A DNA stretch of 64,000 nt, taken from NCBI RefSeq assembly GCF_014199215.1, contig NZ_JACIJC010000002.1:248001-312000 (forward strand). Direction: 5' to 3'. Position 1 is the first letter of the stretch. Each line of letters opens with the position of its first letter. Under the pieces are notes generated by a model, which made no database searches, was not told the DNA's origin, and saw only the letters and a list, made by a program, of their open reading frames with translations. The translations under genes and the position numbers were made by a program. Shown one piece after another: positions 1-64,000 of the stretch. Source of the stretch: Sphingobium boeckii (GTDB lineage: Bacteria; Pseudomonadota; Alphaproteobacteria; Sphingomonadales; Sphingomonadaceae).

Positions 1-543
1 ATGGCGGTTTTCGCCATGCGGCCAATACAGCCGGTCGATGACGATCGGCCCTTCGGCATGACCGCCCTTGAGCAGCACATGCCCCCCATAATGCAGGATC
101 GCTTCCATCCCGCCCAGCGCCTCGCATTCAGGCAGATTGGGCGTCACCAGCGAAGCGACTTCCATCAGCCGGCCGAAGGCTGCGATCGTCGCCGCATCCG
201 CCAGCACCGACCCGCTGGTGGCGACCATCACCGGATCGAGCACGATCGGCACGGTCAAGGCTTCAAGCCGTTGCGCCACCGCAATGGCGGTCTCCGCGCT
301 GCCGATCATGCCGATCTTCACCGCATCGACGCCGATATCGCTGATCACCGCATCCATCTGCGCGATCACCATTGCGGTCGGCACCGGATACACCCCGGTA
401 ACGCCCAGCGTGTTCTGCGCGGTGATCGCAGTAACCGCGGTCATGGCATGGCCGCCCAGCATCGTCACCGTCTTGATATCCGCCTGGATACCCGCGCCGC
501 CGCCCGAATCCGATCCGGCAATGATCAGGATGCGTGCGGTCAT
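1..543 (-). CDS. thiD: Hydroxymethylpyrimidine/phosphomethylpyrimidine kinase ThiD (3' end cut by window edge)
   Basis: Kinase of thiamine biosynthesis that phosphorylates hydroxymethylpyrimidine and then its monophosphate in the cytoplasm. Reading the minus strand from the ATG at 543 gives the typical N-terminus MTARILIIAGSDSGGGAGIQ, with the substrate/anion loop GSDSGGGAGIQAD. Later conserved pieces are KIGMIGS, LDPVMVATSG and VTPNLPE. About 181 residues are in view of a usual 260-270, and the frame is still open at base 1, so the C-terminus lies outside. The start overlaps the stop of the DUF1272 gene by ATGA, which indicates translational coupling in a glmM-DUF1272-thiD unit. Confidence 0.93.
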   Translation of the reverse strand, partial: MTARILIIAGSDSGGGAGIQADIKTVTMLGGHAMTAVTAITAQNTLGVTGVYPVPTAMVIAQMDAVISDIGVDAVKIGMIGSAETAIAVAQRLEALTVPIVLDPVMVATSGSVLADAATIAAFGRLMEVASLVTPNLPECEALGGMEAILHYGGHVLLKGGHAEGPIVIDRLYWPHGENRH

Positions 544-764
544 GGCTTATACTGGCGCACCACCGACTGCGGGAATTTCACCAGAAGTTCGGGCGCGCGC
601 GTCGGGCGGAAGCTCAATATGCCGCTGCAATTGGGGCAGATGCCGTCCATGTGCGCCGCGCATTGCGCGCAGAAGGTGCATTCGAACGAGCAGATGGCGG
701 CACCGCCCTCGTCCGCCGGCAGGCTCTTGCCGCAGCGTTCGCAATCGGGCCGCATTTCCAGCAT
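540..764 (-). CDS. DUF1272-type small zinc-binding protein
   Basis: Protein of 74 residues with eight cysteines in CxxC-like pairs (CERC near residue 9, CSFECTFCAQC at about 25-35, CPNC near 44). This is the pattern of the DUF1272 family, predicted small zinc-ribbon proteins of unknown role. Start and stop overlap both neighbours: TGATG with the end of glmM and ATGA with thiD, so the three genes are almost surely co-transcribed and translationally coupled. The family assignment rests on recalled motif shape ([16 protein letters not shown], then ICSFECTFC). No biochemical function is claimed. Confidence 0.85.
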   Translation of the reverse strand: MLEMRPDCERCGKSLPADEGGAAICSFECTFCAQCAAHMDGICPNCSGILSFRPTRAPELLVKFPQSVVRQYKP

Positions 765-2104
765 CAGCCGGCCGCCTCTTTTACCGCATCGCAGATCCGG
801 TCGACCACCGCCTCTACTTCGCCCGCATCATCGCCTTCGGCCATCACGCGGATCACGGGTTCGGTGCCAGACGGCCGGATCACGAGACGCCCACTGCCCC
901 GAAGCGCCGCTTCGGCGTCGGCGATGATCGCCTTGACCCGCGCATCCTCCAGCGGCTTGCCGCCCGCAAAGCGCACATTCTTCAACAATTGGGGCACGGG
1001 ATCGAACAGATGCAGCAATTCGCTCGCGGGCTTGCCGGATTCCACCAACGCCGCCAAAATCTGCAGCGCGGCCACCAGCCCGTCGCCTGTGGTGGCGTAA
1101 TCGGTCAGGATGATATGCCCCGATTGCTCGCCGCCGGCATTGAAGCCGCCTGCGCGCATCCGCTCCAGCACATAGCGATCGCCGACGCTGGTACGCTCCA
1201 GCGACAGCCCCTGCCCGTTCAGATAGCGCTCCAACCCCAGGTTCGACATCACCGTGGCCACAATCCCGTCGCCGCGCAGCTTTCCCGCGCGCGCGAAGGT
1301 CGTCCCGATCAGCGCCATGAGCTGATCGCCATCCACCACCTTGCCCTGTTCATCTACCACGATCAGCCGGTCCGCATCGCCGTCCAGCGCGATGCCGATC
1401 TGTGCCCCCGAAGCGACCACGGTTTCCTGCAGCAATTGCGGCGCGGTCGATCCGCATTCGTGATTGATGTTGAGGCCGTTGGGCTCCACGCCCAACGAGA
1501 TCACCTCGGCACCCAATTCCCACAGCGCGAGCGGCGCGGTGTTGTAAGCCGCGCCATTGGCACAATCGACCACCACCTTCAGCCCGTCGAGCCGCAGATG
1601 ATCCGGAAAGGTGGATTTGGCGAAATGGATATAGCGGCCACGAGCATCCTCCACGCGGCGGGCGCGGCCGATCTCGGCGGCATTCGCAAGTTTGGCGGGC
1701 ACGTCGATCAGTGCCTCGATCGCCAGTTCGTCGCTGTCCGAGAGTTTGAAACCATCGGGACCGAAGAGCTTGATGCCATTGTCAGCGAAGGGATTATGGC
1801 TGGCGGAGATCATCACGCCCAGATCGGCGCGCATCGATTGGGTGAGCATCGCCACCGCCGGGGTCGGCATCGGGCCGACCATAATTACATCCATGCCCAC
1901 GCTCGTGAAGCCCGCCACCAGCGCCGATTCCATCATATAGCCCGAAACGCGCGTATCCTTGCCGATCACCACGCGATGCTTGTGATCCCCGCGCAGGAAA
2001 TGCGCGCCCGCCGCCATGCCCACCTTCATCGCGATCTCCGCGGTCATCGGCGGCTGGTTGGTCCGGCCTCTGATCCCGTCCGTCCCGAAAAATCTGCGCG
2101 TCAT
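764..2104 (-). CDS. glmM: Phosphoglucosamine mutase GlmM
   Basis: Converts glucosamine-6-phosphate to glucosamine-1-phosphate on the way to UDP-GlcNAc for peptidoglycan and LPS. The 446-aa product starts [16 protein letters not shown]. It carries the phosphoserine loop [17 protein letters not shown], the metal loop [13 protein letters not shown], the sugar loop GGEQSGHII and the C-terminal phosphate loop [15 protein letters not shown]. The open frame extends upstream to 2239, but the extra 45 residues come from a palindromic repeat and are not family-like, so ATG 2104 is the start. First gene of the glmM-DUF1272-thiD unit. Confidence 0.97.
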
Positions 2105-2198
2105 TCGATTGTGGCTCCGCTTGGCAAGTCGATCCGCTGATAGCGCGATGCGGGAACGGGCGCGAGGGGGCACACGGCATTTCCTTCTCCCCGAACAT

Positions 2199-2277
2199 CG
2201 TTCCGGCTGCGCCTGTCGAAGCCCTTTCTTTTCCAACATTGAAGAAGGAAAAAGCTTCGACAGCCTCAGCCGAACGG
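2199..2277. repeat. Palindromic repeat, family B (degenerate copy)
   Basis: Imperfect inverted repeat with arms ctgcgcctgtcgaagcc and gcttcgacagcctcagcc around a short loop. It lies between glmM and the convergently unrelated amidohydrolase gene. Arms match copies at 35074, 44258 and 45976 but carry more mismatches. There is no T-run beside it, so it is not a simple intrinsic terminator. The rest of 2105-2299 shows nothing else recognisable. Confidence 0.75.
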
Positions 2278-2299
2278 TTTGGGAGTTCAGCGCCAGACT

Positions 2300-3694
2300 T
2301 TACCGCTCATAAGCCTTAGGCAGATTCCCCTCCACCGGCGTGCGATAACGATCGCGCAATTTCGTCTGCCGCGTCTCCATTGGCTGTTCCACCCCGTCGA
2401 TCCAAACCCGTTCGGGCGCGCTGGTGATTTCCAGCGGATCGCCATTCCACAGCACCACGTCCGCGCGCCGCCCGGCACGGAGCGACCCGATCTCGCTGCC
2501 AAGCCCCAACGCTTCGGCGGGGCCGGACGTGATCGCCGCAAAGGCCGCAGCCCAGTCAAGTCCGGTCGCACCCGGCACCTTGGTCAGCGCCACGAGATTG
2601 CCGGCATATTGACTGGAGCGGAACGCCATGCGCACCTCGTCATCATTGATCATGCCGATCGACACCTTCACCCCTGCCGCTTTCATCCGGCCGATGTTGG
2701 ATTGCGTCGCCGCCAGAGTCTCGAAACTGTCCGGCAGATCCGCCAGCGCGGAGGCGATCACCGGCACGCCCGACGCCGCAATCTCCTTCGCCACGGTCCA
2801 GCCCTCGACCGCGCCGACGAGCACAAGCTTCAACGCCGGAAACTCTTTTTTCAGATCCAGCACCGCCAAGATGTCGCTGCCCCGTTCCACATGAACCAGC
2901 AACGGCGTCGCACCATTCACCACCGGAACCAGCGCCGCGGCATCCGCCTTTGTCAGGATCGCGTTCTTGCTATTGCCGCCGTCATAGGCCGTGGGTGCCC
3001 GCGCATAGGCCTGTGCCGCTTGCAGCGCAGACCGGAATTGCAGGAACAGCGCCGGACGGCTGCCGCCGGCCTCGCGCGCGCCGGTCTCGCCGAATTCGAC
3101 AAACTGGAAGGCGCGCGGCTTGGTCACCGCATTCATATCCGCACCCAGATCGATCACCGCGCCCTGCCCCGCGAACATCGTCGCAGCCGCACTTGGCGAC
3201 ACGATGGCGCGCGTGACGCCCTCCACCCGGTTGATCGCGATCGGCGTGCTGCGCGGGTTGATGGCGGGCACGATATCGATCGCGGCGGACCAGATGCTGT
3301 TGTTCGCGCCGGTGTCATCGGTCTGCGAAACCCCGTCTACTTCGACGATACCGAGCCGCGTGAATCCCGCAACGATCCCTGTGCTGACCCATTTGCCGGT
3401 CGCATCCACCACCTGCGCGCCTGCGGGCACGGCGACGCCTGCGCCGGCCGAGACGATCCGGCCATCGCGCACGATCACCGTCCCGCGCTCGATCGGCGCG
3501 CTGCCGTCCCCGATCGCGACCGTGCCGCCGGTGATGGCGATGGTCTGCGCGGTGGCGGGGGTGGTGATTAGCAATGCCAACACCCCAAAAACCGTTTGTG
3601 TCGAGCGTAGTCGAGACACTTTGTTCCCATGACTCACGTCCCTCGACTTCGCTCGGGACAAACGGCCATTTTTTGGTGATGAGAGCCAGCTCAT
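2300..3694 (-). CDS. Amidohydrolase-family periplasmic protein lacking the metal HxH motif
   Basis: Second of two adjacent amidohydrolase-superfamily proteins. It has the N-terminal beta-sandwich (TIAITGGTVAIGDGSAPIERG) and the C-terminal return (GSLRAGRRADVVLWNGDPLE). Where the neighbour has IIDVHSH, this protein reads GIVAGFTRLG, so the first two metal-ligand histidines are missing (F111 and R113 here). It may be catalytically altered or dead. The ATG at 3694 overlaps the upstream stop by ATGA, but residues 11-34 are encoded by a 74-nt palindromic repeat and a secretion-like hydrophobic stretch follows directly (VFGVLALLITTPATAQ). An alternative GTG start at 3583 would skip the repeat. Export to the periplasm is inferred. 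Confidence 0.85.
   Translation of the reverse strand: MSWLSSPKNGRLSRAKSRDVSHGNKVSRLRSTQTVFGVLALLITTPATAQTIAITGGTVAIGDGSAPIERGTVIVRDGRIVSAGAGVAVPAGAQVVDATGKWVSTGIVAGFTRLGIVEVDGVSQTDDTGANNSIWSAAIDIVPAINPRSTPIAINRVEGVTRAIVSPSAAATMFAGQGAVIDLGADMNAVTKPRAFQFVEFGETGAREAGGSRPALFLQFRSALQAAQAYARAPTAYDGGNSKNAILTKADAAALVPVVNGATPLLVHVERGSDILAVLDLKKEFPALKLVLVGAVEGWTVAKEIAASGVPVIASALADLPDSFETLAATQSNIGRMKAAGVKVSIGMINDDEVRMAFRSSQYAGNLVALTKVPGATGLDWAAAFAAITSGPAEALGLGSEIGSLRAGRRADVVLWNGDPLEITSAPERVWIDGVEQPMETRQTKLRDRYRTPVEGNLPKAYER
3592..3665. repeat. 74-nt palindromic repeat, family A, inside the amidohydrolase 5' end
   Basis: Inverted repeat CCGTTTGTGTCGAGCGTAG ... CTTCGCTCGGGACAAACGG, exactly 74 nt like most other family A copies. 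It lies within the first codons of the 2300-3694 gene and keeps the frame open. Confidence 0.9.
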
Positions 3695-5088
3695 TTCACA
3701 TCTCCCTCGCCCGGCTGGCCCAGCTCGAAATCGCTTACCGGCCGCCGTTTCGGATCATTGGCATCATACAGCATCGCGCCATCGATCCACACGCGCTCGG
3801 GACGGGTGTAGACGCTCAGCGGATCGCCATTCCATAGCACGACATCAGCATTCTTGCCGGCTTTCAGGCTGCCGGTCACATCGCTCACGCCCAGCGCCTT
3901 GGCCGGGTTGAAGCTCAGCCATTCCCAGGCCACTTCGTCGGTAATCTGGATGCCCATGCGCCGCCCGTCAGCCAGCGCCTTGGCGGCTTCCTGGTTCAGC
4001 CGCTGGATGCCGTTCGCGTCGTCCGAATGAACGATCGCGCACGCCCCTGCATTGTGGACCAGGGGAATATTCTCCTTGATACCGTCATAGCTTTCCATCT
4101 TGAAACCATACCAATCGGACCACATGGCCGAGCAGATGTTATTCTCGCGCAGAAGATCGACGATCTTGTAGGATTCGACCGCATGGTGGAATGCCGCGAC
4201 CTTGTATCCGAACTCCTTGGACATATCGATCACGAAGGCCATTTCGTCGGCACGGTAGCAATGGTTGTGCACCATGATCTTGCCGTCCAGCACATCGGCC
4301 AGCGTATCATAAGCCGGATCGCGCGCCTGCGCTTCGCCCTTGGCGCGCTTGCGCTGATATTCCGCCGCCTTCATCCAGGTGTGGCGGTTGACCGCCATAT
4401 TGCCCATGCGCGTGGACGGGATCTGGTTGCGGCTGCCATAGACGCGCTTGGGATTTTCGCCGCACGCCATTTTCAGCCCCTGCGGCGCGCCGGGGAATTT
4501 CATCCCCTGCACGGTGCGCGCGGGCACGTTCTTCAGCACCACCGATCGACCGCCGAACAGATTGGCCGAACCCGGCAGGATCTGGAGCGCGGTGACCCCG
4601 CCATTCACCAATGCGCGCGAGAAACCGGGATCTTGCGGCCACACGCTATGCTCCGCCCACACTTGCGGCGTGACAGCGCTGGTCGCCTCATTACCATCCG
4701 AATTGGCAGCCACCCCCGGTGAGGGATAATCGCCCAGATGGCTGTGAACGTCGATGATGCCGGGCCTCACCCATTTGCCGCGCCCGTCATAGACCGCGAT
4801 ATCGGCGGGGATCGGGGTATCCGGCCCGCCGATCGCCGTGATCTTGCCGCCCGAGAGGAAGATCACGCCATTCTCGATCCGCCCGCCTTCGCCATCATAG
4901 ATGGTCGCGCCGCGGATCGCCGCGGGGGCGGCCGGATAGCCTTTGTAGGTGGACGGATAAGGATCAGCGACTGGCACTTTGGCGGCTGACGCCTCCGCCG
5001 CGTCCTTATCCTTCTTCTTGGCCAGTCCCGGTGCGCCGGGCATCAGCACCAGCGCCGCCGCCAGTGCGGCTGTTGCGATCATCCGCAT
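3691..5088 (-). CDS. Periplasmic amidohydrolase (imidazolonepropionase-like)
   Basis: Metal-dependent amidohydrolase of 465 aa with a clear signal peptide (MRMIATAALAAALVLMPGAPGLA), so a periplasmic or envelope enzyme. The first metal motif is intact: GIIDVHSHLGD with H115 and H117. Further candidate ligands are the histidines in MVHNHCYRAD and AAFHHAVES and the aspartate in HSDDANG. The C-terminus has the usual return strand (GSLKAGKNADVVLWNGDPL). It starts in TGATG overlap with the POT transporter stop and ends in ATGA overlap with the next amidohydrolase. A peptide or amide substrate is inferred from the transporter neighbour and is not shown by the sequence. Confidence 0.9.
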   Translation of the reverse strand: MRMIATAALAAALVLMPGAPGLAKKKDKDAAEASAAKVPVADPYPSTYKGYPAAPAAIRGATIYDGEGGRIENGVIFLSGGKITAIGGPDTPIPADIAVYDGRGKWVRPGIIDVHSHLGDYPSPGVAANSDGNEATSAVTPQVWAEHSVWPQDPGFSRALVNGGVTALQILPGSANLFGGRSVVLKNVPARTVQGMKFPGAPQGLKMACGENPKRVYGSRNQIPSTRMGNMAVNRHTWMKAAEYQRKRAKGEAQARDPAYDTLADVLDGKIMVHNHCYRADEMAFVIDMSKEFGYKVAAFHHAVESYKIVDLLRENNICSAMWSDWYGFKMESYDGIKENIPLVHNAGACAIVHSDDANGIQRLNQEAAKALADGRRMGIQITDEVAWEWLSFNPAKALGVSDVTGSLKAGKNADVVLWNGDPLSVYTRPERVWIDGAMLYDANDPKRRPVSDFELGQPGEGDVK

Positions 5089-6665
5089 CAGATCGTCTCC
5101 CCTTTGGTGTTGATGCCCGCCGCCTGCGGCTCGCCAATCTCGCCTGCACCCGCCAGTTGATCATCGGCCAGCGTATCGAGGTGCATCAGCTTCTTGATCA
5201 ATGGCGCAATGAACAGAACCCCAACGCCCACTGCGATGCCGACCCAGCCGACCGTGGTATAAACCTCGGTCACGCGTTCAGGCCCGGCACCTTCCGCGCC
5301 GGTGGCCGCGGCTATCAGCCCGGCGCTGAAATTGCCCGTGGCTGATGCGAAGAACCACGTCCCCATGATCAGGCTCGCCATATGCGCGGGCGACAACCTG
5401 TTCATTGCGGAAAGACCGACAGGCGAAAGGCAAAGCTCGCCGGTGGTGTGGAGCAGATAGATGAGGAAGATGAAGATCACCGGGGTCAGATTGCCCGGTC
5501 CCGCAGCCGCCGCACCCGCGACCAGCACGAGGAACCCCGCGCCAAGCTGGATCAGTGCCAAGCCGAATTTGGCGGGGGCCGAAGGCTCCCAGCCGCGCCG
5601 CGCGAGAAACAGCCACAGGATTGCGAACAGCGGCCCCAGCGTGACGATGTAGATCGAATTGATCGACTGGAACATCGAAGACGGGACTTCCCAGCCCAGG
5701 ATATGGCGATCCACCGATCGATCGGTATAGAGATTGAGCGACGATCCCGCCTGTTCGAACAAGGCCCAGAACAGGATCGAGCCGATGATCAGAAACATCG
5801 CGGCGAAGATGCGATCGCGATCCTCGGCGGGCAGCTTGAACACCGCCGTGTAGAGCACATAAGCGACAAGCGCCGCACCGGCTACGCCCAGCAATGTGCC
5901 GACCATCGCCTGATTCTGGATCAGCCACCAGATCACGACCGTGGAGCAGATGCTCAGGATATAGATCAGCCATTCAAAGGGAATGCCCGCCACGCGGGAC
6001 GCCAGCCGTGCGGGATCGGGGGACTCCCCCTTGCCCAGAAGATAGGGTTTTCCCCATGCGAAGACGATCAGGCCGAGCAACATGCCGACCCCCGCCGCGC
6101 CGAAGCCCCAGGCCCAGCCATAGACCTGCCCCAGATAGCCCGCGATGATCGGGCCGAGAGCGCCGCCCACATTGATGCCGATATAGAAGATCGTATACGC
6201 CGGATCGCGCCGCGGATCGGTGCGCGGATAAAGCTGCCCCACGATCACGGAGATATTGGCCTTCAGAAAGCCGACGCCCAGAATGATGAACGACAGCGCC
6301 AGCCAGAAGACGTTGATCGCAGCGCTATCCTGACCGCCCTCGCCTTCGAACGCCATCAGGAAATGGCCGAAGGTGAGCATCGCGGCACCGAACAAAACCG
6401 CCTTGCGCTGCCCGAGATAGCGATCCGCGAGATAGCCGCCCACCACCGGCGTGATATAGACCAGCGCCGTATAGGCACCGTAAATGACCGACGCCTTTTC
6501 GTCGGAATAGAGCCAATGCTGGACCAGATAGAAGATCAGCAGCGCGCGCATACCGTAATAGGAAAAGCGCTCCCACATCTCTGCGAAAAACAAGACGAAA
6601 AGCCCGCGCGGATGGCCGAGGAAGGTTTTTCCTTCGGCACCGCTGGCTGGAATGGATGGTGTCAT
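5088..6665 (-). CDS. POT/PTR family proton-coupled oligopeptide transporter
   Basis: Inner-membrane proton symporter of di- and tripeptides. The 525-aa product has about 14 hydrophobic segments. The family signature ExxERFxYY appears as EMWERFSYYGMRALL near residue 30, with the following GAYTALVYITPVVGGYLADRYLGQR segment and the later FxxHTTGELCLSPVGLSAMNRLSP segment typical of bacterial DtpT-like proteins. It is the promoter-proximal gene of a three-gene unit with the two amidohydrolases, joined by overlapping start and stop codons. This suggests uptake of small peptides produced or trimmed by them. Confidence 0.93.
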   Translation of the reverse strand: MTPSIPASGAEGKTFLGHPRGLFVLFFAEMWERFSYYGMRALLIFYLVQHWLYSDEKASVIYGAYTALVYITPVVGGYLADRYLGQRKAVLFGAAMLTFGHFLMAFEGEGGQDSAAINVFWLALSFIILGVGFLKANISVIVGQLYPRTDPRRDPAYTIFYIGINVGGALGPIIAGYLGQVYGWAWGFGAAGVGMLLGLIVFAWGKPYLLGKGESPDPARLASRVAGIPFEWLIYILSICSTVVIWWLIQNQAMVGTLLGVAGAALVAYVLYTAVFKLPAEDRDRIFAAMFLIIGSILFWALFEQAGSSLNLYTDRSVDRHILGWEVPSSMFQSINSIYIVTLGPLFAILWLFLARRGWEPSAPAKFGLALIQLGAGFLVLVAGAAAAGPGNLTPVIFIFLIYLLHTTGELCLSPVGLSAMNRLSPAHMASLIMGTWFFASATGNFSAGLIAAATGAEGAGPERVTEVYTTVGWVGIAVGVGVLFIAPLIKKLMHLDTLADDQLAGAGEIGEPQAAGINTKGETI

Positions 6666-6798
6666 TTGAGCAAGCCGCTCCCTGAATATATGCGACAGGC
6701 CGGTACATTGCCGGCGCGATTGCCGAGGAGACTAACGCGAAAATTGCGCGTGTGAAGAAGATTGTTGCGCGGCGCGGGTCGCCGCGGCTTCGCACCGC

Positions 6799-6878
6799 CG
6801 TCATCGCGAGGAGCGAGGCCATGCGGCAATCCAGTGTCACCAACACCGCTCGATTGCTTCGCTTCGCTCGCAAAGACG
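6799..6878. repeat. Palindromic repeat, family F
   Basis: Inverted repeat with arms cgtcatcgcgaggagcgag and attgcttcgcttcgctcgc, of the 'TCATTGCGAGGAGCGAAG' type common between genes in many proteobacteria. It fills the intergenic gap 6666-6930 between divergent genes. Nothing else is visible in that gap. Confidence 0.8.
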
Positions 6879-6930
6879 CTCGCGGACAAACCCACTTCTA
6901 TTTCCGCTCTACACCCTCTAAATCGCCCCG

Positions 6931-7518
6931 ATGTTCAACGACCGCACCTCGCTCCTCACCCATTTGCAAACCCGCCGCTCCGGCAAGCCGCGCGATCTGA
7001 TCGCGCCCGGCCCCGATGAGGCCCAGCTTCGTGCGATGATCGAAATCGCCGCACGGACACCCGATCATGGCAAGCTCGCGCCGTGGCGCTTCGTGATCGT
7101 CGCGGCGGATCAGCGTGACGCGCTCGCACGCCTGCTCACATCGGCCTATCGCGCTGAAAAGCCGGAGGCCGGGCGGCTGGAGATCGAGGCGATGGAGCAA
7201 TTCGCGCATCAGGCGCCCTCTTTGGTGGTCGTTCTCTATGCGCCCAAGGAAGCCAGCAAGATCCCGCAATGGGAGCAGGAATTGTCCGCCGGCGCGGCCT
7301 GCATGAACCTGCTTCACGCGGTTCACGCTTATGGCTTTGCCGGGGGCTGGCTCACCGGCTGGCCGGCCTATAGCGATGCCGTGCGCGACGGATTCGGTGC
7401 CGCACCCGAACGAATCGCCGGGTTCGTCTTCATCGGCACGCCCGCGCGCGATCTGGAAGAGCGGCCGCGGCCCGATATCGCAAGCGTTACGAGCCTCTGG
7501 ACTCCGCCGGCGGGCTAA
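6931..7518 (+). CDS. Nitroreductase-family flavoprotein (YdjA-like)
   Basis: FMN-dependent oxidoreductase of 195 aa. The N-terminal RRSGKPRDL and ARTPDHGKLAPWRFVIV match the FMN-binding region of single-domain nitroreductases of the YdjA subgroup. The central GAACMNLLHAVHAYGFAGGWLTGW and C-terminal GFVFIGTPARDLEERPRP complete the fold. The physiological substrate cannot be read from sequence. It stands alone, divergent from the POT operon, with a GntR regulator starting 39 bases downstream on the same strand. Confidence 0.9.
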   Translation: MFNDRTSLLTHLQTRRSGKPRDLIAPGPDEAQLRAMIEIAARTPDHGKLAPWRFVIVAADQRDALARLLTSAYRAEKPEAGRLEIEAMEQFAHQAPSLVVVLYAPKEASKIPQWEQELSAGAACMNLLHAVHAYGFAGGWLTGWPAYSDAVRDGFGAAPERIAGFVFIGTPARDLEERPRPDIASVTSLWTPPAG

Positions 7519-7523
7519 CCGCT

Positions 7524-7557
7524 TTGCACTTTAAGGGATTATGTGTATTATGCACAT
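7524..7557 (+). promoter_or_regulatory. Predicted promoter with overlapping inverted-repeat operator
   Basis: TTGCAC (7524-7529) and TATTAT (7546-7551) are spaced by 16 bases. The -10 lies inside the imperfect palindrome TGTGTATTATGCACA (7542-7556), whose half-sites GTGTAT/ATGCAC resemble YtrA-type GntR operators. The predicted transcription start falls on or next to the ATG at 7558, which suggests autorepression and a leaderless message. Confidence 0.5.
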
Positions 7558-7914
7558 ATGACAGTGATGAACGGCGAAGACAGCCCGGTCTATCTCAAGC
7601 TCCGGGGCACGATTTCAGCGATGATTCTCGACGGGGATTATGCCGAAGGGGACCAGCTTCCCTCCGTGCGCGCCTTCGCCGCCGAACATGGTGCCAATCC
7701 GCTCACCGTTGCCAAAGCCTATCAGAGCCTGCAGGAACGCGGCTTCGTCTCCGTCAAGCGCGGCGTGGGCATGTTCGTGGCCGAGGGCGCGATGGGCCGA
7801 TTGCGCGATGAGGAACGCGAATTGTTCCTCACCAGCTTCTGGCCGAAATTGCAGCGGCATATCATCCGCCTCGGCCTCAAACCCGCGGATCTTCTGGAGC
7901 GCGAAGAGGTTTAA
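7558..7914 (+). CDS. GntR-family transcriptional regulator, YtrA subfamily
   Basis: Short (118 aa) DNA-binding regulator. The winged-helix domain covers about residues 6-75 (PVYLKLRGTISAMILDGDYAEGDQLPSVRAFAAEHGANPLTVAKAYQSLQERGFVSVKRGVGMFVA). A short helical tail replaces the effector domain, the layout of the YtrA subfamily. A GTG at 7543 is also in frame, but it lies inside the predicted -10/operator, so ATG 7558 is preferred. YtrA genes usually precede ABC-transporter genes. Here the next gene is convergent, so the target other than itself is unknown. Confidence 0.88.
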   Translation: MTVMNGEDSPVYLKLRGTISAMILDGDYAEGDQLPSVRAFAAEHGANPLTVAKAYQSLQERGFVSVKRGVGMFVAEGAMGRLRDEERELFLTSFWPKLQRHIIRLGLKPADLLEREEV

Positions 7915-7961
7915 TTCTGCGCCGCTGAAGCCGCCCCCAGCACCGTTTGGTTATTTCCTGA

Positions 7962-9686
7962 TCAGGCCGCAAACGCCTCATCTTCCACCGCAAAAAACAT
8001 CTCCGCCCCGGCCACCGCCGACGCCTTGAGCCCTTCAGCCTCCGGCACGATCTGCGCGATGAAATAACGCGCAGCAGCCTGCTTCATGGCCAGGAAATCC
8101 CTGTCGCCCTCAGCATTCGCGGCGATCCGCGCCTGACGCTCCATCAGCCATCCCGCCACTGCGACAGACAACATGGTGAGAAAGGGATAGCTCCCCGCCA
8201 GTCGGTCATCTGCGCTCGCCGCGGCCAGATGTGTGCCCACCGCTTCGCTGGCGTCGATCAGGCTGCGCAGCCCCGCATCCTGGGCTTCCGCGCGCATGTC
8301 GGCGATCAGACGGGCGAAGGCCGCGCCGCCGCTCAAGCCCAGCTTGCGTCCGACCAGATCTGCCGCCTGAATGCCGTTGGTGCCCTCATAGATCGGCGCA
8401 ATGCGGATATCGCGATAATGCTGCGCCGCGCCGGTTTCCTCGATGAACCCCATCCCGCCATGAACCTGCACGCCAAGCGATGCGACCTCGCAGCCGACAT
8501 CGGTGCCCCAGGCTTTGGCGAGCGGGGTCAGCAATTCCAGCCGGTCATTGGCGGCATCGTCGCCCAGATGGGCGCGATCGAGTTGCCCCGCGGCATAATA
8601 GACCAAGGCGCGCGCGCCCTGCGTCAGCGCCTTCATACGCAGCAGCATCCGGCGCACATCGGGATGCTGGATGATCGCGACGGGATCGCGGCTCGCCCCG
8701 CCCGCCCGCGCGGATTGCACGCGGTCCATCGCATAGCGCACCGCCTGCTGCGTCGCGCGCTCGGCGATCTGCACGCCCTGAAGCCCCACGTTCAGCCGCG
8801 CGTTGTTCATCATCGTGAACATCGCCTTGATCCCGCCGAATTCGCCACCGATCAATTCGCCGATGCAATCGTCATGATCGCCAAAGCTCAGCACGCAGGT
8901 GGGCGAGGCATGGATGCCCATCTTATGCTCGATCGAAACGCAGCGCACGTCATTGGCGGCATCCGGCCTGCCGTCCGCGTCCAGGCGGAATTTCGGCACG
9001 AGGAAGAGCGAAATGCCGCGCGTGCCAGCCGGCGCGCCGGGGGTGCGGGCCAATACGAGATGGATGATATTGTCGGTCAGATCATGCTCGCCGAAGGTGA
9101 TGAAGATCTTGATGCCCTTGATCCTGAACGTCCCGTCGCCCACCGGCGTCGCGGTGGTGCGCAGCGCGCCCACGTCCGATCCCGCCTGCGGCTCTGTGAG
9201 GTTCATCGTGCCGGTCCATTCGCCGGTGATCAATTTGGGCAGATACAGCGCCTGCTGCGCCTCGCTGCCATGCGCCACCAGTGATTCGATCGCGCCGGGG
9301 GTGAGCATGTTGACCAGCGAAAAGCCCATGTTCGCGCTGCCCAGATCCTCCATCACCACGGTCGCCAGCGCATAGGGCAGCCCCTGACCGCCAAAGGCTT
9401 CCGGCCCGTTGATGCTGCCCCAGCCGCTTTCGACAAAGGCGGCATAGGCTTCGCGATAACCCGCGGGCATCGTCACCACGCCATCGTCCCAGCACGCGCC
9501 GACCTGATCGCCGATCCGGTTGAGCGGCGCATATTCGCCCGCGGCGAAAGCGCCCGCCCCCTCCAATATCGCATCCACCATATCCGGCGAGGCCGCGACA
9601 TAGGCATCGTTTTCCGCCAGTTCGCCGATCTTCACGACATGATCCAGCACGAAGCGCTGTTCGTTGATCGGAGGCGTATAGGTCAT
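7962..9686 (-). CDS. Acyl-CoA dehydrogenase (DmdC/long C-terminal-domain type)
   Basis: FAD flavoenzyme of 574 aa that introduces a 2,3-double bond into an acyl-CoA. Visible features are the FAD/substrate loop MNLTEPQAGSDVGALRT, a helical bundle with GGMGFIEETGAAQHYRDIRIAPIYEGTNGIQAADLVGRK (family-like catalytic Glu in YEGTNGIQ), and an extra C-terminal domain of about 120 residues found in the 590-600-aa subclass that includes DmdC. Start chosen at MTYTPPINEQRFVLDHV (9686); the open frame upstream is not family-like. It is divergent from tsaC with only 50 bases between starts. Chain-length specificity is unknown. Confidence 0.92.
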   Translation of the reverse strand: MTYTPPINEQRFVLDHVVKIGELAENDAYVAASPDMVDAILEGAGAFAAGEYAPLNRIGDQVGACWDDGVVTMPAGYREAYAAFVESGWGSINGPEAFGGQGLPYALATVVMEDLGSANMGFSLVNMLTPGAIESLVAHGSEAQQALYLPKLITGEWTGTMNLTEPQAGSDVGALRTTATPVGDGTFRIKGIKIFITFGEHDLTDNIIHLVLARTPGAPAGTRGISLFLVPKFRLDADGRPDAANDVRCVSIEHKMGIHASPTCVLSFGDHDDCIGELIGGEFGGIKAMFTMMNNARLNVGLQGVQIAERATQQAVRYAMDRVQSARAGGASRDPVAIIQHPDVRRMLLRMKALTQGARALVYYAAGQLDRAHLGDDAANDRLELLTPLAKAWGTDVGCEVASLGVQVHGGMGFIEETGAAQHYRDIRIAPIYEGTNGIQAADLVGRKLGLSGGAAFARLIADMRAEAQDAGLRSLIDASEAVGTHLAAASADDRLAGSYPFLTMLSVAVAGWLMERQARIAANAEGDRDFLAMKQAAARYFIAQIVPEAEGLKASAVAGAEMFFAVEDEAFAA

Positions 9687-9736
9687 GGCGGCATCCCGTT
9701 CTTGCGTGTGGCTGGCGCGCGCTATAGCGCCACAGC

Positions 9737-10690
9737 ATGACCCGCTCCAACCCGCCTTTTTCGACACGGACATGCCGTTACGGCACTGCGGCCATACAGC
9801 ACGCCGCGGCGTTGATCCGCGCGGGTCAGACGGTCGCGATCCCCACCGAGACGGTTTATGGTCTGGCCGCAGATGCGACCGATTCGGCAGCGGTCGCGCG
9901 TATCTACGAGGCCAAGGGACGGCCGAGCTTCAATCCTCTGATCGTGCACGTTCCCGATCTAGCCACCGCCCGGCTTTACGCGCGCTTCGACGATACGGCG
10001 CTGGCGCTGGCGGCCGCCTTCTGGCCCGGCCCGCTGACCCTGGTCCTGCCGCGCACCGAGCACAGTCCGATCGCATCTCTGGCGACGGCGGGACTCGACA
10101 CGATCGCGATCCGCTGCCCCGCACACGAAGCGATGCGCGCATTGCTGATCGCAAGCGGACGCCCCTTGGCGGCGCCATCCGCCAACGCCAGCGGCCGGAT
10201 CAGCCCCACCCGCGCTGAACATGTGCTGGCCAGCCTCGACGGCCGTATTCCGCTGGTCATCGATGGCGGGCCGACCGGTCAAGGCGTGGAATCAACTATC
10301 GCCGCGCCATCCGGCTCCGTCATACGCCTGCTCCGCCCCGGCCCCATAACGCCGGAGCAATTGACCGCCGCCACCGGCCTCCCCGTGGAGACCGTGATCG
10401 GCGGCGCCATCGAAGCGCCGGGGCAGATGACCAGTCATTATGCACCCTCCAAGCCCCTGCGGCTGAACGCCACCGACGCCCGTCCCGGCGAATGGCTGAT
10501 CGGCTTCGGCAATGTCGCGGGGGATGTTTCGCTGTCGGTCTCCAGCGATCTGGCGGAGGCTGCGGCCAATCTGTTCGATCTGCTGCACCGGGCCGATGCC
10601 GGTGGGACGGCGTCGATCGCCGTGGCCCCCGTGCCCGATAACGGCCTCGGCATCGCGATCAATGACCGGCTGATGCGAGCTGCGGCTTAA
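9737..10690 (+). CDS. tsaC: L-threonylcarbamoyladenylate synthase (Sua5/YrdC family)
   Basis: Makes threonylcarbamoyl-AMP from threonine, bicarbonate and ATP for t6A37 tRNA modification. The YrdC domain (about residues 15-200) has KxR-type motifs: TVAIPTETVYGLAADAT, IYEAKGRPSFNPLIVHV, RCPAHEAMRALL and APSANASGRISPTRAEHV. A C-terminal extension ending with APGQMTSHYAPSKPLRL is the Sua5-type linker and domain, so at 317 aa it is the long Sua5 form and not the short TsaC. Start at the ATG 50 bases from the divergent acyl-CoA dehydrogenase start. Confidence 0.94.
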   Translation: MTRSNPPFSTRTCRYGTAAIQHAAALIRAGQTVAIPTETVYGLAADATDSAAVARIYEAKGRPSFNPLIVHVPDLATARLYARFDDTALALAAAFWPGPLTLVLPRTEHSPIASLATAGLDTIAIRCPAHEAMRALLIASGRPLAAPSANASGRISPTRAEHVLASLDGRIPLVIDGGPTGQGVESTIAAPSGSVIRLLRPGPITPEQLTAATGLPVETVIGGAIEAPGQMTSHYAPSKPLRLNATDARPGEWLIGFGNVAGDVSLSVSSDLAEAAANLFDLLHRADAGGTASIAVAPVPDNGLGIAINDRLMRAAA

Positions 10691-10706
10691 GGGCCGACGA
10701 AAAACG

Positions 10707-10791
10707 CCCCACCCCCGGCCCCTCCCGGAAGGCGGGAGGGGTGAAGAAAGGCCCGATCCGACTTTCCTCCATGCCTCGTTGGAGGGGCTGC
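10707..10791. repeat. Palindromic repeat, family D (with second, diverged hairpin)
   Basis: GC-rich hairpin cccctcccggaaggcgggaggg followed by a weaker inverted segment ending in gttggaggggctg. Related to copies at 11671, 20118 and 32793. It occupies the gap 10691-10929 behind tsaC; the remaining bases before aqpZ show only a purine-rich ribosome-binding stretch. Confidence 0.75.
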
Positions 10792-10929
10792 CGTGACAAC
10801 TGCTTCTTCCCCTCGCCCAGGCCCGATCACGACAACCTTATTTGACAATTTCGGACTTGGCTCGACCCGGCCAGAAGCGCACACTCTCGCCTGCCGGGCG
10901 AAATCCGGCAACGCCAAGGGGAGGATGAC

Positions 10930-11658
10930 ATGACGATCGTTCAACGGGGGCTCGCCGAATTTCTCGGCACATTCTGGCTTGTTTTCGGCGGGTGCGGCAG
11001 CGCGGTTCTGGCCGCCGCCTTTCCCGAACTCGGCATCGGTTTCGCAGGCGTATCGCTCGCCTTCGGCCTGACCGTGCTCACCATGGCCTATAGCATCGGC
11101 CATATCTCGGGCTGTCACCTCAATCCCGCCGTCACCTTCGGGCTGTGGGCGGGCGGCCGCTTTTCGGGCAAGGATATTCCGGCCTATGTGATCGCACAGA
11201 CGGTGGGCGCGATCGCCGCCGCCCTCATGCTCTATGTGATCGCCAGCGGCGGGCCGGGCTTCGATCTGGCGGGCGGCCTGGCCTCCAATGGCTATGGCGA
11301 TCATTCGCCCGGCCAATACGGCCTTCAATCCGCCTTTCTGATCGAACTCGTGCTGACCTTTTTCTTTCTGCTGGTCATCATGGGATCGACGGACACGCGT
11401 GCGCCTGCGGGCTTCGCGCCGATCGCGATCGGCCTGTGCCTCACGCTCATTCACCTGATCAGCATCCCGGTGACCAACACCTCGGTCAATCCGGCGCGCT
11501 CCACCGGCCCTGCGCTCATCGTCGGCGGTTGGGCGATCGGTCAGCTCTGGCTGTTCTGGATCGCACCCATCGCCGGCGGGATATTGGGCGGGCTGGTCTA
11601 TAAAGCGCTGGGTGCCGATGGATCGAAGCGCCCGCCGGTCGAGGGTGCGGCGCTTTAA
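10930..11658 (+). CDS. aqpZ: Aquaporin Z
   Basis: Inner-membrane water channel of 242 aa with six transmembrane helices. Both pore motifs are present: HLNPAVTFG (N65) and [12 protein letters not shown] (N187, with selectivity-filter R190). H181-equivalent and small residues around the second half-helix fit a water-selective aquaporin more than a glycerol facilitator. The start is preceded by a strong ggggagg-type ribosome-binding site. It stands alone between two family D repeats. Confidence 0.95.
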
Positions 11659-11670
11659 CAGGGAAACAGT

Positions 11671-11764
11671 GCCACCCCCGGCCCCTCCCGAAAGGCCGGG
11701 AGGGGTGAAGAAAGGCTTGATCAAACTCCCCTCCCGGCCTTTCGGGAGGGGCTGGGGGTGGGCC
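11671..11764. repeat. Palindromic repeat, family D (two linked hairpins)
   Basis: ccacccccggcccctcccga ... tcgggaggggctgggggtgg, a long inverted repeat whose two arms each contain their own small hairpin. It lies between the convergent aqpZ and MFS genes and could act as a bidirectional transcript end, but no T-run follows. Confidence 0.85.
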
Positions 11765-11776
11765 TTCTTCTAAAAC

Positions 11777-13063
11777 CTAAGCCCCCTCAACCCGCTCATA
11801 ACGCGGAGACAGCAGATGCACCGCCAGCAGCGCCAGGAAATAGGCGCTTCCGGCGACCGCGAAGAGCGGCGTATAGGTGCCGAAGCTGTCGAGAATGAAG
11901 CCGGCATATTTCGCCATCATCATCCCGCCGACCGCGCCGATCGTGCCGCCGATGCCGATCACCGAACCCACCGCCGCGCGCGGGAAGATATCAGATGGCA
12001 AAGTGTAGAGATTGGCCGAAAACGCCTGATGCGCTGCGGTCGCAATGCCGATCACCAATACGGCCAGCCACAGATTATCGATAGTCTGTGCAAAGAAGAT
12101 CGGCGTCACTGCAAAGGCGCAGACCAGCATCGTCATCTTGCGCGCGTAATTGACCGAACGGCCGGCCTTCATTAGCTTTGAAGACATCCAGCCGCCCGCC
12201 ACGCTGCCCACGTCCGACAGCAGATAGATCGCCACCAGCGGCGGGCCGAAACTCAGCAGATCCAGGCCATAGCGCGTGCCGAGATAGCCCGGCAGCCAGA
12301 AGAGAAAGAACCACCAGATCGGATCGATGAAGAATTTGCCCAGCGCATAAGCCCAGGTTTCCTTGATCGTAAGCAATTTCTTCCAGGGGATGGGCACGAT
12401 CGAATCCACCGGATCCTGCTCGATCCAGGCCAGTTCGCCGGCCGTGACCTTCTTATGCTCACGCGGGCTGCGATACATCACCCACCAGGCGATGAGCCAG
12501 GCGAACGCGCCGACGCCCGTGATGACAAAGGCCATGCGCCAGCCATAATGGACCACCAGCACGGGGATCAGCAGCGGCGTGATGATCGCGCCCACATTCG
12601 CACCCGCATTGAACAGGCCGATGGCGAAGGCGCGCTCCTTGGCAGGAAACCAGTCCGTCACCGCCTTGATGCCGGCGGGAAAATTGCCCGATTCACCAAT
12701 GCCCAGGCCGAAGCGCGCCATCGCGAATTGCGTGACGGAATAAGCGCCGCCATGCGCGATATGAGCAAGCTGCCAGATGACGAAAGCCACAGAATAGCCG
12801 ATCCGCGCGCCCAACACGTCCACGATCCGGCCAAAGCCGATATAGCCGATGGCATAGGCCGCCTGAAACCAGAAGATCACATTGGCGAAATCGGTCTCGG
12901 TCCAGCCGAGTTCGGCCGAAAGCGTCGGCTTCAAAACGCCGATCATCTGCCGATCGATATAATTGATCACCGTGGCGGCAAACAAAAGCCCCACGATTAC
13001 CCAGCGATAGCGCCCGGCGCGCGACGCCGCTGCGTCTATGCCCGCAGCCTTCTCTCCAGCCAT
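11777..13063 (-). CDS. MFS transporter, hexuronate permease-like (ExuT group)
   Basis: Major facilitator of 428 aa with about 12 membrane helices, resembling the anion:cation symporter group that includes ExuT. Shared features are YRWVIVGLLFAATVINYIDRQ at the first helix, RFGLGIGESGNFPAGIKAV, and a TLPSDIFPRAAVGSVIGIGG segment in the second half. Start set at MAGEKAAGID (13063) behind a GGAG site. The hydratase gene ends 19 bases upstream, and the pair is transcribed away from the LacI regulator and its predicted operator. Transport of galacturonate or glucuronate is an inference from family and neighbours. Confidence 0.88.
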   Translation of the reverse strand: MAGEKAAGIDAAASRAGRYRWVIVGLLFAATVINYIDRQMIGVLKPTLSAELGWTETDFANVIFWFQAAYAIGYIGFGRIVDVLGARIGYSVAFVIWQLAHIAHGGAYSVTQFAMARFGLGIGESGNFPAGIKAVTDWFPAKERAFAIGLFNAGANVGAIITPLLIPVLVVHYGWRMAFVITGVGAFAWLIAWWVMYRSPREHKKVTAGELAWIEQDPVDSIVPIPWKKLLTIKETWAYALGKFFIDPIWWFFLFWLPGYLGTRYGLDLLSFGPPLVAIYLLSDVGSVAGGWMSSKLMKAGRSVNYARKMTMLVCAFAVTPIFFAQTIDNLWLAVLVIGIATAAHQAFSANLYTLPSDIFPRAAVGSVIGIGGTIGAVGGMMMAKYAGFILDSFGTYTPLFAVAGSAYFLALLAVHLLSPRYERVEGA

Positions 13064-13082
13064 CCCGCGTCTCCCATCGTCT

Positions 13083-13907
13083 TTATGATCTATTGGCCCC
13101 AGCGGCGGCAGAGATCGTGCAATGCACCGCATAGCTGCTTCCGAAGCGTGCTTCCACCGCCGCACCCACGTTCACCGGATGAACCCCGGTGATCGCCCCC
13201 GTCGACACCCATTGACCGGCCTGCAGGGCATTACCCCGCGACGCCATCATTTCCAGCAAAAAGCGCACCGCCCCGAAAGGGCCATCGGGCAGGCCCGCCG
13301 CCGTGCCCGTGCCCGCGACGACGCCGTCGATCAGCAATGACACCGGCCAGCCTTCGCAATCCGCGACCTCTTCGGAAGGCACTGGGGCACCGATGACCAG
13401 TCCATTGTTATTGCCGAAATCCGAGATGGTGACCGCGGGGCCATGATCATTGATCCCCGGAAAGGGAGAACTGGCGATTTCTATGCCGACATGCACCGCG
13501 TCGATCATCGCCGCCGCTTCCTCCAGCGTGTAGCTGAGCTTCGCCGGATCGGGATCACGCGCAATACGCAGCAGCAATTCCGCCTCGGCCGCACCAAATC
13601 CGTCCCGGAAAATCGGCATTGATACCGGTGTCTGCGGATCGGCCGAAACGATGCTCGCGTTAAAGATCGGCCCGGCCAGCCGATTGCTGCCATAATGGGC
13701 ATCGAGCGGCGGCATGATCCGGCCGACTTTCCATCCGCCGATCCCGTCCGATGTCATGGCAATGGCGCAATCCTGCACCAGATAGGCGGATTCAAGCGCT
13801 TCCGGGATGGTGCCTGGATAACTCGGCAACCCTTGCGCATCCCGCCGCGCAGACACGAAAGCCTCTGCGATCCGTTCATGCTCCCGCTGATCTTGCGAAC
13901 CTTCCAC
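13083..13907 (-). CDS. 2-keto-4-pentenoate hydratase-family protein (MhpD-like)
   Basis: Protein of about 274 aa with the fold of MhpD/fumarylacetoacetate-hydrolase-like hydratases (GGWKVGRIMPPLDAHYG, AEAELLLRIARD, DAVHVGIEIASSPFPG, GVHPVNVGAAVEARFG). The family uses a metal-bound E-x-E cluster: EAELLL and GIEIASS supply matching acids. An ATG at 13973 is in frame but lies inside the predicted KdgR-like operator, so GTG 13907, seven bases after GGAGAG, is preferred. Its place in the uronate regulon suggests it acts on a 2-keto-3-deoxy or unsaturated sugar acid. The substrate is unknown. Confidence 0.8.
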   Translation of the reverse strand: MEGSQDQREHERIAEAFVSARRDAQGLPSYPGTIPEALESAYLVQDCAIAMTSDGIGGWKVGRIMPPLDAHYGSNRLAGPIFNASIVSADPQTPVSMPIFRDGFGAAEAELLLRIARDPDPAKLSYTLEEAAAMIDAVHVGIEIASSPFPGINDHGPAVTISDFGNNNGLVIGAPVPSEEVADCEGWPVSLLIDGVVAGTGTAAGLPDGPFGAVRFLLEMMASRGNALQAGQWVSTGAITGVHPVNVGAAVEARFGSSYAVHCTISAAAGANRS

Positions 13908-13958
13908 CCCGGGTCTCTCCAATTTTGCTGCGCATTTCCGCGTTTCGCGATGCTTAGT

Positions 13959-13974
13959 GGAAACCGGTGTCATA
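13959..13974. promoter_or_regulatory. Predicted KdgR-like LacI operator (hydratase/lacI intergenic)
   Basis: ggaaaccggtgtcata, on the other strand TATGACACCGGTTTCC. It matches sites at 15870, 23754 and 23908 around the core GACACCGGT. It sits between the divergent hydratase and lacI starts, consistent with control of both. Confidence 0.7.
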
Positions 13975-14061
13975 AACAAGACGCGAGTGCAATGGCCGTT
14001 TCTCCAGATCGCCTTGGCATCGCAGGAGCGCGCCGGATTGGCGCAGCCCCCGATCCGCGCT

Positions 14062-15102
14062 ATGCACGCATCAATGAAGAAAACCAGCCAGCCGACGATC
14101 AACGATGTCGCCCATGTATCGGGCGTCTCCAAAAAGACCGTCAGCCGCGTCATCAACAATTCGCCGCTGCTGAATGACGATACGCGCCAGCGTGTTCTGG
14201 GGGTAATCAAGGACTTGGGTTTCGTACCCAATCCGCAGGCGCGCGCGCTCGCGCTGCGCCGCAATTTCCTGATCGGGCTGGTGCATGACAATCCCAATGC
14301 GCAGATGGTGCTCAATGTGCAGCAGGGCATATTGGAGGCGATCCGCGACACCGAATTCGAACTGGTGGTGCGCCCGGTCAATCGCGGGGCACCCAGTATG
14401 CTGGAGGATGTCCGCCATTTTCTTGAGCGGCAGCGGCTGTTCGGCGTCGTGCTGCTGCCGCCCGTGTCCGAGAATGATTCGCTGGCGCAGCTTTGCGACG
14501 AAATTGGCTGCCGTTATGTGCGCATGGGATCGGCCAAGCTGGACGACGACGAGCATATGGTCGCTTCCAACGATCGCGAGGCGGTGCGCGAAGCAACGCA
14601 ATATCTGATCGACGAGGGGCATAAGAGGATCGCGTGGATCTCCGGCCCGCATGGCTTCCGCTCGGCGCGGGAACGCCGCCTGGGATTCGAAGACGCGCTG
14701 GGCGCGGCGAAAATTCCGCTGCACCGCTCGATGGTCGCCGATGGCAATTATACGTTCGACACCGGCGTGCTCGCCGCTGAACGCCTGCTCGATCTATCCC
14801 CCCGCCCCACCGCGATCTTCGCCGCCAATGACGAGATGGCGACGGGTGTGCTCTACGCGGCGCGGCAGCGCGGACTGGATGTGCCGCGCGATCTCTCGAT
14901 CCTGGGCTTCGATGACACGCCCACCGCGGGGCATATCTGGCCGCCACTGACCACGGTGCGCTGGCCGATCGTCTCGATGGCCCGCGCCGCCGCGATGAAA
15001 TTGCTTGCCGGTGTCGGCGACGGCGGGGAAGCCGTAACCGAGCCGAGCATGTTCCTGTCCACACTGATTCGTCGCGCATCGGTGGCGCGACCGATGGATT
15101 AG
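14062..15102 (+). CDS. LacI-family regulator, predicted uronate (KdgR-like) repressor
   Basis: LacI/GalR repressor of 346 aa. The helix-turn-helix and hinge are in the first 60 residues (PTINDVAHVSGVSKKTVSRVINNSPLLNDDTRQRV ... LGFVPNPQARAL). The periplasmic-binding-like effector domain follows (LIGLVHDNPNAQM, ISGPHGFRSARERRLGFEDAL, PTAIFAANDEMATGVL, ILGFDDTPTAGHIWPPLTTVRWP). ATG 14062 (MHASMKK) is chosen, with ATG 14074 possible. It is divergent from the hydratase-permease pair with a predicted operator between them. The effector is likely a uronate or KDG, inferred from the genes around it. Confidence 0.9.
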   Translation: MHASMKKTSQPTINDVAHVSGVSKKTVSRVINNSPLLNDDTRQRVLGVIKDLGFVPNPQARALALRRNFLIGLVHDNPNAQMVLNVQQGILEAIRDTEFELVVRPVNRGAPSMLEDVRHFLERQRLFGVVLLPPVSENDSLAQLCDEIGCRYVRMGSAKLDDDEHMVASNDREAVREATQYLIDEGHKRIAWISGPHGFRSARERRLGFEDALGAAKIPLHRSMVADGNYTFDTGVLAAERLLDLSPRPTAIFAANDEMATGVLYAARQRGLDVPRDLSILGFDDTPTAGHIWPPLTTVRWPIVSMARAAAMKLLAGVGDGGEAVTEPSMFLSTLIRRASVARPMD

Positions 15103-15134
15103 CGCACCCACAACTTTATCCGACGCACCATCAA

Positions 15135-15208
15135 CCGTTTGTCCCGAGCGTAGTCGAGGGAGGTGGGTGAAGCGACAGACGTCCCTCGACTACGCTCGGG
15201 ACAAACGG
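15135..15208. repeat. 74-nt palindromic repeat, family A
   Basis: CCGTTTGTCCCGAGCGTAG ... CTACGCTCGGGACAAACGG with about 30-nt arms and a variable centre. It lies between the convergent lacI and glutathione peroxidase genes. Confidence 0.92.
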
Positions 15209-15223
15209 TTCAAAAAGTCTCAC

Positions 15224-15772
15224 CTATTCCCCCAGCGCCTGCTCGATTGCGCGCACCAGCGCCGGATCCTCCGGCGCGATATCCGGAGCGAAGCGCGCCA
15301 CTACGTCGCCATCCCGCCCGATCAGGAATTTTTCGAAATTCCACAGCACTTCCGGCTCCGGATTGGGCGTGATGCCATAGCCCTTGAGCTTTTCGCGCAT
15401 CCCGCCTTCGGCCGCGCTCACGGCATCGGGCTGCGCTTCGATCAATGCCGCGTAAAGCGGATGCTTGTCCGCGCCGGCCACGCTGATCTTGGCGAACATG
15501 GGGAAATCCACATCATAAGTGAGCTGGCAAAAATCGGCGATTTCCGCGTCGCTGCCAGGCTCCTGCCCCATGAAATTGTTCGCCGGAAACCCCAGCACCG
15601 AAAAGCCCCGGTCACGATAGCTGCGATACAGCTTTTCAAGCCCTTCATATTGCGGGGTCAGACCGCATTTCGACGCGACATTGACGACCAGCCGCACCTG
15701 CCCGTCATAATCGCGCAACGCCGCATCATCGCCCGCGATCGTGCGGACTGGAATATCCTGCAATGCCGTCAT
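15224..15772 (-). CDS. Glutathione peroxidase family thiol peroxidase
   Basis: Peroxide-reducing enzyme of 182 aa. The catalytic tetrad regions are visible: NVASKCGLTPQY with peroxidatic C36, GFPANNFMGQEPG with Q70, and the WNFEKFLIGRDG strand with the conserved Trp/Asn. It is a cysteine and not a selenocysteine enzyme. No resolving cysteine is obvious at the usual site in the 80-100 region apart from C in FCQLTYDV (CxxT motif position), which fits thioredoxin-type turnover. It is convergent with lacI and divergent from uxaC. Confidence 0.93.
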   Translation of the reverse strand: MTALQDIPVRTIAGDDAALRDYDGQVRLVVNVASKCGLTPQYEGLEKLYRSYRDRGFSVLGFPANNFMGQEPGSDAEIADFCQLTYDVDFPMFAKISVAGADKHPLYAALIEAQPDAVSAAEGGMREKLKGYGITPNPEPEVLWNFEKFLIGRDGDVVARFAPDIAPEDPALVRAIEQALGE

Positions 15773-15867
15773 TTTTCTTGCTCCTCAAAATACGCGGATT
15801 TTGATAGCAGGGGTGATATCGGCTCGCCAGTCCTCCGGTCATATGTCCGGACGCGGGTTGAATCTTG

Positions 15868-15885
15868 GGCTGACACCGGTTACCA
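15868..15885. promoter_or_regulatory. Predicted KdgR-like LacI operator upstream of uxaC
   Basis: ggctgacaccggttacca, sharing TGACACCGGTTAC with the site at 23754. It lies 38 bases before the uxaC start and is likely to control the uxaC-kduI-kduD-kdgK run. Confidence 0.72.
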
Positions 15886-15922
15886 AGCCACTAACGAGTC
15901 CGCGCACAGGACAAGGGGAGCG

Positions 15923-17371
15923 ATGACAAGGCCATTAATTCTTGATCCGGACAGGCTTTTCCCGGCAGACCCGGGCACGCGCGCCATTGCGCGTGCGCTT
16001 TACGCCGATATCGCCGCACTGCCGATCGTCAGCCCGCATGGCCATACCGATCCGACATGGTTCGCTTATGATGCGCCGTGGGACAATGCGACCGATCTGC
16101 TGCTCGCGCCCGATCACTATCTCTATCGTATGCTCTTCAGCCAGGGCATCCCGCTCGATGCGCTGGGTGTGCCCGATCGGAATGGACCACCCGCGACCGA
16201 TCCCCGCGCGGCCTGGAAGCTGTTCGCGGCGAACCAGCATCTGTTCCGCGGCACCCCGTCGCGCATCTGGCTCGATCATGTGCTGTCGGTGGTGTTCGGA
16301 CTCGATGTCGCGCTTGATGCGGACAGCGCGGACACGATTTTCGACGCGATCGGCGAAAAGCTCGCGACCCCCGCCTTCCGGCCGCGCGCCTTGTTTGACC
16401 GGTTCAACATCGAATTGCTCGCCACCACGGAAGGCGCGCATGAAGATCTCGATCATCACGCCGCGATCCGCGCGTCCGGCTGGAACCGGCGTGTGGTCAC
16501 CACATACCGTCCCGATGCGGTGATTGATCCCGAGCATCAGGATTTCGCCACCGCCATGGCGCGTTTCGCCGCATTGACCGGAGAGGATGTCTATGACTGG
16601 CGCGGCTATCTGGCCGCGCATCGCAAGCGTCGCGCCGATTTCCGCGCCGCGGGCGCCACCGCCACCGATCACGGCCATCCCACCGCCGCCACAGCAAACC
16701 TCTCCGCCGGTGAAAGCGAGCGGCTGTTCCGCCAGATCGTGACCGGAAACTGGTCCCCCGCCGACGCCGAACTGTTCCGCGCGCAGATGCTGACCGAACT
16801 GGCGGCGATGAGCGTCGAAGATGGCATGGTGATGCAGATCCATCCCGGATCCTGCCGCAATCATAATGAGGCGCTGCACGCGAGCCACGGGCGCGACAAG
16901 GGCGCGGATATCCCGACCCGCACCGATTATGTCCATGCGCTCAAGCCCCTGCTCGACAAGTTCGGCAATGAGCCGCGCCTGTCGATCATTCTCTTCACGC
17001 TGGACGAGAGCAGCTATGCGCGCGAACTCGCGCCGCTGGCGGGCCATTATCCCTGCCTCAAGCTCGGCCCCTCCTGGTGGTTTCATGACAGCCCCGAAGG
17101 GATGCGCCGCTTCCGCGAAATGACCACCGAGACGGCGGGCTTCTACAACACCGTGGGCTTCAATGACGACACCCGCGCCTTTCTCTCCATTCCCGCGCGC
17201 CACGATGTCGCGCGGCGGATCGATTGCGGTTTCCTCGCCCGTTTGGTCGCGGAACACCGCTTGGCCGATTGGGAAGCCGCCGAACTCGCCCACCAACTTA
17301 CCTACGGCCTCGTCAAGAAAGCCTATAAGCTCGACGATCCCGCTTTTTCGCCCGCCGCACTGGCCGCCTGA
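15923..17371 (+). CDS. uxaC: Glucuronate (uronate) isomerase
   Basis: Isomerises D-glucuronate to D-fructuronate and D-galacturonate to D-tagaturonate in the cytoplasm. The 482-aa product carries the family motifs LPIVSPHGHTDPTWFA (metal-binding HGH), NIELLATTEGAHEDLDHH, GMVMQIHPGSCRNHN and KLGPSWWFHDSPEGMRRFRE. The open frame runs back to 15167 through a peroxidase antisense region, but ATG 15923 follows AAGGGGAG at good spacing and begins a typical UxaC N-terminus. First gene of a run with kduI 24 bases downstream. The tagaturonate and fructuronate reductases needed after it are not in the window. Confidence 0.96.
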   Translation: MTRPLILDPDRLFPADPGTRAIARALYADIAALPIVSPHGHTDPTWFAYDAPWDNATDLLLAPDHYLYRMLFSQGIPLDALGVPDRNGPPATDPRAAWKLFAANQHLFRGTPSRIWLDHVLSVVFGLDVALDADSADTIFDAIGEKLATPAFRPRALFDRFNIELLATTEGAHEDLDHHAAIRASGWNRRVVTTYRPDAVIDPEHQDFATAMARFAALTGEDVYDWRGYLAAHRKRRADFRAAGATATDHGHPTAATANLSAGESERLFRQIVTGNWSPADAELFRAQMLTELAAMSVEDGMVMQIHPGSCRNHNEALHASHGRDKGADIPTRTDYVHALKPLLDKFGNEPRLSIILFTLDESSYARELAPLAGHYPCLKLGPSWWFHDSPEGMRRFREMTTETAGFYNTVGFNDDTRAFLSIPARHDVARRIDCGFLARLVAEHRLADWEAAELAHQLTYGLVKKAYKLDDPAFSPAALAA

Positions 17372-17395
17372 TCCATTTTCCAAACGGAGTATCCC

Positions 17396-18235
17396 ATGTT
17401 CGATCGCACCTATTACGCCACCCACCCGGACATGATGGAGGTCGTCTCCAATGACGAACTGCGTGACCGCTATCTGATCGGCGGCCTTTTCCGCTCCGGT
17501 GAGTGCGTGCTCAACTACACCCATGCCGATCGCTTCGTGATCGGCGGCGTCGCTGTGGACAGCGCCCCCGTGACGCTGCCCGCGCAAAGCGAGCCCCCCT
17601 CGGCGGCCGGCCATCCCTTCCTCGAACGCCGCGAACTGGCCGTCGTCAATGTCGGCGCTGTCGAAGGCACCGTGACCGTCGATGGCGAAGTCTTCACGAT
17701 GGGCAATAAGGATTGCCTCTATGTGACGATGGGTGCCAAGGATGTGCAGTTCGCTGGTGCGGGCGCGCGTTTTTATCTGGCCTCCTGCCCCGCGCACAAG
17801 GCGTTCACCACAAGGCTGGTCTCGGTCGCCGACGCCACTGCGCTTGAGCGCGGCAGCCTCGAGGAATCCAACGAGCGCACCATCTATCAGATGGTCATCC
17901 CCGGCATTTGCGACAGCGCACAGCTCGTCATGGGCCTCACCGTTCTCAAGCCCGGTTCGGTGTGGAACACGATGCCCCCGCACATCCATGAGCGCCGCTC
18001 GGAAATCTATTTCTACTTCGAGCTCGATGGCCCGAACGATCGCGTGTTCCATTATATGGGTGAAGGCGAAGCGATGCGGCATATCGTGATGGCGAATGAG
18101 GAAGCCGTGATCTCCCCGCCCTGGTCGGTCCACATGGGCTCGGGCACCAAGGCCTATGCATTCATCTGGGCGATGGCGGGCGAAAATCAGGATTATACCG
18201 ATATGAACGTGCTGGATATCTGCCAGTTGCAGTAA
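17396..18235 (+). CDS. kduI: 5-dehydro-4-deoxy-D-glucuronate isomerase
   Basis: Converts 4-deoxy-L-threo-5-hexosulose uronate, the product of unsaturated galacturonides, to 3-deoxy-D-glycero-2,5-hexodiulosonate. The 279-aa cupin-fold product is full length. Its metal-binding set sits in [17 protein letters not shown] and in [24 protein letters not shown] near the C-terminus, as in characterised KduI. It lies between uxaC and kduD, and with KduD and KdgK supplies the lyase-product branch that the pectate lyase downstream would feed. Confidence 0.96.
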
Positions 18236-18248
18236 TCGGTAAAAGACA

Positions 18249-18322
18249 CCGTTTGTCCCGAGCGTAGTCGAGGGACGCATGTCACGCACACCAGATCCCT
18301 CGACTTCGCTGGGGACAAACGG
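18249..18322. repeat. 74-nt palindromic repeat, family A, within the kdu operon
   Basis: CCGTTTGTCCCGAGCGTAG ... CTTCGCTGGGGACAAACGG, between kduI and kduD on the transcribed strand and ending 7 bases before the kduD start. Its hairpin could affect message stability or processing between the two genes, and it covers the expected ribosome-binding region. Confidence 0.92.
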
Positions 18323-18329
18323 AGATTTT

Positions 18330-19100
18330 ATGACCACCCCCTTCGATCTCACCGGCAAGGTCGCCATCGTCACCGGCGCGAACACCGGCATCGGCCAGGG
18401 CATTGCGCTCTCGCTCGCCGCCGCCGGTGCGGATGTGGCGGTGGTCAGCCGGTCGCCCGCGGATGAAACTGTCGCCAAGATCCGCTCGATGGGCCGCAAG
18501 GCGGAGATCATCAGCGCCGATCTCTCCTCCATAGAGCCAATCGATCGCGTGATTGCAGAGACGCTGGACAAGCTGGGTCGCCTCGATATCCTCGTCAACA
18601 ATGCGGGCATCATCCGCCGCAATGACAGCGTGGATTTCACCGAGGAGGATTGGGACGCCGTGATCGACACCAATCTCAAATCGCTCTTCTTCATGTGTCA
18701 GGCCGCGGGCCGGCACATGATCGCGAATTATGCGCAGGGCGGGGGCAGCGGCAAGATCATCAACATCGCCTCGATGCTCACCTTCCAGGGCGGCATCCGC
18801 GTCCCGAGCTACACCGCCTCCAAATCGGGCGTGGGCGGCATCACCAAGCTGCTGGCCAACGAATGGGGGGCCAAGGGAGTCAATGTGAACGCGATCGCGC
18901 CGGGCTATGTCGCCACCAACAACACGGCTGCGCTTCAGGCCGATGAAGCGCGCAACAAATCCATCCTCGATCGCATCCCGGCGGGTCGCTGGGGGCGTGC
19001 GGAGGATATGGGGGGTGCCGCGGTATTCCTCGCTTCTTCCGCCGCCGATTATGTCCATGGGCATATCCTGGCGGTGGACGGCGGCTGGCTCGCGCGCTGA
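18330..19100 (+). CDS. kduD: 2-dehydro-3-deoxy-D-gluconate 5-dehydrogenase
   Basis: Short-chain dehydrogenase of 256 aa that reduces the KduI product to 2-keto-3-deoxygluconate (KDG). SDR landmarks are the nucleotide loop TGANTGIGQGIAL, the NNAG strand (LVNNAGIIRRND), and the catalytic S-Y-K (NIASML, then SYTASKSGVGG with YxxxK). ATG 18330 is chosen because the open frame upstream reads through the palindromic repeat. The kdgK start overlaps its stop (TGATG), so the two are translationally coupled. Confidence 0.95.
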   Translation: MTTPFDLTGKVAIVTGANTGIGQGIALSLAAAGADVAVVSRSPADETVAKIRSMGRKAEIISADLSSIEPIDRVIAETLDKLGRLDILVNNAGIIRRNDSVDFTEEDWDAVIDTNLKSLFFMCQAAGRHMIANYAQGGGSGKIINIASMLTFQGGIRVPSYTASKSGVGGITKLLANEWGAKGVNVNAIAPGYVATNNTAALQADEARNKSILDRIPAGRWGRAEDMGGAAVFLASSAADYVHGHILAVDGGWLAR

Positions 19101-20107
19101 TGACGCGCACCGCTTTCTTCGGCGAACTGTTGCTGCGGCTCACCGCGCCGGGCCGCGAATTGCTGCTCCAGACCGGCAAGCTCGACGTGCATGTCGGCGG
19201 GGCGGAGGCCAATGTCGCGGTCGGGCTTGCCAGTCTCGGCCATGTCACGAAGATGATCAGCGCCGTGCCGGACAATGCGCTGGGCAATGCGGCATTCTCT
19301 GCCTTGCGCGGCCACGGTGTCGATTGCAACGCGGTGCAGGTGCGTCCCGGTCGCATGGGACTCTATTTCCTCACGCCCGGCGCGGGCCTGCGCGCCTCCG
19401 AAGTGGTGTATGACCGCGCTTACTCCAGCTTCGCCGAAGCGCCTGCGGATGCCTATGACTGGGAAGCGCTGCTCGACGGGATGGACCGGCTCCATCTTTC
19501 GGGCATCACCCCCGCACTCGGCCCCGCCACCGCCGCCGCCGCAATCGCCGCTGCGCAAACCGCAAAATCCATGGGACTCTCGGTCTCGTTCGACGGCAAT
19601 TACCGCGCCCGCCTGTGGGAAGCATGGGACAGTGATCCCAAGGCGGTGCTGACCCAGCTCGTCGGCCTGTCCGATATCCTGTTCGGCAATCATCAGGATG
19701 TGTCGCTGCTGCTCGGCGAGACCTTTCACGGAGACGGCCCAGAGCGCCGCCGCGAGGCCGCCGAGGCCGCCTTCGCGCATTTCCCCAATCTCAGGCTGAT
19801 CGCCTCCACCGCGCGCCATACCGAGGATGCCGATCGTCACCGCATCGCCGCGCGGATCGATACGCCGACCAGCCAGCATCAGACCGACGAGGTCGCCGTC
19901 TCGGGCATCGTCGACCGGATCGGCGCGGGCGATGCCTTTGCCGCGGGCGTGCTGCACGGGCTAAACATCGGCGCCGATCTCGACTGGACCGTGCGCTCCG
20001 GGCTCGCGCTCACCTGCCTGAAACACAGCCTCCCCGGCGACGCCAGCCTGTTCGGCCCCGCCGATATCGAGGCGTTCCTTGGCGGCGCGCTCGATGTGCG
20101 GCGCTGA
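19100..20107 (+). CDS. kdgK: 2-dehydro-3-deoxygluconokinase
   Basis: PfkB/ribokinase-family sugar kinase of 335 aa that phosphorylates KDG to KDPG. The N-terminal GGAEANVAVGLASLG and the C-terminal GAGDAFAAGVLHGL (catalytic Asp, anion hole) are typical. Its start overlaps the kduD stop by one base. A KDPG aldolase would complete the route to pyruvate and glyceraldehyde-3-phosphate but is not in this window, so the shared Entner-Doudoroff enzyme elsewhere probably serves. Confidence 0.94.
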   Translation: MTRTAFFGELLLRLTAPGRELLLQTGKLDVHVGGAEANVAVGLASLGHVTKMISAVPDNALGNAAFSALRGHGVDCNAVQVRPGRMGLYFLTPGAGLRASEVVYDRAYSSFAEAPADAYDWEALLDGMDRLHLSGITPALGPATAAAAIAAAQTAKSMGLSVSFDGNYRARLWEAWDSDPKAVLTQLVGLSDILFGNHQDVSLLLGETFHGDGPERRREAAEAAFAHFPNLRLIASTARHTEDADRHRIAARIDTPTSQHQTDEVAVSGIVDRIGAGDAFAAGVLHGLNIGADLDWTVRSGLALTCLKHSLPGDASLFGPADIEAFLGGALDVRR

Positions 20108-20117
20108 CTCGATCCAA

Positions 20118-20217
20118 ACTCCCCTCCCGGCCTTCCGGGAGGGGCCGGGGGTGGGCCTTTCTGTCTCCAAGAAGAAGTGTCACCCCCCGCCCATCCACGA
20201 AGGCGTGAAGGGGAGTC
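20118..20217. repeat. Palindromic repeat, family D
   Basis: actcccctcccggccttccg ... ggaggggccgggggtggg, then a diverged inverted partner ending aaggggagtcac. It lies between kdgK and the esterase on the same strand. Confidence 0.8.
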
Positions 20218-20239
20218 ACATCGCGCCGGACGATCTGAC

Positions 20240-21808
20240 ATGATCCCGCTCACTATCTCCCGCCGCGCGGTCGTGGCCGGCACCCTCGCCCTGCCCGCGC
20301 TGCTTCATGCCGCACCCGTGTCGGCACAGGTTTCCGCCCCCGCCGGGCGCTATCGCGGGCTGATCGAGGGCGGTGTGCAGGTCTATCGCGGCATCCGCTA
20401 TGGCGAGGATACCCGCCCCGCCCGCTTCCGCGCACCGACCGCGCCCAGGCCGGTGCGGACCGTGCAGGATGCCACGGCCTTCGCCGCATCCTGCCCGCAG
20501 AATAGCGACGAATATTTGCCCGCCAGCGAGGATTGCCTGTTCCTCAACATCTGGACGCCCGGCGCGGGCGCACGCGCGAAACGCCCGGTGATGGTCTATA
20601 TCCATGGCGGCGCTTATACGACCGGAAGCGTGGTCGATCCGCGCAATGACGGGCGCAATCTGGCCGCGCATGGCGATGTCGTGGTGGTCACGGTCAATCA
20701 CCGGCTGAACGCATTCGGCTATCTCTATCTCGCGCGGCTCGATCCGCGTTTCGCCGACAGCGGCAATGCGGGGCAGCTCGATCTGATTCTCGCCCTCCAG
20801 TGGATCCGCGCCAATATCGGCAGCTTCGGCGGTGATCCCGATTGCGTGATGGTGTTCGGGCAATCGGGCGGCGGGGCGAAGATCGCGACGATGATGGGGA
20901 TGCCCGCCGCCAAAGGACTGTTCCACAAGGGCATCACGATGAGCGGGCAGCAGGTCACCGCCTCTGGCCCGGTCAACGCCAGTAAGCGCACGGCCGCCTA
21001 TCTGGCAAAGCTCGGCGTCTCCGCGAGCGACCTCTCGCCATTGCTGACCCTGCCGACGGAAAAGCTGACCGAGGCGCTTGCCGCTGAAGATCCGATCTTG
21101 GGCGGCGGCGTCTATTTCGGTCCTGTGCTCGATATGAAATGGCTTACCCGCCATCCCTTCTGGCCCGATCCCAATCCGCAATCCAATGCGATCCCGATGA
21201 TGCTGGGCAATACGCGCGACGAGACCCGCGCCTTCATCGATCCCAATGGCGTGAAATTGCAGGGATTGAACTGGGACAATCTCGCCGCGCGCATGGTGCC
21301 CGAACTCCGCACCGACCTTTTGCCCGAGTGGATCGTGGATCAATATCGCGGTCATTTTCCGGACTGGTCACCCGAACGCATCTTTTATGCCGCGACCACG
21401 GCGGGACGAAGCTGGCCCGGTCAAGTGATTGAGGCCGATGCGCGCGCCGCCGCCGGAGCGGGCGCGACCTGGGTCTATCAGCTCGATTATCAATCCCCGG
21501 TGAAGCCCGAGCGCGGTGCCCCGCACGGCGCTGACATCCGCCTGGCGTTCGGCAATCTGGAAGGCGCGGAGTCGCTCACCGGCACCGGCCCCGATGCGCA
21601 GCGCCTCAGCCGCCAGATGATGGACGCGTTCCTGGCCTTCACGCGCACGGGTAATCCCAATCATGCAGGCCTGCCGCATTGGCCGGCCTATACCGTGCCG
21701 GAGCGCGCGACGATGGTGTTCGATGCGCCATCCCGCGCGGTGAACGATCCGCGGCAGTGGGAGCGGGAATTGTTCGCAAAAGTGCCCTATATCCAGCCGG
21801 GAAGCTGA
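20240..21808 (+). CDS. Type-B carboxylesterase, exported
   Basis: Alpha/beta hydrolase of 522 aa of the carboxylesterase type-B family. The signature EDCLFLNIWTPG is present, as is the nucleophile elbow FGQSGGGAKIA (serine in GQSGG; GESAG is the common form). The acid is in GNTRDETRAFID and the histidine in PHGADIRLAFGN. The N-terminus SRRAVVAGTLALPALLHAAPVSAQ is a twin-arginine-like signal, so it is probably periplasmic. It follows kdgK with a family D repeat between. A role in removing ester groups from pectin fragments is possible but not shown by sequence. Confidence 0.9.
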   Translation: MIPLTISRRAVVAGTLALPALLHAAPVSAQVSAPAGRYRGLIEGGVQVYRGIRYGEDTRPARFRAPTAPRPVRTVQDATAFAASCPQNSDEYLPASEDCLFLNIWTPGAGARAKRPVMVYIHGGAYTTGSVVDPRNDGRNLAAHGDVVVVTVNHRLNAFGYLYLARLDPRFADSGNAGQLDLILALQWIRANIGSFGGDPDCVMVFGQSGGGAKIATMMGMPAAKGLFHKGITMSGQQVTASGPVNASKRTAAYLAKLGVSASDLSPLLTLPTEKLTEALAAEDPILGGGVYFGPVLDMKWLTRHPFWPDPNPQSNAIPMMLGNTRDETRAFIDPNGVKLQGLNWDNLAARMVPELRTDLLPEWIVDQYRGHFPDWSPERIFYAATTAGRSWPGQVIEADARAAAGAGATWVYQLDYQSPVKPERGAPHGADIRLAFGNLEGAESLTGTGPDAQRLSRQMMDAFLAFTRTGNPNHAGLPHWPAYTVPERATMVFDAPSRAVNDPRQWERELFAKVPYIQPGS

Positions 21809-21838
21809 TTGACCGATCCTGGGTCAGTGAGACCAATT

Positions 21839-21912
21839 CCGCTTGTGTCGAGCGCAGTCGAGACACATGGGGCTAAAACCCAGCCTCCCTCGACTGCGCT
21901 CGGGACAAACGG
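21839..21912. repeat. 74-nt palindromic repeat, family A
   Basis: CCGCTTGTGTCGAGCGCAG ... CTGCGCTCGGGACAAACGG, between the convergent esterase and cupin genes. It has the same 'TGTGTCGAG' variant in its left arm as the 3592 copy. Confidence 0.9.
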
Positions 21913-21918
21913 TTCAAG

Positions 21919-22305
21919 TTACTTCTTTTCCACCACCGGATAGGAAATGATAAGACTCAACGGTTCCGTCCCCATTTGCCGGATCCCCACGTTCGCACCG
22001 TCATAGAGATAGGCCGCCATACCCGGCTTGAGTGTCGCTTTCACGCCGTCGGAGATCACCTCCCCCTCGCCCGCCAGCACATAATAGACCTCGTCATGCG
22101 CGATCACATGTTCGCCGATCGCCGCACCCACATGGAGCACGCGCTTGCGGAATTCCATCTTGCGGCCAGGCACACCGTCACTGATGCGATAGGCCGTGCT
22201 CATCCCGATCTGCCCATGCGGCGGCGGTTCGTCGCGCACGGTGTCGCGCTCGTCGACCAATACCATCGGCGGCGCGGCGGCCAGCATCAAAGCCAGTGCG
22301 ATCAT
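21919..22305 (-). CDS. Small exported cupin-domain protein
   Basis: Protein of 128 aa with a short hydrophobic N-terminus (MIALALMLAAAPPMVLV) and one cupin barrel. The HDEVYYVLAGEGEVISDG and GMAAYLYDGANVG stretches carry the two cupin motifs. Its ATG overlaps the pectate lyase stop (ATGA), so it is translated together with that enzyme. Secreted single-domain cupins beside pectate lyases have been proposed to bind or cleave pectin fragments. Here only the fold, the export signal and the coupling are supported. Confidence 0.85.
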   Translation of the reverse strand: MIALALMLAAAPPMVLVDERDTVRDEPPPHGQIGMSTAYRISDGVPGRKMEFRKRVLHVGAAIGEHVIAHDEVYYVLAGEGEVISDGVKATLKPGMAAYLYDGANVGIRQMGTEPLSLIISYPVVEKK

Positions 22306-23675
22306 TTCCGCATCGCCTTGTCGCGATCGGAGAGATGCTCCTGGATCGGCCCCTTCTGCCCCGGATAGAGACCCGATTTCGGCTCCATCGTATCCAAGTT
22401 CCAGTCCGCCTCCACAAAGGGCGCGCGCGCTTCCTTGAACACCGGATAGCCGCCCACGGTCTTTTCATCGTCGATGATCTCGCCGCGCCCTTCGGCCACG
22501 AAGAAGAGCACGCGGATATCATTGTCGTCGCGGTCCCATGGGCGCGCGCCGGCATGGCCCAGCACATGCGTTTCCACATCGCGCGACCGCAGCACGTCCA
22601 GTCCGGCGGGCCACACCACGGGCTTTTTCGCCTCGATCAGCTTTGCGCGCGTCTCGCCATAGCGACCGAACATCGGCAGCGCCTTGCCATGCTGGTCCAC
22701 CGCGATGTTATCCTTGCCAAAATAGCGCAGATCGCCGTCGCCGCCGAGCATCAGGAAGGGCAGTCCTTCGTCGGTGGAAGGCCCGCCGCGCATCACATTC
22801 CCTACAGCAGATAGCTCACCCGTCTGATAGGGCTGGCCCGCCCATTCCAGCGCCATCAGATTATAATGCACCGCGCGCTTGCCCGGATCATAGATCACAT
22901 TGTTGACCAGCGCCGCCTGGACGCCGCCCTTCAGCAGCGGGCTGCGCTCCACGTTATGCGCATAGATATTGCGATAGATAAGAATGCCGGTCGCATTGTC
23001 GTGGATCAACGACCCCTTGCTATGTTCGCCCTTGGGATGGCTGCCATTGGCGATGCCTTCGGCCAGGAGGTTGTAGGAAAAGGTGATGTCGTGCGATGTG
23101 CCCTGGCGCCATTCCGCCACCGTCTTGCCGGTGAAGCGCGGACCGGAGGCGGAGAGATTCTCGTCGAGCGCCCAGGTCATCGTGCAGTGATCGACAATCA
23201 CATTATAGGCGCCGATCGTGGAAAAGGCGTCCGCCTCCCATCCGCTCAATTTCGCCTGGCCGTCCACACCGGTACGAATGCGGATGTGCCGCACGATCAC
23301 GTCATGCGCACGCAGATCGATGCCGCCGCGGATGATCGTGATGCCGGGGCTGGGCGCGGTCTGCCCCGCGATCGTCAGATAGGGTTCGGTGATGTTGAGC
23401 GAGGTCCGCCCCAGATCGATCACGCCCGCCACTTCGAACACCACGATGCGCGGCCCCTTGGCCTCAACAGCGGCGCGAAAGCTGCCCGGCCCGTCCGCCT
23501 TCAGATTGGTCACCCGGATGATCCGCCCGCCGCGCCCGCCCTGCGTCTGCGCGGCCCAGCCCACCGCCCCGGGAAACGCCTTGGTTGGCTGAACGCCCTG
23601 CGCCGCGGGCTGTGCTGCCGCCGCAATGGGGGTCAAGCCAAGCAATGCGGCGCAGAAAAGCAACGATGGGCGCAT
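22302..23675 (-). CDS. Pectate lyase-like secreted polysaccharide lyase (PL1-type beta-helix)
   Basis: Exported protein of 457 aa with a cleavable signal (MRPSLLFCAALLGLTPIAAAAQ). The AFPGAVGWAAQTQGGRGGRIIRVTNLKADGPGSFRAAVEA start and the strand repeats ITIIRGGIDLRAHDVIVRHIRIRTG and NVIVDHCTMTWALDENLS are typical of bacterial pectate lyase-like right-handed beta-helices. A family-like DHCTMTW calcium/substrate segment and a later GSHPKGEHSKGSLIHDNATGI stretch are present. It is divergent from the TonB receptor, with two predicted LacI operators between them, and is translationally coupled to the cupin gene. Expected product: unsaturated oligogalacturonides feeding KduI. Confidence 0.88.
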   Translation of the reverse strand: MRPSLLFCAALLGLTPIAAAAQPAAQGVQPTKAFPGAVGWAAQTQGGRGGRIIRVTNLKADGPGSFRAAVEAKGPRIVVFEVAGVIDLGRTSLNITEPYLTIAGQTAPSPGITIIRGGIDLRAHDVIVRHIRIRTGVDGQAKLSGWEADAFSTIGAYNVIVDHCTMTWALDENLSASGPRFTGKTVAEWRQGTSHDITFSYNLLAEGIANGSHPKGEHSKGSLIHDNATGILIYRNIYAHNVERSPLLKGGVQAALVNNVIYDPGKRAVHYNLMALEWAGQPYQTGELSAVGNVMRGGPSTDEGLPFLMLGGDGDLRYFGKDNIAVDQHGKALPMFGRYGETRAKLIEAKKPVVWPAGLDVLRSRDVETHVLGHAGARPWDRDDNDIRVLFFVAEGRGEIIDDEKTVGGYPVFKEARAPFVEADWNLDTMEPKSGLYPGQKGPIQEHLSDRDKAMRK

Positions 23676-23753
23676 ATCTTCATCCTCTCATCGTGCCTTT
23701 GCGGCACCAGACAATGCGTCTTGACATAGAAGCAGCTTCGCCTCAATGTCTTT

Positions 23754-23769
23754 ATGACACCGGTTACTT
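23754..23769. promoter_or_regulatory. Predicted KdgR-like LacI operator (pectate lyase side)
   Basis: atgacaccggttactt, 79 bases upstream of the pectate lyase start. It is identical over TGACACCGGTTAC to the site before uxaC. Confidence 0.72.
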
Positions 23770-23907
23770 AGACGCAAATAGCCGGAAAACCGATCGCAGG
23801 AAATGCGGCGAGGGAGAGGAAATGGGCCGTGATCCTGCGAAGGAGGCCTCATTTCCATCTGATTTTAGCTGTGGAGAAGCCGATTCGGCTTTGATGCAGC
23901 GCCAATA

Positions 23908-23922
23908 GATACCGGTGTCATT
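23908..23922. promoter_or_regulatory. Predicted KdgR-like LacI operator (TonB receptor side)
   Basis: gataccggtgtcatt, reverse complement AATGACACCGGTATC. It is the best palindrome of the four: GATACC/GGTGTC differs at one position. It lies 57 bases before the TonB receptor start. Confidence 0.72.
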
Positions 23923-23978
23923 GCCGGTGACGAAACGCTGGACCGGCGCCAAGTGCGACGGCAAAGGGGAGAAACTGA

Positions 23979-26855
23979 ATGCGCACACTCGATAAATTCC
24001 GCGGCACCGCGCTGCTGACCGCCCGCCTGCTGGGCGCGGCATCCTTCGCCGTTCTGGCCACCGGCAATGCTTTCGCTCAGGATGCGGTCGCTGAAGCGCC
24101 GGCTGCGGACGATGAAGTCGTCGAAGAAATCATCGTCACCGGCTTTCGCGCCTCGCTGGACAAGGCGCTGGACGTAAAGCGTGACTCGATCAGCGCGGTT
24201 GACGCCATCGTGGCCGAAGACATTGCGAAATTCCCCGATCAGAATCTGGCGGAATCGCTGCAGCGCATTCCCGGCATCTCGATCCAGCGCGACGGCGGCG
24301 AAGGCCGCGCGATCACGGTGCGCGGCCTCGGCGCGCAGTTCACGCGCGTCCGCGTCAACGGGCTTGAAACCGTCGCCACCTCCACCGATGGCGCAAGCGC
24401 AAACCGCGATCGCTCGTTCGATTTCAACGTGTTCGCATCCGAACTGTTCAATTCGATCGTCGTCCATAAGACCGCGGAAGCCTCGCTCGACGAAGGTTCG
24501 CTCGGCGCCGTGGTCGATCTGAACACCGGCAATCCGCTCGGTGGCAAGGATGGCTTCAGCTTCGTCGGTTCGGTCCAGGGATCGTATAACACGTTGAGCA
24601 AGGATCTCGGGCCGCGCGTCGCCGGTCTGCTGGGCTGGAAATCTCCGGACGGCACCTTCGGCGTTTCGGTATCGGGCGCTTATTCCAAGAGCGATACGCT
24701 GGAATTGGGCAATAACACGGTCCGCTGGGCGCAAGCACGCTTCGATTCCGTGAACGGCACGCCATGTTTCACCACGACCGCTGTCAGCGGCATCGGCGTC
24801 CCCAATTCGGGAGGCGTCTATACGCCGGGTCGCGTTGCTGCCTGCGATCAGGCCGCCCTCGCCTTCCATCCGCGCATTCCGCGCTATGGCATCATCGAGC
24901 ACGATCGTGAACGCCTGGGCGTCACCGGTTCGGTCCAGTGGGAGCCGAGCGACGCCACCAAGGTTTCGATCGACGGCCTCTATTCGCGCTTCCGCGAAAC
25001 CCGCAACGAGCAATATGCCGAAGTGCTGTTCCGCAGCAACGAGCGCTCGATCGACGTGATCAACCCGGTCTATGATTCCAACAACAATCTGATCAAGGGC
25101 ACGTTCAACGACGCCTGGGTCCGCACCGAAAATTATCACCGTGAATCGCAGACCGAATTCTATCAGGTCGGCGGTACATGGGATCAGGACGTGACGGACA
25201 CGTTCCGTTTCACTGTTCTGGGCGGCATGTCCAAATCGACTGCCAGCATCCCGGTCGAAACCACGCTCGTGTTCGATGATCGCGATGCGCAGAACTACAG
25301 CTATGATTACACCAATTCGCGCAGCCCGGTGCTGACCTTCGGCACCAGCGTGACCGATCCCGCGAATTTCCAACTTGCCGAAATCCGCGATCGTCCTTCG
25401 GAAACGGTGAACAAGTTCCGCACGCTTTCGCTGCGCACCGAATGGGACGTGACCGACGGCTTTACGGCCAAGGCTGGCGCGGTCTATCGCCGCTTCCAGT
25501 TCGACACGGCAGGCTTCACGCGTGATACCGTGGTCTGCCCCACCCGCACCACGGCGGCACCCGATGTCGTGCTCGGCGCGGTCACCTGCACGCCCTCGTC
25601 GGTGTTCGGTGCGTCCGCCGTTTACGGCCTCCCCGTCACTGCCGCGCTGTCGCAGCTCGTCAATCTGGGTAAGGCTGGCCAGCCCGATGGCACCACCACA
25701 AGCTGGATCATCCCAAATCTGGAAACGGGCACCGATTACACCAATCTCTATGAGCGCACCGCCGCCATTGACGCGGGCAATACCCGCGGCGTGGTGGAAA
25801 AGGTCACCGGCGGCTATTTTCAGATCGACGCCAAGGGCGACATCCTCGGCCTGAACTATGCGCTGAATGCGGGTGTACGCTATGCCAAGACCGACCAGTC
25901 CTCCACCGGCCTGAACAATGGTGCCGTGGTGCAGGTGAAGCGTTCCTATGAGGATTGGCTCCCCGCCGTGAACCTCGCCTTGTTCCCGCATGACGATATC
26001 GTCATCCGCGCATCGGTAGCCGATGTCGTCACCCGCCCCAGCCTCGGCAATCTCACGCCGGGCGGTTCGGTCGATGGCTTCAACTATCGCGTCACGTTCG
26101 GCAATCCGCTGCTCGATCCGTTCCGCGCCACCGCTTATGACGTGGCCGTGGAATGGTATTTCGCGCCGCAGTCGATCTTCTCGGTCGCACTGTTCCAAAA
26201 GGACGTCCAAAGCTTCCCGGTATCGCGGACGACCAGCGGCACTTATGCTTCGACCGGCCTGCCGCTCTCGATCATTCCGCCGAGTTCGCCAGCCGCCAGC
26301 GCACCTGAAGGCCAGCTCTGGCAGATCACCGGCAACGTCAATGGCGCGGGTGCCAGCCTAAAGGGCATGGAAGTCGCGCTACAGGCGCCCTTCACCTTCC
26401 TGCCGGGCTTTCTGTCGCACTTCGGCGGCATCGTGAACGCGACCTTCATCAAATCCGATGCGGATTATGTGGTTGCCGGCCCCGCGGTTGTGCCGGGGGG
26501 CGCACTCATAAACACCACCCGCACCGAAACGCTCTATGGCCTGTCCAAGCGCGCCTATAACGGCACGATCTATTATGAGGACAGTAAGTTCAGCGCACGC
26601 GCCTCGGTCAGCTATCGCAGCGGCTTCGTCGATGCGGGCAGCGCCACCGGCAATGTGTTCGAAGGCTATAATTCCACGATCAACGTGGATGCCTCGATGC
26701 GCTACAAGATCACCGAGGCCATCGAAGTTTCGGTGGAAGGCGTGAATCTCACCGATGAATATCGCGATCGCTACAATGATATCGATGCGAACCGCATCTA
26801 TGAAAACAATCACTTCGGCCGCACCATCCTGTTCGGTGCGCGCTTCAAGATGTGA
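23979..26855 (+). CDS. TonB-dependent outer-membrane receptor (Caulobacter/sphingomonad type)
   Basis: Outer-membrane active transporter of 958 aa. After a signal peptide (cut near AFAQ, residue 34) comes a TonB box-like EEIIVTGFRASLDKAL. The plug domain follows at about 60-180: AEDIAKFPDQNLAESLQRIPGISIQRDGGEGRAITVRGLG, with the conserved IxIRG-like strand. The rest is a 22-strand barrel ending HFGRTILFGARFKM with the terminal aromatic-rich strand. This is the TIGR01782-like class abundant in sphingomonads for oligosaccharides. Predicted operators upstream tie it to the uronate regulator, so pectic oligosaccharides are the likely cargo (inference). Confidence 0.94.
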   Translation: MRTLDKFRGTALLTARLLGAASFAVLATGNAFAQDAVAEAPAADDEVVEEIIVTGFRASLDKALDVKRDSISAVDAIVAEDIAKFPDQNLAESLQRIPGISIQRDGGEGRAITVRGLGAQFTRVRVNGLETVATSTDGASANRDRSFDFNVFASELFNSIVVHKTAEASLDEGSLGAVVDLNTGNPLGGKDGFSFVGSVQGSYNTLSKDLGPRVAGLLGWKSPDGTFGVSVSGAYSKSDTLELGNNTVRWAQARFDSVNGTPCFTTTAVSGIGVPNSGGVYTPGRVAACDQAALAFHPRIPRYGIIEHDRERLGVTGSVQWEPSDATKVSIDGLYSRFRETRNEQYAEVLFRSNERSIDVINPVYDSNNNLIKGTFNDAWVRTENYHRESQTEFYQVGGTWDQDVTDTFRFTVLGGMSKSTASIPVETTLVFDDRDAQNYSYDYTNSRSPVLTFGTSVTDPANFQLAEIRDRPSETVNKFRTLSLRTEWDVTDGFTAKAGAVYRRFQFDTAGFTRDTVVCPTRTTAAPDVVLGAVTCTPSSVFGASAVYGLPVTAALSQLVNLGKAGQPDGTTTSWIIPNLETGTDYTNLYERTAAIDAGNTRGVVEKVTGGYFQIDAKGDILGLNYALNAGVRYAKTDQSSTGLNNGAVVQVKRSYEDWLPAVNLALFPHDDIVIRASVADVVTRPSLGNLTPGGSVDGFNYRVTFGNPLLDPFRATAYDVAVEWYFAPQSIFSVALFQKDVQSFPVSRTTSGTYASTGLPLSIIPPSSPAASAPEGQLWQITGNVNGAGASLKGMEVALQAPFTFLPGFLSHFGGIVNATFIKSDADYVVAGPAVVPGGALINTTRTETLYGLSKRAYNGTIYYEDSKFSARASVSYRSGFVDAGSATGNVFEGYNSTINVDASMRYKITEAIEVSVEGVNLTDEYRDRYNDIDANRIYENNHFGRTILFGARFKM

Positions 26856-26891
26856 TCGCATGATGACCGCATTGCTCTGATCTCCCCCATA

Positions 26892-26929
26892 GGCCGGCCC
26901 CGCAAATGCGGTGGCCGGCCATTTTTTTT
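26892..26929 (+). terminator. Strong rho-independent terminator behind the TonB receptor
   Basis: Inverted repeat GGCCGGCCCCGCAAATGCGG/TGGCCGGCC followed directly by eight T. The stem is about 12 GC-rich pairs with an AAAT loop. The T-run ends only 11 bases before the GTG start of the GH43 gene, so the message for GH43 must come from read-through or from a start site at or inside the terminator. Confidence 0.9.
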
Positions 26930-26939
26930 GGAATTTCCC

Positions 26940-28580
26940 GTGTTCGATCGCAGAGACAGTTTGAAAGCCCTGGCCAGCATCGGCCTCGCCCCGCTGGGCG
27001 CGAAAGCCTTTGCGCAAGGGTCCGCCGCCAGTTCATCGCTTGATCCCTATGCCGCCATGCAATGGGGCAAGGGCTTCGAGGGGCAGCGCAAGGCCGATCT
27101 GGGTGACGGAACATTCCTCAATCCCGTCTTTGCGGGTGACCATCCCGATCCCACGATCCTGAAGGACGGCAAGGATTATTACCTCACCTTTTCCAGCTTC
27201 GACGCTTATCCCGGCATCGTGATCTGGCACAGCCGCGATCTGGTGAACTGGCGGCCCGTGACCGCCGCACTCAAGACGCCGATCGGGTCGGTCTGGGCAC
27301 CCGAACTGGCGAAGCACAAGGGACGCTATTATTGCTACATTCCGGCGCGCTTTCCGGACAAGCGCTCCATCTATGTGATCCATGCCGACAAGATCGAGGG
27401 GCCATGGTCCGAACCGATCGACCTGCATCTGCCCGATCACATCGATCCCGGCCATGCCGTGGGCGCAGACGGCACGCGCTGGATGTTCCTCTCCGGCGGA
27501 GACCGGGTGAAGCTCGCCCCCGATGGCCTGTCTACCGTGGGCGCGGTCGAGCATGTCTATGATCCCTGGCATTATCCCGAGGATTGGGTGGTCGAGGGTT
27601 TTTCGCCCGAAGGCCCGAAGATCATGAAGCGTGGCGCGTGGTTTTACATGATCACCGCGGTCGGCGGCACCGCGGGTCCGCCCACCGGCCATATGGTCAT
27701 CATGGCGCGGTCCAAATCGATCGACGGACCGTGGGAGAATGATCCCGCCAATCCGGTGGTCAAAACGCAATCCGCGCGCGAGAAATGGTGGTCGCGCGGC
27801 CATGCGACGATCTTCGAGGGGCCGGACCAGAAATGGTGGATGATCTATCATGGCTATGAAAATGGCTATTGGACGCTGGGGCGGCAGACCCTGCTGGAGC
27901 CGATCACATGGACCGCGGATGGTTGGGTGAAGCCGCTGGGCGGCGATCTTTCAAAGCCCCTCGCCAAGCCGGTCGATCTGGGGCCGCAGCCGCACGGGAT
28001 CGCGCTGAGCGACGATTTCTCCACGGACAAATTCGGGATCCAGTGGAGCTTCTACGATCCGGGCGCGAACGAGATGGCGCGTGTGCGGCGTGAGGGCGGC
28101 GTGCTGCATGTGAAGGCCAAGGGCAACTCCCCGGCCGATTGCGCGCCCATCACCTGCCTCGCGGGTGATCAGGCCTATCAAATGGAGGCTGATGTCGAGA
28201 TCGATGCGGGCGCGGAGGCCGGGCTGCTGTTGTTCTACAATCGTCGACTCTATGCCGGGCTGGGCTTCAACGCCAAGGGGCTGGTGATGAACCGCTACGG
28301 CTTGCAGCGCCCGCGCGGCACCTCCCCTGGCCAGCGCGATGCGGCGGCGGAACCCGTGCGCGCGATGCGCATCCGGCTGACCAATGATCGTAATATCCTG
28401 ACGATCCACACCAGCGCCGACAAGGGCGCTACATGGCGCAAATTCGATGTGCAGATGGAAGTCTCCGGCTATCATCACAATGTCGCCTATGATTTCCTCA
28501 GCCTGCGCCCCGCGCTCTATGCCTCGGGCAATGGCGAGGCGCGGTTCGCCAACTTCACCTACAGGGCCTTGCCATCATGA
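26940..28580 (+). CDS. Glycoside hydrolase family 43 enzyme, exported
   Basis: Predicted beta-xylosidase/alpha-arabinofuranosidase or related exo-enzyme of 546 aa. The five-bladed propeller shows GH43 landmarks: FAGDHPDPTIL (catalytic base D70), HIDPGHAVGADG (D169, pKa modulator) and FSPEGPKIMKRGAWFYM (acid E224). A C-terminal beta-sandwich (about 370-546, DDFSTDKFGIQWSFYDPG ... LFYNRRLYAGLGF) is typical of two-domain GH43 members. The N-terminus VFDRRDSLKALASIGLAPLGAKAFAQ looks like a twin-arginine signal. GTG 26940 is preferred over an in-frame TTG at 26928 that lies in the terminator T-run. The last codons overlap the next ATG (ATGA). Confidence 0.9.
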   Translation: MFDRRDSLKALASIGLAPLGAKAFAQGSAASSSLDPYAAMQWGKGFEGQRKADLGDGTFLNPVFAGDHPDPTILKDGKDYYLTFSSFDAYPGIVIWHSRDLVNWRPVTAALKTPIGSVWAPELAKHKGRYYCYIPARFPDKRSIYVIHADKIEGPWSEPIDLHLPDHIDPGHAVGADGTRWMFLSGGDRVKLAPDGLSTVGAVEHVYDPWHYPEDWVVEGFSPEGPKIMKRGAWFYMITAVGGTAGPPTGHMVIMARSKSIDGPWENDPANPVVKTQSAREKWWSRGHATIFEGPDQKWWMIYHGYENGYWTLGRQTLLEPITWTADGWVKPLGGDLSKPLAKPVDLGPQPHGIALSDDFSTDKFGIQWSFYDPGANEMARVRREGGVLHVKAKGNSPADCAPITCLAGDQAYQMEADVEIDAGAEAGLLLFYNRRLYAGLGFNAKGLVMNRYGLQRPRGTSPGQRDAAAEPVRAMRIRLTNDRNILTIHTSADKGATWRKFDVQMEVSGYHHNVAYDFLSLRPALYASGNGEARFANFTYRALPS

Positions 28581-29575
28581 TCATCGATCGCCGCACTGCA
28601 TTGATGGGCAGCCTCGCCGCCGCGGGCCTTGCCACACGCGCCGCCGCACAGACGCCGCCGCCCGCGATCGGGCCAGTCGCCGCAGCCTGGCCGATGCCCA
28701 CCGAGACGATCGATCTCTGGCCCAAGGGTGCGCCGGGAATGCCCGCCAAGCCGCTCACCGAGACGGTGAAGGAGCGCAGCACGGACAGCGCGATCAACGA
28801 CCGCGCCGTGTTCGGGATCAGCAAGCCGCGCATGGCGGTGTTCCGGCCGTGGCGGCCCAATGGCGCGTCGATCCTGATCACGCCGGGCGGTGGCTATAAT
28901 TGGGTGGTGGTGGACCGCGAAGGCTATGAAATGGCGCAATGGTTTGCCGAGCGCGGCTTTACCGCCTTCGTGCTCTTCTATCGCCTGCCGCATGAGGGCT
29001 GGGCGGCGGGGCCGGACGTCAGCCTGTCCGATGCCCAGCGCGCGATGCGGCTTATCCGGCACCGCGCCGCGGATTTCGGGATTGATCCCGCGCGGGTCTG
29101 CGCGATGGGATTTTCAGCGGGCGGGCATCTCTGTGCCGATCTCGCCACGCGCTTCGACGCGAAGACCTATACTGCGGTGGATGCGGCAGACACACTCTCC
29201 GCGCGTCCTTTGGTCGCCGCACCCATCTATCCGGTGATCTCGATGACAGCGCCCGTCGCCCATGCCGGATCGCGCAAGAATTTGATCGGGGAGAATGCGG
29301 ATGCTGCGCTGGAACGCGCACATTCGCCGAACTTCAACGTGGCGACCAACACCCCGCCCTGCTTCCTCGTCCATGCCGAGGATGACGATGCGGTGCCGGT
29401 GGACAACACCTTGCTGTTCCGCGCCGCGCTGAAGGAGAAGAATATCCCGGTGGAGACGCACCTCTTCACCCAGGGCGGACACGGCTTCGCCATGCGCCGC
29501 GCGATGGGCAAGCCCGCGGGGGTGTGGCCGGAGCTGTTCCTGGCCTGGGCCAGGACACGCGGGGTTATGGGGTAG
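28577..29575 (+). CDS. Exported alpha/beta hydrolase (acetyl-xylan-esterase-like)
   Basis: Hydrolase of 332 aa with a twin-arginine-like signal (DRRTALMGSLAAAGLATRAAAQ). The catalytic set is complete: oxyanion strand ITPGGGYNWV, nucleophile GFSAGGHLC, acid in HAEDDDAVPV and histidine in QGGHGFAMR. This matches the BD-FAE/acetyl xylan esterase-like group often paired with glycoside hydrolases. It is translationally coupled to the GH43 gene (ATGA), so the pair probably debranches and deacetylates the same polymer. Exact ester specificity is not visible. Confidence 0.88.
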   Translation: MIIDRRTALMGSLAAAGLATRAAAQTPPPAIGPVAAAWPMPTETIDLWPKGAPGMPAKPLTETVKERSTDSAINDRAVFGISKPRMAVFRPWRPNGASILITPGGGYNWVVVDREGYEMAQWFAERGFTAFVLFYRLPHEGWAAGPDVSLSDAQRAMRLIRHRAADFGIDPARVCAMGFSAGGHLCADLATRFDAKTYTAVDAADTLSARPLVAAPIYPVISMTAPVAHAGSRKNLIGENADAALERAHSPNFNVATNTPPCFLVHAEDDDAVPVDNTLLFRAALKEKNIPVETHLFTQGGHGFAMRRAMGKPAGVWPELFLAWARTRGVMG

Positions 29576-29586
29576 GCCACTCATCC

Positions 29587-29674
29587 GTCATCCTGAACTT
29601 GTTTCAGGATCCATTTCAAAGTCACGACCATTTTCCGCGTGACGGAGTGGATGCTGAAACAAGTTCAGCATGAC
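29587..29674. repeat. Palindromic repeat, family C
   Basis: GTCATCCTGAACTTGTTTCA ... TGAAACAAGTTCAGCATGAC, 88 nt with unequal arms and a variable centre. It lies between the convergent hydrolase and pccA genes. Confidence 0.9.
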
Positions 29675-29698
29675 AGTGTGTGTGTTCGAGAGTTCGCC

Positions 29699-31672
29699 TT
29701 ATTCCATCTCCAGAATCACCGCGTCCACCGCGAGACTCTCCCCCGCCACGGCGCTCAGGCTCTTCACCACGCCCGCCTTCTCGGCACGCAGGATATTCTC
29801 CATCTTCATCGCCTCGATTACGGCGAGCGGCTGACCCGCTTCCACCTTTTCGCCCGCTTCCACATGCAGCGCGACCAGCAGGCCGGGCATGGGGCAAAGC
29901 AGGAAGCGCGAAAGATCGGGCGGGATCTTGGCAATCATGTGCGTCGCATGAGACGCCACATGCGCGGGGAGCACGCGCAGCACATGGCTTGCGCCGCGCG
30001 TCGTCAGCTTGAAGCCCGAGCGCGCGGGCGCGATGCGCACGTCCAGATCAGCGCCGTTCACGGTCGCCTCGATCAGCCGGTCACCCGGCGTATATTCCAG
30101 CTCAAGCTCGATGGCCTCGCCATTCACGGTCACATCATCGCCCCGGATCATGACGTCATACAGCGCGTCGCCGATCTTCACCTGCCAGCCCGAAGGCGGA
30201 TCGAGCCGCTGGCCGAGTTGCCCGGAAATCCGGCGTGCACGGTCCGCCCCGGCCATGGCCGCAAACGCGCCGATCGCGGCGATGCTGCGCAGCAATTCCG
30301 GATCGGCGGGCGCGCCGTGGAAACCGTCGGGATATTCCTCGGCGATGAACCCCGTGGTGATCTCGCCCGAACGGAAGCGCGGATGCTGCATCAGCGCGGA
30401 GAGGAAATCGATATTGTGGCCCGGCCCTTCGATCTCGAAGCGGTCGAGCGCGGCGATCTGCTTGTCGATCGCTTCTTCGCGCGTGGCGCCATGCGTGATC
30501 AATTTGGCGATCATCGGATCATAGAACATGCTGACCTCGCCGCCCTCGACCACGCCATCATCCACGCGCACGCTCCCATCGCTGGTCGCAGGCGGATTAT
30601 AGCGCACCAACCGCCCCGTGGAGGGCAGGAAGCCGCGATAGGGATCTTCGGCATAGACGCGGTTCTCGACCGACCAGCCGTTGATCTTCACGTCATCCTG
30701 GCCGAAATCCAGCTTTTCACCCGCCGCCACCCGGATCATCTGCTCCACCAGATCGAGTCCGGTGATGCACTCGGTCACGGGATGCTCCACCTGAAGCCGC
30801 GTGTTCATTTCGAGGAAGTAGAAGCCCTCCCCCGTCTTGTCCGCGCCGCTCACGATCAGTTCGACCGTGCCGGCCGAATAATAGCCCACCGCACGCGCCA
30901 GCGCGACCGCCTGCTCGCCCATGGCCTTGCGCATCTTGGGCGTAACGAAGGGCGACGGCGCTTCCTCCACCACCTTCTGATGGCGGCGCTGGATCGAGCA
31001 TTCGCGCTCATTGAGGTAAACGATATTGCCATGCTGATCGCCCAGCACCTGGATTTCGATATGGCGCGGGCTTTCGATGAACACACGGTCATCGCCGAAG
31101 CTCGCCAGACCCTCGCGCTTGGTAGCTTCAAACCCTTCGCGCACGTCCTGCTCGCTATAGGCCAGCCGCATGCCCTTGCCGCCACCGCCCGCAGACGCCT
31201 TCATCATCACCGGATAGCCGATCTCGCCCGCGATCTTCACCGCTTCGTCAGTATCGGCGATTTCGCCAAGGAAGCCGGGAACGACATTGACGCCCGCGGC
31301 CTTGGCCAGCTTCTTGGACTCGATCTTGTCGCCCATCGCGGCGATCGCATTGACCGGCGGGCCGATGAACGCGATCCCCGCGTCCTTCAGCGCCTGTGCA
31401 AAGCTGGTGCGTTCGGACAGGAAACCATAGCCCGGATGCACCGCATCCGCCCCGGTCGCCTTGCACGCGGCGATGATGACGTCCGCCAGCAAATAGCTTT
31501 CGGATGCTGCGGGCGGACCGATCCGCACCGCCTCATCGGCCATCTCCACATGCGGCGAACGCGCATCGGCGTCCGAATAGACCGCGACCGTCGCGATCCC
31601 CATCTTCTTCGCCGTGCGGATCACACGACACGCAATTTCGCCGCGATTGGCGATCAGAATTTTCTTGAACAT
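29699..31672 (-). CDS. pccA: Propionyl/acetyl-CoA carboxylase, biotin carboxylase and carrier subunit
   Basis: Alpha subunit of 657 aa. The order is a biotin carboxylase N-domain (MFKKILIANRGEIACRVIRTAKKMG), an ATP-grasp domain (KASAGGGGKGMRL, EMNTRLQVEHPVTE), the PCC-type BT linker domain, and a biotinyl domain with AMKMENIL (biotin on K623). Together with PccB it carboxylates propionyl-CoA to methylmalonyl-CoA. It is the last gene of the minus-strand propionate operon, separated from bioB by a family C repeat. Confidence 0.96.
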   Translation of the reverse strand: MFKKILIANRGEIACRVIRTAKKMGIATVAVYSDADARSPHVEMADEAVRIGPPAASESYLLADVIIAACKATGADAVHPGYGFLSERTSFAQALKDAGIAFIGPPVNAIAAMGDKIESKKLAKAAGVNVVPGFLGEIADTDEAVKIAGEIGYPVMMKASAGGGGKGMRLAYSEQDVREGFEATKREGLASFGDDRVFIESPRHIEIQVLGDQHGNIVYLNERECSIQRRHQKVVEEAPSPFVTPKMRKAMGEQAVALARAVGYYSAGTVELIVSGADKTGEGFYFLEMNTRLQVEHPVTECITGLDLVEQMIRVAAGEKLDFGQDDVKINGWSVENRVYAEDPYRGFLPSTGRLVRYNPPATSDGSVRVDDGVVEGGEVSMFYDPMIAKLITHGATREEAIDKQIAALDRFEIEGPGHNIDFLSALMQHPRFRSGEITTGFIAEEYPDGFHGAPADPELLRSIAAIGAFAAMAGADRARRISGQLGQRLDPPSGWQVKIGDALYDVMIRGDDVTVNGEAIELELEYTPGDRLIEATVNGADLDVRIAPARSGFKLTTRGASHVLRVLPAHVASHATHMIAKIPPDLSRFLLCPMPGLLVALHVEAGEKVEAGQPLAVIEAMKMENILRAEKAGVVKSLSAVAGESLAVDAVILEME

Positions 31673-31689
31673 TACGGCTCCCTCAAGCC

Positions 31690-31778
31690 GTCACCCTGAA
31701 CTTGTTTCAGGGTCCATGGTGCCACCTGCACCATCGGCTCGTGTTGATAAATGGATGCTGAAACAAGTTCAGCATGAC
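31690..31778. repeat. Palindromic repeat, family C
   Basis: GTCACCCTGAACTTGTTTCA ... TGAAACAAGTTCAGCATGAC, in the bioB-pccA gap, ending 18 bases before the pccA start codon on the transcribed (minus) strand. Confidence 0.9.
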
Positions 31779-31804
31779 GATAGTGGTTGATCATAAATTC
31801 GAGG

Positions 31805-32911
31805 TCACTCAGCCGCTTCCATCACCCGTTGCTGCGCGGCCTGCATCGGAACCACGCCCAGCTTGGCAAATAGCGCGGCGTCGGCATTGTCGCCGGCGTT
31901 CGCGGTTGTCAGCAATTTGTCGCCGGTGAAGATGCTGTTCGCGCCCGCCATGAAGCAGAGCGCCTGGCACGAATCCGACATGCTCTCGCGACCCGCAGAC
32001 AGGCGGACCATGCTTTCGGGCATCACGATCCGCGCCACCGCGACGGTGCGCACGAACTCGATCTCGTCGATCTTGGCGAGCGGCGTATCGGCGAGCATAT
32101 CGCCCAAGACCGTGCCCTTCACCGGCACGAGCGCATTGATCGGCACGCTCTCGGGATGGGCGGGCAAAGTAGCGAGCGCATGGAGGAAGCCCACGCGATC
32201 CGCGCGCGTTTCGCCCATGCCGACGATCCCGCCGGAGCAGACGTTGATCCCCGAATTGCGGACATTCTCCAGCGTCTCCAGCCGGTCATCGAAGGTCCGC
32301 GTGGTGATCACCTTTTCATAATGTTCGGGCGAGGTATCGATATTGTGATTGTAATAATCCAGCCCGGCATCGGCGAGCGTCTTCGCCTGCCCCTCAGTCA
32401 GCATCCCCAGCGTCATGCAGGTTTCCATGCCCATCTGGCGCACGCCCTTCACCATGGAGACGATCGCGCCCATGTCCCGGTCCTTGGGATTGCGCCAGGC
32501 CGCGCCCATGCAGAAACGCGAGCTGCCCGCGTCCTTGGCCTGTGCGGCGGCCTGCATCACCGATTGCACGCTCATCAGTTTCTCGGCCTTAAGACCGCTC
32601 TCCGCCGAAGCAGACTGGTTGCAATAACCGCAATCCTCCGGACACCCGCCGGTCTTGATCGACAGCAAAGTGGAAAGCTGAACCTCGTTGCGCGGGAAAT
32701 TCGCGCGGTGGATGGTCTGCGCTTCGAACATCAGATCGTTGAAGGGCAGATCGAACAGCGCCGCGATTTCCGCGCGGGTCCAGTCATTTCTGCTCCCCTC
32801 CCGGCCTTCCGGGAGGGGCTGGGGGTGGGCCTTCTTGTCAAAGGAAGAAAAGCCACCCCCAACCCCTCCAAGAAGGCTTGGAGGGGAGTTTACCTGTGCG
32901 TTCCCAGTCAT
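31805..32911 (-). CDS. bioB: Biotin synthase BioB with a repeat-encoded N-terminal insertion
   Basis: Radical-SAM enzyme that inserts sulfur into dethiobiotin. The SAM cluster motif is CPEDCGYC (C90, C94, C97 here), followed by [23 protein letters not shown] and the C-terminal [14 protein letters not shown] 32911 overlaps the scpA stop by ATGA and gives 368 aa, longer than the usual 320-350. Residues about 9-40 ([12 protein letters not shown] ... LPEGREGS) are translated from a family D palindrome that stays in frame. Family homology starts at [15 protein letters not shown]. Its place among carboxylase genes makes sense because PccA needs biotin. Confidence 0.95.
32793..32889. repeat. Palindromic repeat, family D, inside the bioB coding region
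   Basis: ctcccctcccggccttccgg ... ccaagaaggcttggaggggag, with the same linked-hairpin layout as the 11671 copy. It adds roughly 32 codons to the 5' end of bioB without a stop. Similar sequence (CCAGTCATT and a following CTG) stands on both sides, possibly a target duplication. Confidence 0.88.
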
Positions 32912-35055
32912 TCTGCGGCGTCCTCCAAACCTTCGGGCGGCATATTGTGGCCAAGCAGGCGCAGCACATCGGCGGCGCAATCGACCACATTCGAACCCGG
33001 ACCATAAATCCCCGCAACCCCGGCTGCACGCAGATATTCATAATCCTGCGCCGGGATCACACCGCCGGCCACCACCTTGATATCCGGGCGGCCCGCATCC
33101 TTCAGCAAATTGATCAGTTCGGGGATCAAAGTCTTGTGCCCGGCGGCCAGGCTGGACGCACCGATCACATCGACATCCTTGTCCAGCGCCAGCGCCAGCG
33201 TTTCCTTTGGCGTCTGGAACAAAGGCCCGCTCACGATCTCGAAACCCATGTCGGCAAAGGCGGAGGCGATGATGTTTGCGCCGCGATCGTGGCCATCCTG
33301 CCCCATTTTGGCGACCATCATGCGGGGTTTACGCCCCTTGCGGCGTTCGACCGCCTCCACACCATCGACCACGCGCGCCCAGCGGCTGTCGCCATCATAA
33401 GCGCCGCCATAGACGCCTTTCACGGGGGTGGGCACGGTGCCATAGCGGCCGAACACATCCTCCATCGCAGCGGAAATCTCGCCCAGGGTCGCGCGTTCAC
33501 GGGCGGCATCCACGGCCAGCGCGAGCAGATTGCCCGTGCCGCGTGCCCCTTCGCGCAAGGCATCGAGCGCGGCCTGGCATCTGGCAGCATCGCGCCCGGC
33601 CTTCACCCGGTTGATCCGTTCGATCTGGGATTCGCGCACCGCCACGTTATCGACATCCAGAATGTCGATCGCATCCTCGCTCGCGAGCTTGTATTTATTG
33701 ACGCCCACGATCACGTCCTCGCCGCGATCCACTCGCGCCTGACGCCCGGCCGCGGCTTCCTCAATCATCGCCTTGGGCCAGCCCGCCGCCACGGCCTTCG
33801 CCATGCCGCCATCGGCCTGCACCTTCTCGATGATCGCCCAGGCCTTGTCGACCAACTCCTGAGTCAGCGCCTCGACATAATAGCTGCCACCCAGCGGATC
33901 GACCACCTTGGTCATCCCCGTTTCTTCCTGGATCACGATCTGCGTATTGCGCGCGATGCGGGCGGAGAAATCGGTGGGCAGCGCGATGGCTTCATCGAGC
34001 GCATTGGTATGCAGGCTCTGCGTTCCCCCCAGCATCGCGGCCATCGCCTCGATCGTGGTGCGCATGACGTTGTTATAGGGATCCTGCTCGGTGAGCGAGA
34101 CGCCGCTGGTCTGGCAATGCGTGCGCAGCATCTTGCTGCGTTCGTCCTGCGCGCCAAGCTGCGTCATCACCCGATGCCAGAGAACCCGTGCCGCGCGGAG
34201 CTTGGCGATCTCCATGAAGAAATTCATCCCGATCGCGAAGAAGAAGCTCAGGCGGCCTGCGAATTTGTCGATATCCAGCCCGGATGCGACGCCATATTTC
34301 ACATATTCCGCGCCGTCGGCGATGGTAAAGGCCAGCTCCTGCACCTGCGTCGCCCCGGCCTCCTGCATATGATAGCCGGAGATGGAGATGCTGTTGAACT
34401 TGGGCATCTCGCGGCTGGTGTAGCCGAAGATATCCGAGATGATCCGCATCGACGGTTCGGGCGGATAGATATAGGTGTTGCGGACCATGAACTCCTTCAG
34501 AATGTCATTCTGAATGGTTCCGTCGAGCAATTTGCGATCGACGCCCTGCTCCTCGCCCGCGACGATGAAAAAAGCGAGGATCGGGATCACCGCGCCGTTC
34601 ATCGTCATGGAGACGCTCATCTGATCGAGCGGAATGCCGTCGAACAGAATCTTCATGTCCTCGATCGTGTCGATCGCGACGCCGGCCTTGCCGACATCGC
34701 CCGTCACGCGCGGATGATCGCTGTCATAGCCACGATGCGTCGCCAGATCGAAAGCGACCGACAGCCCCTTCTGCCCCGCCGCCAGATTGCGGCGATAGAA
34801 GGCGTTGGAGGCTTCGGCGGTGGAAAAGCCCGCATATTGCCGGATCGTCCAGGGCCGCCCGGCATACATGGACGCGCGCACCCCGCGCGTGAACGGCGCA
34901 AAACCTGGCAAGCCCGCGTCGATATCGGCCACATCTTCGGCGGTGTAGAGCGGCTTGACGTCAATCCCCTCGGGCGTCGCCCAGGTGAGATCGCGGCCCT
35001 TCACCTCCTTGGCGGCGGCGGCGGACCATGTATCGAGGGTGGGTTTATCGGTCAT
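32908..35055 (-). CDS. scpA: Methylmalonyl-CoA mutase (single-subunit, large form)
   Basis: Adenosylcobalamin enzyme of 715 aa that converts methylmalonyl-CoA to succinyl-CoA. The TIM-barrel substrate domain ([45 protein letters not shown]) is followed by the C-terminal B12 domain with [14 protein letters not shown], where the histidine of DxHxxG binds cobalt. Start at [10 protein letters not shown] (35055); ATG 35070 is also in frame. It sits between the enoyl-CoA hydratase and bioB genes of the propionate operon. No separate small subunit is expected for this type. It requires external or salvaged B12. Confidence 0.96.
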
Positions 35056-35073
35056 TATATCTGATCTCATAGT

Positions 35074-35155
35074 CCGTTTGGGCTGAGCCTGTCGAAGCCC
35101 TCCCTTCTGCGGTGCCTGTCAAAGGAAGAGGCTTCGACAGGCTCAGCCCGAGCGG
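35074..35155. repeat. Palindromic repeat, family B
   Basis: CCGTTTGGGCTGAGCCTGTC ... GACAGGCTCAGCCCGAGCGG, between the enoyl-CoA hydratase and scpA genes in the propionate operon. Confidence 0.92.
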
Positions 35156-35172
35156 TGTTTGAACGCGGATCA

Positions 35173-35946
35173 TCATTTCCCCGAAAACACCGGCTTGCGC
35201 TTCTCCCGAAAGGCGTTCCCGCCCTCCACGAAATCCGCGCTGCGGCTGGCGATGCCCTGATTGACCGCCTCGATCGCGAGCGTTTCGGAAAGCGTGCTCT
35301 CCATTCCCGCGCGCACCGCATGGCGGATCATCCGGTAGCTCTGCGTCGGGCCGCTCGCGAGGCGCCTGGCCACGCCCAATGCGGTTTCCATCAGCGCCTT
35401 ATCGTCTACCACCTGCGCGATCATGCCCCATTGCTCGGCCTGTTCGGCGGGGATGCGCTCGGCCAGCAGCATCATCTTCATCGTGCGCGCGCGGCCGATC
35501 AGGCGCGGCAGCAGCCAGCTCGATCCGCCATCGGGGATCAGCCCCACATTGACGAAGGCCTGGAGGAAATAGGCCGACCGCCCAGCGATCACCACATCGC
35601 CCGCCAGCGCGAGCGGACAGCCCGCCCCCGCCGCCGCGCCATTCACCGCGGTGACGAAGGGAATATCGAGCGCATACAATTCCTCGATCAGCACATTGAG
35701 CCCGGTGCGCACGGCATTTTCTACATCGCGCAGCCCATCGCCATTCGCCAGCGACGCCCCGCTGCAGAAACCACGTCCCGCGCCGGTCAGCAGCAAGGCG
35801 CGCACGCCGAGGTCAGGGAGCGAGCGCAGCGCCTTGGTCAGGTCCGCGAACAGCCCGTCGGTCATCGCGTTCAGCTCGTCCGGACGGTTGAGCGTGATCG
35901 TGGCCACATTGTCGGTCACGTCGAAGAGGATGGTTTCGTAGGTCAT
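35173..35946 (-). CDS. Enoyl-CoA hydratase/isomerase family protein (PaaG-like)
   Basis: Crotonase-fold protein of 257 aa. The oxyanion-hole strands are GRGFCSGASLANGDG and NGAAAGAGCPLALAGD. The acidic residue segment FVNVGLIPDGGSSWLLPRLIG has the PaaG-type GLIPDGG aspartate in place of the hydratase glutamate pair, which suggests isomerase chemistry. It lies inside the propionate operon, flanked by repeats on both sides. Its substrate is unknown; a branched-chain or odd-chain acyl-CoA would fit the neighbours. Confidence 0.88.
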   Translation of the reverse strand: MTYETILFDVTDNVATITLNRPDELNAMTDGLFADLTKALRSLPDLGVRALLLTGAGRGFCSGASLANGDGLRDVENAVRTGLNVLIEELYALDIPFVTAVNGAAAGAGCPLALAGDVVIAGRSAYFLQAFVNVGLIPDGGSSWLLPRLIGRARTMKMMLLAERIPAEQAEQWGMIAQVVDDKALMETALGVARRLASGPTQSYRMIRHAVRAGMESTLSETLAIEAVNQGIASRSADFVEGGNAFREKRKPVFSGK

Positions 35947-35964
35947 GCGATATCCCTCAAAAAT

Positions 35965-36083
35965 CCGTTTATCCCGAGCGCAGTCGAGGGACCCGTTCGA
36001 GCGAAGCCGAGAACCCTGGCACGCGCGGAAACGAACCTCGGCTGCGCTCGGTTTGGTCCCTCGACTATGCTCGGGATGAACGG
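35965..36083. repeat. Compound palindromic repeat, family A outer arms with a nested hairpin
   Basis: Outer arms CCGTTTATCCCGAGCGCAG ... CTATGCTCGGGATGAACGG belong to family A, but the element is 119 nt and not 74. The centre holds a second inverted pair (gttcgagcgaagccgagaac / gaacctcggctgcgctcgg). It lies between mce and the enoyl-CoA hydratase gene. Confidence 0.85.
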
Positions 36084-36111
36084 ACGCGGGTGCGGAGCCA
36101 ACGAGGTTGCC

Positions 36112-36546
36112 TCAATGCCCATCCGCCACCTCCATGATCTCCGTCAGCACACCATTCATATCCTTGGGGTGCAGGAAAAAGATCGGCGTGCCATGCGCCC
36201 CGATCCGCGTGGGGCCGAGGATGCGTTTGCCCTGCCCTTCGAACCAGCCGCGCGCGGTATGGATATCGGCCACTTCATAGCACATATGATGCTGCCCGCC
36301 CGCCGGGTTCTTGGCGATGAAGCCATGGATCGGGGAATCTGCGCCCAAAGGCTCGATCAGCTCGATCTGGGTTCCAGCGGTCCCATTCTCACCCGGCGTA
36401 TCGACGAAGCACACTTTCACGCCCTGCGCGGGCAGATCGAACGGATCATGGATTTTGGTCGCGCCCATCACATCGCGATAATAAGCGATACTGGCGGCAA
36501 TCGAAGGCGTGGCGATACCGATATGATTGAGACGGCCGAGTTTCAT
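36112..36546 (-). CDS. mce: Methylmalonyl-CoA epimerase
   Basis: VOC-fold enzyme of 144 aa that interconverts (S)- and (R)-methylmalonyl-CoA between PCC and the mutase. The N-terminal LNHIGIATPSIAASIAYYRD carries the first metal histidine (H8). PAGGQHHMCYEVADI and the C-terminal LTEIMEV glutamate supply the others. A good GGAGG site precedes the ATG and overlaps the end of the small membrane-protein gene. The pathway position between pccB and scpA fits exactly. Confidence 0.94.
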   Translation of the reverse strand: MKLGRLNHIGIATPSIAASIAYYRDVMGATKIHDPFDLPAQGVKVCFVDTPGENGTAGTQIELIEPLGADSPIHGFIAKNPAGGQHHMCYEVADIHTARGWFEGQGKRILGPTRIGAHGTPIFFLHPKDMNGVLTEIMEVADGH

Positions 36547-36891
36547 TCAAACCTCCGTATGATTTCCGCGAGCATTGGAAACCACTCGCTCTTTCGTCGG
36601 GTCTTCGAATTTTGGCAGATTGGCTTTTCGCTGAAGGTAAACCTTCAAGTGCTTTTTTTCGGTCCATCGAGCCCAACCAAGGACAATGAGGAAAATCAAT
36701 AAAATGACCGCCGAGAGTGTCCCCCGAGCATCTTGAATCTGCCCGCGTGACGGATTGATCACGTCAAACCACCATGCGGCTATTTGAGGTGCCATGACTT
36801 TATTGAAGGAGAAGATCATAACAAAAATGAGCAGCGCGGCAGCGATCATACGCCACGCGCGACCGTTCGAAGCCTTCGATCCGCCTGTCAT
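36547..36891 (-). CDS. Small two-helix membrane protein in the propionate operon
   Basis: Unrecognised protein of about 114 aa (ATG 36891; GTG 36897 is also in frame). It has two hydrophobic helices, near residues 15-35 (MIAAALLIFVMIFSFNKVM) and 60-77 (AVILLIFLIVLGWARW), and a basic, charged C-terminus. It lies directly between pccB and mce, its stop adjoining the mce start, so it is co-transcribed. Base composition is visibly less GC-rich than the neighbours. No conserved domain was recognised and no function is proposed. Confidence 0.75.
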   Translation of the reverse strand: MTGGSKASNGRAWRMIAAALLIFVMIFSFNKVMAPQIAAWWFDVINPSRGQIQDARGTLSAVILLIFLIVLGWARWTEKKHLKVYLQRKANLPKFEDPTKERVVSNARGNHTEV

Positions 36892-36912
36892 CGTCACAGT
36901 GAATACCTCTTC

Positions 36913-38439
36913 TTACAGCGGAATATTGTCATGCTTCTTCCAGGGATTCTCAAGCTGCTTGCCCCGCAGCTTGCGCAGCCCCAGCGCGATCCGTTTCCGC
37001 GTCGAATGCGGCGCGATCACTTCGTCGATGAAGCCCTTGCTCGCCGCTACGAACGGATTGGCGAAGCGGGCTTCATATTCTGCGGTGCGCTCGGCGATTT
37101 CCTCGGGCGTCTTGCCGCGGAAGATGATCTCCACCGCGCCCTTGGCGCCCATCACCGCGATTTCCGCGGTGGGCCAGGCATAGTTCAAATCGCCGCGCAG
37201 ATGCTTGCTCGCCATCACGTCATAGGCGCCGCCATAGGCCTTGCGCGTGATCACGGTGATCTTGGGCACGGTCGCCTCGGCATAGGCATAGAGCAATTTC
37301 GCGCCATGCTTGATGATGCCGTTCAGTTCCTGCGCGGTGCCGGGCAGAAAGCCGGGCACATCGACGAAGGTGAGGATCGGAATTTCAAACGCATCGCAGA
37401 AGCGCACGAAGCGCGCGGCTTTCTTCGATGAATTGATGTCGAGGCAGCCCGCCAGCACCATCGGCTGGTTCGCCACGATCCCCACGGTGCGCCCCTCCAC
37501 GCGGCCGAAGCCGATGATGATATTGCCCGCATGGGCCGGCTGCATCTCGAAGAAATCGCCCTCGTCCACGGTCTTGCGGATCAGTTCGTGCATATCATAG
37601 GGCTGGTTGGCATTGGCCGGGATCAGCATGTCCAGGCTCGGCTCGATCCGGTCGAACGGATCGGCGGTGGGCCGCTCGGGCACCTCTTCGCGATTGGACA
37701 AAGGCAGAAAGTCGATCAGCGTGCGCGCCGCCCACAAAGCCTCGATGTCATTTTCGAACGCCACATCGGCAACGCCCGATTTGGTGGTATGCGTCACCGC
37801 TCCGCCGAGTTCCTCTTGTGTGACCACTTCGTTGGTGACGGTCTTCACCACATCAGGGCCGGTGACGAACATGTAGGACGAATCCTTCACCATGAAGATG
37901 AAGTCCGTCATCGCAGGGCTGTAGACCGCGCCGCCCGCGCATGGACCCATGATCAGCGAAAGCTGCGGCACCACGCCCGACGCCAGCACATTACGCTGGA
38001 ACACTTCGGCATAGCCACCCAGAGACGCCACGCCCTCCTGAATGCGCGCGCCACCGCTGTCATTGAGGCCGATGACAGGCGCGCCGACCTTCAGCGCCAT
38101 ATCCATGATCTTGCAGATCTTTTGCGCATGGCGCTCAGAGAGCGAACCGCCGAACACCGTGAAATCCTGGCTGAACACATAGACCAGACGACCGTTGATC
38201 GTGCCCGAACCAGTGACCACGCCGTCACCGGGGATCTTCTGGCTCTCCATCCCGAAATCGACGCAATTATGCTCGACATACATGTCCAGCTCTTCGAACG
38301 AGCCTTCGTCGCAGAGCACGTCGATCCGCTCACGCGCGGTCAATTTGCCCTTGCTGTGCTGCGCATCGATGCGCTTCTGCCCGCCTCCGAGACGCGCTGC
38401 GGCGCGCTTGGCTTCGAGCTGTTCGACGATGGGCAGCAT
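36913..38439 (-). CDS. pccB: Propionyl-CoA carboxylase beta (carboxyltransferase) subunit
   Basis: Carboxyltransferase of 508 aa that transfers the carboxyl group from biotin to propionyl-CoA. Two crotonase-like halves are seen. The N-half has [24 protein letters not shown] and [16 protein letters not shown]. The C-half has [52 protein letters not shown]. It is the promoter-proximal gene of the operon, divergent from the ScfR-type regulator, with TTGCAAA-rich operator candidates in the gap. Confidence 0.96.
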
Positions 38440-38506
38440 GGGGCATTCTCTCCGGGCGTAAAGCGATCATGCTCCCTTCCAAGATTTCGCGCGACATGCA
38501 AATGTG

Positions 38507-38540
38507 AATTTGCGAAGTTGCAAAACATGATTTTGCAAAA
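38507..38540. promoter_or_regulatory. Predicted ScfR-type operator between pccB and its regulator
   Basis: AATTTGCGAAGTTGCAAAA (38507-38525) and the perfect palindrome TTTTGCAAAA (38531-38540) lie side by side. TTTGCAAA-type sites are known for RamB/ScfR-like short-chain acyl-CoA regulators. The gap 38440-38681 holds otherwise only a family C repeat. Confidence 0.6.
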
Positions 38541-38565
38541 TAGGGTTTGTGGTCACAAATATATC

Positions 38566-38653
38566 GTCACCCTGAACTCGTTTCAGGGTCCATGCCGAAG
38601 TCGCGACGATCTTCCGCGTGACGGAATGGATGCTGAAACAAGTTCAGCATGAC
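38566..38653. repeat. Palindromic repeat, family C, in the 5' region of the ScfR gene
   Basis: GTCACCCTGAACTCGTTTCA ... TGAAACAAGTTCAGCATGAC, 88 nt, ending 28 bases before the regulator start. It is therefore probably in that gene's leader, downstream of the predicted operator. Confidence 0.9.
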
Positions 38654-38681
38654 GGCGGGGCGGAATGACTAAGCGGGATCC

Positions 38682-40088
38682 ATGATGACCATTACTAAAC
38701 GCCGCATCTTCGCCGGAGACCGCCTGCGATCCCTGCGCAAACGCGGCACACTCGATCAGGCCGCCATGGCCGCGCGTCTGGGCATATCCGTCAGCTATCT
38801 GAGCCAGCTCGAAAATGACGATCGGCCGCTGACCGCGACGATTCTTTCCGCCATCGGCAAGGCGTTTCCGCTCGAACGCGGCCAGTTCGAGCTGGACGTG
38901 GTGACCCAGCGCTTCGCCGCGGTCGAGAGTGCGATGGGCGATCCGCTCTTTTCCGAATGGGCCTTTGCGCCCGACGCCCTTGCCCGGCTGGCCGAGACGC
39001 AGCCCTTGTTCGCCGAAGCCTTTGTCACGTTGCACAGCGCCTATCGTCATGCCGAGGAACGCCTGCTGAGCGCGGATGATGCCATGGCGAGCGGTGTGCC
39101 GGGGGCTGACCGGCTGCCCTGGGAAGAGGTGCGCGACTGGTTTCACGAGGCGGGCAATTATATCGATCCGATCGACACCGCCGCCGAGGCGCTGTCGCTT
39201 CCCATGGGCGATGGCGAGGCGGACATGATCGCACGGCTGGCGTCGCTGCACGGCATCCACCTGATCGCGGCGGGCGACGACACGGCCTTGCGCGCTTATG
39301 ATCGCGCGGGCGGAACGCTGGCGATCGACCCTGCCCTGCCGCCCGAAAGCCGCCGATTCCTGTTGGCGCACCAGCTCGCCGCGATCGAGCTGGCCGCGCC
39401 GATCGCCGCCGTAGCCGATGGCGCGGATCTGCAATCGGACACCGCGCGCCGCCTCCTCTCCGTGGGTCTCGCCAATTATGCCGCGGGGGCGCTGCTCATG
39501 CCCTACGCCCGCTATCGCGCGGCCGCGCTCGATCTGCGGCACGATATAGACCGGCTGCGGCGTCAGTTCGGCGTCAGTTTCGAGCAGGCGTGCCACCGCC
39601 TCTCCACGCTGCAGCGCCCCGGCGCACGCGGCATCCCCTTTTTCTTCTGCCGCATCGATATGGCGGGCAATATAACCAAGCGCCATTCGGCCACGCGACT
39701 GCAATTCGCGCGCTTCGGCGGTGCCTGCCCCTTATGGATCGTGCATGAAGCGGTCGCGATTCCTGATCGCATTCTGGTTCAGCTCGCCGAGACTCCTGAT
39801 GGCGTGCGCTATGTCCAGATGGCCAAGGGGCTGGTAAAGCCCTCCGGCAGCTATGCCCGCGCGCCGCGCCGCTATGCGGTCGCTCTGGGCTGCGAGATCG
39901 AACATGCGCGCGATTTCATCTATGCTGACGGACTGGACGTGACCTCCCAGACAGGCGCGACACCGATCGGCATTTCCTGCCGTCTCTGTCCACGCGTTGA
40001 TTGCGATCAGCGCGCCTTCCCCCCGGCAGACCGCGCGATCCTGATCGATCCCGACCGCCGCGATGTGGTGCCGTATCAGGTGATCTAG
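38682..40088 (+). CDS. ScfR-family short-chain acyl-CoA regulator (XRE HTH + ImmA/IrrE-like + ScfR C-domain)
   Basis: Regulator of 468 aa. It has an XRE helix-turn-helix at about residues 10-65 ([35 protein letters not shown]). A central region resembles the ImmA/IrrE peptidase-like fold but lacks a clear HExxH ([13 protein letters not shown]). The C-terminal ScfR domain ends in a cysteine motif, [13 protein letters not shown]. This family senses short-chain acyl-CoAs and controls propionate, acetate and glyoxylate-type genes. Divergent pccB and downstream acs fit that role. Start at the first of two adjacent ATGs. Confidence 0.9.
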
Positions 40089-40090
40089 CG

Positions 40091-40118
40091 ATTGCAGTTA
40101 TTGCAAGTGCAAGTGCAG
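40091..40118. promoter_or_regulatory. TTGCA-rich repeats upstream of acs, possible regulator site
   Basis: Three spaced TGCA units (attgcagttattgcaagtgc, then aagtgcag) lie in the 104-base gap between the ScfR gene and acs. They resemble half-sites of the TTTGCAAA motif seen before pccB. This is weak evidence, from sequence similarity only. Confidence 0.4.
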
Positions 40119-40192
40119 TCTATCACCTTCCCCAGCGTAACGATCTTTGGCACACAGCCATCAAAGAAAATTCCCGAGAGGATCCATTGCCG

Positions 40193-42139
<1,947 letters not shown>

Positions 42140-42160
42140 AGGCAGATTGACTAGCCTGAG

Positions 42161-42471
42161 CTATCTGCTGCCTGAAGTTCCGCGGATAGCATGATCCTGA
42201 TCGACGGAGTGGTGCAGAATACGAAGAATCCAGATGATGTTGCGGCTCGCGGTATAATAGATGCGATGTGAGCCGCACGCACGCGATAATATTGGTCTGC
42301 GGCCGTCGCGATAGACAGTCCCGATATGCGGATACAGGGCCAGTAATTCCAGGCTTCATCGAAATCATCAAGGTACGCGTGCGTTACCTGCAGGCCGAAA
42401 TGCTCGAGACTGTAAATCCTGATGTCGTCGAGGTCAGCCTCGGCTTTTGTTCGAAAACGAATTTCAGCCAA
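42161..42471 (-). pseudogene. ParE/RelE-type toxin, frameshifted
   Basis: Translation from TTG 42471 gives AEIRFRTKAEADLDDIRIYSLEHFG, LDDFDEAWN, then leaves the family. The -1 frame from about 42347 continues correctly (LALYPHIGTVYRDGRRPI, SHRIYYTASRNIIWILRILH) to a TAG at 42161. A one-base loss near ggaattactgg explains this. An intact gene would be a 95-100-aa ParE toxin that inhibits gyrase. The start overlaps the antitoxin stop in the usual type II arrangement. A sequencing error is possible. Confidence 0.85.
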
Positions 42472-42754
42472 GCGCTCTTCGCTGCCTCGCCATGATCTCG
42501 GCAACGCTGCGCTTGCTGGGCGACGATGCCAATCCTTCTTCGATCGCTTCATCAATCCACGCGCGTTCGGTTTCGCTCAAGCTTTCAACGCGATAGTTTT
42601 GCCTGACATCGCGCAAAGCATTGATCGCATCCGCTTCATCCCGTCTTATAAGATCGCGAACATAGTCGCTCGTGCTCGCATAACGGCCCTCAGCGACACG
42701 TTGCTCAGCCCAAGCCTTCAGACCTTCGGGTATAGAGATGTTCATCTGCGCCAT
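42464..42754 (-). CDS. ParD-like ribbon-helix-helix antitoxin
   Basis: Antitoxin of 96 aa, intact. The N-terminal NISIPEGLKAWAEQRVAEGRYASTSDYVRDLIRRDE is the ParD/CopG ribbon-helix-helix DNA-binding domain. The C-terminal helical tail (WIDEAIEEGLASSPSKRSVAEIMARQR) would bind ParE. It precedes and overlaps the toxin frame. With the toxin broken it may persist as a solitary regulator. The pair sits between acs and gor and is less GC-rich than both. Confidence 0.9.
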   Translation of the reverse strand: MAQMNISIPEGLKAWAEQRVAEGRYASTSDYVRDLIRRDEADAINALRDVRQNYRVESLSETERAWIDEAIEEGLASSPSKRSVAEIMARQRRALG

Positions 42755-42792
42755 GCGCGATTCCCTACACTATTGCGCTAAGATTATCCAGA

Positions 42793-44139
42793 TCAGCGCA
42801 GCAGCACCAATTCCTCCGCCATGCTTGGATGCAGCGCAACCGTATCGTCAAACGCCTGTTTCGTGAGACCGGCCTTCACCGCCACGGCCGCGGCCTGCAA
42901 GATCTCCGGCGCATCGGGGCCGATCATGTGGAGGCCGACAACCTTCTCGGTCACGGCGTCCACGATCATCTTGTAGAGCGAGCGTTCGTTACGGCCAGCG
43001 AGCACATTCTTCATCGGCCGGAAATCGGACTGATAGACCTTGATCGAGCCCAATTTGTTGCGCGCCTGCCCCTCGGTCATGCCCACGCCCGCGATCGGCG
43101 GCGTGCTGAAGACCGCGCTCGGGATGTTGGTGTAATCCACGCGGGTCGGCTTTTTGCCGAACACGCTGTCGGCAAAGGCCTGGCCCTCGCGGATCGCGAT
43201 CGGGGTGAGCTGGACGCGGTTGGTCACATCGCCCACGGCATAGATGCTCTCCACGTTCGAGCGATTGTCCTCGTCCACGATCACCGCGCCCTGCTTGTCC
43301 AGCGCGACGCCCGCATTCTCCAGCCCCAGCCCCTCGGTCTTGGGCTTGCGACCCGTGGCGAAGAGCAGACAATCGGCGATGATCGGTTCGCAGCCCGCCA
43401 TGAAGATCTTAAGCGAGCCATCGTCCAGTTTCTCGATCTTCTCGAACGGCGCGTTAAAGCGGAATTCGATGCCCTTGGTCATGGAAATCTGGAGCAACCG
43501 ATCGCGGATCTGCTCATCGTAACCGCGCAGGATCGTGTCCGAGCGGTTGACGATCGTCACATGGCTGCCGAAGCCGTGGAAAATGCCGGCAAATTCATTG
43601 GCGATATAGCCGCCGCCCGCGATCACCACACGGCGGGGCAGCGCATCCAGATGAAACACCTCGTTCGAGGTGATGCCATATTCAGCGCCGGGCACATCGG
43701 GGACGATGGGCCAGGCACCGGGGGCGACGAGGATCTTGCCTGCAGTCACCGTCCTGCCCGAAGCCAGCTCCAGCTCATGCGGCCCCTTCACCACCGCGCG
43801 ATCGAGGATCACCTCGACCTTATGGTTCTCCAGCGTCTCGGTATAGGCCTTGTTGATGCGGTCCACGTCCGCCATCACATTGTCACGCAGCGTGACCCAA
43901 TCGAACTTGGGCGTGCCGACATCCCAGCCAAAACGCTTGGCATCCTGCAGATCCTCGGCGAAATGCGCGCCATAAACGAGCAGTTTTTTGGGCACGCAGC
44001 CGCGGATGACGCAGGTGCCACCGACGCGATATTCCTCTGCCACCGCGACCTTGGCACCATAAGCCGACGAGACGCGCGACGCCCGCACCCCGCCCGAGCC
44101 AGCGCCGATGGTGAAGAGGTCATAATCATAGCTGGTCAT
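42793..44139 (-). CDS. gor: Glutathione-disulfide reductase
   Basis: FAD-dependent disulfide reductase of 448 aa that regenerates glutathione using NADPH. The FAD loop is FTIGAGSGGVRASR and the redox-active pair GGTCVIRGCVPKK (C43, C48). The NADP loop GGGYIANEFAGIF is followed by VNRSDTILRGYDEQIR, whose arginines fit NADPH preference. The dimer-interface motif ALHPSMAEELV carries H437 and E442. All catalytic parts are present and the length is normal. Confidence 0.96.
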   Translation of the reverse strand: MTSYDYDLFTIGAGSGGVRASRVSSAYGAKVAVAEEYRVGGTCVIRGCVPKKLLVYGAHFAEDLQDAKRFGWDVGTPKFDWVTLRDNVMADVDRINKAYTETLENHKVEVILDRAVVKGPHELELASGRTVTAGKILVAPGAWPIVPDVPGAEYGITSNEVFHLDALPRRVVIAGGGYIANEFAGIFHGFGSHVTIVNRSDTILRGYDEQIRDRLLQISMTKGIEFRFNAPFEKIEKLDDGSLKIFMAGCEPIIADCLLFATGRKPKTEGLGLENAGVALDKQGAVIVDEDNRSNVESIYAVGDVTNRVQLTPIAIREGQAFADSVFGKKPTRVDYTNIPSAVFSTPPIAGVGMTEGQARNKLGSIKVYQSDFRPMKNVLAGRNERSLYKMIVDAVTEKVVGLHMIGPDAPEILQAAAVAVKAGLTKQAFDDTVALHPSMAEELVLLR

Positions 44140-44257
44140 GGCAAGTCCCTGGTCGATCGCGCGATATTTGCTCGTGATCTAGGCATGATGGCGCATGGCC
44201 GCAACGTGATTGGTGCGATCAGTCTGATCGGATCGGTCACTTCGTCAACCGACGCAT

Positions 44258-44340
44258 CGTTCGGGCCGAGCCTGTCGAAGCCTCTTCCTTCTTTACGATC
44301 AGCAAGAAGGAAGAGGCTTCGACAGGCTCAGCCCGAACGG
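44258..44340. repeat. Palindromic repeat, family B
   Basis: CGTTCGGGCCGAGCCTGTCG ... CGACAGGCTCAGCCCGAACGG, between gor and pgi, which run in the same direction. The remaining bases of the 44140-44351 gap show nothing recognisable. Confidence 0.92.
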
Positions 44341-44351
44341 TGAGTGGAACA

Positions 44352-45854
44352 TCATCCCAGCGCCCGCGCGATCAGTGCCCGCGTCGAGGCGTCGAACCGG
44401 TCGGTCCCTTCGCTCTCGATCGATTTCGCGATCGCCTTGCCCAGCTCCACGCCGAACTGGTCGAACGGATTGATCCCGAGCAGAACCGCATTCACGAACG
44501 TGCGCTGTTCATAGAATGCGATCAGCGCGCCCAATGTCCGCGGATCGACCTGCTCCAGCAGGATCGTGCTCGAAGGACGGTCGCCCGCATACGCACGCGC
44601 CTTGTCGTCGCTTTCCTGGCCCGCCATCAAAGCCGCGCCCTGCGCAAAGCAATTCACCAGCAATTGCCGGTGATGCGCCTCGTCCAGCGGATGACCCGGC
44701 TCGATCGCGGCGATGAACTCCACCGGGATCAGATGCGTGCCCTGATGCAGCAACTGGAACACCGCATGTTGCGCGTCCGTGCCGACGCCGCCCCAGGTGA
44801 CGGGCGCGCTCGGGCGATCGAGCGGCACGCCCTCGGCAGTCACGCTCTTGCCATTGGATTCCATCTCGAGCTGCTGGAGATAGCTTGGCAGCAGGCGCAA
44901 GCGCTCGTCATAGGCGAAGGCGGCGCGTGTCTGGCATCCGCGCATCTGCGCATAATAGAGATCGGCGAAAGCCGCCATCGCCGGTGCATTCTTGCCGAGC
45001 GGTGCCAGGCGGAAATGCCGGTCCATCTCGGCCGCGCCCTCCAGCAATTGCTCGAACGCATCCCAGCCGAGCGCAAGCGCTGCAGGAAAGCCGATGGACG
45101 ACCAGAGAGAATAACGCCCGCCGACACTTTCAGCGAACGGCAGGACGCGGGTCTCATCCACGCCCCACTCGACCGCCTTTTCGGGCGCTGCGGTCAGCGC
45201 GACGACACGGCCATAGGGGTCTTCCACGCCCGCCTCCGTCATCCATTCCAGCGCGCTCTGCGCATTGAGCAAGGTTTCGGTCGTCGTGAAGGTTTTCGAC
45301 GCGATGGCGATCAGGGTCGCGCCCGGATCGAAGCGGTTGAACACCTCCTCCAGCGCCGCGCCATCCACGTTGGAGACGATCGCGACCTCATAGCGGTTTG
45401 AATCGCGGCCCAGTGCATCCACCAGCAGATCGGGGCCAAGCGCGGACCCACCGATGCCGATATGCAGCACCTGGCGGATCGGCCCCAAGGCTTCGGCTTC
45501 GATCGCGTCGATCAGCCCGCGCATCCGCGCATGAAAATGCCCCGCCCGCGCCACGCTCTCGGGCGCGCCCTCGCCGCGCTCGGCGGTGTGCTCCACCGCG
45601 CGGCCTTCGGTGACATTGATTTCCTTGCCTGAAAACAGCGCCTCGCGCGCCGCGGCCAGCCCCATCGCGCCGGCCAGCGCCTCGAAGCCGGCGACCAGAT
45701 CGGAAGTCAGATGCGTTTTCGACCAATCGAAGTGCATCCCCGCCACGTCCAGCGTGAGGCGCGACAGCCGGTCCGGCTCTGCCTTGAACAATGCGGTGAG
45801 CGTATCGCTCTCCAGCGCTTCGATCCGTTCCCAGGCGTTCTTGGCGTCAGTCAT
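44352..45854 (-). CDS. pgi: Glucose-6-phosphate isomerase
   Basis: Glycolysis/gluconeogenesis enzyme of 500 aa interconverting glucose-6-phosphate and fructose-6-phosphate. The phosphate-binding GIGGSALGPDLLVDAL and SKTFTTTETLLNA, the active-site GGRYSLWSSIGFPAAL and the C-terminal NPFDQFGVELGKAIAK are family signatures. It is slightly shorter than the E. coli enzyme (549 aa), as is usual in alphaproteobacteria. It is transcribed alone, divergent from the marR-MFS unit. Confidence 0.96.
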   Translation of the reverse strand: MTDAKNAWERIEALESDTLTALFKAEPDRLSRLTLDVAGMHFDWSKTHLTSDLVAGFEALAGAMGLAAAREALFSGKEINVTEGRAVEHTAERGEGAPESVARAGHFHARMRGLIDAIEAEALGPIRQVLHIGIGGSALGPDLLVDALGRDSNRYEVAIVSNVDGAALEEVFNRFDPGATLIAIASKTFTTTETLLNAQSALEWMTEAGVEDPYGRVVALTAAPEKAVEWGVDETRVLPFAESVGGRYSLWSSIGFPAALALGWDAFEQLLEGAAEMDRHFRLAPLGKNAPAMAAFADLYYAQMRGCQTRAAFAYDERLRLLPSYLQQLEMESNGKSVTAEGVPLDRPSAPVTWGGVGTDAQHAVFQLLHQGTHLIPVEFIAAIEPGHPLDEAHHRQLLVNCFAQGAALMAGQESDDKARAYAGDRPSSTILLEQVDPRTLGALIAFYEQRTFVNAVLLGINPFDQFGVELGKAIAKSIESEGTDRFDASTRALIARALG

Positions 45855-45975
45855 GCGAATCTCCGGCTGCGGTCAGACATTCCCTTTATCGGAACGCCGC
45901 GGGCGCGTAAGCCGTCTTGGTGCGGATCGGCTGATGGCGGGCACTGCTCATGGGCACGAGCCCAAGGTTCCTCCA

Positions 45976-46078
45976 CTGTTCGGGCCGAGCCTGCCGAAGC
46001 CCCTTTCTCCTAACTCTCCTCCTCGTCTTCGTGGAGGGGAGAAGGAAGGTAAGGCTTCGACAGGCTCAGCCCAAACGG
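45976..46078. repeat. Palindromic repeat, family B (long centre)
   Basis: CTGTTCGGGCCGAGCCTGCC ... GACAGGCTCAGCCCAAACGG, 103 nt because the centre carries an extra C/T-rich and G/A-rich pair (tctcctcctcg / gtggaggggagaagg). It lies between the divergent pgi and marR genes. Confidence 0.88.
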
Positions 46079-46102
46079 CATTGTGGGATGAGATCGCAGC
46101 AA

Positions 46103-46130
46103 TTGACCCTTCCCGATATACGTGTATATG
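46103..46130 (+). promoter_or_regulatory. Predicted marR promoter with overlapping operator
   Basis: TTGACC (46103-46108) and TATATG (46125-46130) are spaced by 16. The inverted repeat ATATACGTGTATAT (46116-46129) covers the -10. The predicted start falls a few bases before ATG 46140, so the marR message may be leaderless and self-repressed. Confidence 0.5.
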
Positions 46131-46139
46131 CACGCACTG

Positions 46140-46553
46140 ATGACGTCCGCACCCTGCACCTGCACAAAGCTCCGCCGCTCGGCGCGCACGCTCACCGCGC
46201 TTTATGATGAAGCGCTGGCACCATCCGGCCTCACCACGCCGCAATTCGCGCTGCTACGCACGCTCGATCGCGCTGGCCCCTGCTCGCTCACCGCCTTTGC
46301 CGAACGCACCGGCCATGATCGCACCACGCTCAGCCGCACGATCGGCGCGCTGGAAGCGCAGGGACATGTGCGCTTCGAAGCGGGAGCCGATAAACGCAGC
46401 CGCGCCGTTTCGCTCACCGAACAAGGCAGCGCCGCGATCGCGCGCGCACTGCCCTGTTGGTCGCAAGCGGAGGATCGCATAGAGGCGTTGCTGGGGCCGG
46501 ATCGCGCGCGGCTTTTCGCAATATTGGATCGGATCGAGGCGTTGCCCGTATGA
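46140..46553 (+). CDS. MarR-family transcriptional regulator
   Basis: Winged-helix repressor of 137 aa (TPQFALLRTLDRAGPCSLTAFAERTGHDRTTLSRTIGALEAQGHVRFEAGADKRSRAVSLTEQG). The N-terminal CTCTKLRRSARTLTALYDEAL has a Cys-x-Cys pair typical of a subgroup that may sense oxidants or electrophiles. ATG 46140 is preferred; ATG 46128 lies within the operator. Its stop overlaps the start of the MFS gene (ATGA), so it very likely controls that transporter. Confidence 0.9.
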   Translation: MTSAPCTCTKLRRSARTLTALYDEALAPSGLTTPQFALLRTLDRAGPCSLTAFAERTGHDRTTLSRTIGALEAQGHVRFEAGADKRSRAVSLTEQGSAAIARALPCWSQAEDRIEALLGPDRARLFAILDRIEALPV

Positions 46554-47770
46554 ATTTATTCTCTGCATCCCGGATGAAATCACCCTGGACCGTGATCCTG
46601 TGCGCGGCTGCCATTGTCACGCTTTCCATGGGCGTGCGCCAGTCGTTCGGGCTGTTCATGCCGCAAATGGGCGTGGCGCTGGATATCAGTCGCTCCAGCT
46701 TCGGCCTGGCGGTGGCGATCCAGAATATCGCCTTCGGGCTGGCGCAACCCTTTGTCGGTGCGCTGGCAGACAAGCATGGCGCGGGTCGCGTGGTCGCCGG
46801 GGGCGCGATCCTCTATGTCGCCGGGTTGATCGCGGCGTCCTTCGCCGCCGATGCGCTCGGCATTCATATCTCGCTGGGGCTGATGGTCGGCCTCGCCATG
46901 GCGGGCTGCACCTTCACGGTGGTGCTGGGTGCGGTCGGGCGCGTCGTGCCCGAAGACAAGCGTAGCATGGCCTTTGGCGTTGTGACCGCGGGTGGATCGA
47001 TCGGCCAGTTTCTGGTCGTGCCCGCCGCGCAGGCGATGCTCGCAATCTTTGGATATCGCACCTCCTTCATCCTGCTGGCTGGTTTGATGGCCTTATCCAT
47101 TCTGCTGGCGATCGGCGTGGCCGGCCGGCCCGAAAAGGCAAGCGGGCTTGAACCGCAGCAAAGCGCGGGCGAAGCGCTGAAGGAAGCGCTGGACCGGCGC
47201 AGCTTCTGGCTGCTCAACGCCGGCTTTTTCGTCTGCGGCTTTCATATCACCTTTATCGCCACGCATTTCCCTGCTTACCTCAGCGATCGCGGCCTGGGCA
47301 TCGGGATCGGTGCCAGCGCGCTGGCGCTGATCGGCCTGTTCAACATATTCGGATCCTATGCCTTTGGCCTGGCGGGAGACCGCTTGCCCAAGCATCGCGT
47401 TCTGGCAGGGCTGTATGCCGCGCGCTCTGCGGTTATCGCCCTGTTCCTGATCTTGCCGCTCACCCCTTTAACGGCGCTGGCTTTCGCATCGGCCATGGGC
47501 TTCCTCTGGCTGGGCACGGTGCCGCTCACTAGCGGGCTGGTCAGCCAGATTTTCGGCACGCGGCATCTGTCTCTGCTGGGCGGCGTGGTCTTTCTCAGCC
47601 ATCAGGTGGGCAGCTTCTTCGGCGCCTGGGCCGCGGGCTATGCCTATGACATGCTCGGATCCTATGATGCCGTCTGGGCCACGTCGATCATACTCGGGCT
47701 GATGGCAGCGCTGATCAATCTGCCGATCAACGACCGGCCCGTCGCGCGCCTGCGCCCGGCGGCGGCATGA
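46550..47770 (+). CDS. MFS transporter controlled by the adjacent MarR regulator
   Basis: Major facilitator of 406 aa with 12 predicted membrane helices. It resembles the oxalate/formate-antiporter-like group (SMGVRQSFGLFMPQM at the first helix, GALADKHGAGRVVAGGAILYVAGLIAASF, FGVVTAGGSIGQFLVVP). ATG 46550 overlaps the marR stop. A 41-aa membrane peptide gene overlaps its own stop. Substrate unknown; efflux of a toxic organic acid or drug-like compound would fit a MarR partner. Confidence 0.88.
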   Translation: MNLFSASRMKSPWTVILCAAAIVTLSMGVRQSFGLFMPQMGVALDISRSSFGLAVAIQNIAFGLAQPFVGALADKHGAGRVVAGGAILYVAGLIAASFAADALGIHISLGLMVGLAMAGCTFTVVLGAVGRVVPEDKRSMAFGVVTAGGSIGQFLVVPAAQAMLAIFGYRTSFILLAGLMALSILLAIGVAGRPEKASGLEPQQSAGEALKEALDRRSFWLLNAGFFVCGFHITFIATHFPAYLSDRGLGIGIGASALALIGLFNIFGSYAFGLAGDRLPKHRVLAGLYAARSAVIALFLILPLTPLTALAFASAMGFLWLGTVPLTSGLVSQIFGTRHLSLLGGVVFLSHQVGSFFGAWAAGYAYDMLGSYDAVWATSIILGLMAALINLPINDRPVARLRPAAA

Positions 47771-47892
47771 AGCGGCCCCATCCGCTCCTGATTTTGGGCA
47801 TCGGTGTGGCAATCGCAGCGGCGGGCCTGTGGCTCTGGCGCGATCAGGGAGCGTTGGTGTGGATGAGCGGGATTGTGGCGGCGTGCTTTTAG
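47767..47892 (+). CDS. 41-residue single-helix membrane peptide
   Basis: ATG 47767 overlaps the MFS stop (ATGA) and opens a 41-codon frame, MKRPHPLLILGIGVAIAAAG then LWLWRDQGALVWMSGIVAACF, ending in TAG at 47892. One hydrophobic helix with a positive N-terminus fits a small inner-membrane protein. The coupled position suggests an accessory subunit of the transporter. It is not recognised as a known family. Confidence 0.65.
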   Translation: MKRPHPLLILGIGVAIAAAGLWLWRDQGALVWMSGIVAACF

Positions 47893-47898
47893 ACTTGT

Positions 47899-47984
47899 GT
47901 CATCCTCGCGAACGCGGGGATCACGCTTCTTCTTTCTTCGGATGCTTCAAGGAAAAGCGGGATTCCCGCGTGCGCGGGAATGAC
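47899..47984. repeat. Palindromic repeat, family E
   Basis: GTCATCCTCGCGAACGCGGG ... CCCGCGTGCGCGGGAATGAC, with a second inverted pair inside (ttcttcggatgcttcaaggaa region). It is in the gap before lepB, of the common 'GTCATTCCCGCG' type. Confidence 0.88.
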
Positions 47985-48034
47985 AGGCGGGGCCAACGCT
48001 TGACGCCCGGCCACTGGCGCAGCAAAGCGCAAAC

Positions 48035-48892
48035 ATGACCGAAGCCACACCCGAAGCCGCCCCCGAGGCGCTGGCCGAACCTACGCCTGCCCCTTCAGCG
48101 CCGCCTAAGAAGAAGTCCGAAACGCTCGATTTCATGGCGTTTCTGCTCAAATTGGGCATCTTCGTCTTCATCTTCCGCAGCTTTTTTGCCGCGCCCTTCA
48201 ACATTCCCTCGGAATCGATGATGCCCCGTCTGCTGGTCGGGGATTACCTTCTCGTGTCCAAATGGAATTATGGCTATTCCAAATATTCTCTGCCGTTCAG
48301 CCTGCCGCTGATCTCTGGCCGCATCTTCGCGAGCGTGCCCGATCGCGGCGATGTGGTGGTGTTCAAGGCACCCCCGACGCAGGAACAGGATTATATCAAG
48401 CGCGTGATCGGCCTGCCCGGGGACATCATCCAGATGCGCGACGGTCAGGTGATATTGAACGGCACACCCGTGCCGCGGGTGCGCGTGGCCGATATCGTTC
48501 TGCCCGAAACGCCGAGCAGCGCCTGCTTGACCGATTCCGCCGCCGAACGCACGCCGGACGGCGCGATCAACTGCCATTATCGCCGCTTCCGCGAGACCCT
48601 GCCCAACGGCAAGAGCTTCTTCACGCTGGATACGGACAGTCTGCAGGGCGAGAACACCGGCACCTTCGTAGTGCCGCAGGGCCATCTCTTCATGATGGGC
48701 GACAATCGCAATCACAGCGCGGACAGCCGCTTCCCCGCCTCCCCCGGCGGCGCGATCGGCATGGTCCCGGTCGATAATGTGGTGGGCAAGGCGTGGTTCA
48801 GCGTCTTTTCCACCGATGGCACGGCCAATTGGCTGCTGCCCTGGACCTGGTTCACCGCTGCCCGGCCGGAGCGCATCGGCGAGACGTTTTGA
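48035..48892 (+). CDS. lepB: Signal peptidase I
   Basis: Membrane serine-lysine protease of 285 aa that cleaves secretory signal peptides. One N-terminal membrane helix (about 33-52) is followed by the catalytic PSESMMPRLLVGD (nucleophile S61), the general base in DYIKRVIGLPGD (K122), and the conserved box E GDNRNHSADSR. A Pro/Ala-rich N-tail precedes the helix. It heads the conserved lepB-rnc-era order and its stop overlaps the rnc TTG start. Confidence 0.96.
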   Translation: MTEATPEAAPEALAEPTPAPSAPPKKKSETLDFMAFLLKLGIFVFIFRSFFAAPFNIPSESMMPRLLVGDYLLVSKWNYGYSKYSLPFSLPLISGRIFASVPDRGDVVVFKAPPTQEQDYIKRVIGLPGDIIQMRDGQVILNGTPVPRVRVADIVLPETPSSACLTDSAAERTPDGAINCHYRRFRETLPNGKSFFTLDTDSLQGENTGTFVVPQGHLFMMGDNRNHSADSRFPASPGGAIGMVPVDNVVGKAWFSVFSTDGTANWLLPWTWFTAARPERIGETF

Positions 48893-49557
48893 GCCATCCC
48901 GATCTCTCGGCCTGGATCGAGGAACAATTCGATCATACGCCGAAGGATCTGGCGCTGTTCACCCGCGCGGTCACGCATGGCAGCCATAGCGTCAACACCT
49001 ATGAGCGACTGGAGTTTCTAGGCGATCGGGTGCTCGGCCTCGTCATGGCCGAATGGCTGTTCACATTGTTTCCCGCCGAGCCGGAGGGCAAGCTCTCCAG
49101 CCGCCTCAATGCGCTCGTCACGGGCGAAACCTGCGCCCGCATCGCGCGCGAGATAGGCGTGATCCCTCATCTGCGGCTGGGCAAGCAGGCGCGCGACGAT
49201 GGCGCGTCGCAATCCGATAATGTGCTGGGTGATGTCGTGGAGGCGCTGATCGGTGCGCTCTGGCTGGAATCCGGACTGGACGCGGCGCGCGCCTTCATTC
49301 GCCGTGCCTGGGGCGATATCGTGGAAACCCAGATCAACGCCCCCAAACATCCCAAATCCGGGCTGCAGGAATGGGCCGCAGCCCATAACCGCAAACCGCC
49401 GGTCTATGAAATCACCGATCGCTCTGGACCGCACCATGCGCCGCGGTTCACGATCAAGGTGTCGATCGGGACGCTGGCGGAGGCGACGGGGACCGGAACA
49501 TCGCGGCAGGAAGCGGAAACCGCCGCGGCGAAAGCGCTGCTGGGGAAATTGGGCTAA
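48889..49557 (+). CDS. rnc: Ribonuclease III
   Basis: Double-strand-specific RNase of 222 aa for rRNA and mRNA processing. The signature ERLEFLGDRVLGLVMAEWLF and the second acidic motif DVVEALIGALWLESG give the metal site. The C-terminal double-stranded RNA-binding domain spans about 150-222 (HPKSGLQEWAAAHNRKPPVYEI ... GTSRQEAETAAAKALLGKLG). TTG 48889 overlaps the lepB stop (TTGA) and gives the normal length. The longer upstream frame overlaps lepB and is not family-like. Confidence 0.95.
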   Translation: MSHPDLSAWIEEQFDHTPKDLALFTRAVTHGSHSVNTYERLEFLGDRVLGLVMAEWLFTLFPAEPEGKLSSRLNALVTGETCARIAREIGVIPHLRLGKQARDDGASQSDNVLGDVVEALIGALWLESGLDAARAFIRRAWGDIVETQINAPKHPKSGLQEWAAAHNRKPPVYEITDRSGPHHAPRFTIKVSIGTLAEATGTGTSRQEAETAAAKALLGKLG

Positions 49558-49583
49558 AAATCTTCTGTCGACTGAAGTTTCAG

Positions 49584-50210
49584 TTAAATTGGTTGACCGA
49601 GTTTCATCCAGTCCTCCATCGCAGCGACCAATTCGCTCGTAGGGTAATCTTGAATGTCATCATCCGAAAAACCCGCAGCCAATTGCCGTTCGTAATACCA
49701 ACCTTGGAAATCGGCATATTTTCCCAATATGCGGGCTGGCCCCTCTGCATCAGGCACTGCTTGAGCAGCCAACCAATTGCGCACCTTCCGAACCGCTTTT
49801 TCAAACGAACCGTCATGCGCCTCAATGTCCCAACCAGCGATATCCGAAAGGGCTATCCGGTAATCGAAACGACTATGCTCCAATACAAGAATTTTCTTTT
49901 CGGCGAGCGGCCCGCCCCCTGCCATTCTGAAACCGAAATCAACACCCAATTCAAACGGCATGTTCAAACGAGAATATTCATTCGCGGCTGCCGACCGCGA
50001 CCTGCTGAGATCATGAATTCCGTATTTCGATCCTCGGATCAAATCTAAAATCCGAGCTAATCGAGGCTCAGCGCCGTCACTATTCTCGGGCGCTAATCTA
50101 GGAGAAAATCCTAGGTAGGTAATGCAAAACGCCATTGCTTGAAGAATAGGCTCAAATCCTTCATCAAATGGGCAATTGATGAAGACAGAACGATCAAATG
50201 ACGTCGGCAA
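49584..50210 (-). CDS. TIR-like/nucleoside deoxyribosyltransferase-like domain protein, possible defence effector
   Basis: Protein of 208 aa, not assigned to a named family with certainty. The N-terminal half looks like the TIR/NDT-like Rossmann fold. It starts SVFINCPFDEGFEPILQAM, continues LGFSPRLA and RILDLIRGSKYGIHDLSR, and has a NMPFELGVDFG segment whose E87 aligns with the catalytic glutamate of nucleoside deoxyribosyltransferases and TIR NADases. The C-terminal half is helical and unassigned. The start is TTG 50210 behind AAGGG. DUF2188 lies just upstream on the same strand. Base composition is more AT-rich than rnc and era on either side, so acquisition by transfer is likely. Confidence 0.72.
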   Translation of the reverse strand: MPTSFDRSVFINCPFDEGFEPILQAMAFCITYLGFSPRLAPENSDGAEPRLARILDLIRGSKYGIHDLSRSRSAAANEYSRLNMPFELGVDFGFRMAGGGPLAEKKILVLEHSRFDYRIALSDIAGWDIEAHDGSFEKAVRKVRNWLAAQAVPDAEGPARILGKYADFQGWYYERQLAAGFSDDDIQDYPTSELVAAMEDWMKLGQPI

Positions 50211-50212
50211 TT

Positions 50213-50437
50213 TTATCCCTTTGATGAATGCGGGTCATTACCATAAGAGTTTCGTTCCCTGATCCTGCCATCCTTGCCGTGAATGTAAAGCTCTGACCTT
50301 TGATTTTTAGCAATGTTTGCACCAGCAGCAATCGCTTCAGCTTGAGTTTTATAGGTTCCGCTAGCCCTTGAGGCTCCCTCTTTGCGAACACTCCACTTTC
50401 CTTGATTCGGAACTACATGTTGCCCCTTCTTCGTCAT
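50213..50437 (-). CDS. DUF2188 protein
   Basis: Small protein of 74 aa covering a complete DUF2188 domain. QHVVPNQGKWSVRKEGASRA, then YKTQAEAIAAGANIAKNQ, ELYIHGKDGRIRERNSYGNDP match the family pattern. ATG 50437 follows GGAG at seven bases; an in-frame ATG at 50488 is less supported. The stop lies two bases before the start of the TIR-like gene, so the two form a unit. The biochemical role of DUF2188 is not known. Confidence 0.88.
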   Translation of the reverse strand: MTKKGQHVVPNQGKWSVRKEGASRASGTYKTQAEAIAAGANIAKNQRSELYIHGKDGRIRERNSYGNDPHSSKG

Positions 50438-50589
50438 CTTCAGCTCCAGATTGGATTGGATTGAGTTTAAGATACGTCCAGCATCCACTCAAAACAACCC
50501 CGACGATGACACATCTTCATTGACATCCCTTCACATCGCAACGCCCAAAACCTTGCCTTCCGCGGCCAACCCGCGCAAAGGCTGTCGCA

Positions 50590-51519
50590 ATGGATATCAC
50601 CCCACTCGCCGATCAAGCCCCCCTCCCCGCGCAGCAATGCGGCCTTGTCGCCATCGTCGGCGCGCCCAATGCGGGCAAGTCGACGCTCGTCAATGCGCTC
50701 GTCGGCCAGAAGGTCGCGATCGTCAGCCCCAAGGCGCAGACCACGCGCGTGCGCCTGATGGGCGTCGCCATCCATGATCAGGCGCAGATCATGCTGGTCG
50801 ATACGCCGGGCATTTTCGAGCCGCGCCGCCGACTGGACCGCGCGATGATCGCCGCAGCCTGGGGCGGGGCGCAGGATGCTGACCTGATTGCATTGGTCGT
50901 CGATTCCAAGACCGGGCTCGGCGCCAAGGTGGAGAAGATCGCCGATGCGCTGAAGGGCCGCAGCGAACCCAAGATCTTGATCCTGAACAAGGTGGATATT
51001 GCGGACAAGGGCAAGCTCCTGATCCACGCGCAGAAATTGAGCGAACGGCTCGATTTCCAGGAGATCTTCATGATCAGCGCCACCACCGGCGATGGCCTGA
51101 TGGATCTGAAAGGCGCGCTGGCCAAGGCGATGCCCGAGAGCCCGTGGCATTTCCCCGCCGATCAGGTGTCCGACGCGACCGACCGGATGCTCGCCGCCGA
51201 AGTGACGCGCGAGCAGCTCTATCTCCAGCTTCACGCCGAACTCCCTTATGCCGCTGCAGTCGAGACCGAGAAATATGACGAGCGGCCCGATGGTTCGGTG
51301 GAAATCCACCAGCAGATACTGATCGGCCGCACCAGCCAGCGCGCGATCATCCTGGGCAAGGGCGGCCAGCGGTTGAAGGAAATCGGCTCACGCGCGCGCG
51401 CGGAACTGTCAAACCTGCTCGGCGTGAAGGTGCATCTGTATCTGCATGTGAAGGTGAAGCCCGATTGGGAAGAGGATCGCGGGGTTTATCGCGATATCGG
51501 GTTGGAGTGGGTGGAGTAG
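50590..51519 (+). CDS. era: GTPase Era
   Basis: Essential GTPase of 309 aa that acts in 16S rRNA and 30S subunit maturation. The G motifs are GAPNAGKST (residues 24-32), the T of TTRVRLMGV, DTPG (71-74) and NKVD (133-136). The C-terminal KH domain contains IILGKGGQRLKEIGSRARAEL. In most relatives era follows rnc directly. Here about 1 kb carrying two opposite-strand genes separates them, so era must have its own promoter in 50438-50589, where no clear -35/-10 was identified. Confidence 0.96.
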   Translation: MDITPLADQAPLPAQQCGLVAIVGAPNAGKSTLVNALVGQKVAIVSPKAQTTRVRLMGVAIHDQAQIMLVDTPGIFEPRRRLDRAMIAAAWGGAQDADLIALVVDSKTGLGAKVEKIADALKGRSEPKILILNKVDIADKGKLLIHAQKLSERLDFQEIFMISATTGDGLMDLKGALAKAMPESPWHFPADQVSDATDRMLAAEVTREQLYLQLHAELPYAAAVETEKYDERPDGSVEIHQQILIGRTSQRAIILGKGGQRLKEIGSRARAELSNLLGVKVHLYLHVKVKPDWEEDRGVYRDIGLEWVE

Positions 51520-51557
51520 CGCACCCTCACCTTTCCCGTCATTCCTGGCACTTTCCT

Positions 51558-51650
51558 GTCATTCCCGGCCCTTCTCGCGAAAGCGGGAATCCAGCTTTTC
51601 CTTGAAGCATCCCAACGAAGAAGCTGGATCCCCGCCTTCGCGAGGATGAC
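51558..51650. repeat. Palindromic repeat, family E
   Basis: GTCATTCCCGGCCCTTCTCG ... CGCGAGGATGAC, with an inner inverted pair (agcttttccttgaagcat / caacgaagaagct) like that at 47899. It lies between the convergent era and PBP genes. Confidence 0.88.
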
Positions 51651-51680
51651 AGCGTTATTTGCACGCCCTCTTGCTACCCC

Positions 51681-53759
51681 TCAATCCGCCCCCGGCCCAT
51701 CGTCCTCCAGCCGCGGCACGACCGGCGGCGGGGTCACACGATCGCCGGGCCTTGGTGCGGGAACTGGCGCGGGCGCGGGATCGGCGTTGATCCGGACGCC
51801 CTCCGGCCCGATCTGCACGCCCACGTTCATCCCGCCGATCTCGCCTTCGATCGACATATTGAGCGCAGCATTCTCCGCATCCAGCGCCTCGTCGCTGGCA
51901 TTATCCTCTTCCACCGCGATCGCCTCGGCGGGTTCGTCCAGCGCATTGGACATGAAATCGCGCCAGATCTTGGCCGGGATGCCGCCGCCGGTGAGCCCCG
52001 GAATCGGGCTGTTGTCATCATTGCCGACCCACACGCCTGTCACCAGATCGCCCGCATAGCCCACGAACAGGCCATCGCGGCTGTCCTGCGTGGTGCCGGT
52101 CTTGCCATAGGTCTTGCTGTTCAGCGCCGCCGCCCGGCCTGTGCCGTTGACCGATGCCGCCAGCAATGTGCGCAGATCATCGAGCGTGCGCGAACCATAG
52201 CCGCTCTGTCGATCCCACAGGCTGTCATACCAGCTCGAATTGCCCGCGGGCAGACCATGCGCCTTCACCGGATAGGCTTCGTTCGCCACGCTCGCATAAG
52301 CCGAGGTCAGCTCCAGCAAGGTCACGCCCGATGTGCCCAGCGCGACGCTGAGGTTATCCTCGAGCGGGCTGGTGATCCCCAGATCGCGCGCGGCGCGGAT
52401 CACCTTGGCGATCCCCACCTGATGGGCCAGCCGCACGGCAGCGACATTGCTCGATTGCGCGAAGGCCTCTTTCAGCGTGATATTGCCGCGATAGCGTCCG
52501 CCATAATTCTTCGGCTCCCAAGTGTCGAACACCACCGGGGAATCATCGATCATCGAATCGGGTGTCATGCCGGAGCGCAGCGCTGCCAGATAGACGAACA
52601 GCTTGAAGGTCGATCCCGGCTGGCGCTTCGCCTGGGTGGCGCGGTTGAACGTGCTGTCTGCATAGCTCTTGCCGCCGACCATCGCGACCACCTGGCCATT
52701 GGGCTTCATGACGACGATCGCCACCTGCGCCTTGCCAACGCCGCCGCGCTTGGCCGCATTCTCCGCCATTTTCTGCAGACGGTCGTCCAGCGTGGTCGTC
52801 ACCTCCTGCTCGGCATAGACCGCGCCCGCCTTGTCGCGCGCCTCGGGCAACACCCAGTCGGCGAAATAGGTGCCGCTCTTCACGTCACTGATCCCGCGGA
52901 TATCGAGCCTGGCGGGCCGCAGCGCGCGATGTTCGGCCTCGGTGATGAACCCGGCCTCCACCATCGCCGCGGTGACCAGCTCGGCACGTTCCTGCGCACC
53001 CTTCAGATTGACCGTGGGTGCCAATCTCGACGGCGCTTTCAGCAAGCCCGCCAGCATCGCCGCCTGCGCGATCGTCAGTTTCTCGGGCTGACGGTTGAAA
53101 TAATGAACCGAGGCCGCGCGCAGGCCATAGACGTTGTCGCCGAAATAGACGTTGGACAGATAGCGCGCCATGATCTCGTCTTTGGACAGCCAGGCCTCCA
53201 GCCAGAAAGCGATGAACACTTCGCGCAATTTCCGCGCCGCCGTCCGGTCCGAATTGAGGAAGGCCACCTTGGCGAGCTGCTGCGTGATCGTACTGCCGCC
53301 CTGCCGCATCCCGCCGGCGCGCGCATTGGTCCACATCGCACGCGCGAGGCCACGGGGATCAAGCCCCCAATGGCTATAGAAGCGCCGGTCTTCGATCGCC
53401 ATGAACGCCTGCGGCACATGTTCGGGCAGCTTGGAGACTTCCACTGGCGCAGCGATGATCGCTCCCTTGCGCGCGATCGGCTTGCCCTGTTCGGAGAGGA
53501 GCGTGATGCTGGGCGGGGCGATGGGTTTGAGGGATTTGGAGAGCGGCGCGGTGACCGCCAGCCACGCCACCAGCAGCATGAACACAACGAACATCGCCAG
53601 CGACGCCCACTTCGCGCGCCTTGCCCATATCCGCCAGCGCGGCGGCGCTGGGGGCGCGATCGGTTCGCCGGTGACGGGATCGAACGCCCATTGCTCGGGC
53701 GCGGGCACGCCGCCGGGCAAGGCGGGTTCGGGAGCGGATTTGGAACGCCAGAAACTCAT
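51681..53759 (-). CDS. Class A penicillin-binding protein (PBP1A-type)
   Basis: Bifunctional peptidoglycan glycosyltransferase and transpeptidase of 692 aa. A short cytoplasmic tail and one membrane helix (about 52-70) lead into the GT51 domain with catalytic E123 in AIEDRRFYSHWGLDPRG and the RQGGSTITQQLAK motif. The transpeptidase follows with S383xxK in RQPGSTFKL, the SSN motif (436-438) and K553TG in YGKTGTTQDSRDG. A low-complexity acidic and Pro-rich tail ends the protein. A promoter region of 34 bases separates it from cobB on the same strand. Confidence 0.94.
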   Translation of the reverse strand: MSFWRSKSAPEPALPGGVPAPEQWAFDPVTGEPIAPPAPPRWRIWARRAKWASLAMFVVFMLLVAWLAVTAPLSKSLKPIAPPSITLLSEQGKPIARKGAIIAAPVEVSKLPEHVPQAFMAIEDRRFYSHWGLDPRGLARAMWTNARAGGMRQGGSTITQQLAKVAFLNSDRTAARKLREVFIAFWLEAWLSKDEIMARYLSNVYFGDNVYGLRAASVHYFNRQPEKLTIAQAAMLAGLLKAPSRLAPTVNLKGAQERAELVTAAMVEAGFITEAEHRALRPARLDIRGISDVKSGTYFADWVLPEARDKAGAVYAEQEVTTTLDDRLQKMAENAAKRGGVGKAQVAIVVMKPNGQVVAMVGGKSYADSTFNRATQAKRQPGSTFKLFVYLAALRSGMTPDSMIDDSPVVFDTWEPKNYGGRYRGNITLKEAFAQSSNVAAVRLAHQVGIAKVIRAARDLGITSPLEDNLSVALGTSGVTLLELTSAYASVANEAYPVKAHGLPAGNSSWYDSLWDRQSGYGSRTLDDLRTLLAASVNGTGRAAALNSKTYGKTGTTQDSRDGLFVGYAGDLVTGVWVGNDDNSPIPGLTGGGIPAKIWRDFMSNALDEPAEAIAVEEDNASDEALDAENAALNMSIEGEIGGMNVGVQIGPEGVRINADPAPAPVPAPRPGDRVTPPPVVPRLEDDGPGAD

Positions 53760-53793
53760 CGTGCGGCCATAGTGTTATAGTCTGATAATACAG

Positions 53794-54609
53794 TCAACCG
53801 CCCAACACCTCACGCACCCATGTCGGCACCAGCACGCTTGCCGGCCCCATCCGGGCATCATCGAAATAGACGCTTCCGGCGGACGGGTCGAGGTTCAGTT
53901 CAAGAGTTTTTGCACCATGATGCCGCGCGGTCCGTACGAACCCGGCCGCAGGATAGACCGCGCCGGAGGTCCCGATCGAAACGAACAGGTCGGCAGACGC
54001 GATCGCGCGGTCGATCCGGTCCATCTCATAAGGCATTTCGCCGAAGAAGACGATATCGGGACGCAGGGCGTGAGCACCGCAGCCGGAGCATTTAGGGGGC
54101 TGGAAACTCTTTGCGGGGGTCACACCCTCCCCGTTTGTCCCGAGCGAAGTCGAGGGACGTGGTGCGGGGGACAGACGTCCCTCGACTTCGCTCGGGACAA
54201 ACGGTTGTGTGGCAGCCATCATATCCCCCGCCCAGCGCACCGCCATCCCGCACGCCGCGCACAGCGCCGACAGCAATTCACCGTGCATATGCAGCACCCG
54301 CCTCGCCCCCGCGCGCTCATGCAGATCATCCACATTCTGCGTCACGATCAGCAATTCGCCCGGCCAAGCCGCGTCCAGCGCCGCCAAAGCCTCATGCGCC
54401 GCATTGGGCACGACCCCGGCCAACGCCGCGCGCCGCGCGTCATAGAAACGGTGCACCATCTCCGGATCCCGCGCGAGCGCCTCGGGCGTGCAGACATCCT
54501 CGACGCGGTGCCCCTCCCACAGCCCGTCCGGCCCCCGAAAGGTGGCAAGCCCGGATTCGGCCGAAATGCCCGCGCCTGTGAGGATCACGATGTTGCGGAT
54601 GTGGGTCAT
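53794..54609 (-). CDS. cobB: NAD-dependent protein deacylase (sirtuin) with a repeat-encoded insertion
   Basis: Sirtuin of 271 aa that removes acyl groups from lysines using NAD. The NAD loop TGAGISAESGLATFRG, the TQNVDDLHERAG segment, catalytic H109 in LHMHGELL, and the two zinc pairs CAAC (C117, C120) and CSGC (C174, C177) are all present. Between the pairs, residues about 136-161 (PFVPSEVEGRL ... STSLGTNGEG) are translated from a family A palindrome, lengthening the zinc-domain loop. A close bacterial sirtuin would be about 235-245 aa. It could act on Acs K608, as CobB does elsewhere. Confidence 0.93.
   Translation of the reverse strand: MTHIRNIVILTGAGISAESGLATFRGPDGLWEGHRVEDVCTPEALARDPEMVHRFYDARRAALAGVVPNAAHEALAALDAAWPGELLIVTQNVDDLHERAGARRVLHMHGELLSALCAACGMAVRWAGDMMAATQPFVPSEVEGRLSPAPRPSTSLGTNGEGVTPAKSFQPPKCSGCGAHALRPDIVFFGEMPYEMDRIDRAIASADLFVSIGTSGAVYPAAGFVRTARHHGAKTLELNLDPSAGSVYFDDARMGPASVLVPTWVREVLGG
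54131..54204. repeat. 74-nt palindromic repeat, family A, inside cobB
   Basis: CCGTTTGTCCCGAGCGAAG ... CTTCGCTCGGGACAAACGG, located in the codons between the two zinc-binding cysteine pairs. It contributes no stop in the cobB frame. Confidence 0.93.
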
Positions 54610-54643
54610 GATCTGAAGGTCATTAGGCTCTTGTCACCATTTG

Positions 54644-55153
54644 CTAAAGCGGCTTCACCAGCACATCGAAAAACAACGGCGGATTGACTGGCACCGGGAA
54701 ATCGCGTTTCTCGCCGGTCACGCAATAGCCGCGCCGTTCGTAATATCGGATCAGCTCGACGCGGCGGTCGATGACCGTCATTTCCATCTGCCGCGCCCCG
54801 AACACATCGACCGCACCCCGTTCGGCGGCCTCGATCAATTGCTTGCCCAGCCCCCCCGCCTGCAGCAGCGGATCGACACACAGCAGCCCGAGATAGCTCG
54901 TCCCCTGCCCCTTGTCCGAAATCTGCACGCAGCCAATCGTGGTGCCGGCCTGCTCGGCGATCAGCAGGCGCTGCTGCGGATCGGCGATGATCGCGGCGAG
55001 TGCGGCCTCATCGGTGCGCTGGTCATCGAGCAGATCGGCCTCATGCGTCCAGCCCTGCCGCGCGCTGTCGCCGCGATAGGCGCGCTCGATGACGGGATGG
55101 AGCGCTGCAATATCGTCGGGCGTGGCGAAGCGGATGGAGAGGGTTGAGGTCAT
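54644..55153 (-). CDS. GNAT-family N-acetyltransferase
   Basis: Acetyltransferase-fold protein of 169 aa. Strand 4 and the acetyl-CoA loop are visible in SYLGLLCVDPLLQAGGLGKQLIEAAE (Q/R-x-x-G-x-G/A pattern). The C-terminal ELIRYYERRGYCVTGEKRDFP strand is typical. The acceptor is not predictable. It is divergent from dapB, with a family A repeat in the gap. Confidence 0.9.
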   Translation of the reverse strand: MTSTLSIRFATPDDIAALHPVIERAYRGDSARQGWTHEADLLDDQRTDEAALAAIIADPQQRLLIAEQAGTTIGCVQISDKGQGTSYLGLLCVDPLLQAGGLGKQLIEAAERGAVDVFGARQMEMTVIDRRVELIRYYERRGYCVTGEKRDFPVPVNPPLFFDVLVKPL

Positions 55154-55165
55154 TTTACTATATTC

Positions 55166-55239
55166 CCGTTTGTCCCGAGCGCAGTCGAGGGACGTGAGTG
55201 CAGGTGACCGCGTCCCTCGACTGCGCTCGGGACAAACGG
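55166..55239. repeat. 74-nt palindromic repeat, family A
   Basis: CCGTTTGTCCCGAGCGCAG ... CTGCGCTCGGGACAAACGG, between the divergent GNAT and dapB genes, starting 13 bases from the GNAT start codon. Confidence 0.93.
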
Positions 55240-55320
55240 TTTAAGGGAGCATTTCGCAGAGACAATAGACATGTCCGCCGCTCTCGATCATGAAGCGGCC
55301 ATCCATTCAAGGGCGAGAAC

Positions 55321-56049
55321 ATGACGCAAATCGGGATTTACGGCAGCGCGGGGCGCATGGGGCAGGCGATTGCGCGGGCGATCGAAGAAGCCGGCGCATC
55401 CGTCGCGGGCGGCGTGGATGCCGGGGGCGATCCTTCCGCGCTGGCAAAAACGGCGGACGTGCTGGTCGACTTCTCCGTGCCGTCCGCCCTTGTCGGCAAT
55501 CTCGGCGCGGCGGTCGCGGCGGGCAAGCCGATCGTGATCGGCGCCACGGGACTAGGCCCGGACGATCATCAGACTATCGACGATGCCGCGCGGCATGTCG
55601 CGGTGCTGCAGACCGGCAATACCTCGCTCGGCGTCACGCTGCTCGCAGCCCTCGTGCGGCAGGCGGCGGAGCGACTGGGGGCGGACTGGGATATCGAACT
55701 GGTCGAGATGCACCACCGCCACAAGGTCGATGCACCTTCGGGCACCGCATTATTGCTCGGCCAGGCGGCGGCCGCCGGACGTGGCGTCGATCTCGCCAGC
55801 GTCAGCGATAGCGGGCGTGACGGGATCACGGGCAAGCGCGAACCCGGCCATATCGGCTTTGCGGCACTCCGCGGTGGTTCGGTGGCGGGCGATCATATGG
55901 TGATCTTCGCGGGCGAAGGCGAGCGGATCGAACTGGGCCACCGCGCCGAGAGCCGCGAGATTTTCGCAAGAGGCGCGGTCAAGGCTGCGCTGTGGCTGGC
56001 GGACAAACCGGCCGGGCGCTATCGTATGGAAGATGTGCTGGGGCTTTAG
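55321..56049 (+). CDS. dapB: 4-hydroxy-tetrahydrodipicolinate reductase
   Basis: Lysine and diaminopimelate pathway reductase of 242 aa, cytoplasmic. The NAD(P) loop GIYGSAGRMGQAIARAIE is at the N-terminus. The catalytic segment ELVEMHHRHKVDAPSGTALLLG carries the His-His and Lys of the active site. It is at the short end for the family (about 240-270), as is usual in sphingomonads. It supplies cell-wall precursor, like glmM and PBP1 elsewhere in the window, but there is no operon link with them. Confidence 0.95.
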   Translation: MTQIGIYGSAGRMGQAIARAIEEAGASVAGGVDAGGDPSALAKTADVLVDFSVPSALVGNLGAAVAAGKPIVIGATGLGPDDHQTIDDAARHVAVLQTGNTSLGVTLLAALVRQAAERLGADWDIELVEMHHRHKVDAPSGTALLLGQAAAAGRGVDLASVSDSGRDGITGKREPGHIGFAALRGGSVAGDHMVIFAGEGERIELGHRAESREIFARGAVKAALWLADKPAGRYRMEDVLGL

Positions 56050-56074
56050 GGTGAACGCACACCCTTCCCCCTTC

Positions 56075-56148
56075 CCGTTTGTCCCGAGCGCAGTCGAGGG
56101 ACGTCTGTCGCGGCACCAACGTCCCTCGACTGCGCTCGGGACAAACGG
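56075..56148. repeat. 74-nt palindromic repeat, family A
   Basis: CCGTTTGTCCCGAGCGCAG ... CTGCGCTCGGGACAAACGG, between the co-directional dapB and nth genes, ending 15 bases before the GTG of nth. Confidence 0.93.
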
Positions 56149-56163
56149 GATGGATGGATCCAC

Positions 56164-56850
56164 GTGACGAGGAAGATGAAAAAGGCTGACATCTTCGAAT
56201 TCTATGCCCGGCTCGCGGCAGACAATCCCGCCCCCGAAACCGAGCTGGCCTATGGCAATCATTTCCAATTGCTCGTCGCGGTCACGCTCTCCGCGCAATC
56301 GACCGATGTCGGCGTCAACAAGGCGACGCGGCGGCTGTTTCAGGAGGTGAAGACCCCCGAGCAGATGGTCGCATTGGGCGAAGCGGGCCTCAAGCAGCAT
56401 ATCAAGACGATCGGCCTGTTCAATGCCAAGGCCAAGAACGTCATCGCCCTCTCGCAGCGGCTGATCGCCGCCTATCACAGTGAAGTCCCCGCAGATCGCG
56501 ACGCGCTGGAGACGCTGCCCGGCGTCGGCCGCAAAACCGCCAATGTCGTGATGAACTGCGCCTTCGGGGCGGAAACCTTCGCGGTGGACACGCATATCTT
56601 CCGCGTCGGCAATCGCACCGGGCTGGCACCGGGCAAGACCCCGCTGGCGGTGGAAAAAATCCTGGACAAGAGCACACCCCAGCCCTTCCGCCTCCACGCA
56701 CATCACTGGCTGATCCTGCACGGCCGCTATACGTGCAAAGCGCGCACGCCCGAATGCTGGCGCTGCAACGTCGTCGATCTTTGCGCGTTCAGGCCCAAGA
56801 CAGCCATGCCGGCGCAAAAGGTCGCCAGACAACAGCCAGGAGACCCATGA
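56164..56850 (+). CDS. nth: Endonuclease III
   Basis: Base-excision-repair glycosylase/AP lyase of 228 aa for oxidised pyrimidines. The helix-hairpin-helix LPGVGRKTANVV contains the catalytic lysine, followed by FAVDTHIFRVGNR with the catalytic aspartate. The C-terminal iron-sulfur cluster cysteines are in CKARTPECWRCNVVDLC. GTG 56164 opens the frame, but ATG 56176 (MKKADIFEFY) matches relatives equally well. The stop overlaps the ATG of the next gene (ATGA). Confidence 0.95.
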   Translation: MTRKMKKADIFEFYARLAADNPAPETELAYGNHFQLLVAVTLSAQSTDVGVNKATRRLFQEVKTPEQMVALGEAGLKQHIKTIGLFNAKAKNVIALSQRLIAAYHSEVPADRDALETLPGVGRKTANVVMNCAFGAETFAVDTHIFRVGNRTGLAPGKTPLAVEKILDKSTPQPFRLHAHHWLILHGRYTCKARTPECWRCNVVDLCAFRPKTAMPAQKVARQQPGDP

Positions 56851-57233
56851 TGCGCGCCATCCTCCCCCTCGCCGCGCTTGCCCTGATGACCAGCGCGAGC
56901 GCGCTTGCCGCCAAGACCGACCGCAATGCCGTTCCCGCCGCCACGCCGGACGGCCCCGCAATAGATTGCGTGCAAATCAGCGCCATCCGCGACACCCGCG
57001 TCCATGGCGACAAGGTGATCGATTTCCACATGCGCGGCGGCAAGGTGTATCGGAACGAATTGCCCTATCAATGCAGTTCGCTCGGCTTCGAGGAGCGGTT
57101 CAGCTATCAAACCTCGATCAACCGGCTCTGCTCGGTGGACGTCATCACCGTGCTGCGCAATCCGCCCTTAACCCAGGGACCAAGCTGCGGCCTTGGCAAG
57201 TTCCAGCCGGTGAAGCTCGCCAGGAAGAAATGA
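56847..57233 (+). CDS. Small exported protein, DUF6491-like
   Basis: Protein of 128 aa with a signal peptide (MMRAILPLAALALMTSASALA). Four cysteines in the mature part (DCVQIS, YQCSSLG, NRLCSVD, PSCGLGKF) suggest two disulfides. The pattern CVQISAIRDTRV ... HMRGGKVYRNELP ... SYQTSINRLCSVDVI ... GPSCGLGKF resembles the DUF6491 family of sphingomonads, of unknown role. ATG 56847 follows CAGGAG and overlaps the nth stop. Confidence 0.82.
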   Translation: MMRAILPLAALALMTSASALAAKTDRNAVPAATPDGPAIDCVQISAIRDTRVHGDKVIDFHMRGGKVYRNELPYQCSSLGFEERFSYQTSINRLCSVDVITVLRNPPLTQGPSCGLGKFQPVKLARKK

Positions 57234-57295
57234 AAACCCTCGCCAAGCCCAATTCACTTTGCTAGGCGGGCATCGCTCCAACACGCAGCACGGAT

Positions 57296-57372
57296 GCACC
57301 CGTAGCTCAGCTGGATAGAGTACTGCCCTCCGAAGGCAGGGGTCACTGGTTCGAATCCAGTCGGGTGCACCA
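57296..57372 (+). tRNA. tRNA-Arg (anticodon CCG)
   Basis: Complete 77-nt cloverleaf: acceptor GCACCCG/CGGGTGC, D-arm GCTCAGCTGGATAGAGT, anticodon arm CTGCC-CTCCGAA-GGCAG with CCG at 34-36, T-arm ACTGG-TTCGAAT-CCAGT, and an encoded CCA end. It reads CGG codons. The following cluster begins 66 bases after it; tRNA 3' ends are frequent integration sites. Confidence 0.96.
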
Positions 57373-57437
57373 ATATTTTCAATGACTTACGGTGTTTGAG
57401 ATTGACTGTAGCCGCGATGGGCCGGCTTCTATGCAGA

Positions 57438-58475
57438 TCAGCCGGTGCCAAGACCCCGGCTGGTATCCCGTTCGATGATATCGCAACCCAGCCAAATGCG
57501 TGGCGCTGGGTCGCCCACCGATCCTATGCGCGCCATCAGCGTTGAAACGGCGGTTTGGACGAGCGCGGCCATGGGAACATGGACCGTCGAAACCCTGTGT
57601 GAGATCCAGTGCGAGGCCGCCGTGTTGCCAAATCCAATGATGGACATATCTCTGGGAACATCCATGCCATGAAGGGTCCGGGCCGCGTCGAGAAACCCTA
57701 TGGCCAAGCTGTCTGTGGCGGCGAAGATCGCATCTGGCCGATCGCCTTCGTTCAATACCGCAGCCGCCGCGCGCACGCCGCCTTCATATTGCCAGTCCTC
57801 ATCGATCCACCGACATGCCGCACTGCCAGCCGCTTCCATGGCGTCTGCAAAGCATTCGAGTTCGCGCGAACGGCCGGGATTCGCCGCGATGGCGAGCGGC
57901 CGTCGGCGGCCCTCGTCGAGCATCAATTTCGCAACCGATCGCCCGAGTTCGGGGCCGTCGATCCACACTAGGCTCGCGCCCTTCAGCTGCTCGCCGCGGT
58001 TCAATATCACCACGGGGACGTGAGCGGCCTGAGCTGCCGCCATCGATTGCGCCGATGGCGCGGCGGAGAAAATGATCATGCCCTGGATATGGCTCGCCAA
58101 GACATCCTTGAAGACGCCGTCGATGCGGGTCACGTCCGAACAGAGGAAAAATATGGCGTGCAAGCCCTTGCTCGTGAGTTCGTCATCCAGCCGATCACTC
58201 ATCTCGCGGAAATGGCTGTGCATATTGGCGATGATCACGCCGACAGGCCGCGCCTTCGATCTACCTTCAGGCAATGGAATGCGGCTGGGTTGATAGCCCA
58301 GCGACTTTGCAGCAGCCAATACCAGCGAACGCGTCGCCGGTGCCACACTGGCTCCTGGCGTAAATGTGCGAGACACAGCGGACCGGGAAACCTGCGCCAG
58401 CTTCGCGACATCGCCTGCATTGATCCGCCGGTTGGAGAAGGGTTTCGCCATTTTCAATCCCGCCAATTTCGGCAT
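57438..58475 (-). CDS. LacI-family regulator of the adjacent catabolic-type cluster
   Basis: LacI/GalR repressor of 345 aa from ATG 58475 (ATG 58451 is also possible). The DNA-binding part is [48 protein letters not shown]. The effector domain follows with [43 protein letters not shown] and [14 protein letters not shown]. It is divergent from the six-gene run at 59077. The perfect palindrome ATTGCAAAATTTGCAAT in the gap is its likely operator. The effector is unknown. Confidence 0.92.
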
Positions 58476-59076
58476 TTCCAGACCTCGCTTCCGGCAGCCG
58501 AACCAACGCCTTCCAGCGTCGCAACGACAGCGCACAGCCCCGCAACAATGCAAGGCCATGCGCCGTCCGGCTGACCGCCGCCGCAGAGATCCGTTATGCC
58601 AATGACATATCTGTTCATACACTATGCGACATATTGCAAAATTTGCAATAAACCGGATAAAAATGGATATTATTCGAGCAGTGAGAACATCATTGCAAAA
58701 TATTATTACAGTTTTTTGATTTAATATGACTTGATATTTCAGTGTCTAAAACGGCCCAGAGGTCATTTCGCACCCTCGCCTTCCGGCCGGCTTTGCGCGC
58801 ACCGCAAAATAAAACTATCTGCTTTTGAATAGCAGTCCATTGAATTTATTATTGAATTTCTGGTCACCGATTCAACAGCTCAAGGCCCAATCGCCACAAA
58901 GGGTTGACAAAGACCGTCCCGATTTCTCCACTGTGCGGACATAGTTGCAAAGAGTGAAGCGAGCTTTTTGCAAAATGATAGCTTTCTTGCATCGAAAGAC
59001 GAACCGAACTCGCGTACACCTGCCCAATCAGGATCGCGGCTTCCGGGGATCATCTGGCAAGAGGACATGCCCTACC
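58476..59076. other. AT-rich divergent control region of the LacI cluster
   Basis: About 600 bases without a convincing gene, the most AT-rich stretch in the window. It holds a perfect 17-nt inverted repeat (58633), single half-sites ATTGCAAAATA (58692), GTTGCAAAG (58944) and TTTTTGCAAAATG (58975), and a TTGACA hexamer at 58904 with no clear -10 partner. Frames that open here do not look like proteins. Confidence 0.75.
58633..58649. promoter_or_regulatory. Perfect inverted repeat, likely LacI operator
   Basis: ATTGCAAA-A-TTTGCAAT, eight-base arms around one base, 158 bases upstream of the lacI start and 428 before the first cluster gene. Partial copies near 58692, 58944 and 58975 share TTGCAAA. 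Confidence 0.62.
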
Positions 59077-59787
59077 ATGACACTGACTCGCACAATTGGT
59101 TCCTACGTTATGGGGCCGACCGATGACCGCTCGAAATGGCTGACGTGGGAAAATTTCATCGTCACGACCAACCCGGACGGCAGCCATACGGCGCAGACAA
59201 TGACGCGCTTTCCGGGCGGCTCGATCGTCCGCCACGTCACGCAGACGGTCAATGCCGAATTCATGCCGATGGACGGCGTTCTCCGCTTCTTTGTCGGGCC
59301 TGAGCATCAGGGCACGCTGATCCGCCGCGTCGTCGGCGATTCGGTGACGTCGCTGCTGCTCGCCCCCGATGGCAGCCCGATCGAGGAAGCGACGCTTCCC
59401 GGCGGGGCCGATCTCGTGCTCGGCTACCACCCGACCACGGTCGAAGGCTGGAAATTCACCCAGTGCGACCGCACCGTCGCCGGCACCCAGCATGTTCGCA
59501 TCCTGACGACATCGGCCACCTGGAACGGTGGACAGATGACGCACGGCAAGGAAGTGACGCTCGCCATCGAATATATCGGTGAAGAGGAAATCACGGTTCC
59601 GGCTGGCACCTTCCTGTGCGACCATTATCTTTGGCACACCGGCGCGATCGACGCCGATATCGAAGTGTGGACGACCGGCCAGGACCGAATCTGCGCCAAG
59701 GTTGTCGGTCATGCCAAGGGTGTGACCTATGAGCTCGCCTCTTGCGATGTGACGCACTTCGGCGACGAGATGGAGTTCGACTTCTGA
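59077..59787 (+). CDS. Unassigned beta-rich protein (DUF3108-like)
   Basis: Protein of 236 aa, not recognised as a named enzyme. It has no signal peptide. It alternates short beta-like strands and has a VPAGTFLCDHYLWHT segment reminiscent of DUF3108/lipocalin-like proteins (TVPAGTFxCxxY). ATG 59077 (MTLTRTIGSYVMGPTDDRSKW) is preferred; GAGG stands 12 bases upstream. It is the first gene after the AT-rich control region, and the nitrilase gene follows after 58 bases. It may bind a hydrophobic ligand of the pathway (inference). Confidence 0.7.
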   Translation: MTLTRTIGSYVMGPTDDRSKWLTWENFIVTTNPDGSHTAQTMTRFPGGSIVRHVTQTVNAEFMPMDGVLRFFVGPEHQGTLIRRVVGDSVTSLLLAPDGSPIEEATLPGGADLVLGYHPTTVEGWKFTQCDRTVAGTQHVRILTTSATWNGGQMTHGKEVTLAIEYIGEEEITVPAGTFLCDHYLWHTGAIDADIEVWTTGQDRICAKVVGHAKGVTYELASCDVTHFGDEMEFDF

Positions 59788-59845
59788 TGAAACTGCGCTG
59801 TCACACCGCCCTTTTTACGCGGCCCCAGAGCTTGGGAGCATCTGC

Positions 59846-61528
59846 ATGATCCGGGTTGCGACAGCGCAGATGGAAACCGGCAAGGACACCGATCGTGTTC
59901 TGCGCCAGATACTGGAACTGATCGACGAGGCTGCGCAAGGCGGCGCAGACCTCGTCCATTTCCAGGAAAATCTGAATTACCCAACCTCTTACGACAATCG
60001 CGAACATGCGTGGAATGAGGCGATTACGATCCCAGGCCCGATGGTCAATGCCATTTCCGAACGTGCGGCCGCCCATGGCATCCATGTGTCGTTCAACGCC
60101 GCCGTTCGCGGCGAATTTCCCAACGCTTATATGGTCAATCACCTGATCGGCCCCAAAGGCGAATATATCGGCAGCAACGCCAAGCAGATTCTGATGTGGA
60201 TCGAGCGGCTGGCGTTCGTGCCGGCTGACGCGCCCAATGCGGTCTATGATACCGCGCTCGGGCGGATCGGGCTGCTGTCGTGCATGGACGGCCTTATTCC
60301 GGAGACCGCGCGCACGCTCGCGCTCCAGGGTGCCGACATCATCCTCAATTCGCTCTGCTCGAACGGGCTCGACGAAGCCCATCTCCATATCCCCGCACGC
60401 GCCGCCGAAAACGGCGTGTTCATGATCGCCGCCAACCGCATCGGCGACATGGTGAAGGGCGCAGATCTCGAACGCCTGATTCGCGAGTCCGGCATGACGC
60501 GGGAAAAGGTGATGGGTGCCGGCGAAAGCCAGATCGTCGGCCCGCAAGGCGAGGTGCTCGCCCGCGCCGGGCGCGACACCTATGGGCTGACCTTTGCCGA
60601 TATCGATCTTGCCAGCGTCGTCCGCGATACGCGCCTCGCGGGGCGCCGGCCCGAATGCTATGCGCTGCTGACCCAGCCCAACGAGACGCTCACCGCCCTG
60701 ACCGCGGGTCGTGCGGACGCCGGCACGGTGACGGTGACGACGGTTTCGCCAGCGGGAGCCGATTTCGAGACGCGGCTCGCATCGGCGATCGCCGAACTGG
60801 GTACTGTCCCGGCCGGTTTCGCGGTACTGCCGGAACTGTTCGCCTGGGATATCGCCACGCTCGTTGCAGGATCTGCGCTCCAGGCCCAAATCCAACAGGC
60901 GATCGCCGCGATTGAGAGTCTGGCAGCCGAGCGCGCGACTTACATCGCTGCGGGCATCCCCGAGATCGTCGAAGGCCGCCTGGTGAACCGTGTCGTCCTG
61001 ATCGGGCCGGACGGCGCGATCGGCCAATATCGTCAGGTCCATGCAGACCCCGCGCTCGGCTGGGGTTTGAGCGGCGACGACTTCCCGATATTCGATCTGC
61101 CGTTCGGGCGCGTCGGTCTGCTGCTCGGCTCGGAACTGATCTATCCCGAAGCGGCCCGGATGCTCGCGCGCAAGGGCGTCGATCTGGTCGCCTGCCCGGC
61201 GACGTGGCGCGACGAGTGGCAGGTGGCACTGATGCTCGCAGAACGCTCGGCCGAAAACCATATGACGATCGCCGCCGCCAACCGCGCGGATTCACCATTT
61301 GATGCACCGAGCGCGATCCTCACCACCCCGCCCGTCTATCGCTTCCCCGATACGATGGAGGTCAACAATCCCGATCGCTTCGACGCAGCCGGTCGCGGCG
61401 CGACGTTGAGCGCCGAGATCGACCTCGCGCCCAATCGCGACAAGCGCCTGATGGGCAGCACCGACCTTATCCTCGATAGCCAGCCGCAGCTTTACGGGCG
61501 TCTGGTAGAAGCAAAGGCAGCAGCATGA
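59846..61528 (+). CDS. Tandem carbon-nitrogen hydrolase (nitrilase family) with a degenerate second domain
   Basis: Protein of 560 aa with two nitrilase-fold domains. Domain 1 (about 1-275) has a plausible triad: E41 in HFQENLNY, K113 in GSNAKQIL and C146 in GLLSCMDGLIPE. Domain 2 (about 295-550) keeps a glutamate (E330, VLPELFAW) but has YRQVH where lysine is expected (Q397) and GLLLGSELIYPE where cysteine is expected (G428). It may be a regulatory or structural half. Hydrolysis of an amide or nitrile is the family activity; the substrate is unknown. ATGA overlap with the methyltransferase gene. Confidence 0.88.
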   Translation: MIRVATAQMETGKDTDRVLRQILELIDEAAQGGADLVHFQENLNYPTSYDNREHAWNEAITIPGPMVNAISERAAAHGIHVSFNAAVRGEFPNAYMVNHLIGPKGEYIGSNAKQILMWIERLAFVPADAPNAVYDTALGRIGLLSCMDGLIPETARTLALQGADIILNSLCSNGLDEAHLHIPARAAENGVFMIAANRIGDMVKGADLERLIRESGMTREKVMGAGESQIVGPQGEVLARAGRDTYGLTFADIDLASVVRDTRLAGRRPECYALLTQPNETLTALTAGRADAGTVTVTTVSPAGADFETRLASAIAELGTVPAGFAVLPELFAWDIATLVAGSALQAQIQQAIAAIESLAAERATYIAAGIPEIVEGRLVNRVVLIGPDGAIGQYRQVHADPALGWGLSGDDFPIFDLPFGRVGLLLGSELIYPEAARMLARKGVDLVACPATWRDEWQVALMLAERSAENHMTIAAANRADSPFDAPSAILTTPPVYRFPDTMEVNNPDRFDAAGRGATLSAEIDLAPNRDKRLMGSTDLILDSQPQLYGRLVEAKAAA

Positions 61529-62595
61529 GCAGACCCGATATCGGCACGTTGCGCGGCGCGGCGAGCCTCAACGACGAGAGCTATCTCGACTTTGTCGAGG
61601 GGCTGCGCGGTTTCAATCTGGGCGTCATGGTCCCGCGGCTGGTCCGTTCGGCCGATGCACTCGGCGGCGCGATGGCGCAGGACACCCCGCCCGCGACCGC
61701 ATCCGATTTATTCCACAAGCTCGATACCGTCCCGGCGGCGCAATTGGCGCGGCGGATGATGCGCAGCACGCAGATGATGATGTGGCGCGGCGCGGGTCAA
61801 TCCTATCGCAAGATCGCGGACGATCTCGGCGGCTGGCTGGATGCGACCGAACGGGCCGCGCCCGCCTTGCTGCGGATCGATCCCGATTTCGCTTATCCCG
61901 ATTATATCCGTCAGCAGGACATCCACCTTCAGCCCGGCAGCTATCAGGATGATGCGCTTGCCGGCTTCGTCTATCACTATGGCTCTAAGATCTTCTTCAC
62001 CGGCGGCAATGATGATGATCATCTCCATCGCGCGATGGCGGAATGGTGCCCGATCGAAGGCGAGCCCACGCTGATCCTCGATATCGGCTGCGGCATCGGT
62101 CAATCGACCACCGCCATGAAGCAGCGTTTCCCCAACGCCGAGGTGCACGGCATCGACGTCGCCGAACCCATGCTGCGTTACGCTCACGGTCGAGCACAGG
62201 ATATGGGCCTCGATGTCCATTTCTCGCAACAGAGCGCAGCACAGACGGACTTTGCGGACAATTCTGTCGATGGTGTCCTGTCGATGATCCTGTTCCATGA
62301 ACTGCCGCGCGAAACCGCCGAGGGCGTGGTGCGCGAAATGGCGCGGATCCTGCGTCCGGGTGCCACGATGACGATCATCGATTTCCCGCACATCCCGCCC
62401 GAGGAACTCAGCGGCCGTCACTGCATGAGGCTGTTCGATAGCTGGTATAATGGCGAGCCCTTTGCCCCCGGCTTCGTCTATTCGGACTTCACCGCGCTGT
62501 TGCGCCAGCATTTCGACGACGTCGATGACAATTACCGGCCTGCCGCAACCTCGACGGGTGCGCTGCAGATCCGCGTTTGCAGGAAAGCCTCATGA
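61525..62595 (+). CDS. SAM-dependent methyltransferase with a long N-terminal domain
   Basis: Protein of 356 aa. A class I methyltransferase domain covers about 180-350: motif I LILDIGCGIGQSTTAMKQ (184-200), the acidic strand HGIDVAEPML, and ARILRPGATMTIIDFPH. The 175-residue N-terminal part is helical and not recognised (MMWRGAGQSYRKIADDLGGWLDATERA). The start overlaps the nitrilase stop and its stop overlaps the next ATG. A small-molecule acceptor is likely but cannot be named. Confidence 0.86.
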   Translation: MSRPDIGTLRGAASLNDESYLDFVEGLRGFNLGVMVPRLVRSADALGGAMAQDTPPATASDLFHKLDTVPAAQLARRMMRSTQMMMWRGAGQSYRKIADDLGGWLDATERAAPALLRIDPDFAYPDYIRQQDIHLQPGSYQDDALAGFVYHYGSKIFFTGGNDDDHLHRAMAEWCPIEGEPTLILDIGCGIGQSTTAMKQRFPNAEVHGIDVAEPMLRYAHGRAQDMGLDVHFSQQSAAQTDFADNSVDGVLSMILFHELPRETAEGVVREMARILRPGATMTIIDFPHIPPEELSGRHCMRLFDSWYNGEPFAPGFVYSDFTALLRQHFDDVDDNYRPAATSTGALQIRVCRKAS

Positions 62596-62924
62596 ACACC
62601 GAAGAGATAGCCGATCTGCGCCGCTGGTTTGATGCAAGCGGCGGCATCGCCGACGGCCGCCCGTTTCTGGGCGACCGCCGCCTCGACGCGATGGTCGAGG
62701 TGATGCTTGAGATGGCGGCCCAGCTCTGGGTGCTGCGTCGCCGCAATACGGTGCTGGAATCAGCGCTGGCCGCGGCCGGCACGCTCGCCGCCGATACGGT
62801 GGAGCAGCACCAGCTCTCCCCCGAAGCGACCGCCACGCTGCGCACCGAGCGCGCCGATTTCGTTGCCACCATTTTCCGCAGTCTCGCCGAGCTGCCCATC
62901 GATCCAACTCCAAAGGAAGCCTGA
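62592..62924 (+). CDS. Small helical protein of the cluster
   Basis: Protein of 110 aa without a recognised family. It is predicted mostly alpha-helical, with a central amphipathic stretch (MVEVMLEMAAQLWVLRRRNTVLESALAAAG) that could form a coiled coil. Both ends overlap neighbours: ATGA with the methyltransferase, and its stop TGA shares one base with the ATG of the hydrolase (TGATG). It is probably a partner subunit of one of the enzymes. Confidence 0.7.
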   Translation: MNTEEIADLRRWFDASGGIADGRPFLGDRRLDAMVEVMLEMAAQLWVLRRRNTVLESALAAAGTLAADTVEQHQLSPEATATLRTERADFVATIFRSLAELPIDPTPKEA

Positions 62925-63730
62925 TGACCACTGAAGTTCTGAATTTCCGCCGCGGCTATTCCAAATGTTTCCTCGGCCAATTGCATTATCGCGAATATGG
63001 CGAGGGCGAGCCCATTCTCTGCCTTCACCAGTCGCCGCAATCGAGCGGGATGTTTGACACCGTGCTGCCGATGCTCGGCGAGCATTTCCGCACGATCGCC
63101 ATGGACACGATCGGCTACGGCATGTCCGATCGCCCCGGCCGCATGGTCGAGCCCGAGGAATATGGCCAGACCATCATCGACTTCCTCGATGATATGGGTC
63201 TGACCGATCCGATCTCCGTCATCGGCGTCCACACCGGTGCCTATTTCGCGACGCAGCTTGCCGTGCAGGCACCCGAGCGGGTCAAGAGCATCGTCCTGTC
63301 CGGCCCCGTGCTGCTCGATCCCAAAGAACCGATCACGCCGATGCGCGCGCCGGCCACCTTCCCGCGCCCCGATGGCGGCCATCTGACCGATCTGTGGAAC
63401 CTGCGCTGGAAGAATGTTTCGCCGGTGAACAACATCGAAGCATTCGAGAAGCTGTACGTCGCCGCGCTTTCGGCGGGCGAAAAGGCGCAGGCGGCCTATT
63501 ATGCTGCCGGCAAGCTCAACACGCTGGAGCAGTTGCTCAACGACGTGAAGGTCCCTGCCTATATCGTATGGGGCGACAAGGATCTGTCGGCACCGGGGAT
63601 CATGGCCTGCCTGCCGCTGCTCGCAGGCAAGGTGCCCGACTATCGCATTGAAGGCGGCACGCTCGATACCATCGAGGAATTCCCGCAGGAATGGACCGAC
63701 GCCTGCGTGCGCTATATCAAGGAAGGCTGA
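62924..63730 (+). CDS. Alpha/beta hydrolase-fold protein with a non-canonical active site
   Basis: Protein of 268 aa with the alpha/beta hydrolase order (LHYREYGEGEPILCLHQSPQSS, AMDTIGYGMSDRP, VIGVHTGAYFATQLA, VPAYIVWGDKDLSAPG). The nucleophile elbow reads G-V-H-T-G, placing His103 where Ser/Asp/Cys is expected. The C-terminal catalytic histidine position reads GGTLDTIEEFP. A similar HTG elbow occurs in some uncharacterised alpha/beta hydrolases. Hydrolysis by the usual triad is therefore doubtful. It lies inside the overlapping gene run before an aldehyde dehydrogenase. Confidence 0.85.
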   Translation: MTTEVLNFRRGYSKCFLGQLHYREYGEGEPILCLHQSPQSSGMFDTVLPMLGEHFRTIAMDTIGYGMSDRPGRMVEPEEYGQTIIDFLDDMGLTDPISVIGVHTGAYFATQLAVQAPERVKSIVLSGPVLLDPKEPITPMRAPATFPRPDGGHLTDLWNLRWKNVSPVNNIEAFEKLYVAALSAGEKAQAAYYAAGKLNTLEQLLNDVKVPAYIVWGDKDLSAPGIMACLPLLAGKVPDYRIEGGTLDTIEEFPQEWTDACVRYIKEG

Positions 63731-63734
63731 ACCG

Positions 63735-64000
63735 ATGGCCAGCTTCGCACCCGTATTGGCCGAAGCTGGCTGGATCGCACGCGAAAATCCTGCCCGACCG
63801 GATGAACAGGTCGGGCGGGTTCGCGAAGACGATGCCGCTTCGGTAGCGGCACGCGTGACCGAAGCGGCGACGGCGCAGACGCGCTGGGTCGCATATTCGC
63901 TCGATCAGCGGATCGCGATCCTGTCTGCGGCGTTCGAGGCCGCCGCAACGCACGCCCCGGCGCACGCGGAATTGCTGTCACGCGAAATGGGCAAGTTGAT
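63735..64000 (+). CDS. Aldehyde dehydrogenase family protein (3' end outside window)
   Basis: First 88 codons only. Reading from ATG 63735 gives MASFAPVLAEAGWIARENPA, then TEAATAQTRWVAYSLDQRIAILSAAFEAAATHAPAHAELLSREMGKL. The AQTRWVAYSLDQRIAIL and ELLSREMGK pieces are typical of the N-terminal NAD-binding part of the aldehyde dehydrogenase superfamily. It starts four bases after the alpha/beta hydrolase stop, so it belongs to the same run. Catalytic Cys and Glu lie beyond the window, so semialdehyde versus aldehyde specificity cannot be judged. Confidence 0.82.
   Translation, partial: MASFAPVLAEAGWIARENPARPDEQVGRVREDDAASVAARVTEAATAQTRWVAYSLDQRIAILSAAFEAAATHAPAHAELLSREMGKL

Follow-up and report, generated by a model that had tools for sequence, protein, structure and literature searches.

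A palindromic repeat dimer carried in frame by the zinc loop of a CobB-type sirtuin in Sphingobium boeckii, with comparable insertions in other sphingomonads

The window, a 64,000-nucleotide stretch of the Sphingobium boeckii genome, contains a CobB/Sir2-family sirtuin gene whose zinc-binding loop is extended in frame by a copy of a high-copy palindromic repeat. Comparable insertions occupy the same loop in other sphingomonads, and the whole is very probably explained by a REP-like dimer that, together with frame-restoring filler, survives in a permissive loop, an event that has recurred within this group. The features on which the argument depends are as follows.

53794..54609, minus strand: CobB/Sir2-family sirtuin gene, 271 aa and a TGA stop (Pfam, AlphaFold, Foldseek)
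54250..54261, minus strand: first zinc cysteine pair CAAC, residues 117-120 (invariant columns)
54079..54090, minus strand: second zinc cysteine pair CSGC, residues 174-177 (invariant columns)
54106..54219, minus strand: net insert relative to congeners, 114 nt, residues 131-168 (coding alignment)
54131..54204, no strand assigned: repeat dimer of 74 nt, comprising CCGTTT, half-site, 18-nt spacer, half-site and AAACGG (arms 30/30 complementary)
54205..54219, minus strand: filler 5′ of the repeat in gene sense, coding MAATQ (not repeat-family sequence)
54106..54130, minus strand: filler 3′ of the repeat in gene sense, coding about EGVTPAKS (not repeat-family sequence)

The minus-strand ORF at 53794-54609 is intact, and its product matches Pfam SIR2 at 144.7 bits (cut-off 24). 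All seven NCBIfam CobB/deacetylase models listed score below their cut-offs (e.g., 198.7 vs 320 and 285.4 vs 318), and in six of the seven the match is broken into two stretches; these scores lower the automatic naming of the protein and leave its fold assignment unaffected. As originally predicted, the reading frame is uninterrupted, with no stop or frameshift across its 271 codons, and the zinc and catalytic residues are kept: the window protein retains the columns that are invariant in 46 other sirtuins, including T11-G14, Q91, N92, D94, H109, the four cysteines and G213-G216. The zinc cysteines are spaced C-x2-C-x53-C-x2-C, which falls outside the Cys-X2-4-Cys-X15-40-Cys-X2-4-Cys of the human sirtuin core, as given in the available text of PMC5288547. 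When the source genome was searched with an insert-free query, the only two matches were the two halves of the window gene, so that no second sirtuin is present to cover for it. In the AlphaFold model, built from 47 sequences, the Sir2 fold is kept (mean pLDDT 82.5, pTM 0.81), and the top Foldseek match is CobB 6rxj, with a TM score of 0.78 by query and 0.90 by target. The CobB structures 6rxj and 1s5p (titled E. coli cobB) are the best fold and sequence matches, and the two aligned stretches are separated by 3 residues in 1s5p and by 41 in the window protein. Residues 134-165 have pLDDT values below 50, which are no proof of disorder, the other rows barely covering the insert; the natural reading of the model is that the insert would form a flexible loop at the zinc ribbon.

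The original prediction placed repeat DNA between CAAC and CSGC, and this is confirmed: nucleotides 54131-54204 make up codons 136-160, a palindrome encoding PFVPSEVEGRLSPAPRPSTSLGTNG. Its estimate of about 26 extra residues proves too small, however, because comparison with relatives whose spacing is x15 gives a net insert of 38 codons (a loop of 53 vs 15 residues), or 114 nt, consisting of 74 nt of repeat and approximately 40 nt of flank. In a coding-sequence alignment the insert begins just after the Met130 codon, at loop residue 10, although its exact base boundaries are uncertain since the empty site is taken from congeners and not from a conspecific allele. By itself the 74-nt repeat would disrupt the frame, and it is therefore the filler of approximately 40 nt that keeps it. 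No donor copy with the 40-nt filler was found among the 40 of 147 genomic candidates that were scored (the first four letters of the query being inexact), and none of their matches extends more than 16 nt beyond the repeat. The two arms (54131-54160 and 54175-54204) are 30 nt each, 100% complementary and 14 nt apart. The 96-nt RNA spanning 54120-54215 has a predicted folding energy of -71.7 kcal/mol, whereas shuffled versions average -34.3 (z -10.2) and none of 200 is as good. This copy of the repeat is free of stop codons in all six frames.

With up to three mismatches allowed, the half-site has 14 matches in the window, against a mean of 0.00 in 100 shuffles, and 208 (101 + 107) in the 4.03-Mb genome, against 1 (0 + 1) for the reversed control. 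The consensus of 46 dimers read with their flanks, which are mostly the best-matching copies and not all (three of 43 listed for retrieval were omitted), is CCGTTT, half-site, 16 to 19 nt, half-site, AAACGG; outside these ends, a single base is common to more than 60% of the dimers. Arms are perfect (28 nt per arm) in 16 of the 46 copies, as they are in the window insert. The half-site has an inner stem of 5 bp with a 12-nt loop, all five positions being paired in 80 of 92 half-sites, and compensatory forms of the stem occur as GTGTC/GACAC (five) and GTCTC/GAGAC (one); a single half-site folds no better than shuffles. On the spacer side, CGTC is found in both halves of 29 dimers, in one half of 15 and in neither half of two. 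Each reading frame is open in 28-43 of the 46 copies, while the dimer length is a multiple of three in only four, from which it follows that filler is what saves the frame in cobB. Core matches are frequent in the congeners G001 (73 vs 9 in the control) and G002 (66 vs 11), low in G004 (17 vs 9) and near background in G003 (6 vs 4). The transposase family Y1_Tnp (PF01797) was not found in the source genome and is present in five of 14 control genomes. Rfam returned only microRNA models for the palindromes, far below gathering scores, and these were judged to be chance matches. In the window, three copies of the repeat lie within approximately 2 kb of one another, at 54131-54204, 55166-55239 and 56075-56148. 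The same genome also holds a second repeat class, CTGAGCCTGTCGAAG (up to two mismatches), with 109 matches vs 11 in the control, many of them as inverted pairs approximately 50 nt apart.

The empty site is readily found in relatives. All 29 relatives whose loci were read have the x15 spacing, including the three congeners G001, G002 and G004, whose CobB rows in the tree coincide with named records from Sphingomonas cavernae, S. colocasiae and Sphingomonas sp. LaA6.9; the orthologue alignment proposed with the original prediction is thus empty at the site in three congeners. A further member of the genus, G003, was excluded as a doubtful orthologue (sirtuin 44% identical). Among the named loci of the best 80 of 502 relatives, 77 have x15 (one row corrected by eye), and the other three comprise one x13 and two long loops with repeat inserts, x39 in a proteobacterial MAG (L079) and x51 in Sphingomonas gilva (L083). 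The loop of L137 holds an extra cysteine, the pattern giving x12 and inspection by eye x15. Across the 29 relatives and 80 named loci, no orthologue with an equally long unrelated loop was seen. At the insertion point, the empty loop of one congener (L002) contains GGGGC-ATG-GCCCC, a short inverted repeat that might serve as a target.

In a survey of the family, a sirtuin match was obtained in 375 of 397 genomes, and 27 of the 375, chosen by match number and E-value for their split or weak matches, were re-examined. Repeat inserts were found in two, G225 (x39) and G265 (x44), both of genus g102; the CobB rows of G225 and L079 are identical. G330 has an x20 loop in which no repeat was seen. Zinc-loop frameshifts without a repeat by eye (G011, G241) and a gene fragment (G109) were not counted as inserts, and, with G333 also set apart, the other re-examined genomes have x15. 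In G333 (L184), the contig stops within the cobB zinc loop, as if a repeat had broken the assembly, and this too was not counted. In G344, two cobB matches lie approximately 34 kb apart on one contig (C1:2605457-2640022), as if a large element had been inserted or the contig rearranged.

The inserts of the window, g102 and S. gilva all come after the Met at loop residue 10, and each has its matching dimer family in the genome that carries it. The family of the g102 insert has 184 and 190 core matches in the two genomes (controls 11 and 7). That of S. gilva is different: the insert has 16 further matches in its genome, whole or part, at 71-100% identity, and its repeat core has 79 matches vs 23 in the control. 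The right end of the insert is AACGGGGA in all three lineages. The cobB genes of G225 and G265 have both insert and flanks in common, whereas outside the repeat the sequence varies from copy to copy among 20 other g102 and nine other S. gilva copies (by eye). Their insert is therefore most simply explained by one event, an argument slightly weakened by two G225 copies (L204 and L205) whose alignments extend by a few bases into the filler on the left (starting at base 4 of the query). It looks as though different repeat families have entered the zinc loop in three or more lineages, and hence that this loop can absorb such insertions.

Independence of the events was assessed in a gene tree of 140 rows, from which the loops were removed and incomplete zinc regions and duplicates or paralogues (L031-L036, L191-L193) were left out. 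The window, g102 and S. gilva fall in three separate places: g102 forms a clade at 100/96, the window and g102 lie inside a 49-row group (90/95), and S. gilva lies inside a different 47-row group (89/84). In a 47-row tree, the best topology that unites the four carriers in one clade falls 61.8 log units short (AU p 0.027), the constraint having been picked after the larger tree was seen. S. horti, which has x15, pairs with G265 at 100/89, so that the two g102 carriers are not sisters and their common insert needs loss, transfer, a second insertion or tree error. Over 226 gap-free codons in 14 rows, the sirtuin bodies of G225 and G265 differ with dN 0.088 and dS 0.823, a ratio of 0.107; 15 other pairs range from 0.086 to 0.218, and the window against its three congeners from 0.128 to 0.174. 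The low ratio for the g102 pair suggests that insert-bearing sirtuins are kept under purifying selection, while the perfect arms of the window insert indicate that it may be young and that its pairwise dN/dS mostly predates it. The original prediction of a tolerated and domesticated loop is accordingly supported in its first part, indirectly, by purifying selection on the insert-sharing genes and an intact Sir2 model; domestication, taken to mean that the insert has acquired a use, finds no support. The g102 insert (L183, L185) is more conserved than the gene around it (69/75 vs 558/699 identical, Fisher p 0.008) and carries paired changes in one half-site, from GTGTC/GACAC to GTTTC/GAAAC. This higher conservation is not predicted by plain neutrality, and could stem from gene conversion with other copies, transfer or DNA constraint.

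Other repeat copies also lie in frame within genes. In the source genome, 18 of the 46 dimers fall within ORFs meeting the set limits, 21 ORFs in total, and all 21 were scanned with Pfam, an approach that misses genes lacking a Pfam family. Families flank the element on both sides in only two of them, cobB and an HrpB-type helicase (L039:49-2571, G000 C1), where a same-family element occupies residues 485-509 between Helicase_C and HrpB_C. The homocysteine methyltransferase match of one ORF sits entirely downstream of its element, and the remaining 18 ORFs have no Pfam match. In g102, ten of 20 retrieved copies lie in 15 ORF frames with at least 60 open codons on each side, ten of which were scanned. 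One (L220) has an in-frame dimer between Flavoprotein and DFP domains, in a protein that we take to be CoaBC-like. In L204, parts of an acyl-CoA dehydrogenase flank the dimer, the N-terminal match of 20.0 bits being below the cut-off of 22.9. L205 and L217 have a family match on one side only, and six frames have none.

The closest published counterparts are the GTAG and CGTC REPs of Di Nocera, De Gregorio and Rocco (2013; PMC3733652), which, in the available text of that paper, are high-copy head-to-head dimers located mostly outside genes. Some of those dimers lie in frame within genes, with examples from E. litoralis and S. alaskensis, and code for 20-30 residues; two Xanthomonas species have REPs at nearly the same position in recB (PMC3733652). 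Like the CGTC REPs, for which TGTC and CCTC variants are allowed, the cobB repeat forms high-copy head-to-head dimers, mostly extragenic, in an alphaproteobacterial host and with CGTC beside the spacer. That text describes no dedicated transposase for CGTC REPs, and in the genome with the cobB repeat Y1_Tnp, the sole type searched, was not found. The cobB half-site, however, has a 5-bp stem, a 12-nt loop and an AAACGG end, whereas the CGTC REPs printed there have stems of 8-9 bp with AT first, loops of 4-5 nt and mostly CCA tails (PMC3733652). As stem, loop and tail differ, the cobB repeat is not filed under CGTC REPs, though it works like one. REPINs and other RAYT-mobilised REPs have two REPs inverted around a spacer, a GTAG end and a RAYT (Y1_Tnp) gene. 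The cobB repeat likewise has two inverted half-sites around a spacer, but unlike the GTAG REP/RAYT system it ends in CCGTTT/AAACGG in a genome where Y1_Tnp was not found. Rickettsia palindromic elements (RPE) are inserted in frame in many unrelated genes, as described in the available portions of PMC10969869 and PMC3733652; by description alone they resemble the cobB repeat as in-frame palindromic insertions in conserved genes, and they differ in being approximately 150 bp long (PMC10969869), compared with 74 nt in a sphingomonad. In-frame REP dimers in genes are already published, and recurrence at one loop is the new part. The main text of PMC3733652 contains none of five sirtuin terms. Searches of open-licence PMC papers yielded neither a sirtuin case nor a single loop that distinct repeat families had entered in several lineages, and 12-mers of the repeat gave no match in a text search.

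In the preferred account, a copy of the high-copy REP-like dimer would have entered cobB after Met130, between the zinc cysteine pairs, and approximately 40 nt of filler arriving with the repeat would have restored the frame. The insert would then be translated as a flexible loop of approximately 38 residues protruding from the zinc ribbon. Its survival could be attributed to a loop that tolerates residues, a repeat copy free of stops in six frames and the purging of gene-breaking insertions, and at least two further, independent events of this kind would have involved other repeat families in sphingomonads. The insert-bearing window enzyme is presumably made and active; we infer both the route by which the repeat moved and the neutrality of the loop. 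That these were independent events, and not one ancestral insertion lost many times, is favoured by several results. All carriers have the insert at an identical codon position and the three lineages share the right end AACGGGGA, as expected from a single origin, yet every insert matches the repeat family of its own genome, the one-clade tree is disfavoured by the AU test, and x15 prevails in the 29 relatives and in 77 of the 80 loci from the best of 502 relatives; a single ancestral insertion is highly improbable. It is rather unlikely that the zinc-loop DNA is a preferred target of the repeats, beyond a mere place of survival. The common Met codon would fit such a target, as would the inverted repeat in the empty allele of the congener L002, and the probability that two further, evenly spread insertions fall in the same 15-codon loop of approximately 235 codons is (15/235) squared, about 0.004. 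Survivorship alone, however, is enough to make insertions cluster in a permissive loop, the inserts derive from different repeat families, no common target sequence or target duplication was noticed on casual inspection, and other in-frame inserts (HrpB, CoaBC-like) also lie between recognised domains.

A recent pseudogene, in which the insert disabled the enzyme and the frame is open by chance, would be consistent with the very strong hairpin, with a loop longer than the human-core spacing of 15-40 (available text of PMC5288547) and with perfect arms pointing to recent insertion, though these are found in 16 of 46 copies. It is nevertheless distinctly improbable given 271 codons without stop or frameshift, the retention of columns invariant in 46 other sirtuins, the divergence of insert-bearing relatives at a dN/dS of 0.107 and a genome that, by the insert-free query, has no second sirtuin to cover. 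The element could instead act as RNA or DNA, its hairpin slowing translation or transcription and so lowering sirtuin output. The predicted hairpin of -71.7 kcal/mol within a coding region is compatible with this, as are the paired changes and high conservation of the g102 insert, but the g102 comparison is one of two sequences and gene conversion would give the same pattern, so that such a role seems unlikely. A bolder proposal, that the zinc loop of CobB repeatedly receives REPs of different families, each giving rise to a loop specific to its lineage, and that this loop or its hairpin is kept because it alters sirtuin output, partners or substrates, is quite unlikely; the g102 insert, being more conserved than its host gene, would be the first sign of a kept loop that changes output or partners. 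Survival of REP-like dimers with frame-restoring filler in a permissive loop remains the preferred explanation.

For annotation, the case carries a warning that such an insert can drop a CobB-like protein below curated cut-offs. The literature on in-frame REP and RPE insertions, in the portions available, leaves open whether the resulting proteins stay functional. Here, one enzyme loop has been hit in at least three lineages, and one of the inserts is common to two species whose sirtuin bodies appear to be under purifying selection. This recurrence offers a natural system, simple to assay, for asking if repeat DNA can turn into harmless or useful protein sequence.
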